Source: a virus | Virus record (IMG/VR): IMGVR_UViG_3300036846_000450 | Location: 1 to 51,032 of that record | DNA length: 51,032 nucleotides | Reading direction: 5' to 3' (one strand) | Notes under the pieces: model-generated | Databases searched by the model: none | Told to the model about the DNA's origin: nothing | What the model saw: only the letters and a program-made list of their open reading frames with translations | Translations under genes and position numbers: made by a program | In this document: in pieces, positions 1-51,032 of the stretch | Layout of the letters: the number at the start of each line of letters is the position of its first letter | How positions within the stretch are numbered: the first letter of the stretch is position 1

Positions 1-353
1 CCAGGGCGCAGCACGCCCCAGAGCTCGAGGATCTGAATCGCTTCCGGGAGAGTTTTGACGCAGGCGTAGGGATGGCCGAGGCGCTCGCAGCGGGCGGCGA
101 AGCCATGCTGCTCGTTCGACAGCCGGCCGCCTTTGGCCTTGAGCTCGAGCCAGCCGCACTGCCCCTCCTCGAGCATGATGCAGATGTCGGCCGTGCCGCG
201 CCGGACGCCCTCTGCCTTCAGCCGCAGTCCGACATTGGCGTGGCGGAGCTCACCATTGGCAATCGCGAACCAGTGCAATTCGGGGCGGCCATTGACGTCC
301 AGGTAGCCGATCAGCCGGACCTGGAACGAATGCTCTGGGCTCGCCCGCCTCAT
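1..353 (-). CDS. VRR-NUC-type nuclease, 3' end cut by window edge
   Basis: Open on the minus strand from an ATG at 353 to the window edge (at least 117 residues, no stop seen). It carries the layout of the VRR-NUC branch of the PD-(D/E)XK nucleases: a V-R-R-G-T-A-D core around residues 50-56 with Asp56, then an E-L-K at residues 70-72 that would supply the metal-binding Glu and the Lys, followed by a Gln (about 82) in the next helix. Such stand-alone domains occur in phages and are thought to cut branched or free-ended DNA; the substrate here is unknown. Its start overlaps the stop of the upstream methyltransferase by ATGA, so the two are translationally coupled. Confidence 0.8.
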   Translation of the reverse strand, partial: MRRASPEHSFQVRLIGYLDVNGRPELHWFAIANGELRHANVGLRLKAEGVRRGTADICIMLEEGQCGWLELKAKGGRLSNEQHGFAARCERLGHPYACVKTLPEAIQILELWGVLRP

Positions 354-952
354 GGCTGCGCTCCCGGCTGCGGGGCAGGTTCCCGGTGCAGCCAGTCCAT
401 GACGGGCGCCGTGGCGGCGCCTGCATCGGTCTTGTCGAACACGGCCCAGCAGAATTCTTGCCGTCCCTTGCCGACCCTGCCGCCGGCCTGGATGTAGGCG
501 CCTGGCGGCATCGAGGGGCGCGGCGTCAGCAGCCAGATCCGCACCAGGGGCAGCTGCTTCAGCCAGTGCGAGGCCACGATCCTGGCCAGCGGCAGCAGCG
601 CCACCGTCTTAAGGCGCGAGCACGCCACCATGTGGGTGACGAACCGCTCGAGCTCGTCATACGGGGGGTTGGAGATGATGTTGTCGTGGACCCGGTTCCA
701 TTTGAGGAAATCGCTCGGCGTCAGCGTCGAATCCCAGCCGCGGTTGATGATGTCGCTGCCGGCGGCGTGCAGGCCGCGCTCGAGGGCGGAAATTACGATC
801 GTGCCGAAGCCACAGGCCGGATCGTAGATGTGGCCGTCGAATCGCTCGACGTCGAACAGGCGCCGCGAGCACCAGGCCGGCTCGACGTAGTGCGAATGCT
901 GTTCTTTCGGGAAAATGTGGGAGGCGCGCGGGCGTCCTTCGAGGAGGGTCAT
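350..952 (-). CDS. DNA adenine (N6) methyltransferase, phage type
   Basis: A 200-residue SAM-dependent methyltransferase. The SAM-binding motif I is seen as D-P-A-C-G-F-G at residues 44-50 and the catalytic motif IV as N-P-P-Y at 95-98, the form found in N6-adenine (or N4-cytosine) DNA methylases. At 200 residues it is about the size of orphan phage methylases that lack a large target recognition domain. Likely roles are protection from host restriction or marking of phage DNA. It sits between a small regulator-like gene and a VRR-type nuclease, with ATGA overlaps on both sides, so all three form one operon. Target sequence cannot be read from the DNA. Confidence 0.82.
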   Translation of the reverse strand: MTLLEGRPRASHIFPKEQHSHYVEPAWCSRRLFDVERFDGHIYDPACGFGTIVISALERGLHAAGSDIINRGWDSTLTPSDFLKWNRVHDNIISNPPYDELERFVTHMVACSRLKTVALLPLARIVASHWLKQLPLVRIWLLTPRPSMPPGAYIQAGGRVGKGRQEFCWAVFDKTDAGAATAPVMDWLHREPAPQPGAQP

Positions 953-1176
953 GCAGAAACCCTCGTCTTCGTTTTCGAAAGCTTCCGGTCATAGGCGGCA
1001 ATGAACTTCAAGCATTCGCTGTGAAGCTCTTCGCGAAGCTCACGGCCGGCACGAAGCTCCGGGACCAGACAAGGATCGTTCGCAACAGAAAGGCCGAAGC
1101 GTGTCGGCGACATGCCGGTACGCCTTAGAAATTGCTCGACTTCCCGTAGGAAAAGACCTGTTCGCGACTGGGGCAT
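949..1176 (-). CDS. small helix-turn-helix-like protein
   Basis: A 75-residue protein whose middle (about residues 8-45) looks like a short helix-turn-helix with the pattern S-P-T-R-F-G-L-S-V-A-N-D-P. It is the first gene of the minus-strand nuclease/methylase operon and is divergent from the S24 repressor, the usual place for a small Cro-like or accessory regulator. The stop overlaps the methylase start by ATGA. Family assignment is uncertain; a DNA-binding role is inferred from shape and position only. Confidence 0.6.
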   Translation of the reverse strand: MPQSRTGLFLREVEQFLRRTGMSPTRFGLSVANDPCLVPELRAGRELREELHSECLKFIAAYDRKLSKTKTRVSA

Positions 1177-1367
1177 GGCCCAATGTTGCGAGCGTCACGA
1201 TACTGAAAACAAGTTTTTAAACTCTTGGCATTTCCCTTTGCGGGGCGCCTTCCGTGGCCTCTTCGCAAAGTAAGTTATGCGGATTTTTTATGGGCAACTG
1301 CAAAAAACGTTTGAGTGAAACTTTTAAAAGGCTTGCTTCGTAGTATGGTTGAACAAGGAGAATGCCA
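1177..1367. promoter_or_regulatory. divergent AT-rich control region of the left arm
   Basis: About 190 bases between the minus-strand operon and the plus-strand repressor. It is clearly richer in A and T than its surroundings, with runs such as ttttta, aaaaaa and cttttaaaag, and should hold promoters for both directions plus repressor operators. No single -35/-10 pair is convincing by eye. An AAGGAG Shine-Dalgarno at 1354-1359 serves the repressor. Confidence 0.5.
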
Positions 1368-2093
1368 ATGCTTGCGCATTTCCATCATCACTTTAAAGGT
1401 TCATCGATGGATAGCTCAACCGACCACATTCGTCTTCGTACCTTCGTGCGCGAGCGCATCGAAGCGCAAGGTTTGACGATGGCTGAAGTTTCAAAATCAA
1501 TTGGTAGAAATCCTACTTACATTCAGCAATTCGTCAGCAAGGGCGTTCCTAAAGAATTCGACGAGGCGGATCGAAAGCTACTTGCGATCATCTTGCAGGT
1601 CGCTCCGTCGAAGCTCATGGGGCCGGGCCGTCCGCGAACATCCCGTACTTTTGATGAATCGATCAACAAACGAATTAACGAACTATGGCCACGACACGAA
1701 GGAGAGTTTACAGAGCTCCCCGTCTACCACGCGGTCAAAGAAGACAGTGGCGTTGTTGTAATGTCGAAGCGACCGAAGAGCAAAGCAGTCCCGCCCATGG
1801 GTGCGAACGCCTATTGTCTTTACGTCGCCGACGATTCGATGGCGCCAGAGCATTGCATCGGTTCGCTTGCCATTGTCGATCCAGATCTCGAACCAAGGAT
1901 AGGAGCGACTTGCGTCTTCGTCGCGATCGGCGGACACAGCGAGATCAAGATCCGTCGCATTAAGGGTGAGACCGCCGACAGTTGGAAAGTTTTCGCTCAC
2001 AACATCGCCGGCCGACACAAGGATGAGACCTTGCCCAAGGCACGCTACAATCGGCCGCACGTCACTTGCGGCAACTATTTCCGAACCGCGTAG
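1368..2093 (+). CDS. phage repressor with S24 (LexA/CI-type) peptidase domain
   Basis: About 241 residues. The N-terminal part (roughly residues 34-64) is a helix-turn-helix with the S-K-S-I-G-R-N-P-T-Y-I-Q-Q core; the C-terminal half is an S24 self-cleavage domain with a D-D-S-M motif (nucleophile Ser near residue 157) and a candidate catalytic Lys in E-I-K-I-R (near 194). This is the build of a CI-type lysogeny repressor that is inactivated through RecA. ATG codons exist at 1362, 1368 and 1407; 1368 is chosen because the AAGGAG at 1354-1359 is eight bases from it. It faces the methylase operon across an AT-rich control region. Codon use here is less GC-rich than in the structural genes, which may mark a separate origin. 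Confidence 0.85.
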   Translation: MLAHFHHHFKGSSMDSSTDHIRLRTFVRERIEAQGLTMAEVSKSIGRNPTYIQQFVSKGVPKEFDEADRKLLAIILQVAPSKLMGPGRPRTSRTFDESINKRINELWPRHEGEFTELPVYHAVKEDSGVVVMSKRPKSKAVPPMGANAYCLYVADDSMAPEHCIGSLAIVDPDLEPRIGATCVFVAIGGHSEIKIRRIKGETADSWKVFAHNIAGRHKDETLPKARYNRPHVTCGNYFRTA

Positions 2094-2261
2094 CTCTCCA
2101 CCAGGCTTCACTCAGGATTTGAATCGCCCCTGGAATGCAGAATTCCAGGTCTAGGCGATCGATGGACTATGCCTATTGACTGCCTACGGGGCGGTGTTAG
2201 CGTTGCTCTGGCTGCGAGGGGGCTTGAGCGCTGCAATCATCATCGGACAGGAGGCGGGTCC

Positions 2262-2462
2262 ATGTCCAACGTCACCAACACTGCCCTACCCAACCCCTTT
2301 ATTGACGCACCCATCAACACACTTTCGGAGCCGGTCGCGCGGGACATCTGCGAGGCGATCGAGGCGGAGCTCCAGGCCTGGTCTGAGAGCCGGCCACTGT
2401 TCCTTCGTCCAGGCTTTGCCAAACGCATTGACGATCTCCCCTACCAGCCGCGGCGAGGGTAA
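2262..2462 (+). CDS. small acidic protein, relative of the gene at 50599
   Basis: A 66-residue protein with an A-L-P-N-P-F opening and an I-E-A-E-L-Q-A-W followed by R-P-L-F-L. The same two blocks occur in the protein at 50599-50880, so the pair are diverged relatives within this window. A good Shine-Dalgarno (caggagg) precedes the ATG. Function unknown. It opens the run of small plus-strand genes downstream of the repressor. Confidence 0.65.
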   Translation: MSNVTNTALPNPFIDAPINTLSEPVARDICEAIEAELQAWSESRPLFLRPGFAKRIDDLPYQPRRG

Positions 2463-2467
2463 CGAGC

Positions 2468-2737
2468 ATGCTGGCCAATAACATGAACAACGAAACATAT
2501 AAGATCGAACACAACGTCCCCTTTCCAGAAGACCGCGCTCGGAAAAACACGCGCTCGGCCGACTATCCGTTCGCCAAGTTGGCGATCGGCGATTCTTTTT
2601 TCGTGCCGTCGCGGCGGGCGTTCATCTCGCAGGATCGGCCGCTGTATGAAGCACTGCAATATGCGCGGCGGGTGACTAGCTTCCACCTCGAGTGGCGCCG
2701 CGAAAAGGGTGGCTATAGGATTTACCGACGACCGTAA
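2468..2737 (+). CDS. small conserved phage protein (DUF7303-like)
   Basis: 89 residues with a central Y-P-F-A-K-L-A-I-G-D-S-F-F-V-P block and a C-terminal G-G-Y-R-I-Y-R-R-P, a pattern I associate with small phage proteins labelled DUF7303; the function of that family is not known. An alternative ATG lies at 2483. The stop overlaps the next start as TAATG, so it is in the early operon. Recognition is by pattern only. Confidence 0.6.
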   Translation: MLANNMNNETYKIEHNVPFPEDRARKNTRSADYPFAKLAIGDSFFVPSRRAFISQDRPLYEALQYARRVTSFHLEWRREKGGYRIYRRP

Positions 2738-2994
2738 TGCCATCTCCCTACACCAGGCAACAGGTCAAGGCCCTCGAATTTTTCGAGCTCGAGGGCCGCG
2801 ACCCTGCCCGCCTGATGTTGACCAGGGCGCCCGCCGCCAAGACCAGGAATTGGCTGATCAGCCGCCAATTGTTGGAGCATCAGCCGGTCGGCCAGTTCAA
2901 TTTTCGGCGCTACCAGCTGACCCAACAAGGTCGTGAGGCCTTGATCTCTGTCAAACATCGGCCCCGCCGATCAACCAAAAAAAGCGCAGGCTAG
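2737..2994 (+). CDS. small winged-helix-like protein
   Basis: 85 residues, basic at the C terminus. The order of helices (T-R-Q-Q-V-K-A-L-E-F-F-E then a short turn and a Y-Q-L-T-Q-Q-G-R-E-A-L wing-like segment) resembles a compact winged helix that could bind DNA. Translationally coupled to the gene before it through TAATG. No named family recognised. Confidence 0.5.
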   Translation: MPSPYTRQQVKALEFFELEGRDPARLMLTRAPAAKTRNWLISRQLLEHQPVGQFNFRRYQLTQQGREALISVKHRPRRSTKKSAG

Positions 2995-3012
2995 CGCCAA
3001 GGGATTAGGCAA

Positions 3013-3345
3013 ATGCCCATCACCATATCGTCAATCGCGATCGCCTTCGATGAGGAGACGAAACAACACCTCGAGCGCATCAGGAAGAACGCCCCCTCCT
3101 ATCTGAACGAAGATGCGAAACAACTCTTTGCTCTGATCTCGGCGCTCTGTTCAGGTCGGAACATGGAGGAGCTCCTCAGCCTCCTGATGCCGATTGTTGC
3201 CGACATTGTGATGCAGGGCGTCGAGCGGATGGGCGGCGACAAGGACGCCAACTTCCTGCACCAGCTGAATCGGATCATTGCCTACATGACGCAGGTTCAC
3301 GCGAACGACGACAGCGACGGCGGCGACAAAGGCACGCTTCAATGA
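3013..3345 (+). CDS. hypothetical helical protein
   Basis: 110 residues, almost entirely predicted helix, with an acidic Asp/Gly-rich tail. An A-G-G-G-A-like ribosome site precedes the start. It overlaps the next gene by four bases. I do not recognise a family; position in the early operon suggests a takeover or regulatory accessory role, which is inference only. Confidence 0.5.
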   Translation: MPITISSIAIAFDEETKQHLERIRKNAPSYLNEDAKQLFALISALCSGRNMEELLSLLMPIVADIVMQGVERMGGDKDANFLHQLNRIIAYMTQVHANDDSDGGDKGTLQ

Positions 3346-3554
3346 TGAACGGTCGCCCTGGCCCTGAGGTCGAGAGGGCATATGCAGTTTGTGCCAATTT
3401 CTGTGACGATCCACATTGCGGCCTGCATTTAATCGCTGAGCGCCACAATGGCGACGTGATTTGTGAGGTCGTGATGTCGCCAGAACAGACCCTCGCGCTC
3501 GTGAACCTGTGCAAAGAGCATCTTTACGAGAAGGCAACCAAAAGAGAGGCTTGA
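3342..3554 (+). CDS. small Cys/His-containing hypothetical protein
   Basis: 70 residues. The middle shows C-A-N-F-C followed by C-G-L-H-L, a spacing that could bind a metal ion, then a helix ending in K-E-H-L-Y-E. Coupled to the preceding gene by overlap. Function unknown. Confidence 0.5.
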   Translation: MMNGRPGPEVERAYAVCANFCDDPHCGLHLIAERHNGDVICEVVMSPEQTLALVNLCKEHLYEKATKREA

Positions 3555-3570
3555 ACTGGATCGGCAACAG

Positions 3571-3588
3571 AATAGGGTTTGTCCTATT
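3571..3588 (+). promoter_or_regulatory. AATAGG...CCTATT inverted repeat before the 3615 regulator
   Basis: A six-base inverted repeat (3571-3576 and 3583-3588) with a six-base spacer sits about 27 bases upstream of the gene at 3615, whose product is regulator-like. A further ggatagg lies just after it. This is a plausible binding site for that protein; nothing proves it. Confidence 0.35.
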
Positions 3589-3614
3589 TCCTACAACCAC
3601 AAGGATAGGATGAG

Positions 3615-4316
3615 ATGCCTAAGGAGATACCGACAGTCGAACGCTTCCGGGTCTTTCTCGAGGTGCCAGTCGAACACCTCGGGCCCGCGATGTCACAGTT
3701 GGCAAAAATGGAGCACGTCGTCGTCACCGGCCAGGAACTGGTCACGGAGATGCTGCGCTACAAAGGAAGAGTGCAACACGAGACGAGCACAGAGCAATGG
3801 TTTGTCGAGTGGATCAAGGACCACCCCACCTTCAAGATCAAAGAGGTGGTCAAGGCTGGCAAGGAGCTCGGCCGCACGCCTGCTTCGGTTTACACGGCGG
3901 CGCGGACGCTGGTCGAGAAGGATGTGCTTAAAAAGCTTGGTGACGGCGCCTACTCGCGCGCAGACGTCAAGGCGATCGAGGGCCCGACCAAAAAGAAGCG
4001 GAAGCCCGTAAAGGCGAAAACCTACGACAAGACAGGCGACGCCATCATCCTGGCGTACGCGAGCAAAAACCACGGAAAATTCAACGTCACCAAGTTGAAG
4101 GAGCTCTTCGATAAGGAGGGCCGTCCGACTGGGTCGGTCTATCCGTCCGTCGATAAGATCATCAAGCGTGGCCTCGCCAAGCGTGTTGGAGAGAGCGGCA
4201 GCGGGCAGTACGAACTGGTCAGAAAATCAAAGCCGAACAAGAAGACACCTCAAAAAACCTCGCCACTCAACGGTGCTGAGGCAACAACAATCACTGAAAC
4301 TTCCAAGGAGGTCTGA
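3615..4316 (+). CDS. two-domain winged-helix-like regulator with Lys-rich linker
   Basis: 233 residues. Residues 50-110 and about 130-195 each look like a winged helix (for example P-A-S-V-Y-T-A-A-R-T-L-V-E-K and G-S-V-Y-P-S-V-D-K-I-I), joined by a linker with several T-K-K-K-R-K-P type stretches. It is a diverged relative of the 236-residue protein at 41170-41880, which shares the V-E-x-x-x-x-x-G-P-x-M opening and the same layout. Nucleoid-like or transcriptional regulation is likely. The start is the ATG at 3615 after an aaggat ribosome site. Confidence 0.6.
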   Translation: MPKEIPTVERFRVFLEVPVEHLGPAMSQLAKMEHVVVTGQELVTEMLRYKGRVQHETSTEQWFVEWIKDHPTFKIKEVVKAGKELGRTPASVYTAARTLVEKDVLKKLGDGAYSRADVKAIEGPTKKKRKPVKAKTYDKTGDAIILAYASKNHGKFNVTKLKELFDKEGRPTGSVYPSVDKIIKRGLAKRVGESGSGQYELVRKSKPNKKTPQKTSPLNGAEATTITETSKEV

Positions 4317-4318
4317 CT

Positions 4319-4669
4319 ATGGCGCGCACGGGTGGGTGGCTAACGCGGTCTTACAATTTTATCGATAAGGATCCTGAGGTTGATGTGTTTAGAACACTCT
4401 ACCAAAAAGAAAAACTGAAAGAGAGCGATTTGGCGGTCCTCGCCGGCCTGTCGGTGTCGACAGTCAAGCACATGATGGGTGGCGTCACGCGGCGGCCCCA
4501 GCATGCGACGTTCGCCAAGCTTGCCGGCGCGATGGGCTATAAATATGGCCTGCAGCGTGACGACACGCCCGACTACGGCAAGGAGATCCCGCGCGCTCGC
4601 GAAGAATTTGCGGAGCACAAGGAGCGCCTGCGCAAGAAGCGTGAGCGCGAGGCGAGGCGCACATCATGA
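4319..4669 (+). CDS. XRE-type helix-turn-helix protein
   Basis: 116 residues. Residues about 22-70 give a helix-turn-helix with L-A-V-L-A-G-L-S-V-S-T-V-K-H-M-M-G-G, and the C terminus is a long charged helix. It follows a strong AAGGAGG ribosome site three bases after the previous stop. Its relative at 40783-41166 keeps the same order (Y-N-W/F at the start, HTH, a basic tail) and also lies next to the relative of the upstream gene, so the pair moved as a unit. Confidence 0.65.
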   Translation: MARTGGWLTRSYNFIDKDPEVDVFRTLYQKEKLKESDLAVLAGLSVSTVKHMMGGVTRRPQHATFAKLAGAMGYKYGLQRDDTPDYGKEIPRAREEFAEHKERLRKKREREARRTS

Positions 4670-4848
4670 TGATTTTGATTGGCATTCTTTTGGGCGCGCT
4701 CTGCCTGGTGGCCTGGTTGATCGATGTTTTCTTTCCGTACACTGCCAAGCAGTGGGACCGGATGGAGCGCGATCGGATCCATCATGAGTGGCTGGTGAAG
4801 ACTCGCCAGATCCCTCCCCCGCTGCCGCGAAAGCGAGGCCACGCATGA
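4666..4848 (+). CDS. small single-span membrane protein
   Basis: 60 residues: one membrane helix at about residues 2-22, then a charged cytoplasmic tail ending in P-P-P-L-P-R-K-R. Overlaps its neighbours by four bases on both sides. The role is unknown; small membrane peptides in phage early operons may act on host surface or division functions, but nothing specific is visible. Confidence 0.55.
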   Translation: MMILIGILLGALCLVAWLIDVFFPYTAKQWDRMERDRIHHEWLVKTRQIPPPLPRKRGHA

Positions 4849-5111
4849 GCGCAACGCCAGGCTCGATCCTTCCTGGCGGCATCGTCTTGATGGACGAGCC
4901 GGCCAGCATCGGCCTCACCACCTTCAGCAACAATGGCGAGGTGCTGCTGACGTTCAACGCGCGGCCTGGCGGCAACTGCGGCCAGATCATTCTCGGGCTG
5001 ACGCCCAACATGGCGCTGCAGCTGCGCCAGGCACTCGACAAATACGGGGACGTTTGCGCGCGCTGGATCGCCGAAGGCAAGGGCGGAGCGAGCTTTACGG
5101 AGAAGCCATGA
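4845..5111 (+). CDS. conserved small early protein, relative of 38958-39221
   Basis: 88 residues. Nearly the whole length aligns with the protein at 38958-39221: both have the P-G-S-I-L-P-G-G-I-V-L opening, a D-E-P-A-N/S-I-G block and an A-E-G-K-G-G-A end. The start at 4845 is chosen because it matches the start of that relative and overlaps the previous stop by ATGA. Function not known. Confidence 0.65.
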   Translation: MSATPGSILPGGIVLMDEPASIGLTTFSNNGEVLLTFNARPGGNCGQIILGLTPNMALQLRQALDKYGDVCARWIAEGKGGASFTEKP

Positions 5112-5350
5112 GCGCGCGCGCCAAGCGCCATTTGATCCACGAGATGGAGCCGCTGCTGCTGGAGGCGGAGCGTGCCATCCTGATTGGTGATGCGATCGGG
5201 ATGCTCAATACAACGCGTGCGCTGCTGCTGCTGGTGCGCGACTATCTAGACAAGGTGACGCCGGTAGAGATGCGCGACGCCCTCAACAATCCGACGGCCC
5301 TCCGCATCGCTCAAAGGCTGGGCGTTAACCCATGGCAGTACCGGCAATGA
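5108..5350 (+). CDS. hypothetical helical protein
   Basis: 80 residues, helical throughout, with a leucine-rich middle (T-R-A-L-L-L-L-V-R-D-Y-L). Translationally coupled by ATGA to the gene before it. No recognised family. Confidence 0.5.
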   Translation: MSARAKRHLIHEMEPLLLEAERAILIGDAIGMLNTTRALLLLVRDYLDKVTPVEMRDALNNPTALRIAQRLGVNPWQYRQ

Positions 5351-5362
5351 GCGGAGGTGATC

Positions 5363-5575
5363 ATGGCCCTGGAAATTGTAAAGGTTCAGCTGCCCCTCAG
5401 TGATCCGACCCACCCTGCCCTGGTCTATGCCAGGGGCCGGCGTCACCTGACGCAGCAGCGCCTCGAGCCGTCGGCGCGCGCCGCGATGGGGCTGCACTTC
5501 AAGGCCTTTTTCGAGGCTGAGTATCACGACGGCGCCTGGATCCTGGGCGAGCGCGTCACCGATCGGGACTGGTGA
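5363..5575 (+). CDS. hypothetical small protein
   Basis: 70 residues. The ATG at 5363 is chosen because the GGAGG at 5353-5357 is five bases away. The sequence is mixed alpha/beta in character and ends G-E-R-V-T-D-R-D-W. Not recognised. Confidence 0.5.
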   Translation: MALEIVKVQLPLSDPTHPALVYARGRRHLTQQRLEPSARAAMGLHFKAFFEAEYHDGAWILGERVTDRDW

Positions 5576-5583
5576 GGCGCGAT

Positions 5584-5844
5584 ATGGCAACCAAAATCTA
5601 TGTCGATATCGATGATCGCCGATTCATCGTGGTGCTCGACGAGGCCGGAGCCCCGGTGCGCGTCAAGGAGCGCAAGAAATACGGCAAGTATCCGATCGAT
5701 GGCTGGTTCGATCAGACCTCCTGGACCGCCAGGCACCATCGTATGCCCAAGAAAGGCGTGATTTTGCGGGCGATCGAAGCGGCGCGGGAAGCCTTCAACA
5801 AGTCTCAGACACCCCGCAACAGCGCTGCCGCGGCCTCGCAGTAA
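5584..5844 (+). CDS. hypothetical small protein
   Basis: 86 residues from the ATG at 5584; a GTG at 5572 overlapping the previous stop would add four residues. The first 30 residues look like beta strands (I-Y-V-D-I-D-D-R-R-F-I-V-V-L-D), then a Lys-rich region. No family recognised. Confidence 0.5.
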   Translation: MATKIYVDIDDRRFIVVLDEAGAPVRVKERKKYGKYPIDGWFDQTSWTARHHRMPKKGVILRAIEAAREAFNKSQTPRNSAAAASQ

Positions 5845-5865
5845 ACGTAAATGGTTGTGACCAAT

Positions 5866-5886
5866 CATAGGCACATCGTGCCTATG
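5866..5886. promoter_or_regulatory. perfect 9-bp inverted repeat, operator-like
   Basis: CATAGGCAC at 5866-5874 and GTGCCTATG at 5878-5886 form a perfect dyad with a three-base centre. It lies 55 bases before the regulator gene at 5942 and next to a promoter-like TTGACC (5887-5892) with TTCAAT seventeen bases later. The position fits autoregulation by the 5942 product. Confidence 0.5.
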
Positions 5887-5941
5887 TTGACCGTCCCGTT
5901 GAGATCGCATTCAATTCGGTCCATGAAATCGGGAGGGTACA

Positions 5942-6307
5942 ATGGCAGCTGCGCGCTGGGACAACTTTAGACGGCCCGAATATATCGAGCGTTTGCGACT
6001 CACGCGTGAGGCGCTCGGCTACGAGCAGCAGAGGACGTTTGCCGAAGCGCTCGGCATCCCGTTCAAGCGCTGGAACAGCTACGAACGTGGCTACCCGATC
6101 CCGCGCGAGACGGCGTGGCTGCTCGAAAAAACGTTCGGCGTCTCGGTCGAATGGCTGTGGTGGGGCAAGGAAGGCAATATGCCGAAATCGCTGCTCAAGA
6201 AGATCCACAGCGCCAGGGTCAATTCTGCTGAACTACTAGAGGCCCTCGAGGAGGAGCGCAAGGCACGGTTGAGGGTCGATAAACTCAAGGCCAAGAAGCC
6301 AAGCTAA
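5942..6307 (+). CDS. helix-turn-helix regulator, relative of 40242-40523
   Basis: 121 residues. Residues about 15-70 form a Cro/CI-like helix-turn-helix, including F-A-E-A-L-G-I-P-F-K-R-W-N-S-Y-E-R-G. The relative at 40242-40523 is identical through R-W-N-S-Y-E-R-G-Y-P-I-P-R-E-T-A-W-L-L and keeps W-L-W-W-G-K-E-G-N-M-P. This one has an extra charged coiled-coil tail. A likely operator stands upstream at 5866-5886. The stop codon lies inside a terminator stem. Confidence 0.7.
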   Translation: MAAARWDNFRRPEYIERLRLTREALGYEQQRTFAEALGIPFKRWNSYERGYPIPRETAWLLEKTFGVSVEWLWWGKEGNMPKSLLKKIHSARVNSAELLEALEEERKARLRVDKLKAKKPS

Positions 6308-6338
6308 AGCGGCAGCGTCAAAAGAACCCGCCGCTTTA
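6305..6338. terminator. bidirectional hairpin between convergent genes
   Basis: TAAAGCGGC at 6305-6313 is the exact inverted complement of 6330-6338. The two TAA stop codons of the converging genes are the outer ends of the stem itself. It fits a shared terminator, although there is no long T-tract. Confidence 0.55.
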
Positions 6339-6548
6339 GGTCACATTCCGTGACAGCAGCGCCGCCGCGGCCTCACAATAGGCTGGCCAGTTGGTCTCGG
6401 TGAACTCGACGGTCGCGAATTCCAGATCCGGCTCGTAGCCCCGCCAGAGATGGAAGATCATGGCCTCGTGCTCGCGCTCGATGGCGCGGATCGCCCAGCC
6501 CTCGCCGCGCACACTGAGCCAGATGTGGTCGTCGTGTTGCTCACTCAC
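6336..6548 (-). CDS. hypothetical small protein (GTG start)
   Basis: 70 residues from a GTG at 6548 that overlaps the upstream stop, then H-D-D-H-I-W-L-S-V-R-G-E-G-W. The reading frame continues further upstream, but that part is antisense to nothing and matches the out-of-frame region of the neighbour, so the overlapping GTG is preferred. Product not recognised; a beta-rich fold is likely. Confidence 0.5.
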   Translation of the reverse strand: MSEQHDDHIWLSVRGEGWAIRAIEREHEAMIFHLWRGYEPDLEFATVEFTETNWPAYCEAAAALLSRNVT

Positions 6549-6756
6549 TGCCGCCGTCGCCGTCGATGACCCGCAGTTGATCCGGCCGGTAGATGTGCAA
6601 TGCGCCCTTGACCTGGTCGGCCGTGCATTCAACCACGACGCGGTCCTCGCCGGCAATATTGCGGAAATGCGCCACCACGATGCCGGGCCAGCGATAGCCT
6701 TCCTTTTTCTCGACGTGGTCGCCGAGATCCAATCGCGTCGCCACTGGCGCCTCCAT
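6541..6756 (-). CDS. small SH3/KOW-like hypothetical protein
   Basis: 71 residues with a G-D-H-V-E-K-K-E-G-Y-R-W-P-G-I-V-V pattern and a later Y-R-P-D-Q-L-R-V-I, typical of small beta-barrel (SH3- or KOW-like) phage proteins. First gene after the Rep terminator on the same strand; coupled to the next gene. Function unknown. Confidence 0.5.
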   Translation of the reverse strand: MEAPVATRLDLGDHVEKKEGYRWPGIVVAHFRNIAGEDRVVVECTADQVKGALHIYRPDQLRVIDGDGGSE

Positions 6757-6814
6757 TTAAGGTTGCAGTGAGGCAGGAAAATCCAGCCGCACCCTCCCTT
6801 CGCCAAGCCTCTTT

Positions 6815-6869
6815 GCGGCGCTGCCGCGCCGCTCTTCTTCGAAAAAGAGCCTGACGCGACTAGCGTCAG
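6815..6869 (-). terminator. tandem hairpins after the Rep-like gene
   Basis: On the minus strand, CTGACGC (6863-6869) pairs with GCGTCAG (6851-6857) and is followed by CTCTTTTTC, a standard Rho-independent terminator that also contains the rep stop codon. A second perfect stem, GCGGCGC/GCGCCGC at 6815-6821 and 6826-6832, lies just beyond. Confidence 0.7.
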
Positions 6870-7435
6870 TCCGATATTGCTCTCTTCAGCCGGCCCAGAG
6901 CGGCCTCGAGCTCGGGGTCGATCGCGATCGGGACCGGTTTTTGCGCTGGCACCAAGGGAAAAGATTCTTGGCCTGCGGTTCCAGGCTTAATTTCGGACTT
7001 AGACCTTTGCACGTCGGGGACCGCCGCGAACTGGTAGGCATTGGAAGTCCGCAGCACCCGCGAGCGCTGGCCGTGCTGGCCCTGGCCGAACAGGTTTAGG
7101 ACCGTCTCATAGACGCGCTTGATGCGATGGACCCAGGTCAGCAGGCCAGAGGCCTCGAGCGCTTTGATGGCCTCGTAGACCGTCGAGCGGGCGCAGCGGG
7201 CCTTATCCGCAATCGCCTCGTAGGATGGGAAGCACCAGCCGCTGTGGGCGTTGTGGAAGCCGTACAGGAGCGCCTCCAGGACCGCTACGTGCTTCGCCGT
7301 GAGCGCGCCATAGTGCTTGCGCTCCTCGGTTCGACGCATCAGCGCCCTCGCCTGGCGCATCAGGTTGGCTTTCTGGTGCCCGGTCATCGGGCGCGGTCGG
7401 CCGTAGCCGAATAGCTTCTCGCGTTTTGTCGTCAT
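6866..7435 (-). CDS. replication-initiator-like winged-helix protein
   Basis: 189 residues from the ATG at 7435 (ribosome site GGGGG just before it). Residues 45-105 form a winged helix of the type seen in replication initiators and plasmid Rep proteins: S-Y-E-A-I-A-D-K-A-R-C-A-R-S-T-V-Y-E-A-I-K-A-L as recognition region. The place argues for a plasmid replication role: it lies beside a repeat array and a ParA gene. It might instead be a transcription factor of the same fold. Its leader carries several hairpins, described separately. Confidence 0.6.
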   Translation of the reverse strand: MTTKREKLFGYGRPRPMTGHQKANLMRQARALMRRTEERKHYGALTAKHVAVLEALLYGFHNAHSGWCFPSYEAIADKARCARSTVYEAIKALEASGLLTWVHRIKRVYETVLNLFGQGQHGQRSRVLRTSNAYQFAAVPDVQRSKSEIKPGTAGQESFPLVPAQKPVPIAIDPELEAALGRLKRAISD

Positions 7436-7439
7436 TGGT

Positions 7440-7451
7440 CCCCCGTGGGGG
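7440..7451 (-). promoter_or_regulatory. palindrome covering the Rep ribosome-binding site
   Basis: CCCCCGTGGGGG: five C and five G around a two-base centre. On the rep message the G run is the Shine-Dalgarno, so folding would hide it from the ribosome. Confidence 0.45.
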
Positions 7452-7529
7452 CCGCGCCACTCACCAGGCAAAGCTCCGCCGATCGGGAGAACGTCGTGTT
7501 TCCCGTTGACGTGTTCTGCGAGGTGTGGG

Positions 7530-7562
7530 AGAACCGGGGCTGTCAGGGGCTCCGGTTTTTTG
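7530..7562 (+). terminator. plus-strand hairpin with T6 tract in the rep leader
   Basis: AACCGG and CCGGTT pair around a G-rich loop and are followed directly by TTTTTT. On the plus strand this would end a transcript that is antisense to the rep leader. Confidence 0.5.
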
Positions 7563-7580
7563 GTTCTCCCCCACCATTTC

Positions 7581-7608
7581 AAAAGACCGCCCGGCAAGGC
7601 GGTCTTTT
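7581..7608. terminator. strong symmetric 11-bp stem-loop
   Basis: AAAAGACCGCC (7581-7591) pairs perfectly with GGCGGTCTTTT (7598-7608) around a six-base loop. With A-run and T-run at the ends it can stop transcription in either direction, and would separate the rep and par units. Confidence 0.75.
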
Positions 7609-7753
7609 TCGTTTCAGGCGTGCCGTTGCGGCCCTGCTCTCCTTGCGAATCGAATGTACCGATTTATCAGATTCGCCGCAGTCCGGCGAAAGGCGATTGC
7701 CTATGCCTTTGTAAGACCTCACCCGTAAATCTGGCGTTAACGACTATGCTATA

Positions 7754-7929
7754 GCAGTGTCGCTGCTGACAGCGGTGTCACCGCTGTGCAGCTGCGTCAC
7801 CGCTGTGTGGTGGTGTCATCGCTGAATGGCAGCGTCACTGCTCCATGGCAGCGTCACTGCTGACACTGCTGAAAGGCAGTGTCGACACTGTCAGCAGTGT
7901 CGGCAGCGTCACCACTACACGGCAGTGTC
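7754..7929. repeat. array of ten GCRGYGTC repeats, candidate centromere/iterons
   Basis: Ten direct copies of an 8-base motif (GCAGTGTC, GCAGCGTC and close variants) start at 7754, 7772, 7791, 7810, 7829, 7848, 7876, 7894, 7903 and 7922, most of them 18-19 bases apart, with inverted copies (gacactgc, gacactg) between. Each is usually followed by CACTGCTG or CGCTGCTG. The array lies directly upstream of parA. In type Ib partition systems the ribbon-helix-helix partner binds such repeats there as centromere and operator; an iteron role for the nearby Rep is the alternative. Confidence 0.75.
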
Positions 7930-7974
7930 AGCATGGTCAGCATCGTCAACACTAAACAGCAATTGGGGAACCTT

Positions 7975-8622
7975 ATGAAAACGATAGCCTTCGTGACGCA
8001 AAAGGGAGGGTCGGGCAAGACGACCTTGTCGGCGTCGATCGCCGTGGCCGCGACAGAAGCAGGTGAAAATGTCGTGGCGCTGGACCTGGATCCGCAGGGA
8101 TCCCTGGCCCGCTGGGGCAGTCGGCGCGAGCTCGAGGCGCCCCTCATCGATCGCCTGGGCGACGATCGCTTGGCGCAGCTGCCGCAGATCCTGCAGGCGT
8201 TGAAGGCAAAAGGGTACACCCTGGTGATTCTCGATTTCCCTGGTCATCTGTCGACCGCCGGCAATCTGGCCCTCGAAAGCATCGACCTCGCGATGGTGCC
8301 GACCCGGCCGACGACGCTCGACCTCCAGGCCGCGATGCCGACCACCCAGACGCTAGCCCAATTCCAGAAGCCGTTTCTGTTCGTGCTGAGCCAGTGCCTG
8401 CCGGGCACCAAGGCCCGCGCCAACGAGGCCGCCGCCGGCCTGGCGAGCCTGGGTGTGCTTGCCGATTCGATGATCGTGCAGCGTATCGACCACCAGGACG
8501 CCCTGGCGGCCGGCAAGGGCGTGACCGAATTTGCCCCGTACGGAAAGGCCGCCGAAGAGATTCGCGCCCTGTGGGCCTCCATTAGCAAGGCCCTGGCGCC
8601 TCAGAAGGAGCTCGTCGCATGA
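7975..8622 (+). CDS. parA: ParA-type partition ATPase
   Basis: 215 residues. The deviant Walker A K-G-G-S-G-K-T-T is at 10-17, the D-L-D-P-Q-G block at 37-42 and Walker B V-I-L-D-F-P-G at 84-90. It lacks an N-terminal DNA-binding domain, as in small type Ib ParA proteins that move plasmids over the nucleoid together with a small partner. The ATG at 7975 is chosen because it gives the usual M-K-T-I-A-F start and follows a ggggaa ribosome site; longer starts would run into the repeat array. The partner gene overlaps its stop by ATGA. Confidence 0.9.
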   Translation: MKTIAFVTQKGGSGKTTLSASIAVAATEAGENVVALDLDPQGSLARWGSRRELEAPLIDRLGDDRLAQLPQILQALKAKGYTLVILDFPGHLSTAGNLALESIDLAMVPTRPTTLDLQAAMPTTQTLAQFQKPFLFVLSQCLPGTKARANEAAAGLASLGVLADSMIVQRIDHQDALAAGKGVTEFAPYGKAAEEIRALWASISKALAPQKELVA

Positions 8623-8969
8623 AGCGTCCATCCCTGGCTGACGTCCTGAACGAACCCAGCATCCTGCCGGACCCGCAGCCGCCGCAGCAGCCAGTGCAAC
8701 AGCAAGCGCAGCCGGCCAAGCCGGCCAAGCGACCGCAGATCGTCCGCAATCAGCCGCCGCAGCCATCGTCCGACATCGTGCGGACCTCGATCTACATCTC
8801 GCGCGAGTCGCACGAGCGGCTGCGCGAGATCGCGTTCGCAACACGGAGGAGGGTCCACAGCCTGATCGTCGAAGGCATCGACAAGGTCGTCGCCGATTAC
8901 GGCCACTCCGAATCGGCGCGCGTCAAACTTGGCCCCAAGAGTTGGAAGCGACTGCGGGACGAGGGGTAG
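8619..8969 (+). CDS. ribbon-helix-helix partition partner (ParB/ParG-like)
   Basis: 116 residues. The first 50 are flexible, rich in Gln, Pro and Lys, as expected for the arm that stimulates ParA. Residues about 53-95 form a ribbon-helix-helix: R-T-S-I-Y-I-S-R-E-S-H-E-R-L as strand and first helix, then R-R-V-H-S-L-I-V-E-G-I-D. It is coupled to parA and most likely binds the repeats upstream, doing both segregation and autoregulation. Not related in sequence to HTH-type ParB. Confidence 0.75.
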   Translation: MKRPSLADVLNEPSILPDPQPPQQPVQQQAQPAKPAKRPQIVRNQPPQPSSDIVRTSIYISRESHERLREIAFATRRRVHSLIVEGIDKVVADYGHSESARVKLGPKSWKRLRDEG

Positions 8970-8983
8970 GCGTCAAACAGAAC

Positions 8984-9019
8984 GGACCTCCCCAAAGGCT
9001 TATGCCCGCGGGGAGGGCC
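8984..9019 (+). terminator. hairpin after the par operon
   Basis: CCTCCCC (8987-8993) pairs with GGGGAGG (9010-9016), with an inner GGC/GCC stem around a TTAT loop. It lies between the converging par genes and the membrane protein gene. There is no T-tract of note, so it is a likely, not certain, terminator. Confidence 0.5.
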
Positions 9020-9047
9020 TTCTCGGACATGGAACCGAAAATAATTT

Positions 9048-9257
9048 TCATCTCAGCCGCGGCATGCCGCCATCGACGCCGATCAGACTGAGCAGCATAA
9101 AAATGACGATCAGCACGCCAACCGCAATGATCGCCACGCGGGCGATGCGGTGGAACGGCTCGGGGATCGGTACCTGATCGATCAGCCAGAGCAGCAGGCC
9201 GACGACCAGGCCAAGCACCACGATATAGATCACGAGATAGACGAGGCTCTGGATCAT
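9048..9257 (-). CDS. two-span membrane protein, holin-like
   Basis: 69 residues with two membrane helices (about 4-24 and 36-57) split by a short polar turn with P-I-P-E-P-F-H-R-I. The protein at 32917-33198 keeps L-P-E-P-F-A-R-I-I in the same place and has the same two-helix build, so they are relatives. A small double-span protein at the end of a late operon fits a holin, but no lysis gene adjoins it. ATGA coupling to the upstream gene; ribosome site GGAGAC. Confidence 0.6.
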   Translation of the reverse strand: MIQSLVYLVIYIVVLGLVVGLLLWLIDQVPIPEPFHRIARVAIIAVGVLIVIFMLLSLIGVDGGMPRLR

Positions 9258-9454
9258 GGCGTCTCCTTTCTCGGTGCAAGACACCGCTCTGTGATTTGCG
9301 TCAGCAGCGCATCCTTGCGCTCGACCGCCTGCACGATCTCGCGCAAGCCGTAGAGACCGGCGAGCAAAAACAGCGCGTTGATGGTCACCAGTGACAGCGC
9401 CAGGGGCTCACTGCGCAGCGCCTCGATCAGCGTGCGCGAAAGTTGCCTGATCAC
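9254..9454 (-). CDS. small single-span membrane protein (GTG start)
   Basis: 66 residues; a hydrophobic helix at about 18-38 (A-L-S-L-V-T-I-N-A-L-F-L-L-A-G-L) followed by a charged helix. The GTG start overlaps the upstream stop as GTGA. With the next gene it forms a small membrane pair at the end of the late block in this arm; holin/antiholin or spanin-like roles are guesses. Confidence 0.55.
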   Translation of the reverse strand: MIRQLSRTLIEALRSEPLALSLVTINALFLLAGLYGLREIVQAVERKDALLTQITERCLAPRKETP

Positions 9455-9729
9455 TGCAGCCTCTCAAGCTTCTTACGGAAATCGCCGATCTCGATCGGCG
9501 GCACGCCTTCGAGCGAGCGGATGCGGTTCTCGTGCTCGAACAGCACCACGTCCTGCACCGGATCATCGACCGGCGGCGGTGCGGGCGGCACGTGAGGATC
9601 GGGCACGCCGCCATCGGCGAGCCAGGCGTCGTATGCGATCCGGTCGCGGTTGCCGGGATCGTTCGGGATGCTCGCCTGATCGGCGGTGCGGATCACGATA
9701 TCGGTCGCGGTTAATCGATAGTCAGCCAT
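9451..9729 (-). CDS. tail-fibre-assembly-like protein
   Basis: 92 residues. The first half has the style of XkdW/fibre-assembly proteins: D-I-V-I-R-T-A-D-Q-A-S-I-P-N-D-P-G-N-R-D and Y-D-A-W-L-A-D-G-G-V-P-D-P, followed by a proline hinge and a helix with H-E-N-R-I-R-S-L-E-G. The start at 9729 overlaps the fibre stop as TGATG. Bases 9482-9608 recur exactly at the right edge of the window, where the C terminus differs (F-R-R-R-L-Q-G instead of F-R-K-K-L-E-R-L-Q), so two versions of the gene end exist. Confidence 0.65.
   Translation of the reverse strand: MADYRLTATDIVIRTADQASIPNDPGNRDRIAYDAWLADGGVPDPHVPPAPPPVDDPVQDVVLFEHENRIRSLEGVPPIEIGDFRKKLERLQ
9482..9608. repeat. 127-bp exact repeat, internal copy
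   Basis: Identical to 50906-51032, the last 127 bases of the window. The base before each copy differs (a against g), and upstream of that the sequences diverge. Probably the overlap left by an assembler at k=127 rather than a biological repeat. Confidence 0.95.
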
Positions 9730-11441
9730 CACATCCTCGCATCCGCGATCAGGGTCTCGCCGAAGGAATAGGCGTCACCTGCGGCAGCAGCGGTGAGCGA
9801 CAGGCCGATCATATTGGCGTCAATCGGCCCGTAGGTGAGGCTCAGAACGTTGCTGCGGCCGCTGGTCGAGCCCGTCACTGTCGGCGCGGCGCGCATCGGC
9901 ACCGGGAGATTGTAGGAAATGCCAAAAATCTGGTTGGCCGCCGCCGCAGCGAAACGCGCGAGCTGGAGCGCCTTGAAATAATAGCGCTGGCACAGCGCCA
10001 GCTCCTGATCGTAGGGACGCATGATGTGCGCCAAGCGATCATAGGTCGGACCTTCGCTACCGGCGACGACATGGAGCCCGGTGATGTGGATGGTGGCGCC
10101 GACAGCACCAGCAAAAAAATTCTGCGAGGTCGCGGGCGTACCCATAAAGCCGCCCGCCTGCCACACGCCGTTCACACCCTGCCACGATGACCCGGCGCCA
10201 AAGCTGAAGTTGATCAGCATGCCCGCGAGGTTGCCGATCTCCCACACGCCGGTCGTGTCGGGCGGCACGGTGACCTGACAAAAATTCCAGGCGGCAGCGC
10301 AGACAAAATCCTTGAGGAAGGTTCGGTTCGACGCATTGTTGCGGATGCCCATCGTGACCGTGCCAGCGACGCCGCAGTACAGCCAGAAGCTGATCGTCAC
10401 CGGGACCGCATAGGTCGTACCCCAGCCGAGCTTCTTGCAGCGATAGCCCTCGATGCGCGTCTGCGCGAGGACGTAGTCGCCCGCCGCGAAGCCTGCCGGG
10501 ATTACGGCCGTTGACTGCAGAGCCATCGTGGTGCCGGTCGGGCCAATGGCATATTGCGCGCCTTGCAAGCCGCCACCGGCACGCACGAAGCCGCCATACC
10601 ATTGATCCGTGACGTAGGTGGCACCCGTCAGTGGCACCCAGGTTTGCGCATTCTGCTGGCTGACCTCGTTGTTGCCGTTGATCTGCAGGCCGTTGTACGC
10701 CATGGCGTCGAACGGCGCCGCGTAGATGTTCTGGCGCGCCTGGACCAGCTGCGGCCCCGTCAGCGCCTGGACCAAATCATAGTGCACGGTGCCGGCGGCC
10801 GCGCCCGATGCGGCGCTGTCGACATACTGCTTCGGCGCAGCCTCCAACGGGTTGGCCGGATTGCCCGGTAGCACCAGCACGCCGGTCATGGTGTCGCCGG
10901 CCTTGGCGACCTTGGTGTCGGCATATTGCTTGGTCGCCGCCTGCAGCGCGGTCGTGGGATCGCCGCTCAACGTCAGCAGGCCGGTCATGGTGTCGCCGGC
11001 CTTCTGCACGTAATCGCCGATCGCGAATGCGCTCCAGACGCCGCCGCTCATGATGCGGACATACTTCGCGTGCGCGGGATCGGTGAGGTCGCGCGCCTCG
11101 ATCACCATGTTGCTGGCGTCGGCGGCGTAGCAGATGCCGGCGAAGGCATGGCCCGCGACCGGCGCGGCGGTGGCCGTCGTCGCGGCGTAGAACGAGCCCG
11201 GCACGAATGTGTCGCTGGAGAAATTGGTGATGACCTGCTTGGACTTTTCCGCCAGGAGATTTTGCAGCGCCTGGTCGGCCGACGACGCGCCGGTGCCGCC
11301 GGCAACGATTGGGCGCGGCAGGTTGAGATCCTGTTCGACGTCGGCGACATTGGCATTGTATTTCGCGCTGTCGATCGTGGTGTCGCTGACCGCGTCGGTG
11401 CCGACAGGACGATGATAGATGTTTGATCCGTCGCGCGGCAT
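9729..11441 (-). CDS. tail fibre / receptor-binding protein
   Basis: 570 residues. Two copies of the K-A-G-D-T-M-T-G repeat with the K-Q-Y-A/V-D ending (about 147-175 and 180-208) mark a phage fibre shaft. The N terminus should attach to the tail and the long Gly/Ala-rich C-terminal part (about 250-570), rich in W, Y and F, looks like a carbohydrate-binding head. Its likely chaperone follows with a TGATG overlap. The start overlaps the previous stop as TAATG. Host range is expected to depend on it. Confidence 0.85.
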   Translation of the reverse strand: MPRDGSNIYHRPVGTDAVSDTTIDSAKYNANVADVEQDLNLPRPIVAGGTGASSADQALQNLLAEKSKQVITNFSSDTFVPGSFYAATTATAAPVAGHAFAGICYAADASNMVIEARDLTDPAHAKYVRIMSGGVWSAFAIGDYVQKAGDTMTGLLTLSGDPTTALQAATKQYADTKVAKAGDTMTGVLVLPGNPANPLEAAPKQYVDSAASGAAAGTVHYDLVQALTGPQLVQARQNIYAAPFDAMAYNGLQINGNNEVSQQNAQTWVPLTGATYVTDQWYGGFVRAGGGLQGAQYAIGPTGTTMALQSTAVIPAGFAAGDYVLAQTRIEGYRCKKLGWGTTYAVPVTISFWLYCGVAGTVTMGIRNNASNRTFLKDFVCAAAWNFCQVTVPPDTTGVWEIGNLAGMLINFSFGAGSSWQGVNGVWQAGGFMGTPATSQNFFAGAVGATIHITGLHVVAGSEGPTYDRLAHIMRPYDQELALCQRYYFKALQLARFAAAAANQIFGISYNLPVPMRAAPTVTGSTSGRSNVLSLTYGPIDANMIGLSLTAAAAGDAYSFGETLIADARM

Positions 11442-13321
11442 TATTGCTGCTCCTGGTAGAGGCGATTGCCGGTGGTGTTGTAGAGGAGCGCGTTCGCGAC
11501 CGCGTCGCGCATGGCGCCGCCGGCCCCGAGATTGAGCGCATTGCGCGCGACGTCACCGCCGAGCCCAGCGCCAGGTCCGGGCACCATCGGGGCCATTGCA
11601 GCGCGCGAGGCGTATTCCGGCGACCGCGTGCGCAGCTGCTCGGCAAATCTCTCGGCCCCGGCCTGCGCCGCCCTGTTGCCGGCAGTGCGCAAAGCCCGAC
11701 CGGTCAGCCCGAGCGCCAGGCCTCCGGCGGCGCCGGCCCAGGGATCACCGCCATAGAGGTAGGTGCCGAGCGCACCACCGGCGACACCGCCGCCACCCAT
11801 GACAACGGCGCGGCCGAGGCCGCCGCCGCCGCCCAGCATGTTGCCGAGTTCGCGCAGATTGTTGGCGCGGGCCGAGCCGCGGATCAGTCCCTCGACGCCG
11901 GCCTGCTCGGGAGGGGTGAAGCCGCCGAATTCGTCTCGACGGGAGGCAGCCTGTAGATTTTGTCGGAGGCGATTTTCAAAGTTGAGCCCGCTATGGGTCG
12001 CGGCGGCATCGTTGAGAGTTTTGTCGACCTGGTTGGTGATGGTGTCGGAGCGGTAGGCGGCGCCGAAGTTTCCCTTGCCGCGCTGGTGGAGGAGGGCCGC
12101 AGCCGCCGCATCGCGCGCAGTCGTGCCTGAAGCCAGCGAAGCAGGGTCGGGCCGAGTGAGAATTCGTTCGACCTGCTTGCCCGCGATCGTGCCAGCTCGC
12201 TCATCAGTGGGTTTGCCGGCGGCGCCGGCCTCGTATAGCTCGCCGCGGAGGCTGGCGATTTCCCTGGGGCGCATGACGGCTTGCCAGGAGTTGGGGGCGC
12301 CTGAGACCTGGCCGGGGGCGGTGACGCTCCCAGGCGTAGGGCCGGCGGCGTTGAGGGCGTTGACATTGGCAATGTCGGTGCGGCCTTCGTCGGCCAGGCT
12401 GCCAAGTTTGTCGATCGTTCTGGGGGCATCTCGGCCATACTTGCTCCAGTTGGCGTTCGCCATGTTGTCCAGGTGATCGACAACGTAGCCAGTGTCATAT
12501 GAGACTGGCAAGCGGTCGCGGGCCCGGTAATCGCGAGCGCCGAGTGTGCGCAGTTCATCCGACGTCGGCACGACCGCGGACGAGCGCGGCGTCACATTGG
12601 CCACCGCACCAAACGGCGCGCCGAACGCACCGCCGAGCACACCGCCGACCAGGGCGCGCTCGCCCATCTGGCTTGCCGTTGGCGCATTGCCGGCGCCCTG
12701 GATGGCGCCCAGCGTCGCGCCCTCAGCCCCGTAGCCGGCGATGCGCGCCAGGGCCGGCGTAACGCCTGTGCCAGCCCCGCCGAGACGGGCTGCCAGGCTG
12801 CCGCCAAAGCCACCGCGGACGCCGGCGAGCGCCCCGACAGTCTCCGCGACGTCGCCCAGCGTGCCTGTGTTTTCAACCGCGCCCGCGCTCGCCAGCTGCT
12901 CGCGCGCCCTGTTGTAGCGGTAGCCCTCGGCCGGATTGAGCGTCCCCTGACGGAGCATCTCGAATGGCGTCAGCGCGGCCGCCGCGGCGGTATCGCCCCA
13001 GCCCAGCGTGGCGCCGCGCACCAGGCGCCGGGTGTAGCCCTCCGTCAGCGGGGCATCACCGGTCTTGAGCAGCCGGTCGCGCTCGTCAATCGCGGCTTGC
13101 TGATACTTGTCCGGGACGGCCGGGCCGCCGGTGACGAGGCTCGACGGCGCCGGGGGTGCCGTGCGTTCGAACAGCGCGCGTGAGGGCGAGATGGTTTGCG
13201 GATTGAATTCGGCAAACGGGTCCGCGGCGGCGCCGCTCGTGAACACACCAGGCTGGGCGCTCGCCGGCGGTGCCGCTTGGACAGGTTGCGGATCGAATTC
13301 CGCCCAGGGATCGTCACTCAT
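11441..13321 (-). CDS. internal virion / ejection-type protein with Gly zippers
   Basis: 626 residues. It starts with an acidic segment holding two similar W/F-A-E-F-(D/N)-P-Q-(P/T) pieces and has a long middle with Gly/Ala-rich hydrophobic stretches (for example around 215-250 and 515-560) that could cross a membrane. That layout is known from ejection proteins that line a channel through the cell envelope in short-tailed phages. No enzyme motif seen. It lies between the transglycosylase protein and the fibre, ATGA-coupled to the former. Confidence 0.6.
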   Translation of the reverse strand: MSDDPWAEFDPQPVQAAPPASAQPGVFTSGAAADPFAEFNPQTISPSRALFERTAPPAPSSLVTGGPAVPDKYQQAAIDERDRLLKTGDAPLTEGYTRRLVRGATLGWGDTAAAAALTPFEMLRQGTLNPAEGYRYNRAREQLASAGAVENTGTLGDVAETVGALAGVRGGFGGSLAARLGGAGTGVTPALARIAGYGAEGATLGAIQGAGNAPTASQMGERALVGGVLGGAFGAPFGAVANVTPRSSAVVPTSDELRTLGARDYRARDRLPVSYDTGYVVDHLDNMANANWSKYGRDAPRTIDKLGSLADEGRTDIANVNALNAAGPTPGSVTAPGQVSGAPNSWQAVMRPREIASLRGELYEAGAAGKPTDERAGTIAGKQVERILTRPDPASLASGTTARDAAAAALLHQRGKGNFGAAYRSDTITNQVDKTLNDAAATHSGLNFENRLRQNLQAASRRDEFGGFTPPEQAGVEGLIRGSARANNLRELGNMLGGGGGLGRAVVMGGGGVAGGALGTYLYGGDPWAGAAGGLALGLTGRALRTAGNRAAQAGAERFAEQLRTRSPEYASRAAMAPMVPGPGAGLGGDVARNALNLGAGGAMRDAVANALLYNTTGNRLYQEQQ

Positions 13322-15600
13322 GGTCGCGTCCTTCCGATGCGGTCAGGCTGACCAGGGATACGGATCAGAAACGAAGTATTGGGCGGTAGCTGGCGCGCTT
13401 GCGCCGGATCGGTGACGACAATGCGGCCGCCCTCGGTCTGAGGCGGCAATGGCGGCGGCAGATCCACGCTGAACATTTTCTTGGCGGCGGTGTCGCCCGT
13501 GCCAAACATCGCCTCCAGGTTCTTGGTGTGCTCGTCGACCATGGCGCGCGAGGATTTGTTGATGATCGTCATCAATGCCCGAATGCTCTGCGGGTCGAGC
13601 GTGATGTCGCCGGCGGAGGCGCGCTGCGCAAATCGCAGTTCGCCCTCCGACAGCTGCGAGGTGCCCGATGTCGAGTGCAGGATATTGGCGACAACCGGCT
13701 GCATGGCGCTGCGGAATGTCTCGGTGTTGGCGATGAGGGAATGCTTGTCGACGATGCCCAGCGACGTGAACAGCTTGGCGACATCCAGCTTCTGATTGGC
13801 GCCGGTGCCGGTGATGATGCCCTTGTCGAAGGCGTCCATGGCGGCCTGCGCACCGGCGAGAGATTTCGCGGCCGACATCGCGTTTGCCTTGCTGGCGTTG
13901 AGTTGCTTGAACACCTCGTCCGGCGGCAGATTGCTGAACTGCGCACGCAGCGCGTTTGTCGCCGCGAGTTGCTTGACGTCCTCGACGCCCTTGCTGGCTT
14001 CGAGGCTGCGCGAGCCCTGGGTGGCGATCTGCTCCTGGCGCTTCGCAACCATGTCACGGTAGCCAGCGACGTCGGCGTCGTACTGGGCCGCATTTTGCTT
14101 GTCGATGTACTGCCGTTTGGCGGTCTCCTCTTGCAGGATCGGGGTGACCGCCTGCGCCACATACGGATTGCCGGGATGATCGATCAAGGCCTGCTGCGCT
14201 GCCTGCTCGCGCGCGGATTGCGGCGTCTGGGCCGGCGGCTTCGGCGGCGCCAGAGGCGGCATGACATAGGCATAGTCAGGCGCCGGCACCGGCGCGCGTC
14301 CGATCTGGGCCGGCGTCTGCGGCCCAGCCTGCGCGACCTGGACCGCCGGCGGCGCGCGCCGGATGCCGTTGCCGCCGTTCGCCGGGAAGCGGATGTCGGA
14401 GCCAGGCGGCACGTCACCAGGGCCGGCCAGCATGACCAGGTTACGGTTGAGGCCACCAGCTGCCGTTGTCGGCTGAGCTGACGGGGGCAGCGTTGCGCCC
14501 CCAGGCTGCGTAGGGTTTGCTTGCGGCCCTCCCTGGGCCGTGAGCGTCGCCGCGATGCGGTTGCGCGTGGCGTTCTGCGCGATGGGGTTCGGCATGCCGT
14601 AGTAGGCCATGATGCGCTGCGCGGCGTCCTGCGGCGCTGCGTTTGCCGGCACGTTGTTGACGCTCAGATTGCCCGCCGGTGCATTGCCGGTGCCAGTCAA
14701 CATCCTGGCGGCGGTGACGGCGCCCTGCTGATGCGCCAGCGCCAGCTCTGAAGGCGTGGGGTCGCGCCCGAGCCGCGCCGACAGCACTTTCGCATTGTCA
14801 TCGGTGAGTTTGTTGGCGGCGAGGATCGAGGCGTCGATGTCGGTGCGGCGGTCCTGGCCGTCGCCGACCAGGCCGTACTGCTGGCCGGTCGAGCGGGTGA
14901 ACTGGAATGGACCGCTCGCGCCGGTCGGCGACACCTCGTTCGGCGACTGCGCCTCGTGCGAGGCGAGATGGCCGAGATAGGCGCGGCGCATGGGATCTGG
15001 CACCAGGCGGGTCAACGCGGCCTGCAGATAGGCCGGCGGCGGTTTGAAGCCGGAGACATCAGCTGTGGGCGCCGCCTGCGCAGGCGCTGGCGTGGCGTCT
15101 GCAGTGGGCGGCGGCGCCACCGGCGCGCCAGGGTTGGCATCGTCGGGGCCCTGGAACGAGAGCGACTGCCCGCGTGGGAAGGCGGCATTGAACCGCTGAT
15201 CGAAGGTCGCCGGCGCGTCCGGGTTCACCGGTGCGGCGGTTTGCGCCGGGACGGCCGGCGGCGTGATTGCCTGCTCGATTGCCTTCACCGCAGGCGCCTC
15301 TTCCGTCTTGTCCTCGGGAGGCGCGTAGGACGTGGGCGCGACCGCTGGCGCGCTGGAGACATTGGTGGCGACGCCCTTGGCGGCCTGCTGGGCGGCGACG
15401 TCCCCGCGTTCGAGCATGCGCGCCATGCCGATGTCGCCGAGACTGTCGCCGATCGCGCTGAGGCCTTCGCCGAGCGTCTTCGGGAAGGGGCGTTTCGACT
15501 GCATCATCTGCAACGCGATGCGCTGGCGCAGCTGCTGGTTGACGTTGGGATCGTTGCCCCAGAAAAAACTGGGCAACGCGTCGAGCGGATTTGTTGCCAT
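13318..15600 (-). CDS. virion-associated lytic transglycosylase / ejection protein
   Basis: 760 residues. Residues about 195-315 form a lysozyme-like transglycosylase fold: H-L-A-S-H-E-A-Q-S with probable catalytic Glu216, then S-P-T-G-A-S-G-P-F-Q-F-T, and later A-H-Q-Q-G-A-V-T-A. The rest is Pro/Ala/Gln-rich linker and a helical C-terminal region. It should open the cell wall locally during DNA entry. It begins directly after the stop of the S74 protein. This is the only clear wall-cutting domain found in the window. Confidence 0.75.
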   Translation of the reverse strand: MATNPLDALPSFFWGNDPNVNQQLRQRIALQMMQSKRPFPKTLGEGLSAIGDSLGDIGMARMLERGDVAAQQAAKGVATNVSSAPAVAPTSYAPPEDKTEEAPAVKAIEQAITPPAVPAQTAAPVNPDAPATFDQRFNAAFPRGQSLSFQGPDDANPGAPVAPPPTADATPAPAQAAPTADVSGFKPPPAYLQAALTRLVPDPMRRAYLGHLASHEAQSPNEVSPTGASGPFQFTRSTGQQYGLVGDGQDRRTDIDASILAANKLTDDNAKVLSARLGRDPTPSELALAHQQGAVTAARMLTGTGNAPAGNLSVNNVPANAAPQDAAQRIMAYYGMPNPIAQNATRNRIAATLTAQGGPQANPTQPGGATLPPSAQPTTAAGGLNRNLVMLAGPGDVPPGSDIRFPANGGNGIRRAPPAVQVAQAGPQTPAQIGRAPVPAPDYAYVMPPLAPPKPPAQTPQSAREQAAQQALIDHPGNPYVAQAVTPILQEETAKRQYIDKQNAAQYDADVAGYRDMVAKRQEQIATQGSRSLEASKGVEDVKQLAATNALRAQFSNLPPDEVFKQLNASKANAMSAAKSLAGAQAAMDAFDKGIITGTGANQKLDVAKLFTSLGIVDKHSLIANTETFRSAMQPVVANILHSTSGTSQLSEGELRFAQRASAGDITLDPQSIRALMTIINKSSRAMVDEHTKNLEAMFGTGDTAAKKMFSVDLPPPLPPQTEGGRIVVTDPAQARQLPPNTSFLIRIPGQPDRIGRTRP

Positions 15601-17019
15601 TTACGCGGCCCTCAAAATGTTGCCCATCACGCGCGCCTGGTCGATGTATTTGGTGCCGTCGATGTTGCGCACCGCGCGCGGGTCGATGCGCTCGACGTCC
15701 TGCGCCATCGGGCCGATGTGCTGAACGCTCGCCGGATCTTGCTTGTAGCTGTAGCTGTAGATCGGCAGCTCGGACCTCTCGTCGCGGTCGACGTCGTCGA
15801 CGCCGCCGGTCGAGAACACGGTGCCGATGCGCGCGATGTTGTCCTTTTCGCGCTCGTCGGACAGTTTCAGCGCGCCGGCGCCGAGCCCCAGGATGCCGCC
15901 CATCAGCGAATTGTAGTTGGCGCTCTGCTGCTGGTAGGCCTGCATCTGCTGCGCGTAGCTGTTGTTGATCAGGCCGGCGACATCGGTGGTCGGGATCTGC
16001 GCGCCGGGCGTGTTGACGAAATTTGGCTGCTGGACCTGCGAGCCCGACATCAGCGAGGTGATCTCGTTGATCGGCTGATTGCGCTGCGCGTACTGCTCCT
16101 GCATGTACTGATTGCGCGCGGCCTGGGCCGCATTGAAGGCGGCCTGCTGCTGCTGCTGCTGCTGCGCCAGGCCAGCATTGCCAAAGGTCGCGAGCGCCGA
16201 GTTCTGTTGATATTGCTGCGCCTGGGCCGTGTTGGCGAAGCCGGCCTCGCCGAGCTGCTGCTGGTAGCCCTGCTGCTGCGCGGCGTTCTGGAAGGCGGCC
16301 TGCTGGGCGGCCTCCTGGTCCATGCGCTGCTGTTCCTGGCCGGCCTGCTGGATCGCGCCCCAGCGCGCATCGTTGGCCGACTGATTGTAGGTCAGCATCG
16401 CGTTGTTGTAGGCGTCGGAGCCGTAGCGGATGCCCTGGTCGGCGAGCTGCTGCTGCAAGGCCTGCTGCTGGATCTGCAGCTGCGGGTTCATCCGCGCCAT
16501 CAGCGCGTCCTGCACGTTCTGCCGATCGGCGGAGTAGTCGTTGGCGCCGCCATAGCTCTGGGTGATGGCGCCGACCGGGCCGATCGAGGACTGGATCGGG
16601 CCGCCGGTGTCGTAGCTGGTCGCAGCCGCCGGGATGCTCGCAATCTGCGACGCCGAGCCGGCCGCCGGCGCGCCGCTCAGATCCATGGTGTTGGAGAGCA
16701 GCCCCGCGATCTTGCTGGATTGCGCGTTGGCCATGCCGGCCAGATTGTATTGCGCGGCCAGGTCTTGGCCCTGGATCGCCTGGCCCTGCGGCGTCAGCGT
16801 CTGCGTCGCGGTAAACCGCGGGACCGTGTAGCTCGACCCGGTGGTCGGATCGGTCCAGGAGTAACTGCCGGTCTGATTGTAGTCGAGCGAGCCGGTCGGC
16901 GTGACCTGGTTGGTGTTGTTCAGGAATGCATTGGCGATCCCCGTCGACACGTTGGTGCCCGTGGCGTAGTTCGCGGTCGCGATCGGGTTCGGAGGCGTCG
17001 GTGCGTCGGGCTTGCCCAT
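15601..17019 (-). CDS. Gln-rich virion protein with C-terminal S74 chaperone domain
   Basis: 472 residues. Residues about 190-380 are extremely rich in Gln, Ala and Asn, including a run of seven Q, and look like a long helical rod. From about 386 to the end is a Peptidase S74 intramolecular chaperone: S-D-E-R-E-K-D-N-I at its start (Ser and Lys of the cleavage dyad), then Y-S-Y-S-Y-K and I-G-P-M-A-Q-D-V-E with P-R-A-V. Such domains help trimers fold and then cut themselves off. It starts after an AGGAGCGAG ribosome site. Confidence 0.75.
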   Translation of the reverse strand: MGKPDAPTPPNPIATANYATGTNVSTGIANAFLNNTNQVTPTGSLDYNQTGSYSWTDPTTGSSYTVPRFTATQTLTPQGQAIQGQDLAAQYNLAGMANAQSSKIAGLLSNTMDLSGAPAAGSASQIASIPAAATSYDTGGPIQSSIGPVGAITQSYGGANDYSADRQNVQDALMARMNPQLQIQQQALQQQLADQGIRYGSDAYNNAMLTYNQSANDARWGAIQQAGQEQQRMDQEAAQQAAFQNAAQQQGYQQQLGEAGFANTAQAQQYQQNSALATFGNAGLAQQQQQQQAAFNAAQAARNQYMQEQYAQRNQPINEITSLMSGSQVQQPNFVNTPGAQIPTTDVAGLINNSYAQQMQAYQQQSANYNSLMGGILGLGAGALKLSDEREKDNIARIGTVFSTGGVDDVDRDERSELPIYSYSYKQDPASVQHIGPMAQDVERIDPRAVRNIDGTKYIDQARVMGNILRAA

Positions 17020-17031
17020 CTCGCTCGCTCC

Positions 17032-17391
17032 TCAATAGCCCTGCTGTGGCGGCGGCATCGCGCCTGGCGGCATGCCCGGCGGCATCGGGGGCATGCCCTG
17101 CGGCATTCCAGGCGCGCCACCAGGTGCACCAGGCATCGTCTGCTGCGGCGGCACGCCAGGCGACAGCGGCATCGATGGCGGCGGCATCGCCGGCGACGGT
17201 GCGCCCAGCGGCGGTGAGCCCGGCGGCGGCATCTGCGGCATTTGCATTTGCACGTTCGGCGGCGGCATTTGCGTCATCTGCTGCGGCGACATCATCGGCG
17301 GCATCATCGGCCGCGGCTGCGGGTTCGCGATGTTCATCATCGCCTGGGTGATGTTGTTGCGCTGGGTGTTGATGGCGGGGGACAGCATCAC
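17032..17391 (-). CDS. Pro/Met-rich low-complexity protein
   Basis: 119 residues; after a short polar N terminus (with N-T-Q-R-N-N-I-T-Q) nearly everything is Pro, Met, Gly and Gln in short repeats such as M-P-P and G-M-P-P-G. Coupled to the gene before it by ATGA. It seems a flexible virion or assembly peptide; no function can be read from sequence. Confidence 0.55.
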   Translation of the reverse strand: MMLSPAINTQRNNITQAMMNIANPQPRPMMPPMMSPQQMTQMPPPNVQMQMPQMPPPGSPPLGAPSPAMPPPSMPLSPGVPPQQTMPGAPGGAPGMPQGMPPMPPGMPPGAMPPPQQGY

Positions 17392-17879
17392 GCGGCCTCT
17401 TCGATTTGCGCGGGCTCAAGGTGGTGCTTGAGCCGCTTGTTGAACTTGTTGTTTTCCCAGGCCTCGCGCGTCAGCAGGCAGACGACGCCATCGCGATCGC
17501 GCCCGAACAGGCGCGGGATCGTGATCAGGCCGTAGCCGTAGCGCGACAGGACGTAGAGCAGGCGCTCGTCGTCGGCCGGCGTGCGCTGCACCACCATCTG
17601 GCAGCCGCACTGATGGAATGGATACTGAAACATGCGCGCGAGCGTGCCGCGCGTCAGCCATTGCCGGCCCGGCAGCGCGGCGCCGGAGATCTCGATCAGC
17701 TCGGCCTCGGGGTCATAATTGTGGTAGACGATGCCGGCGATCAGCAGGCCATCCTGGTCGAGCACGCCGATGGCTTTCGCGGTCGGCGCAAATCCTCTCC
17801 GGCAATGCGGGATCAGCGTCGCGACGAAATGCGCGACGGTTTCGTCATGGCCATAGAGATAGTCGAGCATCATCACCAC
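17388..17879 (-). CDS. GNAT-like acetyltransferase family phage protein
   Basis: 163 residues. The order of a V-L-D-Q-D-G-L-L-I-A-G-I-V-Y strand pair, an I-E-I-S-G-A-A strand and a later L-S-R-Y-G-Y-G-L-I-T-I segment resembles the GNAT fold found in the structural gene block of many podoviruses. There it may modify a virion protein or the host; the substrate is unknown. It overlaps the stop of the low-complexity protein upstream. Confidence 0.55.
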   Translation of the reverse strand: MVMMLDYLYGHDETVAHFVATLIPHCRRGFAPTAKAIGVLDQDGLLIAGIVYHNYDPEAELIEISGAALPGRQWLTRGTLARMFQYPFHQCGCQMVVQRTPADDERLLYVLSRYGYGLITIPRLFGRDRDGVVCLLTREAWENNKFNKRLKHHLEPAQIEEAA

Positions 17880-19309
17880 CCGCCATCGCCGCCGTCACCA
17901 CCATCGCCACTGCCATCGCCACCGCCGCCGGTGTCACCGGTGTCGCTGCTGCTCGCGGCCGCGGCGTCCGCCGCTGCTGCGTCGGCCGCGGCCGCGGCTG
18001 CTGCTGCGTCGCTGGCGCTACCAATGCCGGTGCCTCCAATACCGCTGGCGTCGCCGCTGACGCCGGCAATGCCGGTGGCATCCGCGCCGAAGCCGTCATT
18101 CGTGCCGGCGCCAGGTGCGCCGACCGTGCCGGTGCCAGCGCTCGCGGGGCCAGCACCAGGGCCGGGGCCAGGTGCGCCGAAGCCGCCGATCGCGCCGACG
18201 CCCATGCCGAGCCCACCGACGTCGCTGTCCGCGGTCGCGCCGAAGCCAGGGTCGCCGAACGTCGCAGCCACGGCGGCCGCGGTGTCCTCGGCCTGCTGCG
18301 CCGGCGCCGGCGTCGCCATGTTGTTGGCGAGGTTGGTCGTATTCGGCGCGTTGTTGGCGATCGCCGCGATCGCCGCCGCCATCTCGGCCGGGCTCGGTGC
18401 GGGCGTCGCCACGTTGGGGGCCGATGGCGGTGCCGGTGCGGCCGGTGCGGCCGGCGAACTTGGCGAGAACCCGAAGCCCATCTGGCCCAGGCCGTTGGGC
18501 GCCGCGCCGGAGACCGCTGCCGCATTTCCGAAACCTGGAGGACCAGGCGCAGCCGCGCCGGGCGCGCCGAGCGTTCCGACCGCTGTCGTCGCCGCCCCGT
18601 AGCCCATGTCCTGGCCTGGGTTGCTGTTGTCGAAGCCGCCAAAGTTGGCCGCCATGCCTGGCGAAATGCCGTTGACGCCTGACGCCATCCCGGATGCGGC
18701 CGCCGCGGCTGCCGCGGCATCGGCAGCTGGCGAGGCTGATGGGGCACCTACGTCCGCTACCGCGGCGGCTGGCGCAACGGACGGAGAGGTCGGTGCAGCT
18801 GGTGCCGCCGCCGGATCTGCCAAACTCGTGGTGGTGGTGGTGACGCCATGCGCGGGCGTACCGTCAGGGTTCATGAACCCTTCGTCAATCGCCTGCTGAT
18901 TGGCCGCCGCGAGCGCAGCAGCGTCCTCTGCCGCAGTCGGCTCGCCTTTCGAGGTGGACGGCGCGGCAGGCGCGCTGGTGCTGCTTCCAGGCGAACTGGT
19001 TGCGCCTGGTGCACCGCTGTCGGCGGGACTGTCGGTGCTGCCGACGTCGCCGATGCCGCCGATGCCGCTGTCACCGCCGGGGCCGCCGACGCCGGCACCG
19101 TTGACCATCATTTGCGCCGTGATGGCGTCGCGCAGCTGGTCCATCGGCGACTTCGGCGTCGGGGCAGGCTGCTGCCAGGTGTCCACCGGCCTGGTCTTGA
19201 GATGCGCGGCGTTCCAGCGCGCCACAGCAGCCTCGGAGACCGGGTCGCCATGAATGTAGGCCGGTGCGAACATGCCGCCCATGGCGCCGACATCGTCATA
19301 GCTTGCCAT
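17873..19309 (-). CDS. Ala/Gly-rich low-complexity virion protein
   Basis: 478 residues from the ATG at 19309 (longer starts exist but lack a ribosome site). The first 70 residues are ordinary; the remainder is Ala, Gly, Pro, Ser with many G-(I/V/F)-G-G and A-A-A repeats, ending in G-D-G-G-D-G-G-D-G-G-W. No domain recognised. It lies between the gp10-like tail protein and the GNAT-like protein, so a virion-linked role is likely. The strong bias also gives long open frames on the other strand, which are not genes. Confidence 0.6.
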   Translation of the reverse strand: MASYDDVGAMGGMFAPAYIHGDPVSEAAVARWNAAHLKTRPVDTWQQPAPTPKSPMDQLRDAITAQMMVNGAGVGGPGGDSGIGGIGDVGSTDSPADSGAPGATSSPGSSTSAPAAPSTSKGEPTAAEDAAALAAANQQAIDEGFMNPDGTPAHGVTTTTTSLADPAAAPAAPTSPSVAPAAAVADVGAPSASPAADAAAAAAAASGMASGVNGISPGMAANFGGFDNSNPGQDMGYGAATTAVGTLGAPGAAAPGPPGFGNAAAVSGAAPNGLGQMGFGFSPSSPAAPAAPAPPSAPNVATPAPSPAEMAAAIAAIANNAPNTTNLANNMATPAPAQQAEDTAAAVAATFGDPGFGATADSDVGGLGMGVGAIGGFGAPGPGPGAGPASAGTGTVGAPGAGTNDGFGADATGIAGVSGDASGIGGTGIGSASDAAAAAAAADAAAADAAAASSSDTGDTGGGGDGSGDGGDGGDGGW

Positions 19310-19320
19310 CGCTCGCGTCC

Positions 19321-20982
19321 TCACACGTTGATGCCGCACCGCTCAAAGGTTGCCGCGATCGAGATCAGGTCGACGACCGGTTTGGCCTGCTGAGCCACCG
19401 TCACCTGGACCACGGGGGCGAGCGAATAGCCGGTCACGCCGATCGAGACCCAGCCGGTGTTGCGCACCACCGGCGTCGAGATCGAAGCCTGGTCCCACTG
19501 CGCATATTGGGCGCGGTCTGCCGGCGACGGGACCGGCGGCGGCGGCGGTCCCTGGTCCGGGCCCCACAGCCCCTCATCCCAAACGTCGGGCGTGCCGGGG
19601 TCGGGGCCGGCCGGCGGCGGTGCCGGGATGGTGACGACATAGTCGGCCGTTGCCGACAATTGCGGAGCGAACGGCTGGCCCTGCGAGGCGGAGAAAGAGG
19701 CGCGCGCCTGGTGCCAGGTGATGGTCTGCGACGGCGCCTGAAACATCTCCCAGCCGCCGACCAGGGTGGCGACATAGGGCTGGCCGTCGTCATAGCCGGT
19801 GCGGTCGGCCTGCATGACGATGCCGCCCTGGGTGCCGAAGAACATGTCGTCGCGCAGCCGCATCCAGCAGGTCGCGTCGTAGCCGACGAAGCGGCACCAG
19901 GCGCCGGTCGCGGCGTTGACGACGGCGCAATAGCCGGGCGTGCTGCCGGGCCAGGTCACGAAGATGCCGCCGTAGGACTCCCAATTGTGCAGGGTCCAGG
20001 GCCACTGGGTTTTGGCGTTGACCTCGTCGCGCCACATCGGCTTGATCGTGCGCGTGATGGCAGCGAGTTCGAGTTCTTCCGACGATTTGGTGATCGAGGC
20101 GCTGGTCGGGATGATGCCCTGCGTCGTCGCGATCAGGAGATCGCCGCCGAGCGGCAGCCAGGCGTTCATGCCCATTGGCGGCGCGATCGAGTAGCGGCCC
20201 TCCTGGCTCCAGTTCGCTGCGTTCGACGGATCGCCGCCGGTGAAAATCAGCAGCTCGCCGAGATCGGTGCAGAACACCAGCTTGTCGTCGATGCCGTCGC
20301 CGGCGTCGATCGACCAGGACGCGCAGAACAGCAGCTTGCCGCCCTTGGTCGCCGCGCCCGACAGCGGGATCATCGCCAGCGTGCCCTGGATCGCGTTGAG
20401 CGGCAGGTACCAGGCATTCATCGAGGAGGCCTCGATGAAGAACCAGCGATTGCGATATTTGGTGACGTAGGTGAGGTTTTTGCCGTTGACGACATTGCTG
20501 CCGGCGGGCCCGTTGATCTGGCCGGCGTTCAGCTGGGTCCAGGTGGTGCCGTCAAAGCGCAGCGGGTAATCGCCGGCGTCGTTGAGCGCGAGCAGAAAAT
20601 CGCCGCCCTGGTTGGCGAGCTGCGAGGCGCAATAATTGCCGGAGGCCTGGCCGCCTTGCACCAGCACCGGCGCCGACGTGGTGACGTTGTAGAGTTTGGT
20701 GGCGTTGGCGGCGAACATGCTCTGATTGTTGCCGCTGGCATAGCGGAAGCCGGAGAGCACCGGCGTGGTCTCGGGCAGCACGCACCAGCGGTCGCAGCCG
20801 CCGCGCAACGACACCCCGCTCAGCGTCGGCTTCCAATTGTCGCAGACCACCGCAGCGCCGGGCTGCATGAAGGTCAGGTTTTCGTCCTGGATGATGCCGC
20901 GGGTCGGCGCCGGAATGGTGGTGGTTTCGAGCTGCTGCGCCGCCTGGGCCGGGACTGCAGTGCGCCTGAAGCCTTGGTACAT
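19321..20982 (-). CDS. tail stabilisation protein, P22 gp10-like
   Basis: 553 residues, beta-rich, with repeated W/Y/G blocks such as G-D-F-L-L-A-L-N-D-A-G-D-Y-P-L-R-F-D-G and L-P-L-G-G-D-L-L-I-A-T. Size, composition and place right after the adaptor match the packaged-DNA stabilisation proteins that form the tail tube below the portal in P22-like phages. A Pro-rich stretch near 450-485 is a linker. Identification is by gene order plus fold style. Confidence 0.65.
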   Translation of the reverse strand: MYQGFRRTAVPAQAAQQLETTTIPAPTRGIIQDENLTFMQPGAAVVCDNWKPTLSGVSLRGGCDRWCVLPETTPVLSGFRYASGNNQSMFAANATKLYNVTTSAPVLVQGGQASGNYCASQLANQGGDFLLALNDAGDYPLRFDGTTWTQLNAGQINGPAGSNVVNGKNLTYVTKYRNRWFFIEASSMNAWYLPLNAIQGTLAMIPLSGAATKGGKLLFCASWSIDAGDGIDDKLVFCTDLGELLIFTGGDPSNAANWSQEGRYSIAPPMGMNAWLPLGGDLLIATTQGIIPTSASITKSSEELELAAITRTIKPMWRDEVNAKTQWPWTLHNWESYGGIFVTWPGSTPGYCAVVNAATGAWCRFVGYDATCWMRLRDDMFFGTQGGIVMQADRTGYDDGQPYVATLVGGWEMFQAPSQTITWHQARASFSASQGQPFAPQLSATADYVVTIPAPPPAGPDPGTPDVWDEGLWGPDQGPPPPPVPSPADRAQYAQWDQASISTPVVRNTGWVSIGVTGYSLAPVVQVTVAQQAKPVVDLISIAATFERCGINV

Positions 20983-20991
20983 GGCGCGCCC

Positions 20992-21699
20992 TCAAGGTGT
21001 CGGCAGCGGGAACGGGTACGCGACGCGCGCGGCCAGCGCGGCCGTCTTGCGCCCGATCAGGATCGGGGCCGGGCTGTCGTGCCCCATCGCAACCGACAGC
21101 GCGTCGCCGTAGGTCGAGAGGTCTTCGTTGTAGGGCGAGCCCTTCTGCGCCTTCCACTGCCAGATCATGCCGAGTTTCAGCAGCCGCTCGTCGAGCGCGA
21201 AGCTATCGCCATCGGCCTGGAATGCGGCGCCCATGCCGCCGCTCGCCAGCTTGATGCAATTGCTGGTCAAATAGGCGTAGGTCACCGTCAGGCCGGTCGC
21301 CAGCGTCGGCGCGATGTTGAGCTGGCCGCCGAGCATGGTCCATTCGCCCCAGGCGTCGTAGATGTTGAGCGCGCGGCGGTTGATCCATTCGTCGGTGTCG
21401 GGGATGAACCGCATCGGCGTCAGCGCCGACGTCGAGCGCCAGATGTTGCTGGTCAGCAGCAGCCGCTTGTAATCGGCCGGCAGCGGAAACGCGGTCGTGG
21501 TGCCGTCGCCATTGTTGACCTTGACCGAACGCAGCAGCTGCCAGTCACGGGTGTCGTAGGCGATGCGCTGCGCCATCTCGGTGGCGAGCGCCAGCAGCTC
21601 CTGCATGGTGCGGTTGTTGCTGAGGTTGGAGAACACGCTGGTCGGCACCATGACGCCGATCACCGGGCAGACGTTCTGGATCACCGACAACAGCGTCAT
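20992..21699 (-). CDS. head-to-tail adaptor (gp4/connector-like)
   Basis: 235 residues. Helical start, then W-Q-L-L-R, P-A-D-Y-K-R-L-L and a later Y-A-Y-L-T-S-N-C and L-L-K-L-G-M-I-W-Q-W-K, a pattern shared by adaptor proteins that sit under the portal in short-tailed phages. It lies between the coat region and the gp10-like gene, the expected place. The exact family cannot be confirmed by eye. Confidence 0.6.
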   Translation of the reverse strand: MTLLSVIQNVCPVIGVMVPTSVFSNLSNNRTMQELLALATEMAQRIAYDTRDWQLLRSVKVNNGDGTTTAFPLPADYKRLLLTSNIWRSTSALTPMRFIPDTDEWINRRALNIYDAWGEWTMLGGQLNIAPTLATGLTVTYAYLTSNCIKLASGGMGAAFQADGDSFALDERLLKLGMIWQWKAQKGSPYNEDLSTYGDALSVAMGHDSPAPILIGRKTAALAARVAYPFPLPTP

Positions 21700-21710
21700 G
21701 CCGCATCCTT

Positions 21711-22421
21711 TCAGGCCGCCTTGTCCGGGCGCGCCTCCATGGCCATGCGCAGCAGCGACTTGCGCGGCAGCGTGCCGTGCGGCTTGCCGCCGGTGTTGGC
21801 GGTGACGTAGTCGCGCAGCTGCTCGTCGCTCATGTCCTCGAATTCTTTCTCGGCGCGCGCCTTGGCGCTGCGCAGCGAGACCACGTCTTCCTCAAGCACC
21901 GCATTACGCGCGCGCAGCACCTCCAGCTCGGCCGCGAGCTGCAGGTTGGGCGCGGTGGTCTTGCTCTCCTCGATGAATTCGATCGCCTTGTTCTTGAATT
22001 CGCGGCCGCCAGGGCCAAGGTTCTTCAGCTCAGCGCCGTCGATCGCGGCGAGCTGCTCGACCGTGTAGACGTTCTGCGCGCGCAGCTCGGCGCGGCGGCC
22101 CTCGGTCAGGAACGGCGCATGTTCGAGCGGCGTGCCGGTCTTGGTCTGGGCCGCGGCTGCCTTGAATTGCCGGTACTGATGCGAGAAGCGCTCGGCGTAG
22201 CTGACCTTGCGCTGGTCGCCGGTCATCGGGTCGGTCTCCCAGCGCGTGAACGCGGTGGCCGGAAACACCTTGACGTCCTTGGAGCCAGGCGCGCGGACTT
22301 CGCAGACCTCGACGTCGTCGAAGATCGGGCGGCCCTCGGCCAGGGTCTTGGCCTGGTTCTGCATCGGCAGATATTTGAAGATCACCACCAGCACATCGTC
22401 GGGATCGCGCATTGCCATCAT
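21711..22421 (-). CDS. hypothetical structural-region protein with coiled coil
   Basis: 236 residues from the ATG at 22421, five bases after a GGAG. Residues about 105-150 look like a helix-hairpin-helix (T-V-E-Q-L-A-A-I-D-G-A-E-L-K-N-L-G-P-G-G), about 155-195 are a coiled coil and the end (S-D-E-Q-L-R-D-Y-V onward) resembles a SAP/HeH-type small domain. Lies between coat and adaptor. Possible roles are head completion or DNA contact. Confidence 0.5.
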   Translation of the reverse strand: MMAMRDPDDVLVVIFKYLPMQNQAKTLAEGRPIFDDVEVCEVRAPGSKDVKVFPATAFTRWETDPMTGDQRKVSYAERFSHQYRQFKAAAAQTKTGTPLEHAPFLTEGRRAELRAQNVYTVEQLAAIDGAELKNLGPGGREFKNKAIEFIEESKTTAPNLQLAAELEVLRARNAVLEEDVVSLRSAKARAEKEFEDMSDEQLRDYVTANTGGKPHGTLPRKSLLRMAMEARPDKAA

Positions 22422-22515
22422 CGTCACTCCGAAATTGAAAAGGCCGGGGCGCTTGCAGTCGCCCCTACAGTTTGAAGCACGTCAGTTCGTGCTCGGCCCT
22501 CAAGCCGTGGTCGTC

Positions 22516-23553
22516 TCAGGCCGCCGGGTTGCTGTCGTACATCCGCCAGTTGAACAGCGGATTGGTCATGGTCAGCTCGCCCATCCAGCCGATGAATTGC
22601 GCGATCGCGTCCTTGTCGATCGGCATCTGGCCGTCGCCCTCGAACAGCTTGTCGAAATTGCGGTTCGCGTGGTAGCGCAGCCGCATCGTGTCGGTGTTGA
22701 TGCCGAAGGTGGTGTTGGCCGGCATGTTGCTACCGATGCCGCCGTCGAGCACGATCTCGGCGCGCTTGCCGCCGCCGATATATTCCAGCGCGGAGAAGCC
22801 GAGCTGGCCGAGCGAGGTCTCGTTCTGCTGGCGCTGGATCGCCACCGTGGCGGCGTCGTAGGCCGCATAATGCTCCGGGCTCATCATCAGCAGATCGGCG
22901 TAGTCGCGGCCGCGCGATTGCCGTGTCATCACGTAGTTGAGCATCGGCCGGATCGTGGTCGACGTCACCTGGGTGCCGAACGGGGTCAGCGAGATGGCGC
23001 CGGCGGCGCCGCTCGGGTCGAAGCAGGCCGGCCGCCAGATCGTTGCGGTGGCGCGATCGATGCCGCCATAGACGCCGGTGTTGGGCAGGATCGGCAGCGC
23101 GGTGGCGAGCCCGGTGATCTGCTTGTTGGCATTGGCGGTGCCGTCCGAGTACAGGCCGGCGTCCATGGTGTCGGACAGCGCCTTCTCGGCGGCGGAGATG
23201 TAGGTGTCGTAAACGTCGAGCAGCTGCGCCTGGCCCTCGTTGTTGAGGATTTCCTGCATCGACAGGATCACCGGCACGACCACCATCTTCGGATCGAAGA
23301 AGGCGTCGTTGAACAGATCGATCGCCGGGTTGAGCAGCTGGTCGTAGCCGGAATACCACTGCGCGCTCGACTTGCCGATCTGCAGGGTCTGGCGGATCTT
23401 GGGACCGGAGTAGGTCTGCCACAGACCCTTGCGCTTCATCACGGCCAACAGGGCGTTGGCATTGGAGACCAGATCCTGGTAGCCGGTTGAACGATCCTCG
23501 ATCGCCATCGACAGGATCTGCTGATAGGCAGCATTACTGGTGACGTTGGGCAT
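22516..23553 (-). CDS. major capsid protein
   Basis: 345 residues. Place (directly after the scaffold), size and sequence style (Y-Q-D-L-V-S-N-A-N-A-L-L near the start, L-M-M-S-P-E-H-Y-A-A-Y in the middle and N-P-L-F-N-W-R-M-Y-D at the end) match HK97-fold coat proteins of podoviruses. A GGAGAGG ribosome site stands before the ATG, strong as expected for the most abundant virion protein. Confidence 0.85.
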   Translation of the reverse strand: MPNVTSNAAYQQILSMAIEDRSTGYQDLVSNANALLAVMKRKGLWQTYSGPKIRQTLQIGKSSAQWYSGYDQLLNPAIDLFNDAFFDPKMVVVPVILSMQEILNNEGQAQLLDVYDTYISAAEKALSDTMDAGLYSDGTANANKQITGLATALPILPNTGVYGGIDRATATIWRPACFDPSGAAGAISLTPFGTQVTSTTIRPMLNYVMTRQSRGRDYADLLMMSPEHYAAYDAATVAIQRQQNETSLGQLGFSALEYIGGGKRAEIVLDGGIGSNMPANTTFGINTDTMRLRYHANRNFDKLFEGDGQMPIDKDAIAQFIGWMGELTMTNPLFNWRMYDSNPAA

Positions 23554-23587
23554 GATTGCCTCTCCACATCGGTGTTGGGTTCAGACG

Positions 23588-24871
23588 TCAGTAGCTGCCG
23601 TTGACGCGACGGATGGCGTTCGCGACAGCCTCACGCGGAGACCTGGAGGCCTCCTTCGGTGGGCGATGCGCGGCTCCATTGGAGGCAGCGCCAGGCGCAC
23701 CTGAGATTGACTTGTCGGATGGTCGGGTCTGAGCCGATGCGGTGCGGGTCTGAGCCGCGTGCGTGGTCGGGCGGAGCAGCTCCGCGCGCCGGTAGGCGGT
23801 TTCGAGATCGAAGCCGAACTTGAGTTCGTTCTCGATCAGGTCGCCGAGTTCATCAAACCGCGGGTGGCTGTCGGCGAACTGGTCGACGGCCGATCGCGTG
23901 TAGGTGAATTGCTGCGCAGTATGCATCTGGTTGAGGGCCTGTTTCAAGCCCGCGACCTCCTGATGCAGCGCGCCGATCTGGTGCTGGGCCGCCTGCTGGT
24001 TATTGCCCTGCTGGATCGCGCGCAGCTGGTCCGGCGACTGCGACAGCACATGGTAGGCGATGTCGCGCAGGCCGAGCCGCTGGCCGTCCGCCGTCTTCAA
24101 ATTGAGATTGTGCACGATCAGGTCGAGGCCGCCGACCGGGTCGGCGCGCAGCTTCTGCTCCATGCTGACATAGTTGGTGAGCGCGCGCTCCAGCGTGGTG
24201 CCGTGGCTCTGCGCCATCTCGTGGAAGCGCTTGATCGGCTGCATCGCCTCGGCGTCGGCCTTGTAATACTGGTAGGCGCGGCCGAATTCCTGCTGGATGC
24301 GGTGGATGTTGCCGCGCACGCTCTCCGGTGTCGCGGGCCAGTCCGCTTTCGCGTTTTCGTCCATCCGCACCGGTGGATCGCGGAACGGCGCATTGGCCGG
24401 CAACGGTGGCGGCGCCGGGCGGCGCTGCTGCTGCCCAGGTTGGGGAGCAGGGCGGGCCTGCCCCGACACCTGGTCGCCCTGGGGATTGCGCGGCGCAAAC
24501 CGGCCCTGGTCGCGCGGCTGCGCCTGGTTGTCGCCGGCCGGCGCCGTGGTCGGGCGCCGTCGCAAATCGATCTTGTCCTCGGGGGGTGGGTTGTTGTGCC
24601 CTGGCTTGGCCTCTGCCGGCTTGGGCGCGGGCTTGGCAGCGCGCCGGTCGGCCTGGGGCGGTGGTTGCGAGGCGCGCTCGAACGCCCGCTGGATGGACTC
24701 CCTGCGGCTTTCTGGGCGGTGTCTGCTGCCCTCGACATCGCCGACCGGGGCCTCCGGCGCCTGGGAGCCGACCGGGGTCGGCGCGGCGACCGGGTTCTGG
24801 GTGATCGGGACTTCGCTGGCGGGCGCAGCGGCGGGCGCGCCGCCCTGGGGGGCGACGGTGGTGTCGGTCAT
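23588..24871 (-). CDS. capsid scaffolding protein
   Basis: 427 residues. A disordered, Pro/Ala/Gln-rich first half (to about 165) is followed by long helices, including I-H-R-I-Q-Q-E-F-G-R-A-Y-Q-Y-Y-K and a coiled coil around 285-320, and ends with a basic tail with R-S-P-R-E-A-V-A-N-A-I-R-R. Such a build directly before the coat gene is that of an internal scaffold whose basic C terminus binds the coat. Confidence 0.8.
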   Translation of the reverse strand: MTDTTVAPQGGAPAAAPASEVPITQNPVAAPTPVGSQAPEAPVGDVEGSRHRPESRRESIQRAFERASQPPPQADRRAAKPAPKPAEAKPGHNNPPPEDKIDLRRRPTTAPAGDNQAQPRDQGRFAPRNPQGDQVSGQARPAPQPGQQQRRPAPPPLPANAPFRDPPVRMDENAKADWPATPESVRGNIHRIQQEFGRAYQYYKADAEAMQPIKRFHEMAQSHGTTLERALTNYVSMEQKLRADPVGGLDLIVHNLNLKTADGQRLGLRDIAYHVLSQSPDQLRAIQQGNNQQAAQHQIGALHQEVAGLKQALNQMHTAQQFTYTRSAVDQFADSHPRFDELGDLIENELKFGFDLETAYRRAELLRPTTHAAQTRTASAQTRPSDKSISGAPGAASNGAAHRPPKEASRSPREAVANAIRRVNGSY

Positions 24872-24885
24872 GATTGTCTCCGGGG

Positions 24886-25197
24886 TTATCGGGGCCTGTG
24901 GCCCGCCTTGAACTTCTCGATCGCGCCCTTGATGCTGGCGCGGCGCGCGTCTTTTTCGGCGCGGGTCTCGACGCCGCGCGGCTTCGGCGTCAGCTTCTCG
25001 GTGCCGATCTCGACCAGGCCGAGCGCGCGGCCGACGCTGCGAAACTGCCGCTTGCTGGTGTAGAATTTGCCGTCGACCTGTTCAGTCGGCGGCATGCTGT
25101 CGGAGATGATGTTGGGCAGCGCCAGCTCCGATCGCACCGGCCGCGGCCGTGGCCGATCGATGCGCCAGCGCCCTGGCTCGAATTCAACCAGCTTCAT
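24886..25197 (-). CDS. conserved small phage protein of the head block
   Basis: 103 residues, basic. It holds a conserved-looking D-S-M-P-P-T-E-Q-V-D-G-K-F-Y-T-S-K-R-Q-F and ends in a charged helix. Between the IPT/TIG genes and the scaffold. No known function. Confidence 0.55.
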   Translation of the reverse strand: MKLVEFEPGRWRIDRPRPRPVRSELALPNIISDSMPPTEQVDGKFYTSKRQFRSVGRALGLVEIGTEKLTPKPRGVETRAEKDARRASIKGAIEKFKAGHRPR

Positions 25198-25405
25198 CGC
25201 TCTGCTTCACCGGCTTCACTGAACGAGCGCGCAGCGGCGGCGTGACGTAGAGCACCGGCGTGCCGCCGCTCGCGACCTTGGTGACAGCGACGCCGGTGGC
25301 CGCCTCGCTCACCGGGATGCCGGCCTTGAACGTGGCGCCCACGTCGGCCGCGACGTCGACCACCGGCAGGCCGCCGCTGGCCACCGTGACAACGGACATG
25401 CCCAT
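25184..25405 (-). CDS. small Val/Ala-rich protein
   Basis: 73 residues starting at 25405 (TGATG overlap with the upstream stop). It has two similar segments, V-V-T-V-A-S-G-G-L-P-V-V-D-V and V-T-K-V-A-S-G-G-T-P-V-L-Y-V, so it is an internal duplication of a beta hairpin. Such two-strand repeats occur in small capsid-surface proteins. Not named. Confidence 0.5.
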   Translation of the reverse strand: MGMSVVTVASGGLPVVDVAADVGATFKAGIPVSEAATGVAVTKVASGGTPVLYVTPPLRARSVKPVKQSDEAG

Positions 25406-25929
25406 CAGCGTTTCGCCTTGCTGCGCTTGTGCGACAGCGTCTTGGTCGGGGTGCCGCGGTGGTGGGTCTCGTGGGTCGGGGTGTAGGCGTCGCCGTCCTC
25501 GATCGCCTCGTCGATCTCGTCTTCGAGGTCGTCGGGGTCGGCATCGTGATGGGCAGCCGCGGTTGCGCCCGCGTCGGTGAAGGTGAAGTCGACCGCGTTC
25601 GACATCATCTCGGCATTGTGCACCTGGCACTGCACCGTGGCCGGCGCCTGCCACAGCGACGGCTTGACGAGCGTCGAGACCGTGCGATCGGCCTCGTCGA
25701 AACTGGTCGGCTCATCATGGCCGGCAAAGAAGATCACGGTGCCGGCGAAGAAATTGTCGCCCGCGACGACCAGGGTGAAATCGGCATCGCCGATCGCGGC
25801 GGTGTCGGGCGTGATCGTGGAGATCACCGGCGCCGGCAGCGGCGGCACTTCCGGCGGCTCGTTGATCGACGGCGGGGTGTGCGAGACCAGGCGCGAGTGG
25901 CCTGGCTCGTTGATGCTCTCGATGCTCAT
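25405..25929 (-). CDS. IPT/TIG-domain protein, candidate head decoration
   Basis: 174 residues. Residues about 34-115 are one IPT/TIG immunoglobulin-like domain, with P-V-I-S-T-I-T-P-D-T-A-A-I-G and A-G-D-N-F as its opening. The tail is acidic then basic with several His (T-P-T-H-E-T-H-H-R). Ig-like domains on capsid-block proteins usually decorate the head surface. A second IPT/TIG protein follows upstream. Confidence 0.65.
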   Translation of the reverse strand: MSIESINEPGHSRLVSHTPPSINEPPEVPPLPAPVISTITPDTAAIGDADFTLVVAGDNFFAGTVIFFAGHDEPTSFDEADRTVSTLVKPSLWQAPATVQCQVHNAEMMSNAVDFTFTDAGATAAAHHDADPDDLEDEIDEAIEDGDAYTPTHETHHRGTPTKTLSHKRSKAKR

Positions 25930-25940
25930 CGCAATCTCCG

Positions 25941-26534
25941 TCAGGTGATCGTCCAGGTCTGCGGCGCGGTGATGACGGCGCCGCCGGTGATGACGGCCAC
26001 CGCGGGCGTACCGGCGGCGGCGGGCGGCGTCGCCAGGCAGGTCAGTGAGGTCGACGACACGAACGTGGTCGCCTGCTTGACGCCGCCGATGGTGATCGCC
26101 GACTGCTTGGTGAAGCCGGTGCCGGTCGCGGTCATGGTGATGGCGGCGGTGCCGTGCACGCTGGTGGTCGGCGCGATCGAGGTCAGCGTCGGATTGGTCG
26201 CCGGCGACAGCGAGGAGGCGTGGTTCTGGTTCGGGTTGGGCGAATAGGCCGGCCCGCAGCTGTCGGTGAGCAGCGGGCCGTTCGGCAGGTAGATCGACGA
26301 GGAGTAGGTCTGCGTCACCAGCACCTCGTTGCCTTTGCCCTCGGCATCGACACTGGTGCCGGCGCCGGCGGCCGCGGTCTTGGCCGCGAACACGTTGTAG
26401 TTCGAGCCGGGCGAGACCCAGCCGTCATCGACCGCGGCCTGGGCCGGATCGAGCGGCGGCGTGGCGCCGACGCAGGACAAATTGGTGGGCGGGGTCGGGT
26501 TCTCGGGGGTCACGGTCGTCGCGCTCTGGGCCAT
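25941..26534 (-). CDS. second IPT/TIG-domain protein
   Basis: 197 residues. The C-terminal 90 residues form an IPT/TIG domain (L-T-S-I-A-P-T-T-S-V-H-G-T, then A-T-G-T-G-F-T-K-Q-S, then V-I-T-G-G-A-V). The N-terminal half is Pro/Thr/Ala-rich with an A-V-D-D-G-W-V-S segment. Together with the gene after it, it probably forms part of the head surface. Confidence 0.65.
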   Translation of the reverse strand: MAQSATTVTPENPTPPTNLSCVGATPPLDPAQAAVDDGWVSPGSNYNVFAAKTAAAGAGTSVDAEGKGNEVLVTQTYSSSIYLPNGPLLTDSCGPAYSPNPNQNHASSLSPATNPTLTSIAPTTSVHGTAAITMTATGTGFTKQSAITIGGVKQATTFVSSTSLTCLATPPAAAGTPAVAVITGGAVITAPQTWTIT

Positions 26535-26603
26535 TGCAGTCTCCTCGGTTGATCGGATAAAGTCTCAATTCGGACTGGTCAGGAAAATCACGGAAAGCGG
26601 CAG

Positions 26604-26852
26604 ATGAGCCTCCCCCACGCGAACTACGTCGAAATCGATGACACCGACCCGGAGCACACCCATCTGTGGGTCACCGTCAACGCCGCCGATGGCAGCGTGA
26701 TCGAGATCATCGAGCAGTATCCCCTCGACAATCGCGTCGGAGCCGCTGCGATGGCGCGTCGCCTGGCCGGTCTGCTCAGCCTGCCGCTCAAGCAGCGCAA
26801 CAGCGCCGATCGCGACGCCGAACTCATTTCTGCTGCTCCAGATAACGCATGA
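26604..26852 (+). CDS. plus-strand moron-like gene inside the late block
   Basis: 82 residues, acidic start (Y-V-E-I-D-D-T-D-P-E-H-T-H-L-W-V), then beta strand and a helix. Its codons show the same strong GC third-position use as true genes here, and the minus-strand frames opposite it do not. It has its own upstream space of about 70 bases and runs against all the genes around it, overlapping the end of its neighbour by 29 bases. Not recognised; a separately expressed accessory gene is likely. Confidence 0.55.
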   Translation: MSLPHANYVEIDDTDPEHTHLWVTVNAADGSVIEIIEQYPLDNRVGAAAMARRLAGLLSLPLKQRNSADRDAELISAAPDNA

Positions 26853-28227
26853 TGCCGTCCAGCCATTGCTGGTTGGTCTCCTGATGCTTGACGTCGCCGG
26901 CGAGCGAGGTCGCCAGCTTGTCGAACCGCGTTGTCGGATAGCGCTGGGCGTAATGCGCCGCCAGGTCGGGGAACATGACGTCGAACGGCACCGACGTTCC
27001 CAGGCCGCCGGTATAAGTACCTCCCAGGCCCGTTGAGTAGGTCGGATGCAGGCTTGGCCCGGTTATGCCGGTGGGGTGCGCCCGCGCGATCGACAGCCCG
27101 GCATCGCCGAGACCGACGTCCATCAGGCGCGGGTCGATGATGGCGTGGCGCGTCTCGCCGACGTTCGGGAAGCCCAGCTTGCTGAATTCCGCATTGTCCA
27201 TCAGCTTGGCAAAACGGTCGCGCACCACGCCGGGCTGATCGCGCAGCCATTGCTGCAGATCAGGCGAGCGCACGTCGGGGAAGTTCGGCACCGGGCCAAA
27301 CGACTTGTTGCCCTCGATCATGCGCTTGTTGAATTCGGCCGCCGCCTTTTCTGAGATCGGCGAGGTCTTCAGCTGCTGCGCCAGCGCGTCGGAGGCAAAG
27401 GTCGAGAAATCCACCGCGCGCGGCCCCATCGCCGAATAGACCAGCTCGACCGGCTTGCCGGTTTTCTCGGCGATGTTGCGGACGTTGCCGGCAAGGCCTG
27501 TAATGTTGCCTTGCTTCGAGGCCCAGATGTGTTCGGGGTCTTGCGACATAAAGCCGTGGCCGCCATAGAGGTCGACCCATTGCGGCAGCGCGACGTCACC
27601 GATCTTGGTGACCGCATAGCCGGCGCCGGTGCGGTCGCCGAGCACCGGGACCAGCGCGGAGCCCTGCAGATCTTCCGGCGAGATCAACCGCTCCGGAGAC
27701 GCGCGCGGATTGAGTACCGCCTGCTCGCGTGGCACCTCCGACAGTGGCCGCGCCAGCTTGATGTCGGACACGCCATGCCACAAGCGGGGATCACGCACGA
27801 TGCGTCCCATGCCGGCCTCGACATTGTCCGACGACAGCGGGATGCTGGCGGCGAGCGAGCCCATCTTCCAGGGCAGCGAGGCGCCCATCGTGGCCCCTGT
27901 CAGCGCCAAGTCGACTGGATCTGATGGCGCCACCTTGTCGATCAGCGACGTCATTTCGGCCGCGCGCTTCGGCGCAACAAAGGCTTCCTCCTGCGGGGTG
28001 CCGACGCCGAACGGCACGCGATCGGGCGCGATCATCTGTTCGAGCGGATCGGCCTGTTTCGGCCGCGCGTTCGGGTTCGGCCACATCGTGCCCTGCGGCT
28101 CGTAGTACATCTGCTGCGCCAGGCTCGACATCGCCCAGGGCGGCAGGCCTTGCGTCGGGTCGGCGGGCGGACCTGGGCCTGGGCCGGTCGGCAGGCCCTG
28201 GTCGTCATAGCCGTAGGCGTCGCTCAT
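26824..28227 (-). CDS. large unknown protein between portal and decoration genes
   Basis: 467 residues from the ATG at 28227, which overlaps the upstream stop by ATGA; the longer frame upstream is not used. The centre has a distinct block, G-A-G-Y-A-V-T-K-I-G-D, then W-V-D-L-Y-G-G-H-G-F-M-S-Q-D-P and V-E-L-V-Y-S-A-M-G-P-R-A-V-D-F-S, and the end has R-Y-P-T-T-R-F-D-K-L. I have seen this style in large phage proteins of no known function. In other phages this place, next to the portal, holds MuF-type or injected effector proteins. Confidence 0.6.
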   Translation of the reverse strand: MSDAYGYDDQGLPTGPGPGPPADPTQGLPPWAMSSLAQQMYYEPQGTMWPNPNARPKQADPLEQMIAPDRVPFGVGTPQEEAFVAPKRAAEMTSLIDKVAPSDPVDLALTGATMGASLPWKMGSLAASIPLSSDNVEAGMGRIVRDPRLWHGVSDIKLARPLSEVPREQAVLNPRASPERLISPEDLQGSALVPVLGDRTGAGYAVTKIGDVALPQWVDLYGGHGFMSQDPEHIWASKQGNITGLAGNVRNIAEKTGKPVELVYSAMGPRAVDFSTFASDALAQQLKTSPISEKAAAEFNKRMIEGNKSFGPVPNFPDVRSPDLQQWLRDQPGVVRDRFAKLMDNAEFSKLGFPNVGETRHAIIDPRLMDVGLGDAGLSIARAHPTGITGPSLHPTYSTGLGGTYTGGLGTSVPFDVMFPDLAAHYAQRYPTTRFDKLATSLAGDVKHQETNQQWLDGIMRYLEQQK

Positions 28228-28478
28228 GCGGCCACCGCCTCTCCGCTGCGGTCGGCGGCATCGGCCGCCATATTCTTGATGGCGGCGATCTCCGCCGGCG
28301 CCAGCGTCTTGCCAAACGGGTTGGTGTCGGGCGCGTAGAAATCGGAGAGGCCGTAGGGCGAGATGTCGCCGAGCACTTTCGAGCAGCGGTGGTGACCCTG
28401 GTAGAATTTGCAGATGCCGCAATGGTTGACCGGGTCACCGCGGCGGTAGTTGGCCTCTTTCTGGGTGTCTTTCATCAT
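28224..28478 (-). CDS. small Cys-rich, metal-binding-like protein
   Basis: 84 residues. N-H-C-G-I-C-K-F-Y-Q-G-H-H-R-C near residues 19-33 offers three Cys and three His, enough for one zinc ion or cluster. The C terminus is helical. It lies between portal and the 467-residue unknown, coupled to both by ATGA. Confidence 0.55.
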   Translation of the reverse strand: MMKDTQKEANYRRGDPVNHCGICKFYQGHHRCSKVLGDISPYGLSDFYAPDTNPFGKTLAPAEIAAIKNMAADAADRSGEAVAA

Positions 28479-30841
28479 CGCAGACCTCCGCCGCCAGGCG
28501 GCGTGTTGTTGATCTTGAACTGCTCGGCCGCGGCGCGCTCGGCGTTCTGCTGGGCGCGCTGCTGGTGCGCCTCGATCTGCAAATCGGCCTTCTCGCGCTG
28601 GATCGCCATGTCCTGCTGCTTGCCGACCATGTCGGCCTGGTGCGCCTGCGCGCTCTCCTGCATCTTCTGGCCCTGCACCTGGACCTTGGCGGCGTCGGAG
28701 GCCTGGTCGGTCTGCTGCTCGCCGCTCGCGATCATGCGCTGGTTGGCGAGTTCTTGCTGCTTGTGGGCGTCGGCCTGGGCCATCTTGTCGCGCTGCAATT
28801 GCAGGTTGGCGGCGTCGCTCTCGCGCTGCTGCTGCAATTTCATCTGCTCGATCTGGATCGCGGTCTTGTTCTGGGCGGTGGTGGGGTCGTCGCCCTGCGG
28901 CTGGTCGGCCTTCTGCTTCATCTGCTCGACCAGGTCGTCGATCGCGCCTTCCAGCGAGCGGCCGGCGCGGTACGGCGCGGTGGCGAACTTCAGGATCTCG
29001 CCGCAGAACGTCGCGGTCTTCGGCTCGGCCTGCATCATCTGCGCGAGCTGAGGCAGCAGCTGCGCCAGCACGCCGACGAATTCGGCGCGGCCCTGCTTCT
29101 CGGCCTGCTCGTCCGGCACGATGGTCGAGTCGGTCTCGATGTCGAGCACGAAGGCCTTGGCGCGGCGGTCTTTCAGGAAACGCAGCACCTGCTCGATGGT
29201 CGGCTGCGCCTGCAATTGCGCGATGGCGGCGGCGCCCTGCTGCAGCTGACCCTGGATCTGCTGCATCATCTGTTGCATCGGGTCCGGCGGTGGTGGTGAG
29301 CCTGGCGGCGACGGAGGCGCACCGCCAGGCGGCTGTCCCGGTGCCTGTCCTTGACCGGGTGGGAGGGCGCCTGGCGGCGGCGGCTGCTGCTGCATCTGCT
29401 GCAGCCGCATCTGCATCTGCTGCATTTGCTGGCCGATCGCGCTGATCTGCTGCTGCACCTGGGCGGTGGTCGGCAAATTGGTCTGCGACATCTCGATCAT
29501 GGTCACGGCATCGAATTTTTCGGTGATGATCTCGGTGATGATCTCGACCAAATCGCGCGCGATCCGCACCAGCTCCTGCTGCTTGTCGCGGACCCGCACC
29601 GAGCCGTACTGCGTCTTCAGCTGCTGGGCGCCGAGCGTTTCCTCCGGCGAGGTCGCGCCGCGCATGATGTCGCTCAATCCCATGATCTGGTAGATGTCGT
29701 CGATGACTTGTTTTCGGAGAGCAACAAGCCCCGTGATGGTCTGCGCGATCACGTCGATCGGCAGCCAGATGATGACGTCCTTGCTGCCGCCGAACGCGGC
29801 CCAGTTCGAGATCGGCACCAGCACGCGGCCGGGCGTCTTCAAATTGATCGCGGCCTGGATCGCCTCGGCCATCTCGGAGCCGCCGGCCGGGTAGAAGCCC
29901 TTAGCCTCGATCGCGTCCGACAGCGCGTGGATCTTGCCGGTCAGAAGGTTGATTTCCTCGAGCTGGTCCTTGTATTGCAGCACATCCGGCACGGGCACCA
30001 GCGATCCGCGCTGGACGGTGCCGTAAGCAGGCTTGGGACATGGGAAAAATCCTCGCAGATCAAGGTGAGGATCGTCCTCATCGAGAATGTTGGTGCAGCC
30101 CTCGGCGACCCACACGACGCGGCGGTCGGACTTTGACCAGATCTCCCAGAATTTGGCGCGCTCGCGGTTGTCGGCGCCGCCGACCTCCTTGGTGTCCTTG
30201 TCGACCCGGTATTCGGCTCTCTGATATTCATCGCCACTGGCCTTCCTGAAGCGCTTGCGGGCCTCGCCGCGGGTCAGATAGGAGGCGCCGGCGACCCAAT
30301 TCACCTCGCGCCAGTTGCGCGAGATCGAGTGCAGAAAATCCCGGCGGTTCTTGAAGTCGATGCACACCATCTCCGGCTTGTTGCCCTGCGGCGCCTGGTA
30401 ACGGCACCAGGCGACGCCGCGGTCGGCCAGCGCGAGGTCGTCGCGCACCAGCTTCATCAGCTCGTTGATCTCGGCGAGGTCGAAGGCGACCACGGCGCAG
30501 CGCTCCATGGTCTCGGCGGCGGCCTGGTAGACCGGCCTGCGGTCCATGAATTTCGGCACCACCACCGGCACCGGCGCCTGCGCGTAGATCGACGGCTTGA
30601 TCACCTCCGCGTTGGCCCAGAACATCTGGAATTCCTTGTCGCGGATCTGGTTCGAGAGCCGTTCGAGGTTGGCATATTGCTTGTCGATGTTGTCGCAATG
30701 CTCGTTGTAGCGCTCGAACGCATCCTCGCTCTCGGTCAAGAGATTGAGCCACGCCTTGGCCTTCTTCGGCTCCAGCGCCGGGTTGAATTCCTGATCGTCG
30801 GTGCGGAGGTCTTCCTCGACCGGGGTGAGATCGTCAGCCAT
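28475..30841 (-). CDS. portal protein
   Basis: 788 residues. The first 430 residues have the portal style of P22-like phages: F-E-R-Y-N-E-H-C-D-N-I-D near the start, I-K-P-S-I-Y-A-Q-A-P-V-P near 80, and a crown-facing helix with I-M-G-L-S-D-I-M-R-G. The long C-terminal part is Gln-rich coiled coil (about 440-780), interrupted by a Pro/Gly run. Long helical barrels of this sort are known on P22-type portals. ATGA link to the next gene. Confidence 0.8.
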   Translation of the reverse strand: MADDLTPVEEDLRTDDQEFNPALEPKKAKAWLNLLTESEDAFERYNEHCDNIDKQYANLERLSNQIRDKEFQMFWANAEVIKPSIYAQAPVPVVVPKFMDRRPVYQAAAETMERCAVVAFDLAEINELMKLVRDDLALADRGVAWCRYQAPQGNKPEMVCIDFKNRRDFLHSISRNWREVNWVAGASYLTRGEARKRFRKASGDEYQRAEYRVDKDTKEVGGADNRERAKFWEIWSKSDRRVVWVAEGCTNILDEDDPHLDLRGFFPCPKPAYGTVQRGSLVPVPDVLQYKDQLEEINLLTGKIHALSDAIEAKGFYPAGGSEMAEAIQAAINLKTPGRVLVPISNWAAFGGSKDVIIWLPIDVIAQTITGLVALRKQVIDDIYQIMGLSDIMRGATSPEETLGAQQLKTQYGSVRVRDKQQELVRIARDLVEIITEIITEKFDAVTMIEMSQTNLPTTAQVQQQISAIGQQMQQMQMRLQQMQQQPPPPGALPPGQGQAPGQPPGGAPPSPPGSPPPPDPMQQMMQQIQGQLQQGAAAIAQLQAQPTIEQVLRFLKDRRAKAFVLDIETDSTIVPDEQAEKQGRAEFVGVLAQLLPQLAQMMQAEPKTATFCGEILKFATAPYRAGRSLEGAIDDLVEQMKQKADQPQGDDPTTAQNKTAIQIEQMKLQQQRESDAANLQLQRDKMAQADAHKQQELANQRMIASGEQQTDQASDAAKVQVQGQKMQESAQAHQADMVGKQQDMAIQREKADLQIEAHQQRAQQNAERAAAEQFKINNTPPGGGGLR

Positions 30842-31412
30842 GGCTCGCCACCATCATCCAGTCGCGCGGTGTTGCCTTGCCTGTGAACGGGACCAGCATC
30901 CCCGAGAGGTCGCCCTCGCGCTCTGCGATGGTCGGCTGCATGGCCATCCAGGCCTCGATCGGCGAGCGCCGGCAGCGCACACCGCTATCCACGAGACTGG
31001 CGGCGCGGGCCTTGGTGACGCCGAGCCGGCGGCCGATCTCGGCGAACGTCATGCCGGCCTCGCGCATCGCGGTCGCCGTCTTGCATCGCTCAAAGCGCTG
31101 CTGGCGCGCGGCGAGCCTGGGATCTCCGGTCAGCGCGGCCCAGTCGATATTCGAGCGGCGCTGCTTTGCGTTCGGCTCGGCATTGGCCCTGCGCTCGGCG
31201 GCGCGTTCGGCCATGGCGGCGAGCCTGCGGTCGTACTCGGCCGCGGCTTCCGCCCGGCGCGCCTCGCGCGCGGCGGTGAGCGCCGTCTGCTGTGCGCGCC
31301 AAACCTCGGCGTCCCGCCATTCGCGAACGCGCCGCCGTTCGGCAATCCCCCCCATCTCGTCAAGGCTGGTGGTGTTGAACCACTGCCACCACAGTGCGTC
31401 GTAATCTTTCAC
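30834..31412 (-). CDS. helix-turn-helix protein, candidate small terminase (GTG start)
   Basis: 192 residues from a GTG at 31412 overlapping the terminase stop as GTGA. Residues about 35-90 are a charged helix rich in Ala, Arg and Glu; residues about 125-150 are a helix-turn-helix (M-T-F-A-E-I-G-R-R-L-G-V-T-K-A-R-A). A DNA-binding protein between TerL and portal may be TerS, though TerS normally comes before TerL. The long frame before the GTG is out of frame with TerL and is ignored. Confidence 0.5.
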   Translation of the reverse strand: MKDYDALWWQWFNTTSLDEMGGIAERRRVREWRDAEVWRAQQTALTAAREARRAEAAAEYDRRLAAMAERAAERRANAEPNAKQRRSNIDWAALTGDPRLAARQQRFERCKTATAMREAGMTFAEIGRRLGVTKARAASLVDSGVRCRRSPIEAWMAMQPTIAEREGDLSGMLVPFTGKATPRDWMMVASHG

Positions 31413-32767
31413 AGGATGATGCCTCCTCGGCGCGGTTCGGGCGGCGGCGGAATGATCAGGCCCTCGCGCCGCGGCTCTCTCGCCACCAGGCGCGGCCCGC
31501 GCTGTCGTGCCAGCGCGAGGTAGCGGAAGGCGTCGGCCGGGTGCGAGGTCCAGTTGTGAATGGCGGTGGCGCGGAAGGCTTTTTTCTCGTCGTCCCACTC
31601 GCGCGCATATTGTTCGAGCGCGGCGAGCCCGCCCTCGCACCTCGTGTGAAACACGCAGAGCGGCAGAATTCGCCGCACCGCGTTGATGCCGTCAGCGATG
31701 GTCGCGAGCGGCACCAGCTCGGGATGCAGCCCCTCGGCTTGCATGGTCTCGATGCGGGTCTTGCCCGAGCCCCATTCCTTGATCTTGGCGTCGTGCGGCA
31801 CGTAATCGGTGCCGTCAGCCCAGCCGTGCTCGGCGGCGCGTCCGCGGATCACGCCGGCGTAGTGCTCGACGCCGACGCCTGAGGCGGCGTAGTGGTCGAG
31901 GATGAACACCTGGCCGCCGACGTTCTGCCACCACCAGATCGCGGTGTCGTCGCGCACGCCGATGTCCCAGGCGCGGTGCACGCGCTGGCCGGCGACCGGC
32001 TCGATCTCGGCGACGCGCTCCTCGTTGCGCACATTGGCCATTTCCAGGGCGTAGTAGGCGCCCAGGATCGCGGCGTTCCAGGAGCAGAGATATTCCTGCT
32101 CGTACTGGGCGCGGCCGACGTCCTCACCGTACAGCGCGGCATATTCGAGCCGCGCCTGCTCCTGCTCGACCAGCGACAGCGCGCCGGTGTCGCGCACGGT
32201 CTGCAGCTGACAGAACCAGTCGTCCGACGTCCTGGCGTGATCGAACATCGCCTTGGCGTGGTTGTGGCCGCGCGGCGTGGTGATGAAGGCGGCCCAGCCC
32301 GCATTCTCCTGCAGCATCGGCCGGTGGTAGGCCCAGGCTGTCGGGTTCGCGAGCGCCCACTCCGAATAGGTGATGCCGACCGGGCCGCCGCCGACCGTGG
32401 CGTCGTAGCGATCGGAGCCGATCACCTGCCAGGTCGATCCGTTGACGAACCGGATGAACATCTCGTTGTCGTTGGTCGAGGCGCGAATGTACGGCGGGAA
32501 CGCCTCGTCGATGCGGCGCCGCCCGGTGTGGGCGTTGATCGCGGTCCAGATCGCCTTGCGGCCCTGCAAGAATTCGGGAAGGCAGTGCCAGTAATTGCCT
32601 GGCCTGGTCAGCGCGGCGCAGGCCGCATGGTGCAGGCAGATCTCGTCCTTGCCGGCGCGGCGGTGCCAGACCGCCATCGCGCGCTTGCCGCCGGCCTGGA
32701 GGTGCTGCCACAGCGCCATCTGGTGCGGCCGCGGCAGCCAGCCATTGTGCGGCAGCTTGACTTCCAT
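31409..32767 (-). CDS. terminase large subunit
   Basis: 452 residues from the ATG at 32767. ATPase: Walker A as H-R-R-A-G-K-D-E at 35-42, Walker B as G-I-T-Y-S-E at 131-136, and a T-T-P-R-G coupling-motif-like segment near 163-167. The nuclease half has R-A-W-D-I-G-V-R-D-D near 265-274 with a likely metal-binding Asp268, as in RNase H-fold terminases. It is the packaging motor, together with the portal. The start overlaps the stop of a 46-residue gene as TGATG; the longer frame upstream belongs to that gene's shadow. Confidence 0.9.
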   Translation of the reverse strand: MEVKLPHNGWLPRPHQMALWQHLQAGGKRAMAVWHRRAGKDEICLHHAACAALTRPGNYWHCLPEFLQGRKAIWTAINAHTGRRRIDEAFPPYIRASTNDNEMFIRFVNGSTWQVIGSDRYDATVGGGPVGITYSEWALANPTAWAYHRPMLQENAGWAAFITTPRGHNHAKAMFDHARTSDDWFCQLQTVRDTGALSLVEQEQARLEYAALYGEDVGRAQYEQEYLCSWNAAILGAYYALEMANVRNEERVAEIEPVAGQRVHRAWDIGVRDDTAIWWWQNVGGQVFILDHYAASGVGVEHYAGVIRGRAAEHGWADGTDYVPHDAKIKEWGSGKTRIETMQAEGLHPELVPLATIADGINAVRRILPLCVFHTRCEGGLAALEQYAREWDDEKKAFRATAIHNWTSHPADAFRYLALARQRGPRLVAREPRREGLIIPPPPEPRRGGIIL

Positions 32768-32907
32768 CACGCCTTGCGCGGTCGGCGCTTCGGCAGGCCG
32801 GGAAATTTGACGCCGCGGGTCTTGCGCAGCAGCACCGCGCCGCGGCCCTTGAACTTGCGGATCAGCTGCTGGACCTGCGCCGGCGTCTTGACGTTGCGCG
32901 TCGGCAT
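32767..32907 (-). CDS. 46-residue basic protein before TerL
   Basis: A very small gene: ATG at 32907, TGA at 32769-32767 sharing its last base with the TerL start. The product is rich in Lys and Arg, with T-P-A-Q-V-Q-Q-L-I-R-K-F-K-G and K-R-R-P-R-K at its end. Overlap with TerL and codon use support it. It might help DNA binding in packaging, but this is a guess. Confidence 0.55.
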   Translation of the reverse strand: MPTRNVKTPAQVQQLIRKFKGRGAVLLRKTRGVKFPGLPKRRPRKA

Positions 32908-32916
32908 CAGCACCCC

Positions 32917-33198
32917 CTACAGATCGACGGCGGCGCCGCCGGATAAGGCGGCAATGGTTCGACCGGCGAGGCTTGATCGAAAAGGCCCGGCGACGTGAAT
33001 ACCCGCCGCGCCGAGCAGCACCACGATCACCCAGAGCACGATCAGCACCAGGATCACCACCAGCAGAACGTGGATGATGCGCGCGAACGGCTCGGGCAAC
33101 GGGATCAGCGGCAGCAGCTGGGTGATCGCCCACCACACCACGCCGAGCAGGATCAGCACGAAGATGATGCCGACCAGGGCGCCGATTGCAGCACTCAT
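32917..33198 (-). CDS. two-span membrane protein, holin-like
   Basis: 93 residues from the ATG at 33198, placed eight bases after GAGGAG. Two membrane helices (about 4-24 and 38-62) flank L-P-L-I-P-L-P-E-P-F-A-R-I-I. It is a relative of 9048-9257 in the left arm. The C-terminal tail after G-I-H-V may be variable. Placed upstream of the terminase genes; a holin role is plausible but no endolysin is adjacent. Confidence 0.6.
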   Translation of the reverse strand: MSAAIGALVGIIFVLILLGVVWWAITQLLPLIPLPEPFARIIHVLLVVILVLIVLWVIVVLLGAAGIHVAGPFRSSLAGRTIAALSGGAAVDL

Positions 33199-33211
33199 GT
33201 TTCGCTCCTCC

Positions 33212-33430
33212 TCAGTCATGAGCGCGCGGCGCCAGCAATTTGCGGACGTCGGCGCAGGGCTCGCGCACGGTGATGAACTTGCTGTCGGTGGTGAGCAGCA
33301 GGCAGCCCGCCTGGTCAGCGAGCAGCTGCTTGCCGGTTTCGCCGCGCAGCGCGACCACCGTGTCGGGGTTGACGTAGATCTCGTGGCCCTCGGGCCCGTG
33401 CAGCAGGATCAGCACGAGCAGGAAGGTCAT
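33212..33430 (-). CDS. small conserved phage protein
   Basis: 72 residues. Hydrophobic start (F-L-L-V-L-I-L-L-H), then I-Y-V-N-P-D-T-V-V-A-L-R and a V-R-E-P-C-A-D-V-R-K-L-L end, a pattern somewhat like the small FlbD-type proteins but shared by phage genes too. Function unknown. Confidence 0.5.
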   Translation of the reverse strand: MTFLLVLILLHGPEGHEIYVNPDTVVALRGETGKQLLADQAGCLLLTTDSKFITVREPCADVRKLLAPRAHD

Positions 33431-33431
33431 G

Positions 33432-33650
33432 TCAGAACAGGCTGCCCAGGCCGCAGCCCAGGCCGCCCAGCACCTGTTCCTGGTTGGGCGGATTGTGGAA
33501 GCGATCGAAGGCCAGCGCCTCGCGCTGCGCCTCCGCCAACTCGACGCGGGCCTGCGCCAGGCGGCTCTCCAGCTGCGCCACGTTCTCCTCGCGAACTCGC
33601 AGCCGGTCGTGCGGCGTCCGGTTGCCGCGGTACCAGTCATTTGTCAGCAT
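33432..33650 (-). CDS. small coiled-coil protein
   Basis: 72 residues; residues about 17-52 are a coiled coil (V-A-Q-L-E-S-R-L-A-Q-A-R-V-E-L-A-E-A-Q), and the end is Gly-rich. First clear gene after the long noncoding stretch, 27 bases downstream of a 16-base palindrome. Not recognised. Confidence 0.5.
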   Translation of the reverse strand: MLTNDWYRGNRTPHDRLRVREENVAQLESRLAQARVELAEAQREALAFDRFHNPPNQEQVLGGLGCGLGSLF

Positions 33651-34017
33651 CGCGTACCTTGTTGCGCCGTTTTTGCCCCATGCATTTGCATGGAAATGAT
33701 TGCCAACCATCGGAATTCCCCAACCGCCCCCTGGCCTTACAAGGGGGCTTGACAGGACCAAATTCCGATCGCTCTCCTGCGCGCGGCATCTCCCCCGCAG
33801 AACCATCCGCACGAGGTCTGGGAGATGTGGGACAATCACTGGTACCGGTACCAGACCGATGTCGAACCCCGACAGACCACCCCGGATCTCCCCCACCCCC
33901 GTGGAACTACGGTCCTGCCACCCCTCCTGGGGAGGCGAGAGGAGAAGCCAAGCAATATCAATGGGTTACGAGGTGAGACGAGGCGGGGCGAGACAGGCAG
34001 ACGAGCGTATAGGTGTC
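33651..34017. other. noncoding stretch with four dyad elements
   Basis: 367 bases with no convincing gene. It contains a 16-base palindrome at 33677-33692, a nested pair of inverted repeats (33708-33716 with 33761-33769 outside, 33726-33732 with 33742-33748 inside), and a second 16-base perfect palindrome at 33839-33854 built of two ggtacc units. It lies upstream of the small genes leading to terminase, so late promoter, operator or packaging site are the main options. Confidence 0.5.
33677..33692. promoter_or_regulatory. 16-base palindrome CCATGCATTTGCATGG, operator-like
   Basis: CCATGCA and TGCATGG around TT, 27 bases upstream of the start at 33650 on the minus strand. Position fits an operator or activator site for the late genes. 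Confidence 0.4.
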
Positions 34018-34302
34018 TCAGCCCTGGCTCTGGCCCTGGTCACCGTCGTCGGCAGGCGGAGCAGATTGTCCAACAGTTTCAATGATTTGGCGGATGGTGA
34101 CCTTGATGTCACCGCCATCCGGCCCGGTATGCGCCTGGTCGGCCTTGCCCCAGCCTCTGTCCAACAGCGTCTGCGCGGCTGCCACGCGAGCGCCTGGTGG
34201 CGCTTTCGGCTGACGTGCGATCCCGGCGAGGGTGGCGAGCGCCATCTCGGTGTGTGACCGTGCGGCGGAGCGCAGGTCGGTTATCGGTGTGGCTCTGGGC
34301 AT
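34018..34302 (-). CDS. conserved small phage protein near terminase
   Basis: 94 residues. A helical core, A-L-A-T-L-A-G-I-A-R-Q-P-K-A-P-P-G-A-R-V-A-A-A-Q-T-L-L-D-R-G-W-G, is a pattern common in phages of this host group, followed by G-G-D-I-K-V-T-I-R-Q-I-I and a Gln/Gly-rich tail. Helical proteins like this close to TerL are sometimes small terminases, so it competes with 30834-31412 for that role. Confidence 0.55.
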   Translation of the reverse strand: MPRATPITDLRSAARSHTEMALATLAGIARQPKAPPGARVAAAQTLLDRGWGKADQAHTGPDGGDIKVTIRQIIETVGQSAPPADDGDQGQSQG

Positions 34303-34312
34303 TTACCGATCC

Positions 34313-34498
34313 TCAGTTCCCCGTTGTTTGTTGCGGTGCGGGATGCACCTGGTGAACAGCTCGGAGCGCGATCTCCAATCGCTGGCAATGACCTCTGCCC
34401 AGGTCGCAGCCCGGGAGGCAGTCGAGGTTCCAGCATCCGCTGAAGGCGACGTCGGACGGGATCTCGCGGAACAGGTTGCCGGTGGGGCGACGGATCAT
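34313..34498 (-). CDS. small Cys-containing hypothetical protein
   Basis: 61 residues with C-W-N-L-D-C-L-P-G-C and a further Cys eight residues on, which could hold a metal. The start overlaps the upstream stop as ATGA, the main reason to accept it. Function unknown. Confidence 0.45.
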   Translation of the reverse strand: MIRRPTGNLFREIPSDVAFSGCWNLDCLPGCDLGRGHCQRLEIALRAVHQVHPAPQQTTGN

Positions 34499-34695
34499 GG
34501 GCGATGCTCCTGGCGCACGACGCGGATCTTCCAGCCGGCCTGGCGACAGTGCGTGCGGACGCCGGCGCGGTCCCAGCCGACCATGTAGGCGACGATCGGG
34601 GCGGCCTCGATCACCTGGTCGTCGCGCAGGACGATGGCTGCGGTGAAAGCACCGCTGTGGTGCTTTCCATGGATCTGGGCCAGCAGCTCGATCAT
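34495..34695 (-). CDS. small hypothetical protein
   Basis: 66 residues with beta-strand character (A-A-I-V-L-R-D-D-Q-V-I-E, W-K-I-R-V-V-R-Q-E-H). ATGA overlaps on both sides place it in a small operon with the coiled-coil gene before and the Cys protein after it. Confidence 0.5.
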   Translation of the reverse strand: MIELLAQIHGKHHSGAFTAAIVLRDDQVIEAAPIVAYMVGWDRAGVRTHCRQAGWKIRVVRQEHRP

Positions 34696-34976
34696 CGCGG
34701 CTTCAGCTGCTCGATCTCGCGGGCGAGGGTGCCGATGCGGACGCCGATCGCGTCGGCCTGCTGGTCGTGGATTGAGGCCAGGTCGCCCTGGCGCCTGCTC
34801 AGCTGGTCGAGATCCAGGCGCAGCTCGCGGACCTGGGAGCGGAGCGGGTCGATGGTCTCAGAGATCAGGGTGCTGATGATTTCGTTGAGGGCGGCGTCGA
34901 GCAGGGCCTGAACGTGGGCGATGGTGGCTTCGTCGTGGGCCTTGAGTTCTGCGTCAATGCGGCTGACGGTTTTCAT
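34692..34976 (-). CDS. coiled-coil protein
   Basis: 94 residues, nearly all helix with heptads of Leu and Ile (L-R-S-Q-V-R-E-L-R-L-D-L-D-Q-L). The start at 34976 (M-K-T-V-S-R-I-D) has only a weak ribosome site; upstream residues look unlike coding sequence. First gene of the minus-strand late block. Confidence 0.5.
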   Translation of the reverse strand: MKTVSRIDAELKAHDEATIAHVQALLDAALNEIISTLISETIDPLRSQVRELRLDLDQLSRRQGDLASIHDQQADAIGVRIGTLAREIEQLKPR

Positions 34977-35093
34977 ATTGGCCAATGCGGCTGTCCCTTT
35001 GTTTCCCGTGAAATCCCGTGGTTGCGGTTTGGGGCGTGGTGTCCCAATATTTGTCGGTCGTCTGGCGATCGTGCCGGCGCTGAGGAGGCCGAG

Positions 35094-35240
35094 ATGGCGA
35101 CCCTTGTTCTGTTCGTGCTGGGATCGTTCGCGGGCGCATACATAGCCGACATACTGTTCCCGGACCGGCCCCGTGAGCGCTACACCGACCTGAGGCCCCG
35201 CCATGGCGAACTCAATCAGCATTATGACCCCCGCCGTTAA
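35094..35240 (+). CDS. 48-residue membrane protein
   Basis: Starts at 35094 after tgaggaggcc. One membrane helix at about residues 3-21 (L-V-L-F-V-L-G-S-F-A-G-A-Y-I-A) and a charged tail ending Y-D-P-R-R. Overlaps the start of the next gene. Plus strand between two minus-strand blocks. Function unknown. Confidence 0.5.
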   Translation: MATLVLFVLGSFAGAYIADILFPDRPRERYTDLRPRHGELNQHYDPRR

Positions 35241-35460
35241 GATCCTGGGCGCGCTGGCGCTGCTGCTGGTGATGTCTGGCGCGCCTGGCGAGCTGGCGCC
35301 TGGGCGCAGCGAATTCGTGCGCTACGTCGACAGCCTGCACGTCAAGCGGGGCAGCGCGTATGTCCTGCCGTTCGACCGGCGCTACCCGACCACCTCGCGG
35401 CGTCCTGGTGGCGTTGTGAAGGCGCCGACGCGGCCGCGGTTCTGGGACTGGCCGATCTGA
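35203..35460 (+). CDS. small exported or membrane-anchored protein
   Basis: 85 residues with a GAGG ribosome site before the ATG at 35203. Residues about 8-25 (M-T-P-A-V-K-I-L-G-A-L-A-L-L-L-V-M-S-G) are a signal-peptide-like or anchor helix; the rest is basic and Pro-rich. Overlapping with the 48-residue membrane gene, it could form a spanin-like or lysis accessory pair, which cannot be shown. Confidence 0.45.
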   Translation: MANSISIMTPAVKILGALALLLVMSGAPGELAPGRSEFVRYVDSLHVKRGSAYVLPFDRRYPTTSRRPGGVVKAPTRPRFWDWPI

Positions 35461-35480
35461 GCTGTCAACGCGGACGCATC

Positions 35481-35720
35481 ATGAGCCACGGGATCACCGA
35501 ATGGGAGGCCGCCGAAATCGGCTTGGAGATCTTGCGCGCTTCCGGTGCCGATCTCCCCAGGCGATGCGAGACCGGCAAAAGCCACCCGTATTTGCTGGAA
35601 TGCTATCGGTGCGGGGCGCGTCACGGCGCGCCCTGTGCCTTGTCGTCGGCCGCCGGCTCGGCATTGAGCGCGGCCAGCACCGCGTCGAGCGTTTCCAGCT
35701 CCCGGCCATCCACGAAATAG
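35481..35720 (+). CDS. small hypothetical protein, end overlaps a minus-strand gene
   Basis: 79 residues. The first half (E-W-E-A-A-E-I-G-L-E-I-L-R-A-S-G, then L-E-C-Y-R-C-G-A-R-H) looks real, with two Cys and two His. The last 33 residues are Ser/Ala-rich and lie antisense to the gene at 35621, so the true end may be a product of overlap. Doubtful gene. Confidence 0.35.
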   Translation: MSHGITEWEAAEIGLEILRASGADLPRRCETGKSHPYLLECYRCGARHGAPCALSSAAGSALSAASTASSVSSSRPSTK

Positions 35721-35893
35721 GACGTCGTGTGCAGCTGCTTCACCTTGGGCGAGCGCGGCGCTCCGGCCTTGATCACCGTCAGCCGCGGATAGGTGTCGCT
35801 GCAGTAATGGTTCTGGTAGGCGCCGTGCGCCATGTCGAGGAACAGGGTGCCGCGGAACTTGGCGTTGGCCTTGAGGTCGGCGAGGGTGATCAT
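35621..35893 (-). CDS. hypothetical protein paired with a small repressor
   Basis: 90 residues with a beta-rich middle (T-L-F-L-D-M-A-H-G-A-Y-Q-N-H-Y, L-T-V-I-K-A-G) and an acidic tail. Its start overlaps the regulator's stop as ATGA. A two-gene operon of regulator plus unknown protein under likely autoregulation. A toxin-antitoxin-like pair was considered but has no motif support. Confidence 0.5.
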   Translation of the reverse strand: MITLADLKANAKFRGTLFLDMAHGAYQNHYCSDTYPRLTVIKAGAPRSPKVKQLHTTSYFVDGRELETLDAVLAALNAEPAADDKAQGAP

Positions 35894-36144
35894 GGGTCGG
35901 CTCCCGGCTCGGCCATGTTCATTTTTGCGCCCGGCTTGGAGGCGCGCCGATCGGGCGGCATGTGGTCGTCGGGGATGCCGTAGCGCTCGTACATCTCGAT
36001 CAGCCGCTCCACGGTGAGCGGCACTTTGGTGGCGCCGGACGCAATCCGGAACACCGTCGACCGGGCAACGCCGAGCAGCTCGTGGGCGCCGTGCGGCTTG
36101 AAGCCGAGCCGCTCGACCCGCGCCAGGAATTCGGACACTTTCAT
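35890..36144 (-). CDS. small helix-turn-helix repressor
   Basis: 84 residues. Residues about 5-48 form the helix-turn-helix (F-K-P-H-G-A-H-E-L-L-G-V-A-R-S-T-V-F-R-I-A-S-G). A GGAGAC ribosome site precedes the ATG at 36144. Two perfect palindromes of the same type stand just upstream (36175-36188 and 36276-36291), most likely its operators. It may govern the early/lysogenic switch of the circle, which has no S24-type repressor of its own. Confidence 0.65.
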   Translation of the reverse strand: MKVSEFLARVERLGFKPHGAHELLGVARSTVFRIASGATKVPLTVERLIEMYERYGIPDDHMPPDRRASKPGAKMNMAEPGADP

Positions 36145-36174
36145 GGCTGTCTCCAGGAAAATCGACCAGATTGA

Positions 36175-36188
36175 GTCCGACGTCGGAC
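36175..36188. promoter_or_regulatory. operator-like palindrome GTCCGACGTCGGAC
   Basis: Perfect 14-base dyad, 31 bases upstream of the small repressor start. Shares the GTCCGA..TCGGAC half-sites with the palindrome at 36276-36291. Confidence 0.65.
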
Positions 36189-36275
36189 CAGCGTCAATCC
36201 GGTTTATTTCCCCATCCCCACAATAAAACACTTGACGCAATAGGAGGCCCGCTGAGTGGCCATCCAATTCTGAGT

Positions 36276-36291
36276 AGTCCGATATCGGACT
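36276..36291. promoter_or_regulatory. operator-like palindrome AGTCCGATATCGGACT
   Basis: Perfect 16-base dyad with the same half-sites as 36175-36188; the centres are 102 bases apart, allowing looping by one dimeric repressor pair. Confidence 0.65.
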
Positions 36292-36491
36292 TTTGTTTTT
36301 AACGCATGGGTGAGTCTCCCTGGCGTTTTTGGCCATTTTAAGGTTGCATATTTCGTGACACAACCGCGTTTCGGTTGTGGCCGCCCCCGTAGTTTTCCCA
36401 GGGTGTTTTCCTGTCTCATTGTCCTGGACATCTGGGGCATGATGTCCTACATATGTGTCCAGGCAATCACGCCGCTTCGGAGTTCCTGGCC

Positions 36492-36728
36492 ATGGCCGCC
36501 ACCAAATATGTCGCCCGTTTCGAAAACCAGATCGTCGGCAAGCGCTCCAGCGAGCGCACCTACACCCACGCCATTGTCTGCCAGGGTCACGGCAAGGGCC
36601 CGCACGTCGTGACCTGGTGCGGCCGTCCTGACCTGGCCCATGGCGAGCAGACCAAGTGGAGCCGCTACGGCTACACCGCGACCATCGTGCCGGCGGAGGT
36701 CGTCGTGAAGCCCGCCAAGGCCGCCTGA
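36492..36728 (+). CDS. small conserved protein upstream of the recombinase
   Basis: 78 residues from the ATG at 36492 (M-A-A-T-K-Y-V-A-R-F). Beta-rich, with S-S-E-R-T-Y-T-H-A and V-V-T-W-C-G-R-P-D; the longer start would use sequence that belongs to the control region. Function unknown. First plus-strand gene after the operators, hence probably repressed by the 35890 product. Confidence 0.5.
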   Translation: MAATKYVARFENQIVGKRSSERTYTHAIVCQGHGKGPHVVTWCGRPDLAHGEQTKWSRYGYTATIVPAEVVVKPAKAA

Positions 36729-36804
36729 CCGTCCCGACATTCACCTCGCGCCCGGCTCCGAAAGGATACCGGGCTCGGGGCCGTAGAAGCCCCAGGAGCA
36801 CGTC

Positions 36805-37461
36805 ATGACCAAGTCGGCGATCGTCTACATCCGCGTTTCCACCCAGAAGCAGGGCCGCTCGGGCCTCGGCCTGGAGGCGCAGCAGGACGCCGTGGCGCGG
36901 TTTTGCGCCGCGGAAGGTTTCGCGATCGCGCAGACCTTCGTCGAGGTCGAGACCGCCAAGGGCGCCGATGCGCTGGAGCGCCGGCCGCAGCTGCGCGCCG
37001 CCCTGGCGCTGGCCAAAGCCAACAACTGCCCGGTGATCGTCGCCAAGCTCGACCGGCTGTCCCGCGACGTCGCCTTCATCGCCGGCCTGATGGCAAGCCG
37101 CGTGCCCTTCATCGTCTGCGACCTCGGCGCCAATGCCGACCCGTTCATGCTGCACATCTACGCTGCGCTCGCCGAGCAGGAGCGCCGCATGATCTCGACC
37201 CGCACCAAGGTGGCGCTTGCCGCGGCCCGTGGGCGCGGCGTCAAGCTGGGCTCACCGACCACCCCGGCGATGCTGCAGAACCGCGCGCTGGCCTTCGCTG
37301 AGACGCTGCGCCCGGTCGTGGAGCCGCTGCTCGGCCTGTCGTTCCGCCAGATTGCGGCCGCGCTGAACGAGGCCGGCCACACCACCGCGGAGGGCCATGC
37401 CTGGCAGTACAAGACCGCGCAGCGCCTGGTGCAGCGTCTCCAGGGCAAGCCAATCGCATGA
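36805..37461 (+). CDS. small serine recombinase (resolvase/invertase)
   Basis: 218 residues. The catalytic Ser12 lies in Y-I-R-V-S-T; the L-D-R-L-S-R-D motif with its active-site Arg residues is at 80-86; the long E helix follows, and the end (about 165-215) is a helix-turn-helix with [13 protein letters not shown]. Size and layout are those of resolvases and DNA invertases. It could resolve multimers of the circular form or flip a segment. Inverted repeats just downstream are candidate target sites. Confidence 0.85.
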
Positions 37462-37673
37462 CCCGCAACGAATTCAACGATGCGCTGCGCGTGCTCGGGT
37501 TCGCCGAGCGCGCCAACTCGCGCGGCCAGTCCGAGTTCGCACGCCAGCTCGGGCTCGATTTGCGCACCGTCAAGCGCTGGGCCGCCGGCGCGTGGCCGGT
37601 GCCGATCCCGGTGGCGATGCTGCTCAATCTGATGCTGTCGACCGGCGCCAGCCGCGCCGACCTGAAGGCCTGA
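37458..37673 (+). CDS. small helix-turn-helix protein
   Basis: 71 residues with [21 protein letters not shown], a clear helix-turn-helix. ATGA overlap with the recombinase, so the two are made together; it may regulate or direct the recombinase. Confidence 0.65.
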
Positions 37674-37675
37674 CA

Positions 37676-37796
37676 CAAACCGGCAGTGTGCGTCGACAGC
37701 GGCCGATCGACGGATCGTCGAGGGTGAGAGCCAGCGATGATCGGGGAGCCGGGCAGGCAAGGGGGGCGAGCCATGCTTCGCCACACTACCGGTTTG
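37676..37796. repeat. 15-base inverted repeat pair, candidate recombination site
   Basis: CAAACCGGCAGTGTG (37676-37690) and the inverted match at 37782-37796 agree at 14 of 15 bases, the mismatch near the centre. Between them lies a further dyad, TCGACG/CGTCGA (37707-37721). A third partial copy (accggttt) lies near 37815. The cluster directly follows the recombinase operon. Confidence 0.5.
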
Positions 37797-37837
37797 CACG
37801 CGCAAAATGGTCTCACCGGTTTCTCTTGTCCAGAGCG

Positions 37838-37870
37838 AAAAAAGGCGGGAGGCATTTGCGCCCTCCCGCC
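37838..37870 (-). terminator. terminator of the long early operon
   Basis: On the minus strand GGCGGGAGG pairs with CCTCCCGCC (37844-37852 and 37862-37870) around a nine-base loop and is followed by six T. It ends the minus-strand operon just after the gene at 37903. Confidence 0.85.
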
Positions 37871-37902
37871 GATGAACCGGTGATTGACGGCCCGGCCACA
37901 GT

Positions 37903-38379
37903 TTACGACAGGCGTTGACCTGGCGGCGGCGGCAGCAGCCCGATCATGCGGCCCTGCGCATTGTTCATGTCGAACCATTGCAGCGGGCCGAGTTCGGTGG
38001 ATTTGTCGTGCCGGATAATTCTGCGGTGCCCGAACAATGCCGGTTCGCGCACATCCTCGGCCGTGATCACCAGCACCTCCATGCGATCGGGATGGTCGGC
38101 GACCTTGCCGACGATCGCGTCAGCCTCCGGCTTGGTCATGCCGCGCACGGTCCAGGCCTCGTTCAGGAAGGCGACGCGGGTGGCGCCGATATGCGCCAGC
38201 AGCTCCCGTACCAGGTCGACCGCGACGTCGCGGTCCTCGGCCGGCGGCTCGCCGATCAGGAGGTCGCGGCCATGGCGATCGACCGCGTGGTACATCGCCG
38301 GCATCTCGCCCAGGGCGTCGAAGATCCGGGCGGCGCCTTCGGCGGCGCGCTCCGCGAATTGCTTCAGGGTCTCGGACAT
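37903..38379 (-). CDS. hypothetical protein, last of the early operon
   Basis: 158 residues from the ATG at 38379, after a very strong AAGGAGGTG ribosome site. Helical start (L-K-Q-F-A-E-R-A-A-E-G-A-A-R-I-F), then alpha/beta with E-V-L-V-I-T-A-E-D-V and a Pro-rich end. No family recognised. A ribosome site this strong suggests high expression. Confidence 0.55.
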   Translation of the reverse strand: MSETLKQFAERAAEGAARIFDALGEMPAMYHAVDRHGRDLLIGEPPAEDRDVAVDLVRELLAHIGATRVAFLNEAWTVRGMTKPEADAIVGKVADHPDRMEVLVITAEDVREPALFGHRRIIRHDKSTELGPLQWFDMNNAQGRMIGLLPPPPGQRLS

Positions 38380-38393
38380 CGCCACCTCCTTGC

Positions 38394-38486
38394 TCAGTCC
38401 AGGTTGGTCTTGACCATGGCGATCACCACCACAGCGACCGTGCTGCCGATCATCATCCCCAGGAATAGACCGAGCAGGAACGACAT
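38394..38486 (-). CDS. 30-residue membrane peptide
   Basis: ATG at 38486, TGA at 38396-38394. The peptide is one membrane helix (F-L-L-G-L-F-L-G-M-M-I-G-S-T-V-A-V-V-V-I-A-M) with a short polar end. It fits exactly between two genes of the operon. Too short for family assignment. Confidence 0.5.
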   Translation of the reverse strand: MSFLLGLFLGMMIGSTVAVVVIAMVKTNLD

Positions 38487-38489
38487 GCA

Positions 38490-38726
38490 TCATTGCTTTC
38501 GCATGCTCTCGAACGGCTCCAGCAGCGCGCCTGGCGCGAGCAATCTGACGTCGTGGGGTTTCGCGCACACCTGGCAGACGATCCTGACGTTCTTCACCTC
38601 CATCAGGACGCGCTGGCCTGACGGATAGATCCCGACGTCGTGACCACATTCGGCGCATTTGCCGGTGATCTGCTTCGGGTGCATCTTGATCATGTCGGCG
38701 AGGCGCATCACCAGCAATTCGTTCAT
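38490..38726 (-). CDS. zinc-ribbon small protein
   Basis: 78 residues with C-A-E-C-G near 24-28 and C-Q-V-C near 51-54, a standard zinc-ribbon spacing. The gene overlaps the HTH gene upstream. Role unknown. Confidence 0.6.
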   Translation of the reverse strand: MNELLVMRLADMIKMHPKQITGKCAECGHDVGIYPSGQRVLMEVKNVRIVCQVCAKPHDVRLLAPGALLEPFESMRKQ

Positions 38727-38956
38727 GGCACCAGATCCTTCATGCTGCATTCGAGCGCTGCCGCGATCCGACTCAGCGTCTTGAGCGGGATGTCGGTGCG
38801 CCCGGCTTCCATATTGGCGATCTGCGCTCGCGAGATCCCGGCCTTCTCGCCGAGATCCTGCTGCGTCATGTTCTTTGCCCGTCGCATCGCATGCACGAGG
38901 TCGCCATAGTGCGGCGCGTTCAGCTCGCCTGTGCCGTTGCAGTGCGGGCATCTCAT
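38723..38956 (-). CDS. XRE regulator with N-terminal zinc motif
   Basis: 77 residues from the ATG at 38956. It begins C-P-H-C-N-G-T-G-E-L (a half zinc motif of DnaJ-like style), then a full XRE helix-turn-helix at about 24-70 (M-T-Q-Q-D-L-G-E-K-A-G-I-S-R-A-Q-I-A-N-M-E). An unusual fusion for so small a regulator, but the start is well placed. Confidence 0.7.
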   Translation of the reverse strand: MRCPHCNGTGELNAPHYGDLVHAMRRAKNMTQQDLGEKAGISRAQIANMEAGRTDIPLKTLSRIAAALECSMKDLVP

Positions 38957-38957
38957 A

Positions 38958-39221
38958 TCACTGCTTCTCCGCAAACCTTGCGCCGCCTTTACCCTCCGCA
39001 ATGGCGCGGGTGCAGACGTCATTGTGCGCTTGCAGCCGCTCGATGAGCTGCATGGCCTGATTGGGCGTCAGGCCGACGATGACCTGTCCGCAGTCGCCGC
39101 CGTCTCGCGTGTTGATCGACAGCAGCACCTCGCCATTGCTGGCGAAAGTGGTCACGCCAATGTTGGCGGGCTCGTCGATCAGGACGATGCCGCCGGGCAG
39201 GATCGAGCCGGGTGTGCTCAT
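38958..39221 (-). CDS. conserved small early protein, relative of 4845-5111
   Basis: 87 residues; starts S-T-P-G-S-I-L-P-G-G-I-V-L and ends A-E-G-K-G-G-A-R-F-A-E-K-Q, like the left-arm protein at 4845. The start at 39221 overlaps the upstream stop as ATGA; an ATG two codons further upstream is possible. Function unknown. Confidence 0.65.
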   Translation of the reverse strand: MSTPGSILPGGIVLIDEPANIGVTTFASNGEVLLSINTRDGGDCGQVIVGLTPNQAMQLIERLQAHNDVCTRAIAEGKGGARFAEKQ

Positions 39222-39706
39222 CGCCATAGCCCCATGCTCTCGTTGACCTCGCCCGCGGCGAATTGCCATTTGCCGTCGCTCGACAGCGGCGGCGCCAGGA
39301 TGCCGACCGAGCGGCGTTTGTCGTAGCGGATCAGGGTCGGGATGCCCTCGTGGGCCTTTTTCAGGATGTAGCGGGTCAGCGCCTCGTCATCCTTCCAGCC
39401 GTCGCCATCGACCCAGATCTGCAGCGCCAGATAGACCTTGCGCTCGCCGCCATCGGGCGTCACCGCGATCTCGTCGGGCAGCATGTCGATGACATAGCCG
39501 GCGCGATCGGGCCGCGCGAGCGCGGTGGTGTCGCTGTCGGTCAGCCAGCGGCAGCTCCATTCGGCGCAGGCCTGCGGCCGGTGCGGATAGATCGCGCAGC
39601 CCTTGTGATGCTTCTGGTGCCGGCAGCGCTGGCCGGCGGCCTTCTGCAGCTCCTTGACCGGCAGCAGCTTGCAGCACAGCTGGCAGTCACCGCATTGTCG
39701 GTTCAT
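39218..39706 (-). CDS. YkgJ-type Cys-cluster protein
   Basis: 162 residues. The N-terminal 50 residues hold C-G-D-C-Q-L-C-C-K then C-R-H, G-C-A-I-Y-P-H-R-P-Q-A-C and W-S-C, the Cys pattern of the YkgJ (CxxCxxCC) family, which binds zinc or an iron-sulphur cluster. The rest is alpha/beta. The biochemical role of that family is not settled. Coupled to neighbours on both sides. Confidence 0.7.
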   Translation of the reverse strand: MNRQCGDCQLCCKLLPVKELQKAAGQRCRHQKHHKGCAIYPHRPQACAEWSCRWLTDSDTTALARPDRAGYVIDMLPDEIAVTPDGGERKVYLALQIWVDGDGWKDDEALTRYILKKAHEGIPTLIRYDKRRSVGILAPPLSSDGKWQFAAGEVNESMGLWR

Positions 39707-39999
39707 TTCCGCATCAGGAGGCGGAAGGCCGCCTGTCCCTCCTCGGAGGCGGCCCAGGCGTCGCTCTCTTCAGTGGTGGCATCGAAATCGCCATGCATCG
39801 CCCTGCTGCGCAATGCCAAGATCGCGTCGCTGCGCTCCGGGTGCTTGCGGGACTCGACCGCCAGGTCGTCCACCAGGGTCATGATCGGAGTGTCGAGCGG
39901 CGACAGATAATCGTCGTACCAGGCGTGCTCGGCCTTGTCGGCCATGTTGGTGAGGCCGAGTTCACGCAGCGCGGTCGCCAGCTTGTCCTTGGTGTGCAT
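39703..39999 (-). CDS. hypothetical helical protein
   Basis: 98 residues starting at 39999 (one codon longer is possible). Helical, acidic, with D-K-L-A-T-A-L-R-E-L-G-L and a W-Y-D-D-Y-L segment. Overlaps the neighbours. Not recognised. Confidence 0.5.
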   Translation of the reverse strand: MHTKDKLATALRELGLTNMADKAEHAWYDDYLSPLDTPIMTLVDDLAVESRKHPERSDAILALRSRAMHGDFDATTEESDAWAASEEGQAAFRLLMRK

Positions 40000-40238
40000 C
40001 ACAGCTCTCCGTCATCGAGGGAATGATAGCCCCGCTCCGTCAGCCATTGCTTGGACGCCCTGCGCACATCATCGGGCAGCGACACCGCGCTGGTGATGGT
40101 CTTGTGCAGGGTCAATTCCGCCGCGGCGCGCGAACGCGGCCGCGGCAGCTTGTGCCGCTTCATGAAGGCGATCAGCGCATCGGGATCACGCTGCAGCAGC
40201 ATTTCGTTGCGATCTTCAATGTAGCGCTTGACGTGCAT
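39999..40238 (-). CDS. hypothetical small protein
   Basis: 79 residues with an H-V-K-R-Y-I-E-D-R start and W-L-T-E-R-G-Y-H-S-L near the end. It sits directly after the HTH gene at 40242. No family recognised. Confidence 0.5.
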   Translation of the reverse strand: MHVKRYIEDRNEMLLQRDPDALIAFMKRHKLPRPRSRAAAELTLHKTITSAVSLPDDVRRASKQWLTERGYHSLDDGEL

Positions 40239-40241
40239 CGA

Positions 40242-40523
40242 TCACGGTTTCCGTTTGCGCTCGTGGATTTGTTTGAGCAGCTGCGCCGGCATGTTGCCTT
40301 CCTTTCCCCACCACAGCCAGTCGGCCGAGATCCCGAACCGCTCTTGCAGCAGCCATGCCGTCTCGCGCGGGATCGGATAACCGCGCTCGTAGCTGTTCCA
40401 GCGTTTGAACGAGATGCCGAGCGCTTCGGCAAACGTCACCTGGCTGTCGTAGCCGAGCGCAACACGCAGGCTCGCCAGGCGATCGATGTAGGCCTCGGCG
40501 CCGTCCCACTGCGCGACGCTCAT
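40242..40523 (-). CDS. helix-turn-helix regulator, relative of 5942-6307
   Basis: 93 residues. Identical to the left-arm regulator over S-F-K... region core R-W-N-S-Y-E-R-G-Y-P-I-P-R-E-T-A-W-L-L and close elsewhere, but without the C-terminal coiled coil. DNA-binding of the Cro/CI type. ATGA overlap with the gene before it. Confidence 0.7.
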   Translation of the reverse strand: MSVAQWDGAEAYIDRLASLRVALGYDSQVTFAEALGISFKRWNSYERGYPIPRETAWLLQERFGISADWLWWGKEGNMPAQLLKQIHERKRKP

Positions 40524-40786
40524 TGCGCCATCTCCACCGCCAGGCCGCGCTTGCGCAGCTCGTCGAGCACACGGTGGACGGCCGTGATCGTCTCACTCGC
40601 ACCAGGCTGCGCCAGGAATTCGGCGTTCGATATCTTTCTATTCCTGTGCTGCGGGCCGTGCCGCACCATGGTCGTCAGCAACTCAGCAATGATCGTCCAA
40701 CTGGTGTCAGTGTCGAGGTCGGTGAGCGCGGCGCGCGCCAGCCCGCAGAGCGTGTTGAGACGTTCGAGGTATTCCGCTTCAGTCAC
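40520..40786 (-). CDS. hypothetical helical protein (GTG start)
   Basis: 88 residues from a GTG at 40786 overlapping the upstream stop as GTGA. Two helical pieces, L-N-T-L-C-G-L-A-R-A-A-L-T-D-L and I-T-A-V-H-R-V-L-D-E-L-R-K-R-G-L. Not recognised. Confidence 0.5.
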   Translation of the reverse strand: MTEAEYLERLNTLCGLARAALTDLDTDTSWTIIAELLTTMVRHGPQHRNRKISNAEFLAQPGASETITAVHRVLDELRKRGLAVEMAQ

Positions 40787-41166
40787 GGCTTCGCTCCCTT
40801 CTTTTTCGGGCGCGTCTTGCCGTTCGGCTTCGCCTCGAATTTTTCGCGTTCGGCCTGTTGCTTCTCCCGCCACTTCGCGGCCGCCTTCAGCTCGGTGTCG
40901 ACGTCGATGGTGTTGGTTTTGACGAACTGCTCCTCGTAACCGAGCGCGCTCAGCGTCGCCATGATGGTGGTGTGCTTGGGATCTTTGGTCTCGCCCTCGA
41001 ACCAGCCGTCATAGGTCGCGACGGCCACGCCCGTCAGCGCGTGCAGCGTCGCGCGTTTCTTTTTCGTGTACAGGCCTTCGTCCTGCAGGATGGTGCGGAC
41101 CCGGTCGATCACCGGGTTCTTCTGACGCCAATTGTAGGTGCGGTAGGTCATGATGAAGCGGGCCAT
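40783..41166 (-). CDS. helix-turn-helix protein, relative of 4319-4669
   Basis: 127 residues. The core (L-H-A-L-T-G-V-A-V-A-T-Y-D-G-W-F-E-G-E-T-K-D-P-K-H) keeps the layout of the left-arm protein, ending in a highly basic tail (K-T-R-P-K-K-K-G). It follows the winged-helix gene as in the left arm. Confidence 0.6.
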   Translation of the reverse strand: MARFIMTYRTYNWRQKNPVIDRVRTILQDEGLYTKKKRATLHALTGVAVATYDGWFEGETKDPKHTTIMATLSALGYEEQFVKTNTIDVDTELKAAAKWREKQQAEREKFEAKPNGKTRPKKKGAKP

Positions 41167-41169
41167 GGC

Positions 41170-41880
41170 TTATGCCTCCGCCTGTGCGGCAGCGGGCACG
41201 GTGCCGTTCGCGGCCTTGGGGCCGCGGCCCTTCGCGGTGAGTTCGTAGTGTGTGCCGTTGAGCTTCACCAGCCCGTCGCGGCGGGCGCGCTCCAGCACAC
41301 CGCCCGTTGAGCCCGTCGCGACGCCGGCTTTGCCCAGCACCTCATCGATCTCGCCGCGGCTCGACGGTTGCTGCGTCAGCAGCAGCAGCAATTCGGCGCG
41401 TGCGATGCCGCGCGTGACGCGGCCGGCCTTGTACGGTTTCGCCTTCGTCTTGGCTTTCGCCTTCGTGGTCGCGGGCTTCGCTGTCTTGGCCTTCTTGGCC
41501 GGCGCCGGCAGCGCCAGCGTCAGACCTGCGGCCGCCATCGCCTTGGCGGTGAATTGATAGACGCCCTTGTCGACGTTGCGCAGCACATGCAACTTCTTCA
41601 GGTAATGCACGGCGCCGTAGGACCGCGACTTGCCGCCGCCAATCACCGCGCTGATTTCCTCCAGGCTGAGCGGGCCGCCTTTGCGCTCCTTGAACAGCTC
41701 CAGGATCGCCTCCCTGGCGCCGTTGCCGGTGCCACCGGCGGCGCGCGGAGCAGCGGCCGGGCCTGGGCCTTCGCCGATCTCCAGTTTCATCTTGATGATG
41801 CCCGGCATCTTGCTGAGCGCGATCATCACCGGGCCAACGGCCTCGGCTTCGACTTCCAATCGAATTGGTAAGGTTGCCAT
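41170..41880 (-). CDS. two-domain winged-helix-like regulator, relative of 3615-4316
   Basis: 236 residues from the ATG at 41880 with AGGGGAAG before it. Two winged-helix-like parts (about 52-115 and 165-215) are joined by a linker of Ala/Lys repeats (A-K-A-K-T-K-A-K). The shared order with the left-arm protein, next to the same HTH partner, marks these as homologous gene pairs. Likely a DNA-binding regulator. Confidence 0.6.
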   Translation of the reverse strand: MATLPIRLEVEAEAVGPVMIALSKMPGIIKMKLEIGEGPGPAAAPRAAGGTGNGAREAILELFKERKGGPLSLEEISAVIGGGKSRSYGAVHYLKKLHVLRNVDKGVYQFTAKAMAAAGLTLALPAPAKKAKTAKPATTKAKAKTKAKPYKAGRVTRGIARAELLLLLTQQPSSRGEIDEVLGKAGVATGSTGGVLERARRDGLVKLNGTHYELTAKGRGPKAANGTVPAAAQAEA

Positions 41881-41945
41881 GTCTTCCCCTCTTTTGAATG
41901 CGCCCCGTCTCACGCGGGGCGGCGCTGCAGAACACCTTCCGTGAT

Positions 41946-42458
41946 TTACATTGGCCGGCGCCGGCGCCCGGCGGCCGCGTCGGAGTTTGCCTTCAGCCGA
42001 TCAGCGAGCTGCGCGCGCAGCCGTTGCACCTGGTTCAGGCAGCGCTCCAGCATCGCGATGTAATCGTCGACCAGCTCGGTCGTGAAGAAGCTGTCAATAT
42101 GATCGAGATCGACCTTGAATTCCCTGCCGACGCGCTTGAAGCGGCCGGTCCTCTCCAGCGCCGTGAGATGCCTTCTGACGGTGGTCGGCGGGATGCCGCT
42201 GCGTCGCGCGATGTCGGCGACGCGCGCCGATTTGCCTCGCGCCGTTGCCAGCGTGGTGTAGAACGACACGAACATGGGTTCGAGCGCGGCGCCAAACAGC
42301 ACCTCTTCCTCGACACCGTCCTCGTTGATCGCGCTGGTGTAGGCGAGCCGATAGATCGTCGCGACCATGTCGGTGATCAGCGTGTTGATCTGGATGGCCA
42401 CATCGGCCGGTCGCGGCTGTGTTGATTTCTTGAGCAGCCCAGGTTTTGTTTGCAGCAC
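41946..42458 (-). CDS. winged-helix transcription regulator
   Basis: 170 residues. Residues about 75-118 are a winged helix (A-R-V-A-D-I-A-R-R-S-G-I-P-P-T-T-V-R-R-H-L-T-A-L), flanked by long helices for dimerisation, as in MarR-like proteins. Two direct repeats with CCAAGTTGG dyads lie about 90-135 bases upstream and may be its sites. Confidence 0.7.
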   Translation of the reverse strand: MLQTKPGLLKKSTQPRPADVAIQINTLITDMVATIYRLAYTSAINEDGVEEEVLFGAALEPMFVSFYTTLATARGKSARVADIARRSGIPPTTVRRHLTALERTGRFKRVGREFKVDLDHIDSFFTTELVDDYIAMLERCLNQVQRLRAQLADRLKANSDAAAGRRRRPM

Positions 42459-42546
42459 TTGTTTCGCTTCTTCGCGTTGTCGTGATTTTTCTTATTTTTC
42501 TCCGGTTGTTTACAAATGTGGAAAATGTCCGAAAATTGACAGTGCA

Positions 42547-42593
42547 ACCAAGTTGGCGATTATCGGAAACCTGACTTCACCAAGTTGGAGATT
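42547..42593. promoter_or_regulatory. paired 15-base direct repeats with CCAAGTTGG dyads
   Basis: ACCAAGTTGGMGATT occurs at 42547-42561 and 42579-42593, 32 bases apart or three helical turns. Each contains the dyad CCAA-G-TTGG. The second lies inside the end of the gene at 42560. Probable operator for the 41946 regulator; an AT-rich promoter-like stretch follows at 42475-42535. Confidence 0.5.
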
Positions 42594-42832
42594 GTGGACA
42601 TTTCTCCATGCGGAGTTGCACGGACGCGCGCCATGCAATGTCGGTGCAGCGCTTCAACGATGTTCGCGGTTGAACCTTCGCCTTTTGGCACAAACTGCAT
42701 ATGCCATGCGGATGTCCCCTCTGCTGGCGGTCGCGTGACGGCGCCGCTCTCACCGCGCCGTAACCCGTCAGCAGATGCCTTTCTTTCCCGGTTGTAAATC
42801 TGTCCCATAGGACGGCTTGCGTGTTCGCTCAT
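42560..42832 (-). CDS. hypothetical basic protein
   Basis: 90 residues starting at 42832, overlapping the upstream stop as ATGA. Composition is mixed with many Arg and a central G-T-S-A-W-H-M-Q-F segment. Codon bias is weaker than that of neighbours, and its end carries an operator-like repeat, so the gene is accepted mainly on the start overlap. Confidence 0.4.
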   Translation of the reverse strand: MSEHASRPMGQIYNRERKASADGLRRGESGAVTRPPAEGTSAWHMQFVPKGEGSTANIVEALHRHCMARVRATPHGEMSTISNLVKSGFR

Positions 42833-43305
42833 CTCAGTGCAGCACCTCGATCGTTGAGCCACGCAGCGAGTCGTTTTGCGCCTTCGTCCCGGCGCCGGTA
42901 GAACGTCGCGCGCGAGCAGCCCAGCCGCGCCAGCACCTTGCGCAGCGAGGCGCCGGTGGCCATGGCGCGGGCCCAGCCCTCCACGGCGCGGCGCTCACCG
43001 ATCGCGTCATCGAGCACGCGCAGCCAGGACATCGCCTCTTCCATCCGGGTGACCTCGTAGGGATGCGCGCCGCGCGCCCTGGCCCAGTCGGCCCACACCG
43101 CCTCGCGGGCCTCATCGCCCCAGCCGGCGAGGTCGGCGAATTCGTGGGTGATCGCCGGCCAGGACGAGCCCCGTGGCGCGCTCTGGCGCCTGGGGGCGGG
43201 CAGTCGGCCCTCGATCTCGTAGGCCTCCAGGAGGCGCCCCAGAACGTCTGCAGGGGCCCACACCGCGGGCGGCGGTGTCCTGGCGTCGCGATCGAGCGCC
43301 GGCAT
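42829..43305 (-). CDS. DUF6362-like phage protein with HTH end
   Basis: 158 residues from the ATG at 43305 (TGATG overlap). Starts with W-A-P-A-D-V-L-G-R-L-L-E-A-Y-E, has W-P-A-I-T-H-E-F in the middle and R-M-E-E-A-M-S-W-L-R, and ends with a helix-turn-helix (L-R-K-V-L-A-R-L-G-C-S-R-A-T-F-Y-R-R). This order is that of the DUF6362 family of phage proteins, probably DNA-binding. Confidence 0.7.
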   Translation of the reverse strand: MPALDRDARTPPPAVWAPADVLGRLLEAYEIEGRLPAPRRQSAPRGSSWPAITHEFADLAGWGDEAREAVWADWARARGAHPYEVTRMEEAMSWLRVLDDAIGERRAVEGWARAMATGASLRKVLARLGCSRATFYRRRDEGAKRLAAWLNDRGAALR

Positions 43306-43514
43306 CACAGCAGCCGCTCTTTCGCGGCCAGGCCGCGCATCAGCTCGCCGATGGTCCGCATCATGTCGAGTTCGGCGTTGGCCTGCTGCTGCGACATTTT
43401 GCCCGCCGCAATCTGCTTCGGGTAGACGTAGCGGCGCTTGTTCAGTTCGCGCTCGGCGCATTGCGCCAAATCGGTGTAGGAAAATTTCGACATCTCGTCA
43501 GGAAGCCGCGACAT
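43305..43514 (-). CDS. small conserved phage protein
   Basis: 69 residues from the ATG at 43514 (one codon more possible). It shows F-S-Y-T-D-L-A-Q-C-A-E-R-E-L-N-K-R-R-Y-V-Y, a pattern shared by small phage proteins next to DUF6362-like genes. Helical throughout. Function unknown. Confidence 0.6.
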   Translation of the reverse strand: MSRLPDEMSKFSYTDLAQCAERELNKRRYVYPKQIAAGKMSQQQANAELDMMRTIGELMRGLAAKERLL

Positions 43515-43744
43515 CACAGCACCATGCGCAGGTCGAGCGCCTGGGCGCCTTCACTGCGCGGCCCCTTGGTGGCTTTCAGCTCGCGCTCGAATTCCGCGAT
43601 CCGGCCCGGCTCGGTGGTCTGCGGCTGCATCAGGCAGATCACCGCCATCACCGGCGTGCCGGAGATGGTCTCGCCCTCCCACACCCGCGCCGGCACGTTG
43701 TTGATGTGAACGATCTTGCTGGTCGCCTCGATCGTGATTTTCAT
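43514..43744 (-). CDS. small beta-rich hypothetical protein
   Basis: 76 residues: beta strands (I-T-I-E-A-T-S-K-I-V-H-I, V-P-A-R-V-W-E-G) then a helix. ATGA overlap with the gene before it. Not recognised. Confidence 0.5.
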   Translation of the reverse strand: MKITIEATSKIVHINNVPARVWEGETISGTPVMAVICLMQPQTTEPGRIAEFERELKATKGPRSEGAQALDLRMVL

Positions 43745-43917
43745 GGGGTCGGCTCCCGTTTGAATGCCTCGTCGAGATCATCAGCCGCGTTGTTGCAGGC
43801 TTCGCACCACAGCCGCAGGCCATCCGGCTCGGTGTCGATCCGGGTGTGCTGGTAGCTGTTGCAGCGCTTGCACAGCAGCCGGAATTTATACGGCGGTGTG
43901 GGTTGACCCTTCGGCAT
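43741..43917 (-). CDS. 58-residue zinc-ribbon protein
   Basis: Starts at 43917 with M-P-K-G-Q-P-T-P-P. C-K-R-C-N near 16-20 and C-E-A-C-N near 38-42 form a zinc ribbon. The stop of the upstream gene overlaps the start. Longer frames upstream overlap that gene and are rejected. Confidence 0.6.
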   Translation of the reverse strand: MPKGQPTPPYKFRLLCKRCNSYQHTRIDTEPDGLRLWCEACNNAADDLDEAFKREPTP

Positions 43918-44117
43918 CAGCGGCGCTCCCATTTTGTCGGCGGCAACGCCTCCCGGCATTCGACGCAGGCGTGGCGAAATTTTCCGTCCTTCCATTGACT
44001 GCGCCAGCGACGATCGTGGTGCAGCTCCTCCATCCAATCGTCCCAGCAGTTCGCCGGCGCCAGGGTCACGGTGCCGTCGCAGAAATCGCAGTGCACGATG
44101 AGGCCCTGGACGGTCAT
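43917..44117 (-). CDS. zinc-finger-like small protein
   Basis: 66 residues with C-D-F-C-D near 10-14 and C-V-E-C near 51-54 plus several His and Trp. A second small zinc-binding candidate in a row. Role unknown. Confidence 0.6.
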   Translation of the reverse strand: MTVQGLIVHCDFCDGTVTLAPANCWDDWMEELHHDRRWRSQWKDGKFRHACVECREALPPTKWERR

Positions 44118-44118
44118 A

Positions 44119-44631
44119 TCAGGCCTCATCTTGAGGCAGGGACGACATCGGCAGCAGCATCGCGTGCGGGACGAGGAAGCAGGGCTCGCGCCCTTTTTTC
44201 ACCTCACCCCACAGCTCGGACTTCTTGCCGTCGCGGGCGTAGATCCAGCCGACCAGCGCCACATGCGGCAGGCGCACGAAGGCTTTGACGAACGGCTGAT
44301 CGTCGGCGTCGGGCTTGTGCAGGATCAGACCAGCATTCGGGCCGTCGTAGCCGCTGGCGCGGACCTGGTGAAACGTCCCGACGTCGGCCGCAGCGCGGTT
44401 GCCATATGCGCCATTCCAGTAGCACTTCAGAAACCGCGCCAGCGAGATCTCGCCGCAGGCGCCGTTGATGTTCTCGTCGAAGCCGGGGCCTTCCGGGCGT
44501 CCATATCGGCCCGGTGTCTGATCGCGGATCGCAGCGAGCGACCGCTGCAAGCCGACGAGCGAGGCGATGTGGATTTCTGATGGTGTGAGCCGGCACCACA
44601 CCCAATTGGCCTTCGGATCATCCGCGGTCAT
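44119..44631 (-). CDS. conserved phage protein with possible nuclease fold
   Basis: 170 residues from the ATG at 44631. I-N-G-A-C-G-E-I-S-L-A-R-F-L, Y-W-N-G-A-Y-G-N, then A-D-V-G-T-F-H-Q-V-R-A-S-G and V-G-W-I-Y-A-R-D are typical of a widespread phage protein family. The E..D-V-G..Q-V-R order resembles a PD-(D/E)XK core with Q in place of E, but this is inference. Near DUF1376-type replication gene. Confidence 0.6.
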   Translation of the reverse strand: MTADDPKANWVWCRLTPSEIHIASLVGLQRSLAAIRDQTPGRYGRPEGPGFDENINGACGEISLARFLKCYWNGAYGNRAAADVGTFHQVRASGYDGPNAGLILHKPDADDQPFVKAFVRLPHVALVGWIYARDGKKSELWGEVKKGREPCFLVPHAMLLPMSSLPQDEA

Positions 44632-44831
44632 GATGGCGCCTCTTGCCAGGTGACGCGCGTGCACCGCGCGCCGGAATGTGTCGGATACGCGATGTCGAAC
44701 ACCGCGATCAGCTCGCCGCGCTCGGCCTCCAAGCGCTGCCGCTCGGCCTCGATGTCCGCCGGCGTCGCGACGAACAGAAACAGCGACGCATAGTCGAGCA
44801 CGTTGGCGTTGACCGGGTGCGTCGCTGTCAT
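44628..44831 (-). CDS. small hypothetical protein
   Basis: 67 residues starting at 44831, with a helix I-E-A-E-R-Q-R-L-E-A-E-R-G-E-L-I in its middle. ATGA overlap with the next gene. Not recognised. Confidence 0.55.
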   Translation of the reverse strand: MTATHPVNANVLDYASLFLFVATPADIEAERQRLEAERGELIAVFDIAYPTHSGARCTRVTWQEAPS

Positions 44832-44833
44832 GA

Positions 44834-45280
44834 TCAGGCCGCCTTGCCGATCGGCAGATCCGGCTGGTCCTTGTCGGCCTTCGCCGGCGCCTGCTCGCCG
44901 ACAAATTGCGAGGCGTCCGCCAGCACCAGGACGGCGCCGCGGCTGCCGTGTTCGGCCAGCGCGATCATGTTCTCGACCAGGGGCGTGATCGCGAGTTCGA
45001 GCTTCAGGTCGCCGCCCTTCACGGTCCATTTCGCGATCTTGGCGTGGACGTGCGGCGCGCCGGCCTGCGCGATCAGCGCCACCACCTGGCGCACGCAGTG
45101 CTCGGCGCAGCTCTGGATGGCGTCGATCGTCATCTGCTGCTCGTCCTCGGCCAGCATCGCCCATGGCACGCGGATGCCGCGCACATGGGTCAGCAGGGCG
45201 TCCCTGATGTCGCCGGACAGCGTGTCGGTCTGGGCGGCGTCGATGATGGTCGCGGCGTCGATCTTGAGCGCGTCGGTCAT
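44834..45280 (-). CDS. conserved phage early protein
   Basis: 148 residues from the ATG at 45280. Helical, with I-R-D-A-L-L-T-H-V-R-G-I-R-V-P-W-A-M-L, then W-T-V-K-G-G-D-L-K-L and a region with L-V-L-A-D-A-S-Q-F. It looks conserved among phages of this group and adjoins the replication gene; function unknown. Confidence 0.55.
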   Translation of the reverse strand: MTDALKIDAATIIDAAQTDTLSGDIRDALLTHVRGIRVPWAMLAEDEQQMTIDAIQSCAEHCVRQVVALIAQAGAPHVHAKIAKWTVKGGDLKLELAITPLVENMIALAEHGSRGAVLVLADASQFVGEQAPAKADKDQPDLPIGKAA

Positions 45281-45302
45281 GCTGGCTTCTCCTCGGGGGT
45301 GA

Positions 45303-45947
45303 TCATCGGAGCCAGCCCTTCTGCCGCATCGTGTCGTGCAGCGCGTCGCTGGCGATGTCGGTGGATTTTTGCACGGCTTCCCTTGCCTTGTCGGCGAGAC
45401 CCTTTGCCGGCCCAGGCGGCGGTGGCTGCGGAGCCGGCGGAGCCGGCGGCATCGAGCCATCTGAAATCTCAGGGGTTTCGGGTCGCGCGCGCGCAGCCTC
45501 AGAAACAGGTCTATCTATATCTTCTTCTGGTAGCTTGACGGTTGCTGCCGTTTTGCTGCCGTTTTGCTGACCGTTTTGCTGCACGATTGCTGCACGTTTG
45601 CTTGACGGTTGCTTACCGCCCCACCGAGCAATTGCTGATGCGGTCCCCCCGATCGAACCAGCCAGGCGCCGGCGCTCGCTGACCTGGTCGGCGGCCACCA
45701 GGTCGCGCTCGATCCGATCGTGCCGCCAGCCGGGCCCGAAAAATGGCGCGATCACTGACCGGATCTTGCGCCAGGTGGCGAGCGGCATCCGGGTGATGGT
45801 GGCGAGTTCGCGGTCGTCGTCCGGCAAGCCGCCGTGGGTCCAATAGTGCAGGATCAGCAGGAAGTAGGCGCCGTGCTGCGCGGTGGTGAGGTGCTGGGTG
45901 TCGCCCAGGTAATCGCGCGGCCAGAACGGCATCCAGGGGCGCTTCAT
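45303..45947 (-). CDS. DUF1376 (YdaU-type) replication-associated protein
   Basis: 214 residues. The N-terminal 90 residues carry the DUF1376 pattern: W-M-P-F-W-P-R-D-Y-L-G-D-T-Q-H-L, G-A-Y-F-L-L-I and H-Y-W, then L-A-T-I-T-R-M. After a linker rich in Gln, Thr and Pro comes a short helical end, which in such proteins may contact a helicase or DnaA-like partner. First gene of the long early operon and the only replication candidate in the circle. Confidence 0.75.
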   Translation of the reverse strand: MKRPWMPFWPRDYLGDTQHLTTAQHGAYFLLILHYWTHGGLPDDDRELATITRMPLATWRKIRSVIAPFFGPGWRHDRIERDLVAADQVSERRRLAGSIGGTASAIARWGGKQPSSKRAAIVQQNGQQNGSKTAATVKLPEEDIDRPVSEAARARPETPEISDGSMPPAPPAPQPPPPGPAKGLADKAREAVQKSTDIASDALHDTMRQKGWLR

Positions 45948-46360
45948 TGCGCGCTCACACGGTTTGGTAATAGGTTTGCCAGCAGCATGACTTCCTTCCG
46001 GGCGTTTGTTATTGGACCTGCAAAACCGACCTGCAAAAATCTGCGAACTGCACGCAAGCAGTTGAAATTGTTGAGATGTTGAGCTGAAATGAAGATCCGA
46101 CGGTCAAGACGTCGGCGCATTTTCAGCCCTCATCACGCCTCCTCACCAATCCTCCCAAATCGTCAAAATCTGTTGCATCTCAGGGGCTTATTGTCCGCTG
46201 GGCTCATCACCGGTTGACACCGCTCATCAGCACGCAGCACCTCATTTCGGATTTTCGGGGCTATTCGCCCTGCAAAATCAGGTCTACAGGATCAGTTGTA
46301 AGATCCTCATTTGCTCACTGCCTCCATTCCTGATTTTGCCAAAAAGGGACGACCCGCCCC
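45948..46360. other. noncoding region before integrase, candidate attP
   Basis: 413 AT-richer bases with no gene. Contents: two 11-base direct repeats GACCTGCAAAA at 46015-46025 and 46028-46038, a third partial copy (CCTGCAAAA) at 46269-46277, an 11-base inverted repeat GCAAAATCAGG/CCTGATTTTGC at 46272-46282 and 46329-46339, a smaller dyad CCGACG/CGTCGG at 46097-46115, and AGGATC/GATCCT near 46298-46317. This mix of arm-type and core-like repeats next to an integrase gene is what an attachment site looks like. The core itself cannot be named without the host. Confidence 0.5.
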
Positions 46361-47638
46361 ATGACCAAACGCCGCCTCACCGACGCCGATATTTTTGCCC
46401 TTCCCGATGGCGCCCACGGCTTCAACGGCCCGCAGCTCGACGTCCGCGGCGACGACCGCCGCTGGAGCTGCAAGGTGTATCTGCACAAGGTTCGGTTTAC
46501 AGTGCAGCTCGGCACCGCGGCCGAGCTGCCGACCGCGGCGCTCGCCACCAAGGCGATGATCAGGGCCCGCAAGATGGCCAAGGACGGCATCGATCCCCGC
46601 GAGACCGTGCGCCTGGAGCGCGGAACCGTGCCGACCTTCGGCGTCCAGGCCGAAGCCTTCATGGCCGACTACGTGCCGACCCTGAAGAACGTCAAGCAGC
46701 GCGCCAAATGGTTCTCCTCGGTGCGCAACCACTGCAAGCCGATCTGGAGCATCAAGGTCGACGCGCTCACCACCTCGCACATGCTGCTGGTGCTGAAGCC
46801 GATCTGGACCAAGATCCCGACCATGGCCGCGGAGGTCCGCTCCCGCATGGAGATGATCATCGACGACGCCACCTTCCGCGAGCACCGCAAGGGCGAGAAC
46901 CCGGCGCGCTGGACCCTGCAGATGCAGCGCTCGCTCGGCGGCAGGCCGCCCAGGTCCGGCAAGACCCGCGGCTCGCAGCGCGCCGTCCATGTCGACCAGG
47001 TTGGAAGCCTGATGGCCGATCTCGCCGCCCGCAACACCCAGACCGCGCGCGCCATCTACGTGCTCACCCTGACGTGCCTGCGCGGCGTCGAAGAATTCTT
47101 GCCGATGCACACCAGGGAGCTGCAGCTCGACGGCGCGCAGGCCTACTGGACGGTCCCCTATGGGCGCCTCAAGGTTGACCCGCATGGCCACGATTTCCGC
47201 GTGCCGCTGCCGGCCCAGGCGGTGCGGATGCTGCGGGTGCAGCTCGACTACCTCGAAAGCATCACCGGCCAGGTGCCCTACCAGGGCTACCTCTGGCCCG
47301 CCATCAACAGCGGCGAGCGCGAGCTGATGGGCTCCGGCACCATGCTGGCCTACTTGCAAAACACCCTGAACCTGCCGGCGACCGTTCACGGCCAGCGCGC
47401 GGTCTTCAAGACCTGGGCACGCGGGCAATTTCTTGAGGGCACGGAGGCGACCCCGAAATATCACCACGACGCGATCGAGTACTGCCTGGCGCACACCACG
47501 CCGGGCGGCCGTGCGTCGAGCGAAGACCCGTATTCCCGCGACGAGATGATGCTGAAGGCGCGCGCCGTCATCCTGCGCGACTGGGCCGATTTTTGCGCGC
47601 CGGTCGCAGTCCGCGGCGGCTTGCGCGCCGTGGCGTAA
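46361..47638 (+). CDS. int: tyrosine integrase (P4-type)
   Basis: 425 residues. An N-terminal arm-binding part, a core-binding domain (about 95-185) and a catalytic domain from about 210. Catalytic residues visible: Arg241 in L-R-G-V-E-E, H-G-Q-R at 343-346 with Arg346, the H of L-A-H at 379, and a probable nucleophile Tyr391 in D-P-Y-S-R-D-E-M, with the W-A-D-F ending usual in P4-type integrases. The conventional T-G-x-R is here T-C-L-R. It points toward the excisionase-like gene, and a repeat-rich candidate attP lies just before it. Confidence 0.9.
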   Translation: MTKRRLTDADIFALPDGAHGFNGPQLDVRGDDRRWSCKVYLHKVRFTVQLGTAAELPTAALATKAMIRARKMAKDGIDPRETVRLERGTVPTFGVQAEAFMADYVPTLKNVKQRAKWFSSVRNHCKPIWSIKVDALTTSHMLLVLKPIWTKIPTMAAEVRSRMEMIIDDATFREHRKGENPARWTLQMQRSLGGRPPRSGKTRGSQRAVHVDQVGSLMADLAARNTQTARAIYVLTLTCLRGVEEFLPMHTRELQLDGAQAYWTVPYGRLKVDPHGHDFRVPLPAQAVRMLRVQLDYLESITGQVPYQGYLWPAINSGERELMGSGTMLAYLQNTLNLPATVHGQRAVFKTWARGQFLEGTEATPKYHHDAIEYCLAHTTPGGRASSEDPYSRDEMMLKARAVILRDWADFCAPVAVRGGLRAVA

Positions 47639-47658
47639 CGCCATCGCGGCCGCGCGCC

Positions 47659-47850
47659 TCACTGCGTGCGGCCGTCCTCGGCGGCCAGCAGGCTCGCAAA
47701 CCGCTCGATCTCGCTCTGCGGCACCAGCACCCGGGTGCCGTATTTTTTTGCCTTGAGGTCACCGCGCTTGATGGCGCGATCGATCGTCGCGATCGAGAGG
47801 CCGAGCGCATGCGCGGCGTCCCGGCGATTGGCCAGCTGCGGCTGGGTCAT
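47659..47850 (-). CDS. excisionase-like / AlpA-type HTH protein
   Basis: 63 residues from the ATG at 47850 (an ATG at 47871 would add seven). N-R-R-D-A-A-H-A-L-G-L-S-I-A-T-I-D-R-A-I-K-R-G is a MerR/excisionase winged helix, followed by the wing T-R-V-L-V-P. It ends 20 bases from the integrase stop on the other strand. Likely the directionality factor for the integrase. Confidence 0.7.
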   Translation of the reverse strand: MTQPQLANRRDAAHALGLSIATIDRAIKRGDLKAKKYGTRVLVPQSEIERFASLLAAEDGRTQ

Positions 47851-47901
47851 GATGGTCGATCCCTTGTTCATCTCGCTCTCACTCAAGATTTCACGATCGT
47901 T

Positions 47902-48144
47902 TCAGGCGTCTCCCACCGCGGCCTCCGCCGCCGGCGCCTTGGCACCGCCGAGCTTGAGCACCACCGTCATGGCGCCGCCCTGGTCGACCTGGAGATCGCC
48001 GAGCTTGAAGCCGACGCGCTCGGCGACGCGCATCACCGCGGCCAGGCCTTCGTAGCGGCCGCCCTTGTGGCGCGTGACCTTGTCGCGCGAGCCGGTGGGA
48101 CGGCCGCGGCTGCGTGCGGTCGCGATCTGGGTTGCCTCGTTCAT
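47902..48144 (-). CDS. small hypothetical protein in the recombination operon
   Basis: 80 residues; basic start with G-R-P-T-G-S-R-D-K-V (an AT-hook-like G-R-P), then a helix and a beta pair ending Ala-rich. Coupled to RecT. Possibly DNA-binding; not recognised. Confidence 0.5.
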   Translation of the reverse strand: MNEATQIATARSRGRPTGSRDKVTRHKGGRYEGLAAVMRVAERVGFKLGDLQVDQGGAMTVVLKLGGAKAPAAEAAVGDA

Positions 48145-49004
48145 TGGCGTTGCTCCTCGTCACTCTCGGAATATTCGCCGTCGTTCTCGATCACCTCGCC
48201 ATCGCCACCGCCGTCGTCGTCGAGTTCTTCCTCGGCCGGCTTGCGGGTCGAGAGCCGATCGAGCGCCTCGGTCATGGTGGCGATGCGGGCGGCGTCGTCG
48301 TCGACCGGCCTGGCCTGGACGGCCGGCGCCGGCTCGTTCTCGGTCTCGCGCGCGAACATGCTCTCGATGTCAGTCGACATCGGCAGCACCTTGGAATGGC
48401 GGCGCGCCACCGTCTTTTTGTACATCTCATCGGTCCAGTTTGACCAAGGCCCCCAGTCGGCCTGCGACATCTCGCGGACCTTGTTCAGCTCCTCGATCCA
48501 CATCCACTCGCGGCTGATGTCGCCGTCGCGCAGCTTCGCGATCGAGTAGGCGGCGATCACCGGGCCGCGGTCGCCGCGCACCGGCTTGTGCAGGATGTGG
48601 GCGTCGTCGCCTTCCTGGTAGTCCCACTTGTCGTTCTCGTGGACGACATGCGCGGTCCAGTCGGAGATCTCGCCGGAGTTACGAACCTTCTGCCTGATGC
48701 CGGCGATCATCGGCATCCAGCGCGCGTTCTTGGTGCCGCGCTTGCGGTCCTTGTAGACCACGATGGCGCCGAGCCGTCCGTCCGGGATCAGGCCATCAGT
48801 CGCCGCCTGCATGCAGGCGTTGAACAGCGAGCGGCGGTCGACGTCGAGCAGCTCGGGGTTGTTCTGGATTGCGGTGATGACGACGCGCACAAACTTGGTC
48901 GGCGGGATGTGCGCCGGCAGCACCGCGGCGAATTGCGCCGCCATGTCGTGCAGCTGCTTCCGCACCTCGGGCAGCGCGCTCTGGGCTCGGGCCAAATTGT
49001 TCAT
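48141..49004 (-). CDS. recT: RecT-type single-strand annealing protein
   Basis: 287 residues. The RecT core spans about 15-215, with N-P-E-L-L-D-V-D-R-R-S-L-F-N-A-C-M-Q-A-A-T-D-G-L, D-G-R-L-G-A-I-V-V-Y, and W-M-P-M-I-A-G-I-R-Q-K near 95-105. The C terminus is acidic. It anneals single strands produced by the partner nuclease encoded directly upstream. Used in phage recombination and perhaps genome circularisation. Confidence 0.9.
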   Translation of the reverse strand: MNNLARAQSALPEVRKQLHDMAAQFAAVLPAHIPPTKFVRVVITAIQNNPELLDVDRRSLFNACMQAATDGLIPDGRLGAIVVYKDRKRGTKNARWMPMIAGIRQKVRNSGEISDWTAHVVHENDKWDYQEGDDAHILHKPVRGDRGPVIAAYSIAKLRDGDISREWMWIEELNKVREMSQADWGPWSNWTDEMYKKTVARRHSKVLPMSTDIESMFARETENEPAPAVQARPVDDDAARIATMTEALDRLSTRKPAEEELDDDGGGDGEVIENDGEYSESDEEQRQ

Positions 49005-49921
49005 CGGCTGTCCTTTCGCACGACGCGCAGCTGCCGATAGCTGGTCGGCTTGACCTCGTAGCCCGGCCTGTTCACCGTCTTGAGGCTGATGTAGCCGTCC
49101 GCGATGCGGCCGATGGTGGCGTGGCCGAGTTCGTGCATCAGCTGCGCGTTGAATTTTTTCACATCCTCCTCGGCGCGCTTCATGATCTCCTGGGCGCGCT
49201 CGCGCTGCTCAAGCAGGGCAGGCAACTCGTTGTCGCCGGTGAGGTCGATCTCGGAGCCGTCGTCTTTCTTGTAGAGCTGGCGGATCACTTCGCCGTCGCG
49301 CGCGAAGTCAGGATCGGGCGCGCGACCGGAGATCACCTTCTTCCAGAATTCGATCGCCTCGTGCTTGATGGTCTCGACGATCTCGTGGTGCATCGGCACC
49401 GGGATCATGTGCAGATCGATCTCGTGGTCGATCACCAGGGCGGCGATCGCGGCCCAGCTCGCGCCGGTCAGCTCGGCCTCGATCAAGGCCTGGATCACGA
49501 TCCACACCGGCGGCGTCGCGAGGTCGGCCTCGCCGCGCCAGGCCTGGCGAAACACGCTCGGCGCCACGCTCTTGATCTGAACCACGCCGCGGCCGCGCTC
49601 GGGATCGGAGGCGAACAGATCCGGCGTCGCGCCGATGCACACTTCGTGATCAGCGTAGTGCGCGCGCGGAACCATGACAGACAAGTCAGGAAACCGCTCG
49701 CGGATCACGTCGACCGCAATTGGTTCCAGGCGGCGGCCGCGCTCCATCGCCGCATTGTCCTCTGGCGCCGGCAGTTTGCCGCTCTTGCGCGCCCACAACC
49801 CATAATAGGTCAGATACTCGTGCACACCGACCAGCGCAGCCGCCTCGCTCGCGCCGATCACGCGCTGCCGCAGCGCATGCCACTGCTCGTCGTTTTCAAT
49901 TGGCGTAATTGTCACGCTCAT
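49001..49921 (-). CDS. YqaJ-type viral exonuclease
   Basis: 306 residues from the ATG at 49921. Lambda-exonuclease fold: G-A-S-E at 23-26, Glu66 in G-R-R-L-E-P, the D of A-T-P-D-L at 101, and V-V-Q-I-K at 113-117 as the metal site with Lys117. The C-terminal 100 residues are a helical extension. Together with RecT it forms a two-part recombination system like RecE/RecT. Confidence 0.85.
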   Translation of the reverse strand: MSVTITPIENDEQWHALRQRVIGASEAAALVGVHEYLTYYGLWARKSGKLPAPEDNAAMERGRRLEPIAVDVIRERFPDLSVMVPRAHYADHEVCIGATPDLFASDPERGRGVVQIKSVAPSVFRQAWRGEADLATPPVWIVIQALIEAELTGASWAAIAALVIDHEIDLHMIPVPMHHEIVETIKHEAIEFWKKVISGRAPDPDFARDGEVIRQLYKKDDGSEIDLTGDNELPALLEQRERAQEIMKRAEEDVKKFNAQLMHELGHATIGRIADGYISLKTVNRPGYEVKPTSYRQLRVVRKDSR

Positions 49922-50129
49922 CGCGAACACCCCTGTGTGTGTTGCGGATTACTGTTGACGGACTTCTGAGTCGGAGAGCAGCGTTCGAATTATCCGGCGG
50001 ATGTCTTGAACGCGGAAAAAGAAATTACCTGAGTTGGCGAAAGTCGCGCAAGCCAAAAAAATCAGGAACACGTCGGAGTGCATGCGCGAATGACGTCAGG
50101 GGCGGGGCGCGACTGACGGGAATGACACA

Positions 50130-50795
50130 ATGAAGTGGATGGCAGAAGAAACCAGCACGATGCAAGACCTGTGGCGGCAAAACCAATCAGCAACTCAAAT
50201 CGGGAAAGTGCTCGGCCGCACCAGGGATGCGGTCCTCGGCAAACTTGACCGCCTGAAAAAAGCGGGCAAGAGATTTGTCCGCATCAACAACACCAAGCAG
50301 CAGGAGGCGCGCGTGGCGAAGCCGCCGCCCAAGCGCATCAGACAGAGACCGCCGACGCCGCCGCCGACGCCGCGGCCGCGCTATCCGCGGCATCCGACCA
50401 TGCAGTGCCCGTGTCAGCTCGTCGAGCTTGAGGCGCACAATTGCCACTGGCCGATTGGCGACCCGCTCGACAAGCAGCCGAGCGGCGAGCACGCCGACTT
50501 CCTCGACCCGACGCGGTTTTATTTCTGCGGCGCAGTGACGCTGCCTGGCGAGAAATATTGCCCGGTGCACACGCGCATGGCCTTCCGGGAGAGCAAAGAT
50601 GAACAAGCCCGACGAAACGCCCAACGAAACACCAGCCTTGCCCAACCCCTTCTGCGATTTGCCATCAACGAGGCCTTCGCCACCGCCATCGTCCTCGGCG
50701 TCGCTTCCCCCGCGCAGTTTGTCCGACGTTACGTCTGCGATCGAAGCGGAGTTGCACGCCTGGACCAGCCGCCGCCCGCTGTTCCTGGAGGATGA
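50130..50795 (+). CDS. gcrA: GcrA-type cell-cycle regulator homologue
   Basis: 221 residues. The N-terminal 50 are the GcrA DNA-binding head (W-R-Q-N-Q-S-A-T-Q-I-G-K-V-L-G-R-T-R-D-A-V-L-G-K), a Pro/Arg-rich linker follows, and the C-terminal sigma-factor-binding part shows C-H-W-P-I-G-D-P at 105-112, F-C-G at 132-134 and Y-C-P-V-H at 143-147. In alphaproteobacteria GcrA acts with methylated promoters and sigma70 to control cell cycle genes. This reading frame continues about 72 residues past the conserved end and overlaps the next gene by 197 bases. Confidence 0.85.
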   Translation: MKWMAEETSTMQDLWRQNQSATQIGKVLGRTRDAVLGKLDRLKKAGKRFVRINNTKQQEARVAKPPPKRIRQRPPTPPPTPRPRYPRHPTMQCPCQLVELEAHNCHWPIGDPLDKQPSGEHADFLDPTRFYFCGAVTLPGEKYCPVHTRMAFRESKDEQARRNAQRNTSLAQPLLRFAINEAFATAIVLGVASPAQFVRRYVCDRSGVARLDQPPPAVPGG

Positions 50796-50880
50796 ATTCA
50801 TGCGCCGCATCAACAGCGAGGTGCCGCACCGCGGCGGCCAGCTCGGCGAGCTGCTGCGGCGTCGCGTCACCGGCAGCTGA
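50599..50880 (+). CDS. small acidic protein, relative of the gene at 2262
   Basis: 93 residues after a GGGAGAG ribosome site, in another frame than the gcrA tail it overlaps. It shares A-L-P-N-P-F and I-E-A-E-L-H-A-W...R-R-P-L-F-L with the left-arm protein at 2262-2462, which supports this frame as real. Longer at both ends than that relative. Function unknown. Confidence 0.65.
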   Translation: MNKPDETPNETPALPNPFCDLPSTRPSPPPSSSASLPPRSLSDVTSAIEAELHAWTSRRPLFLEDEFMRRINSEVPHRGGQLGELLRRRVTGS

Positions 50881-51032
50881 TCAGCCTTGCAGCCTGCGCC
50901 TGAAGTCGCCGATCTCGATCGGCGGCACGCCTTCGAGCGAGCGGATGCGGTTCTCGTGCTCGAACAGCACCACGTCCTGCACCGGATCATCGACCGGCGG
51001 CGGTGCGGGCGGCACGTGAGGATCGGGCACGC
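50881..51032 (-). CDS. tail-fibre-assembly-like protein, C-terminal part at window edge
   Basis: Stop (TGA) at 50881-50883; the frame runs out of the window. It is identical over its upstream 127 bases to 9482-9608 of the gene at 9451-9729, but ends F-R-R-R-L-Q-G. Convergent with the gene at 50599. Most simply it is the same gene seen from the other side of a circle. Confidence 0.75.
   Translation of the reverse strand, partial: VPDPHVPPAPPPVDDPVQDVVLFEHENRIRSLEGVPPIEIGDFRRRLQG
50906..51032. repeat. 127-bp exact repeat, terminal copy
   Basis: Matches 9482-9608 base for base and stops at the last base of the window, the mark of an assembly-graph overlap. Confidence 0.95.

Follow-up and report, generated by a model that had tools for sequence, protein, structure and literature searches.

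The window analysed here, the whole 51,032-nucleotide stretch of a virus record, carries an array of 23 short sites directly upstream of a parA gene and a gene for a small ribbon-helix-helix (RHH) partner; judged by sequence comparison, this array is very probably the centromere of a type Ib partition operon that shares common descent with operons on plasmids of the Hyphomicrobiales, and it probably serves as the operator of that operon too. Type Ib partition is a known plasmid system; its place in a phage and the spacing of its sites are unusual. Centromeres of this type are situated upstream of the operon, combine direct and inverted repeats, and are bound by small RHH proteins whose tail carries an arginine finger (PMC5016525).

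The array (parS/parC candidate) spans positions 7752–7964 and consists of 23 pseudo-palindromic 8-bp sites with the consensus CACTGCTG / CAGCAGTG on opposite strands; both orientations are represented upstream of the operon, in the manner of a type Ib centromere. The sites were defined with a motif-plus-spacing model in which an 8-bp motif may lie on either strand and gaps of 6–12 bp are left free. Under this model, 15 of the steps between sites measure 9 bp and seven measure 10 bp, with no other values; the log-likelihood of the array is 109, against a maximum of 38 in dinucleotide shuffles. Fitting gives a period, or mean step, of 9.33 bp, and the largest offset of any site from the lattice is at most 0.9 bp. 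Step length is linked to orientation: 10-bp steps occur solely where a plus-strand site is followed by a minus-strand site (seven of nine such steps), and all 13 remaining steps are 9 bp long (nine of nine from minus to plus, and four of four between sites of the same orientation). The 9/10-bp spacing is internally very regular, yet it comes from one sequence alone.

The array is thus confirmed as real, and as larger than first described. The preliminary description had noted a dense array directly before parA, which sequence inspection and repeat searches (TRF among them) bear out, and had placed it at 7754–7929; the array is found there, and its true limits lie outside these positions on both sides. 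The proposed copies of GCRGYGTC, inverted ones included, are strongly enriched, with nine copies inside 176 bp of the array (eight forward, one reverse), and 56 in the whole window against 24 ± 5 in shuffles; the core counts between 7757 and 7925 are ten for GYGTC (forward) and two for GACRC. Ten copies of a 19-bp unit had also been proposed, together with a break of phase at 7867–7876. The free-gap model rules out both: each “19-bp repeat” contains two of the 23 sites, and the lattice runs unbroken through the supposed break, where only the order of orientations shifts, from alternating to mixed. Autocorrelation at lag 19 is evident (z 5.5); spectral power by itself is weak for the window, and the motif model tests the array more strongly. 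At its 3′ end the array stops where the likely Shine-Dalgarno sequence of parA (GGGGAA, 7965–7970, plus strand) begins, so that the last site abuts it. The same array was not recovered elsewhere: blastn against plasmids and phages gave zero matches, and a pattern scan of viral contigs returned one unrelated simple repeat. Rfam gave no match, and a consensus promoter scan detected no par promoter.

The parA gene (7975–8622, plus strand) encodes a ParF/ParA-type Walker ATPase of 215 amino acids, identified by matches to Pfam AAA_31 (8e-16) and to a ParA-like PHROG (1.7e-35); the best PDB matches in a profile search were the TP228 ParF/ParA structures 4dzz and 5u1g (about 1e-21). The protein is a small Walker-type ParA of the type Ib form, without an N-terminal helix-turn-helix (HTH) domain and with a KGGxGKT motif that includes the signature Lys10 (P-loop at residues 10–16). 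Directly after parA, and sharing a 4-bp overlap with it, follows the candidate gene for a ParB-like centromere-binding protein of 116 amino acids (8619–8969, plus strand), the small RHH protein expected in a type Ib operon, though it falls below the Pfam RHH cut-offs. An alignment profile matched ORF56 (3e-5) and other RHH proteins; the AlphaFold model has helices at residues 62–75 and 79–93, and Foldseek matches to this model are RHH proteins (Arc, CopASO, ORF56, CopG), with individual E-values that are weak because the RHH domain is short. By alignment profile and structure model, ParB is an RHH protein, with the RHH domain in its C-terminal part. Residues 1–60 have no secondary structure in the AlphaFold model, as a disordered N-terminal part would, and the alignment places an R-P-S motif near residue 3 that is kept in most relatives.

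Operons homologous to the phage parA-parB pair are found on Hyphomicrobiales plasmids and contigs, including Rhodopseudomonas palustris pRPA, Methylobacterium, Microvirga, Rhizobium, Agrobacterium, Xanthobacter and others, with ParA identities of 41–63%. The arrays of these relatives are likewise sited before parA and share the same design, with different sequences. A strict 8.0-bp lattice was found in 25 loci, for example L019 (18 of 18 steps), L004 (13 of 13) and L007 (17 of 17); three loci (L015, L070 and L105) have a 7.0-bp lattice, and ambiguous results came from 16 loci with mixed spacing and one weak locus with a modal step of 6. Among the loci compared, the window alone has the 9/10 lattice. 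In the ParA tree the window falls inside a clade of 24 rows (support 99/99) whose single-period arrays are otherwise all of the 8-bp kind; the wider spacing of the phage array therefore looks like a derived state. The proposal that the array is a centromere, already made in the preliminary description, is well supported by the ParF-like ATPase, the RHH partner, and these equally placed arrays in homologous plasmid par operons. In viral contigs, single-sequence ParA and ParB scans found no relatives, and an alignment-based search did; terminase families were not found in these par-bearing viral contigs, which are not claimed as phages. By eye, a second and shorter cluster of similar sites seems to follow parB on three of the plasmids (L003, 3463–3500; L002, 3460–3530; L004, 3450–3525); none was seen in the window.

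In type Ib systems, the flexible tails of RHH proteins activate ParA (PMC5016525; PMC5393062); in the pSM19035 system, one RHH dimer occupies each 7-bp repeat, and the ParA ATPase is fully activated only when four or more repeats follow one another with no gap between them (PMC9499535). For the phage, the proposed mechanism is that RHH dimers of the 8619–8969 product would bind side by side, one to each 8-bp site, presumably with cooperativity, and so cover about 23 sites without interruption. Once occupied, the array would display up to 46 flexible N-terminal tails, which would bind the ParA-ATP dimer on the nucleoid and stimulate its ATPase. ParA action would then move the phage episome over the nucleoid, so that the circular phage genome would be drawn into both daughter cells and could be stably kept as a low-copy episome; occupancy of the array would also repress the parAB promoter, as predicted for an autoregulated operon. 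At 10.5 bp per helical turn, the arithmetic gives a turn per step of about −40 degrees at 9.33 bp, about −86 degrees at 8.0 bp, and −120 degrees at 7.0 bp; if every site were filled, the dimers would follow a left-handed path around the DNA that is much slower than in the relatives. Tentative, and on balance rather doubtful, is the broader proposal that spacing in this family is restricted to a small set of discrete values (7.0, 8.0 and 9.33 bp), in the phage with an orientation rule, which would imply different dimer-dimer contacts and a different winding of the partition complex within the same protein family.

The array has a second neighbor, the Rep-like HTH protein gene (6866–7435, minus strand), which is divergent from parA; its product matches HTH_36 (2e-8) and replication-initiation PHROGs, and belongs to a family of alphaproteobacterial plasmids, with homologues of up to 52% identity. 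Near two helical turns is a spacing often seen in iterons, and an array that sits between a rep-like gene and parA could accordingly be read as the origin of the Rep-like gene, where binding of a plasmid-family HTH protein with weak similarity to initiators would start replication and set copy number. This reading is very unlikely. A direct-repeat array is absent beside the Rep-like gene in all four plasmid homologues checked; one Rep-like homologue adjoins parA, and no tandem array was found there. Similarly built arrays are found again next to parA in loci where it has no rep gene as a neighbor, and the phage sites point both ways, which typical iterons, as direct repeats, do not. What the rep leader does have is a stem-loop followed by an intrinsic-terminator-like hairpin (7508–7614, plus strand, antisense to the leader; −51 kcal/mol, z −3.7), as in antisense-RNA control; this element could be a candidate antisense copy-control RNA, which we offer as a lead only. 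The centromere reading is much the likelier because the arrays go with parA and not with the rep gene. Plasmids of Lichenicola and Methylocystis likewise seem to have hairpins ahead of their rep homologues. Rep-like homologues are found near parA on two Lichenicola plasmids, divergent from it in one; on these Lichenicola cladoniae plasmids (L320, 1798–3627; L321, 1664–3594), ParA, a small ORF and the Rep-like HTH family occur together, possibly as a small uncharacterised plasmid replicon type.

Two other readings leave the neighboring rep gene aside. The RHH protein might merely repress parAB through the array, with the partition site elsewhere; the array does reach the parA Shine-Dalgarno sequence, and RHH partition proteins double as repressors (PMC5016525). 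Yet 23 contiguous sites far exceed the needs of a repressor, and a site-matrix scan found no second lattice of this kind in the whole window, the next best independent chain being in GC-rich repetitive coding DNA; a purely regulatory role is therefore highly improbable. A role of the array in the par transcript, as a structured 5′ leader that works as RNA and not as DNA sites, would draw on the strong fold of the transcribed strand (−86.5 kcal/mol, z −5.1) and the alternating inverted sites. Such a fold is a consequence of the inverted repeats themselves, whereas a constant 9/10-bp spacing across both orientations is a property of a DNA lattice, and the plasmid relatives, despite their other sequences, hold to lattices of 7 or 8 bp; an RNA function can hardly be entertained.

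The candidate centromere is found in a phage genome: the 51-kb virus record contains portal, terminase, major head, tail fibre, internal virion, RecE/RecT and CI-like genes. Structural and packaging genes thus occur together with plasmid-family rep-like and parAB genes, as in a phage-plasmid. Sister phage contigs share the portal (55–77%) and the head protein (80–90%); the ParA family and the Rep-like gene are absent from all 31 of these contigs, which are roughly 30 kb or longer and not all complete, and in one sister contig the par/rep region is shorter. Since par and rep are absent from the 31 sisters, they look like a gained plasmid module, and the phage seems to have acquired this maintenance (rep-par) module. 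A CI-like repressor with an S24 peptidase domain (1362–2093, plus strand) and a second HTH repressor (5942–6307, plus strand) were also noted, and the phage is therefore probably temperate. Within the primosomal (DUF1376), O-like gene (45303–45947), 11/22-bp tandem repeats at 45538–45618 are a candidate phage replication origin, which would give the phage another replicon in addition to the plasmid-type one. A small serine recombinase (resolvase/invertase) of 218 amino acids (36805–37461, plus strand) is kept in sister phages at 67–72%; a role as par-linked multimer resolver is ruled out, since the sisters have it without par.

A phage-plasmid lifestyle, as the preliminary description suggested, is likely from this gene content: plasmid-type rep and par genes in a phage genome make it plausible, and proof is withheld by a full-length divergent tyrosine recombinase and by the absence of terminal repeats on the contig. 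A search of the window with the catalytic-domain profile PF00589 found nothing, and missed this recombinase (425 amino acids, 46361–47638, plus strand), a full-length homologue of a sister phage integrase in the same place near RecT/RecE. It has 29–30% identity to the integrase of sister G047, and its sole Pfam match is Phage_int_M; the catalytic R, HxxR, H and a nearby Y can be traced by eye, the catalytic Tyr being shifted by one alignment column. A recognisable tyrosine integrase is present in seven of the 31 sisters. The argument that the phage has no integrase and is for this reason extrachromosomal was dropped, given the match of the sister integrase to 46361–47638. As a caveat, a purely plasmid lifestyle is unproven because the divergent tyrosine recombinase is encoded, and with this enzyme at hand the phage may not need partition; some actinophages are known to combine an integration module with a partition module (PMC11652158).

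The window presents a soil podophage that, in contrast to its sister phages, seems to have acquired a rep-par module of plasmid kind. The single feature most likely to interest specialists is the site spacing; the natural series of 7, 8 and 9.33 bp within one ParA/RHH family bears on the question of what influence the distance between RHH sites, and their contiguity, have on the shape of the partition complex and on ParA activation.

Several characterized systems provide points of comparison. The type Ib parFGH system of TP228 resembles the phage operon in its small ParF-type ATPase without HTH domain, its small RHH partner with an N-terminus that is disordered (in the phage, as modelled), and its upstream repeat array; TP228 parH differs in its degenerate tetramer boxes and AT-rich spacers (PMC7308502), in contrast to the GC-rich 8-bp pseudo-palindromes on a 9.33-bp lattice found here on a phage. 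The type Ib delta/omega parS of pSM19035 shares short sites that adjoin one another and point in either direction, a single RHH dimer on each site (predicted for the phage), and an expected left-handed packing; it differs in having 7-bp heptads (WATCACW), several copies of the site, and genes outside one operon (PMC9499535, PMC5016525), whereas the phage has one array, 9–10-bp steps and an 8-bp pseudo-palindromic core. Closer relatives are R. palustris pRPA, Methylobacterium pNMS14P2 and the Rhizobium/Agrobacterium plasmids, which have ParA proteins of 50–63% identity, an RHH ParB, and an array directly before parA, and which differ by their 8.0-bp lattice; p2META1 of Methylorubrum extorquens AM1 and the parAB operon of Jiella have the same ParA family and array position, and differ by a 7.0-bp lattice. 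The parC repeats of the Leifsonia plasmid pCXC100 are reportedly about 9 bp long; if this is right, sites at 9-bp intervals also occur outside this ParA/RHH family. In the type Ib ParB/parC system of pCXC100, an RHH partition protein acts on a repeat array, as proposed for the phage; the difference is that its array is built of direct repeats only (PMC5016525).
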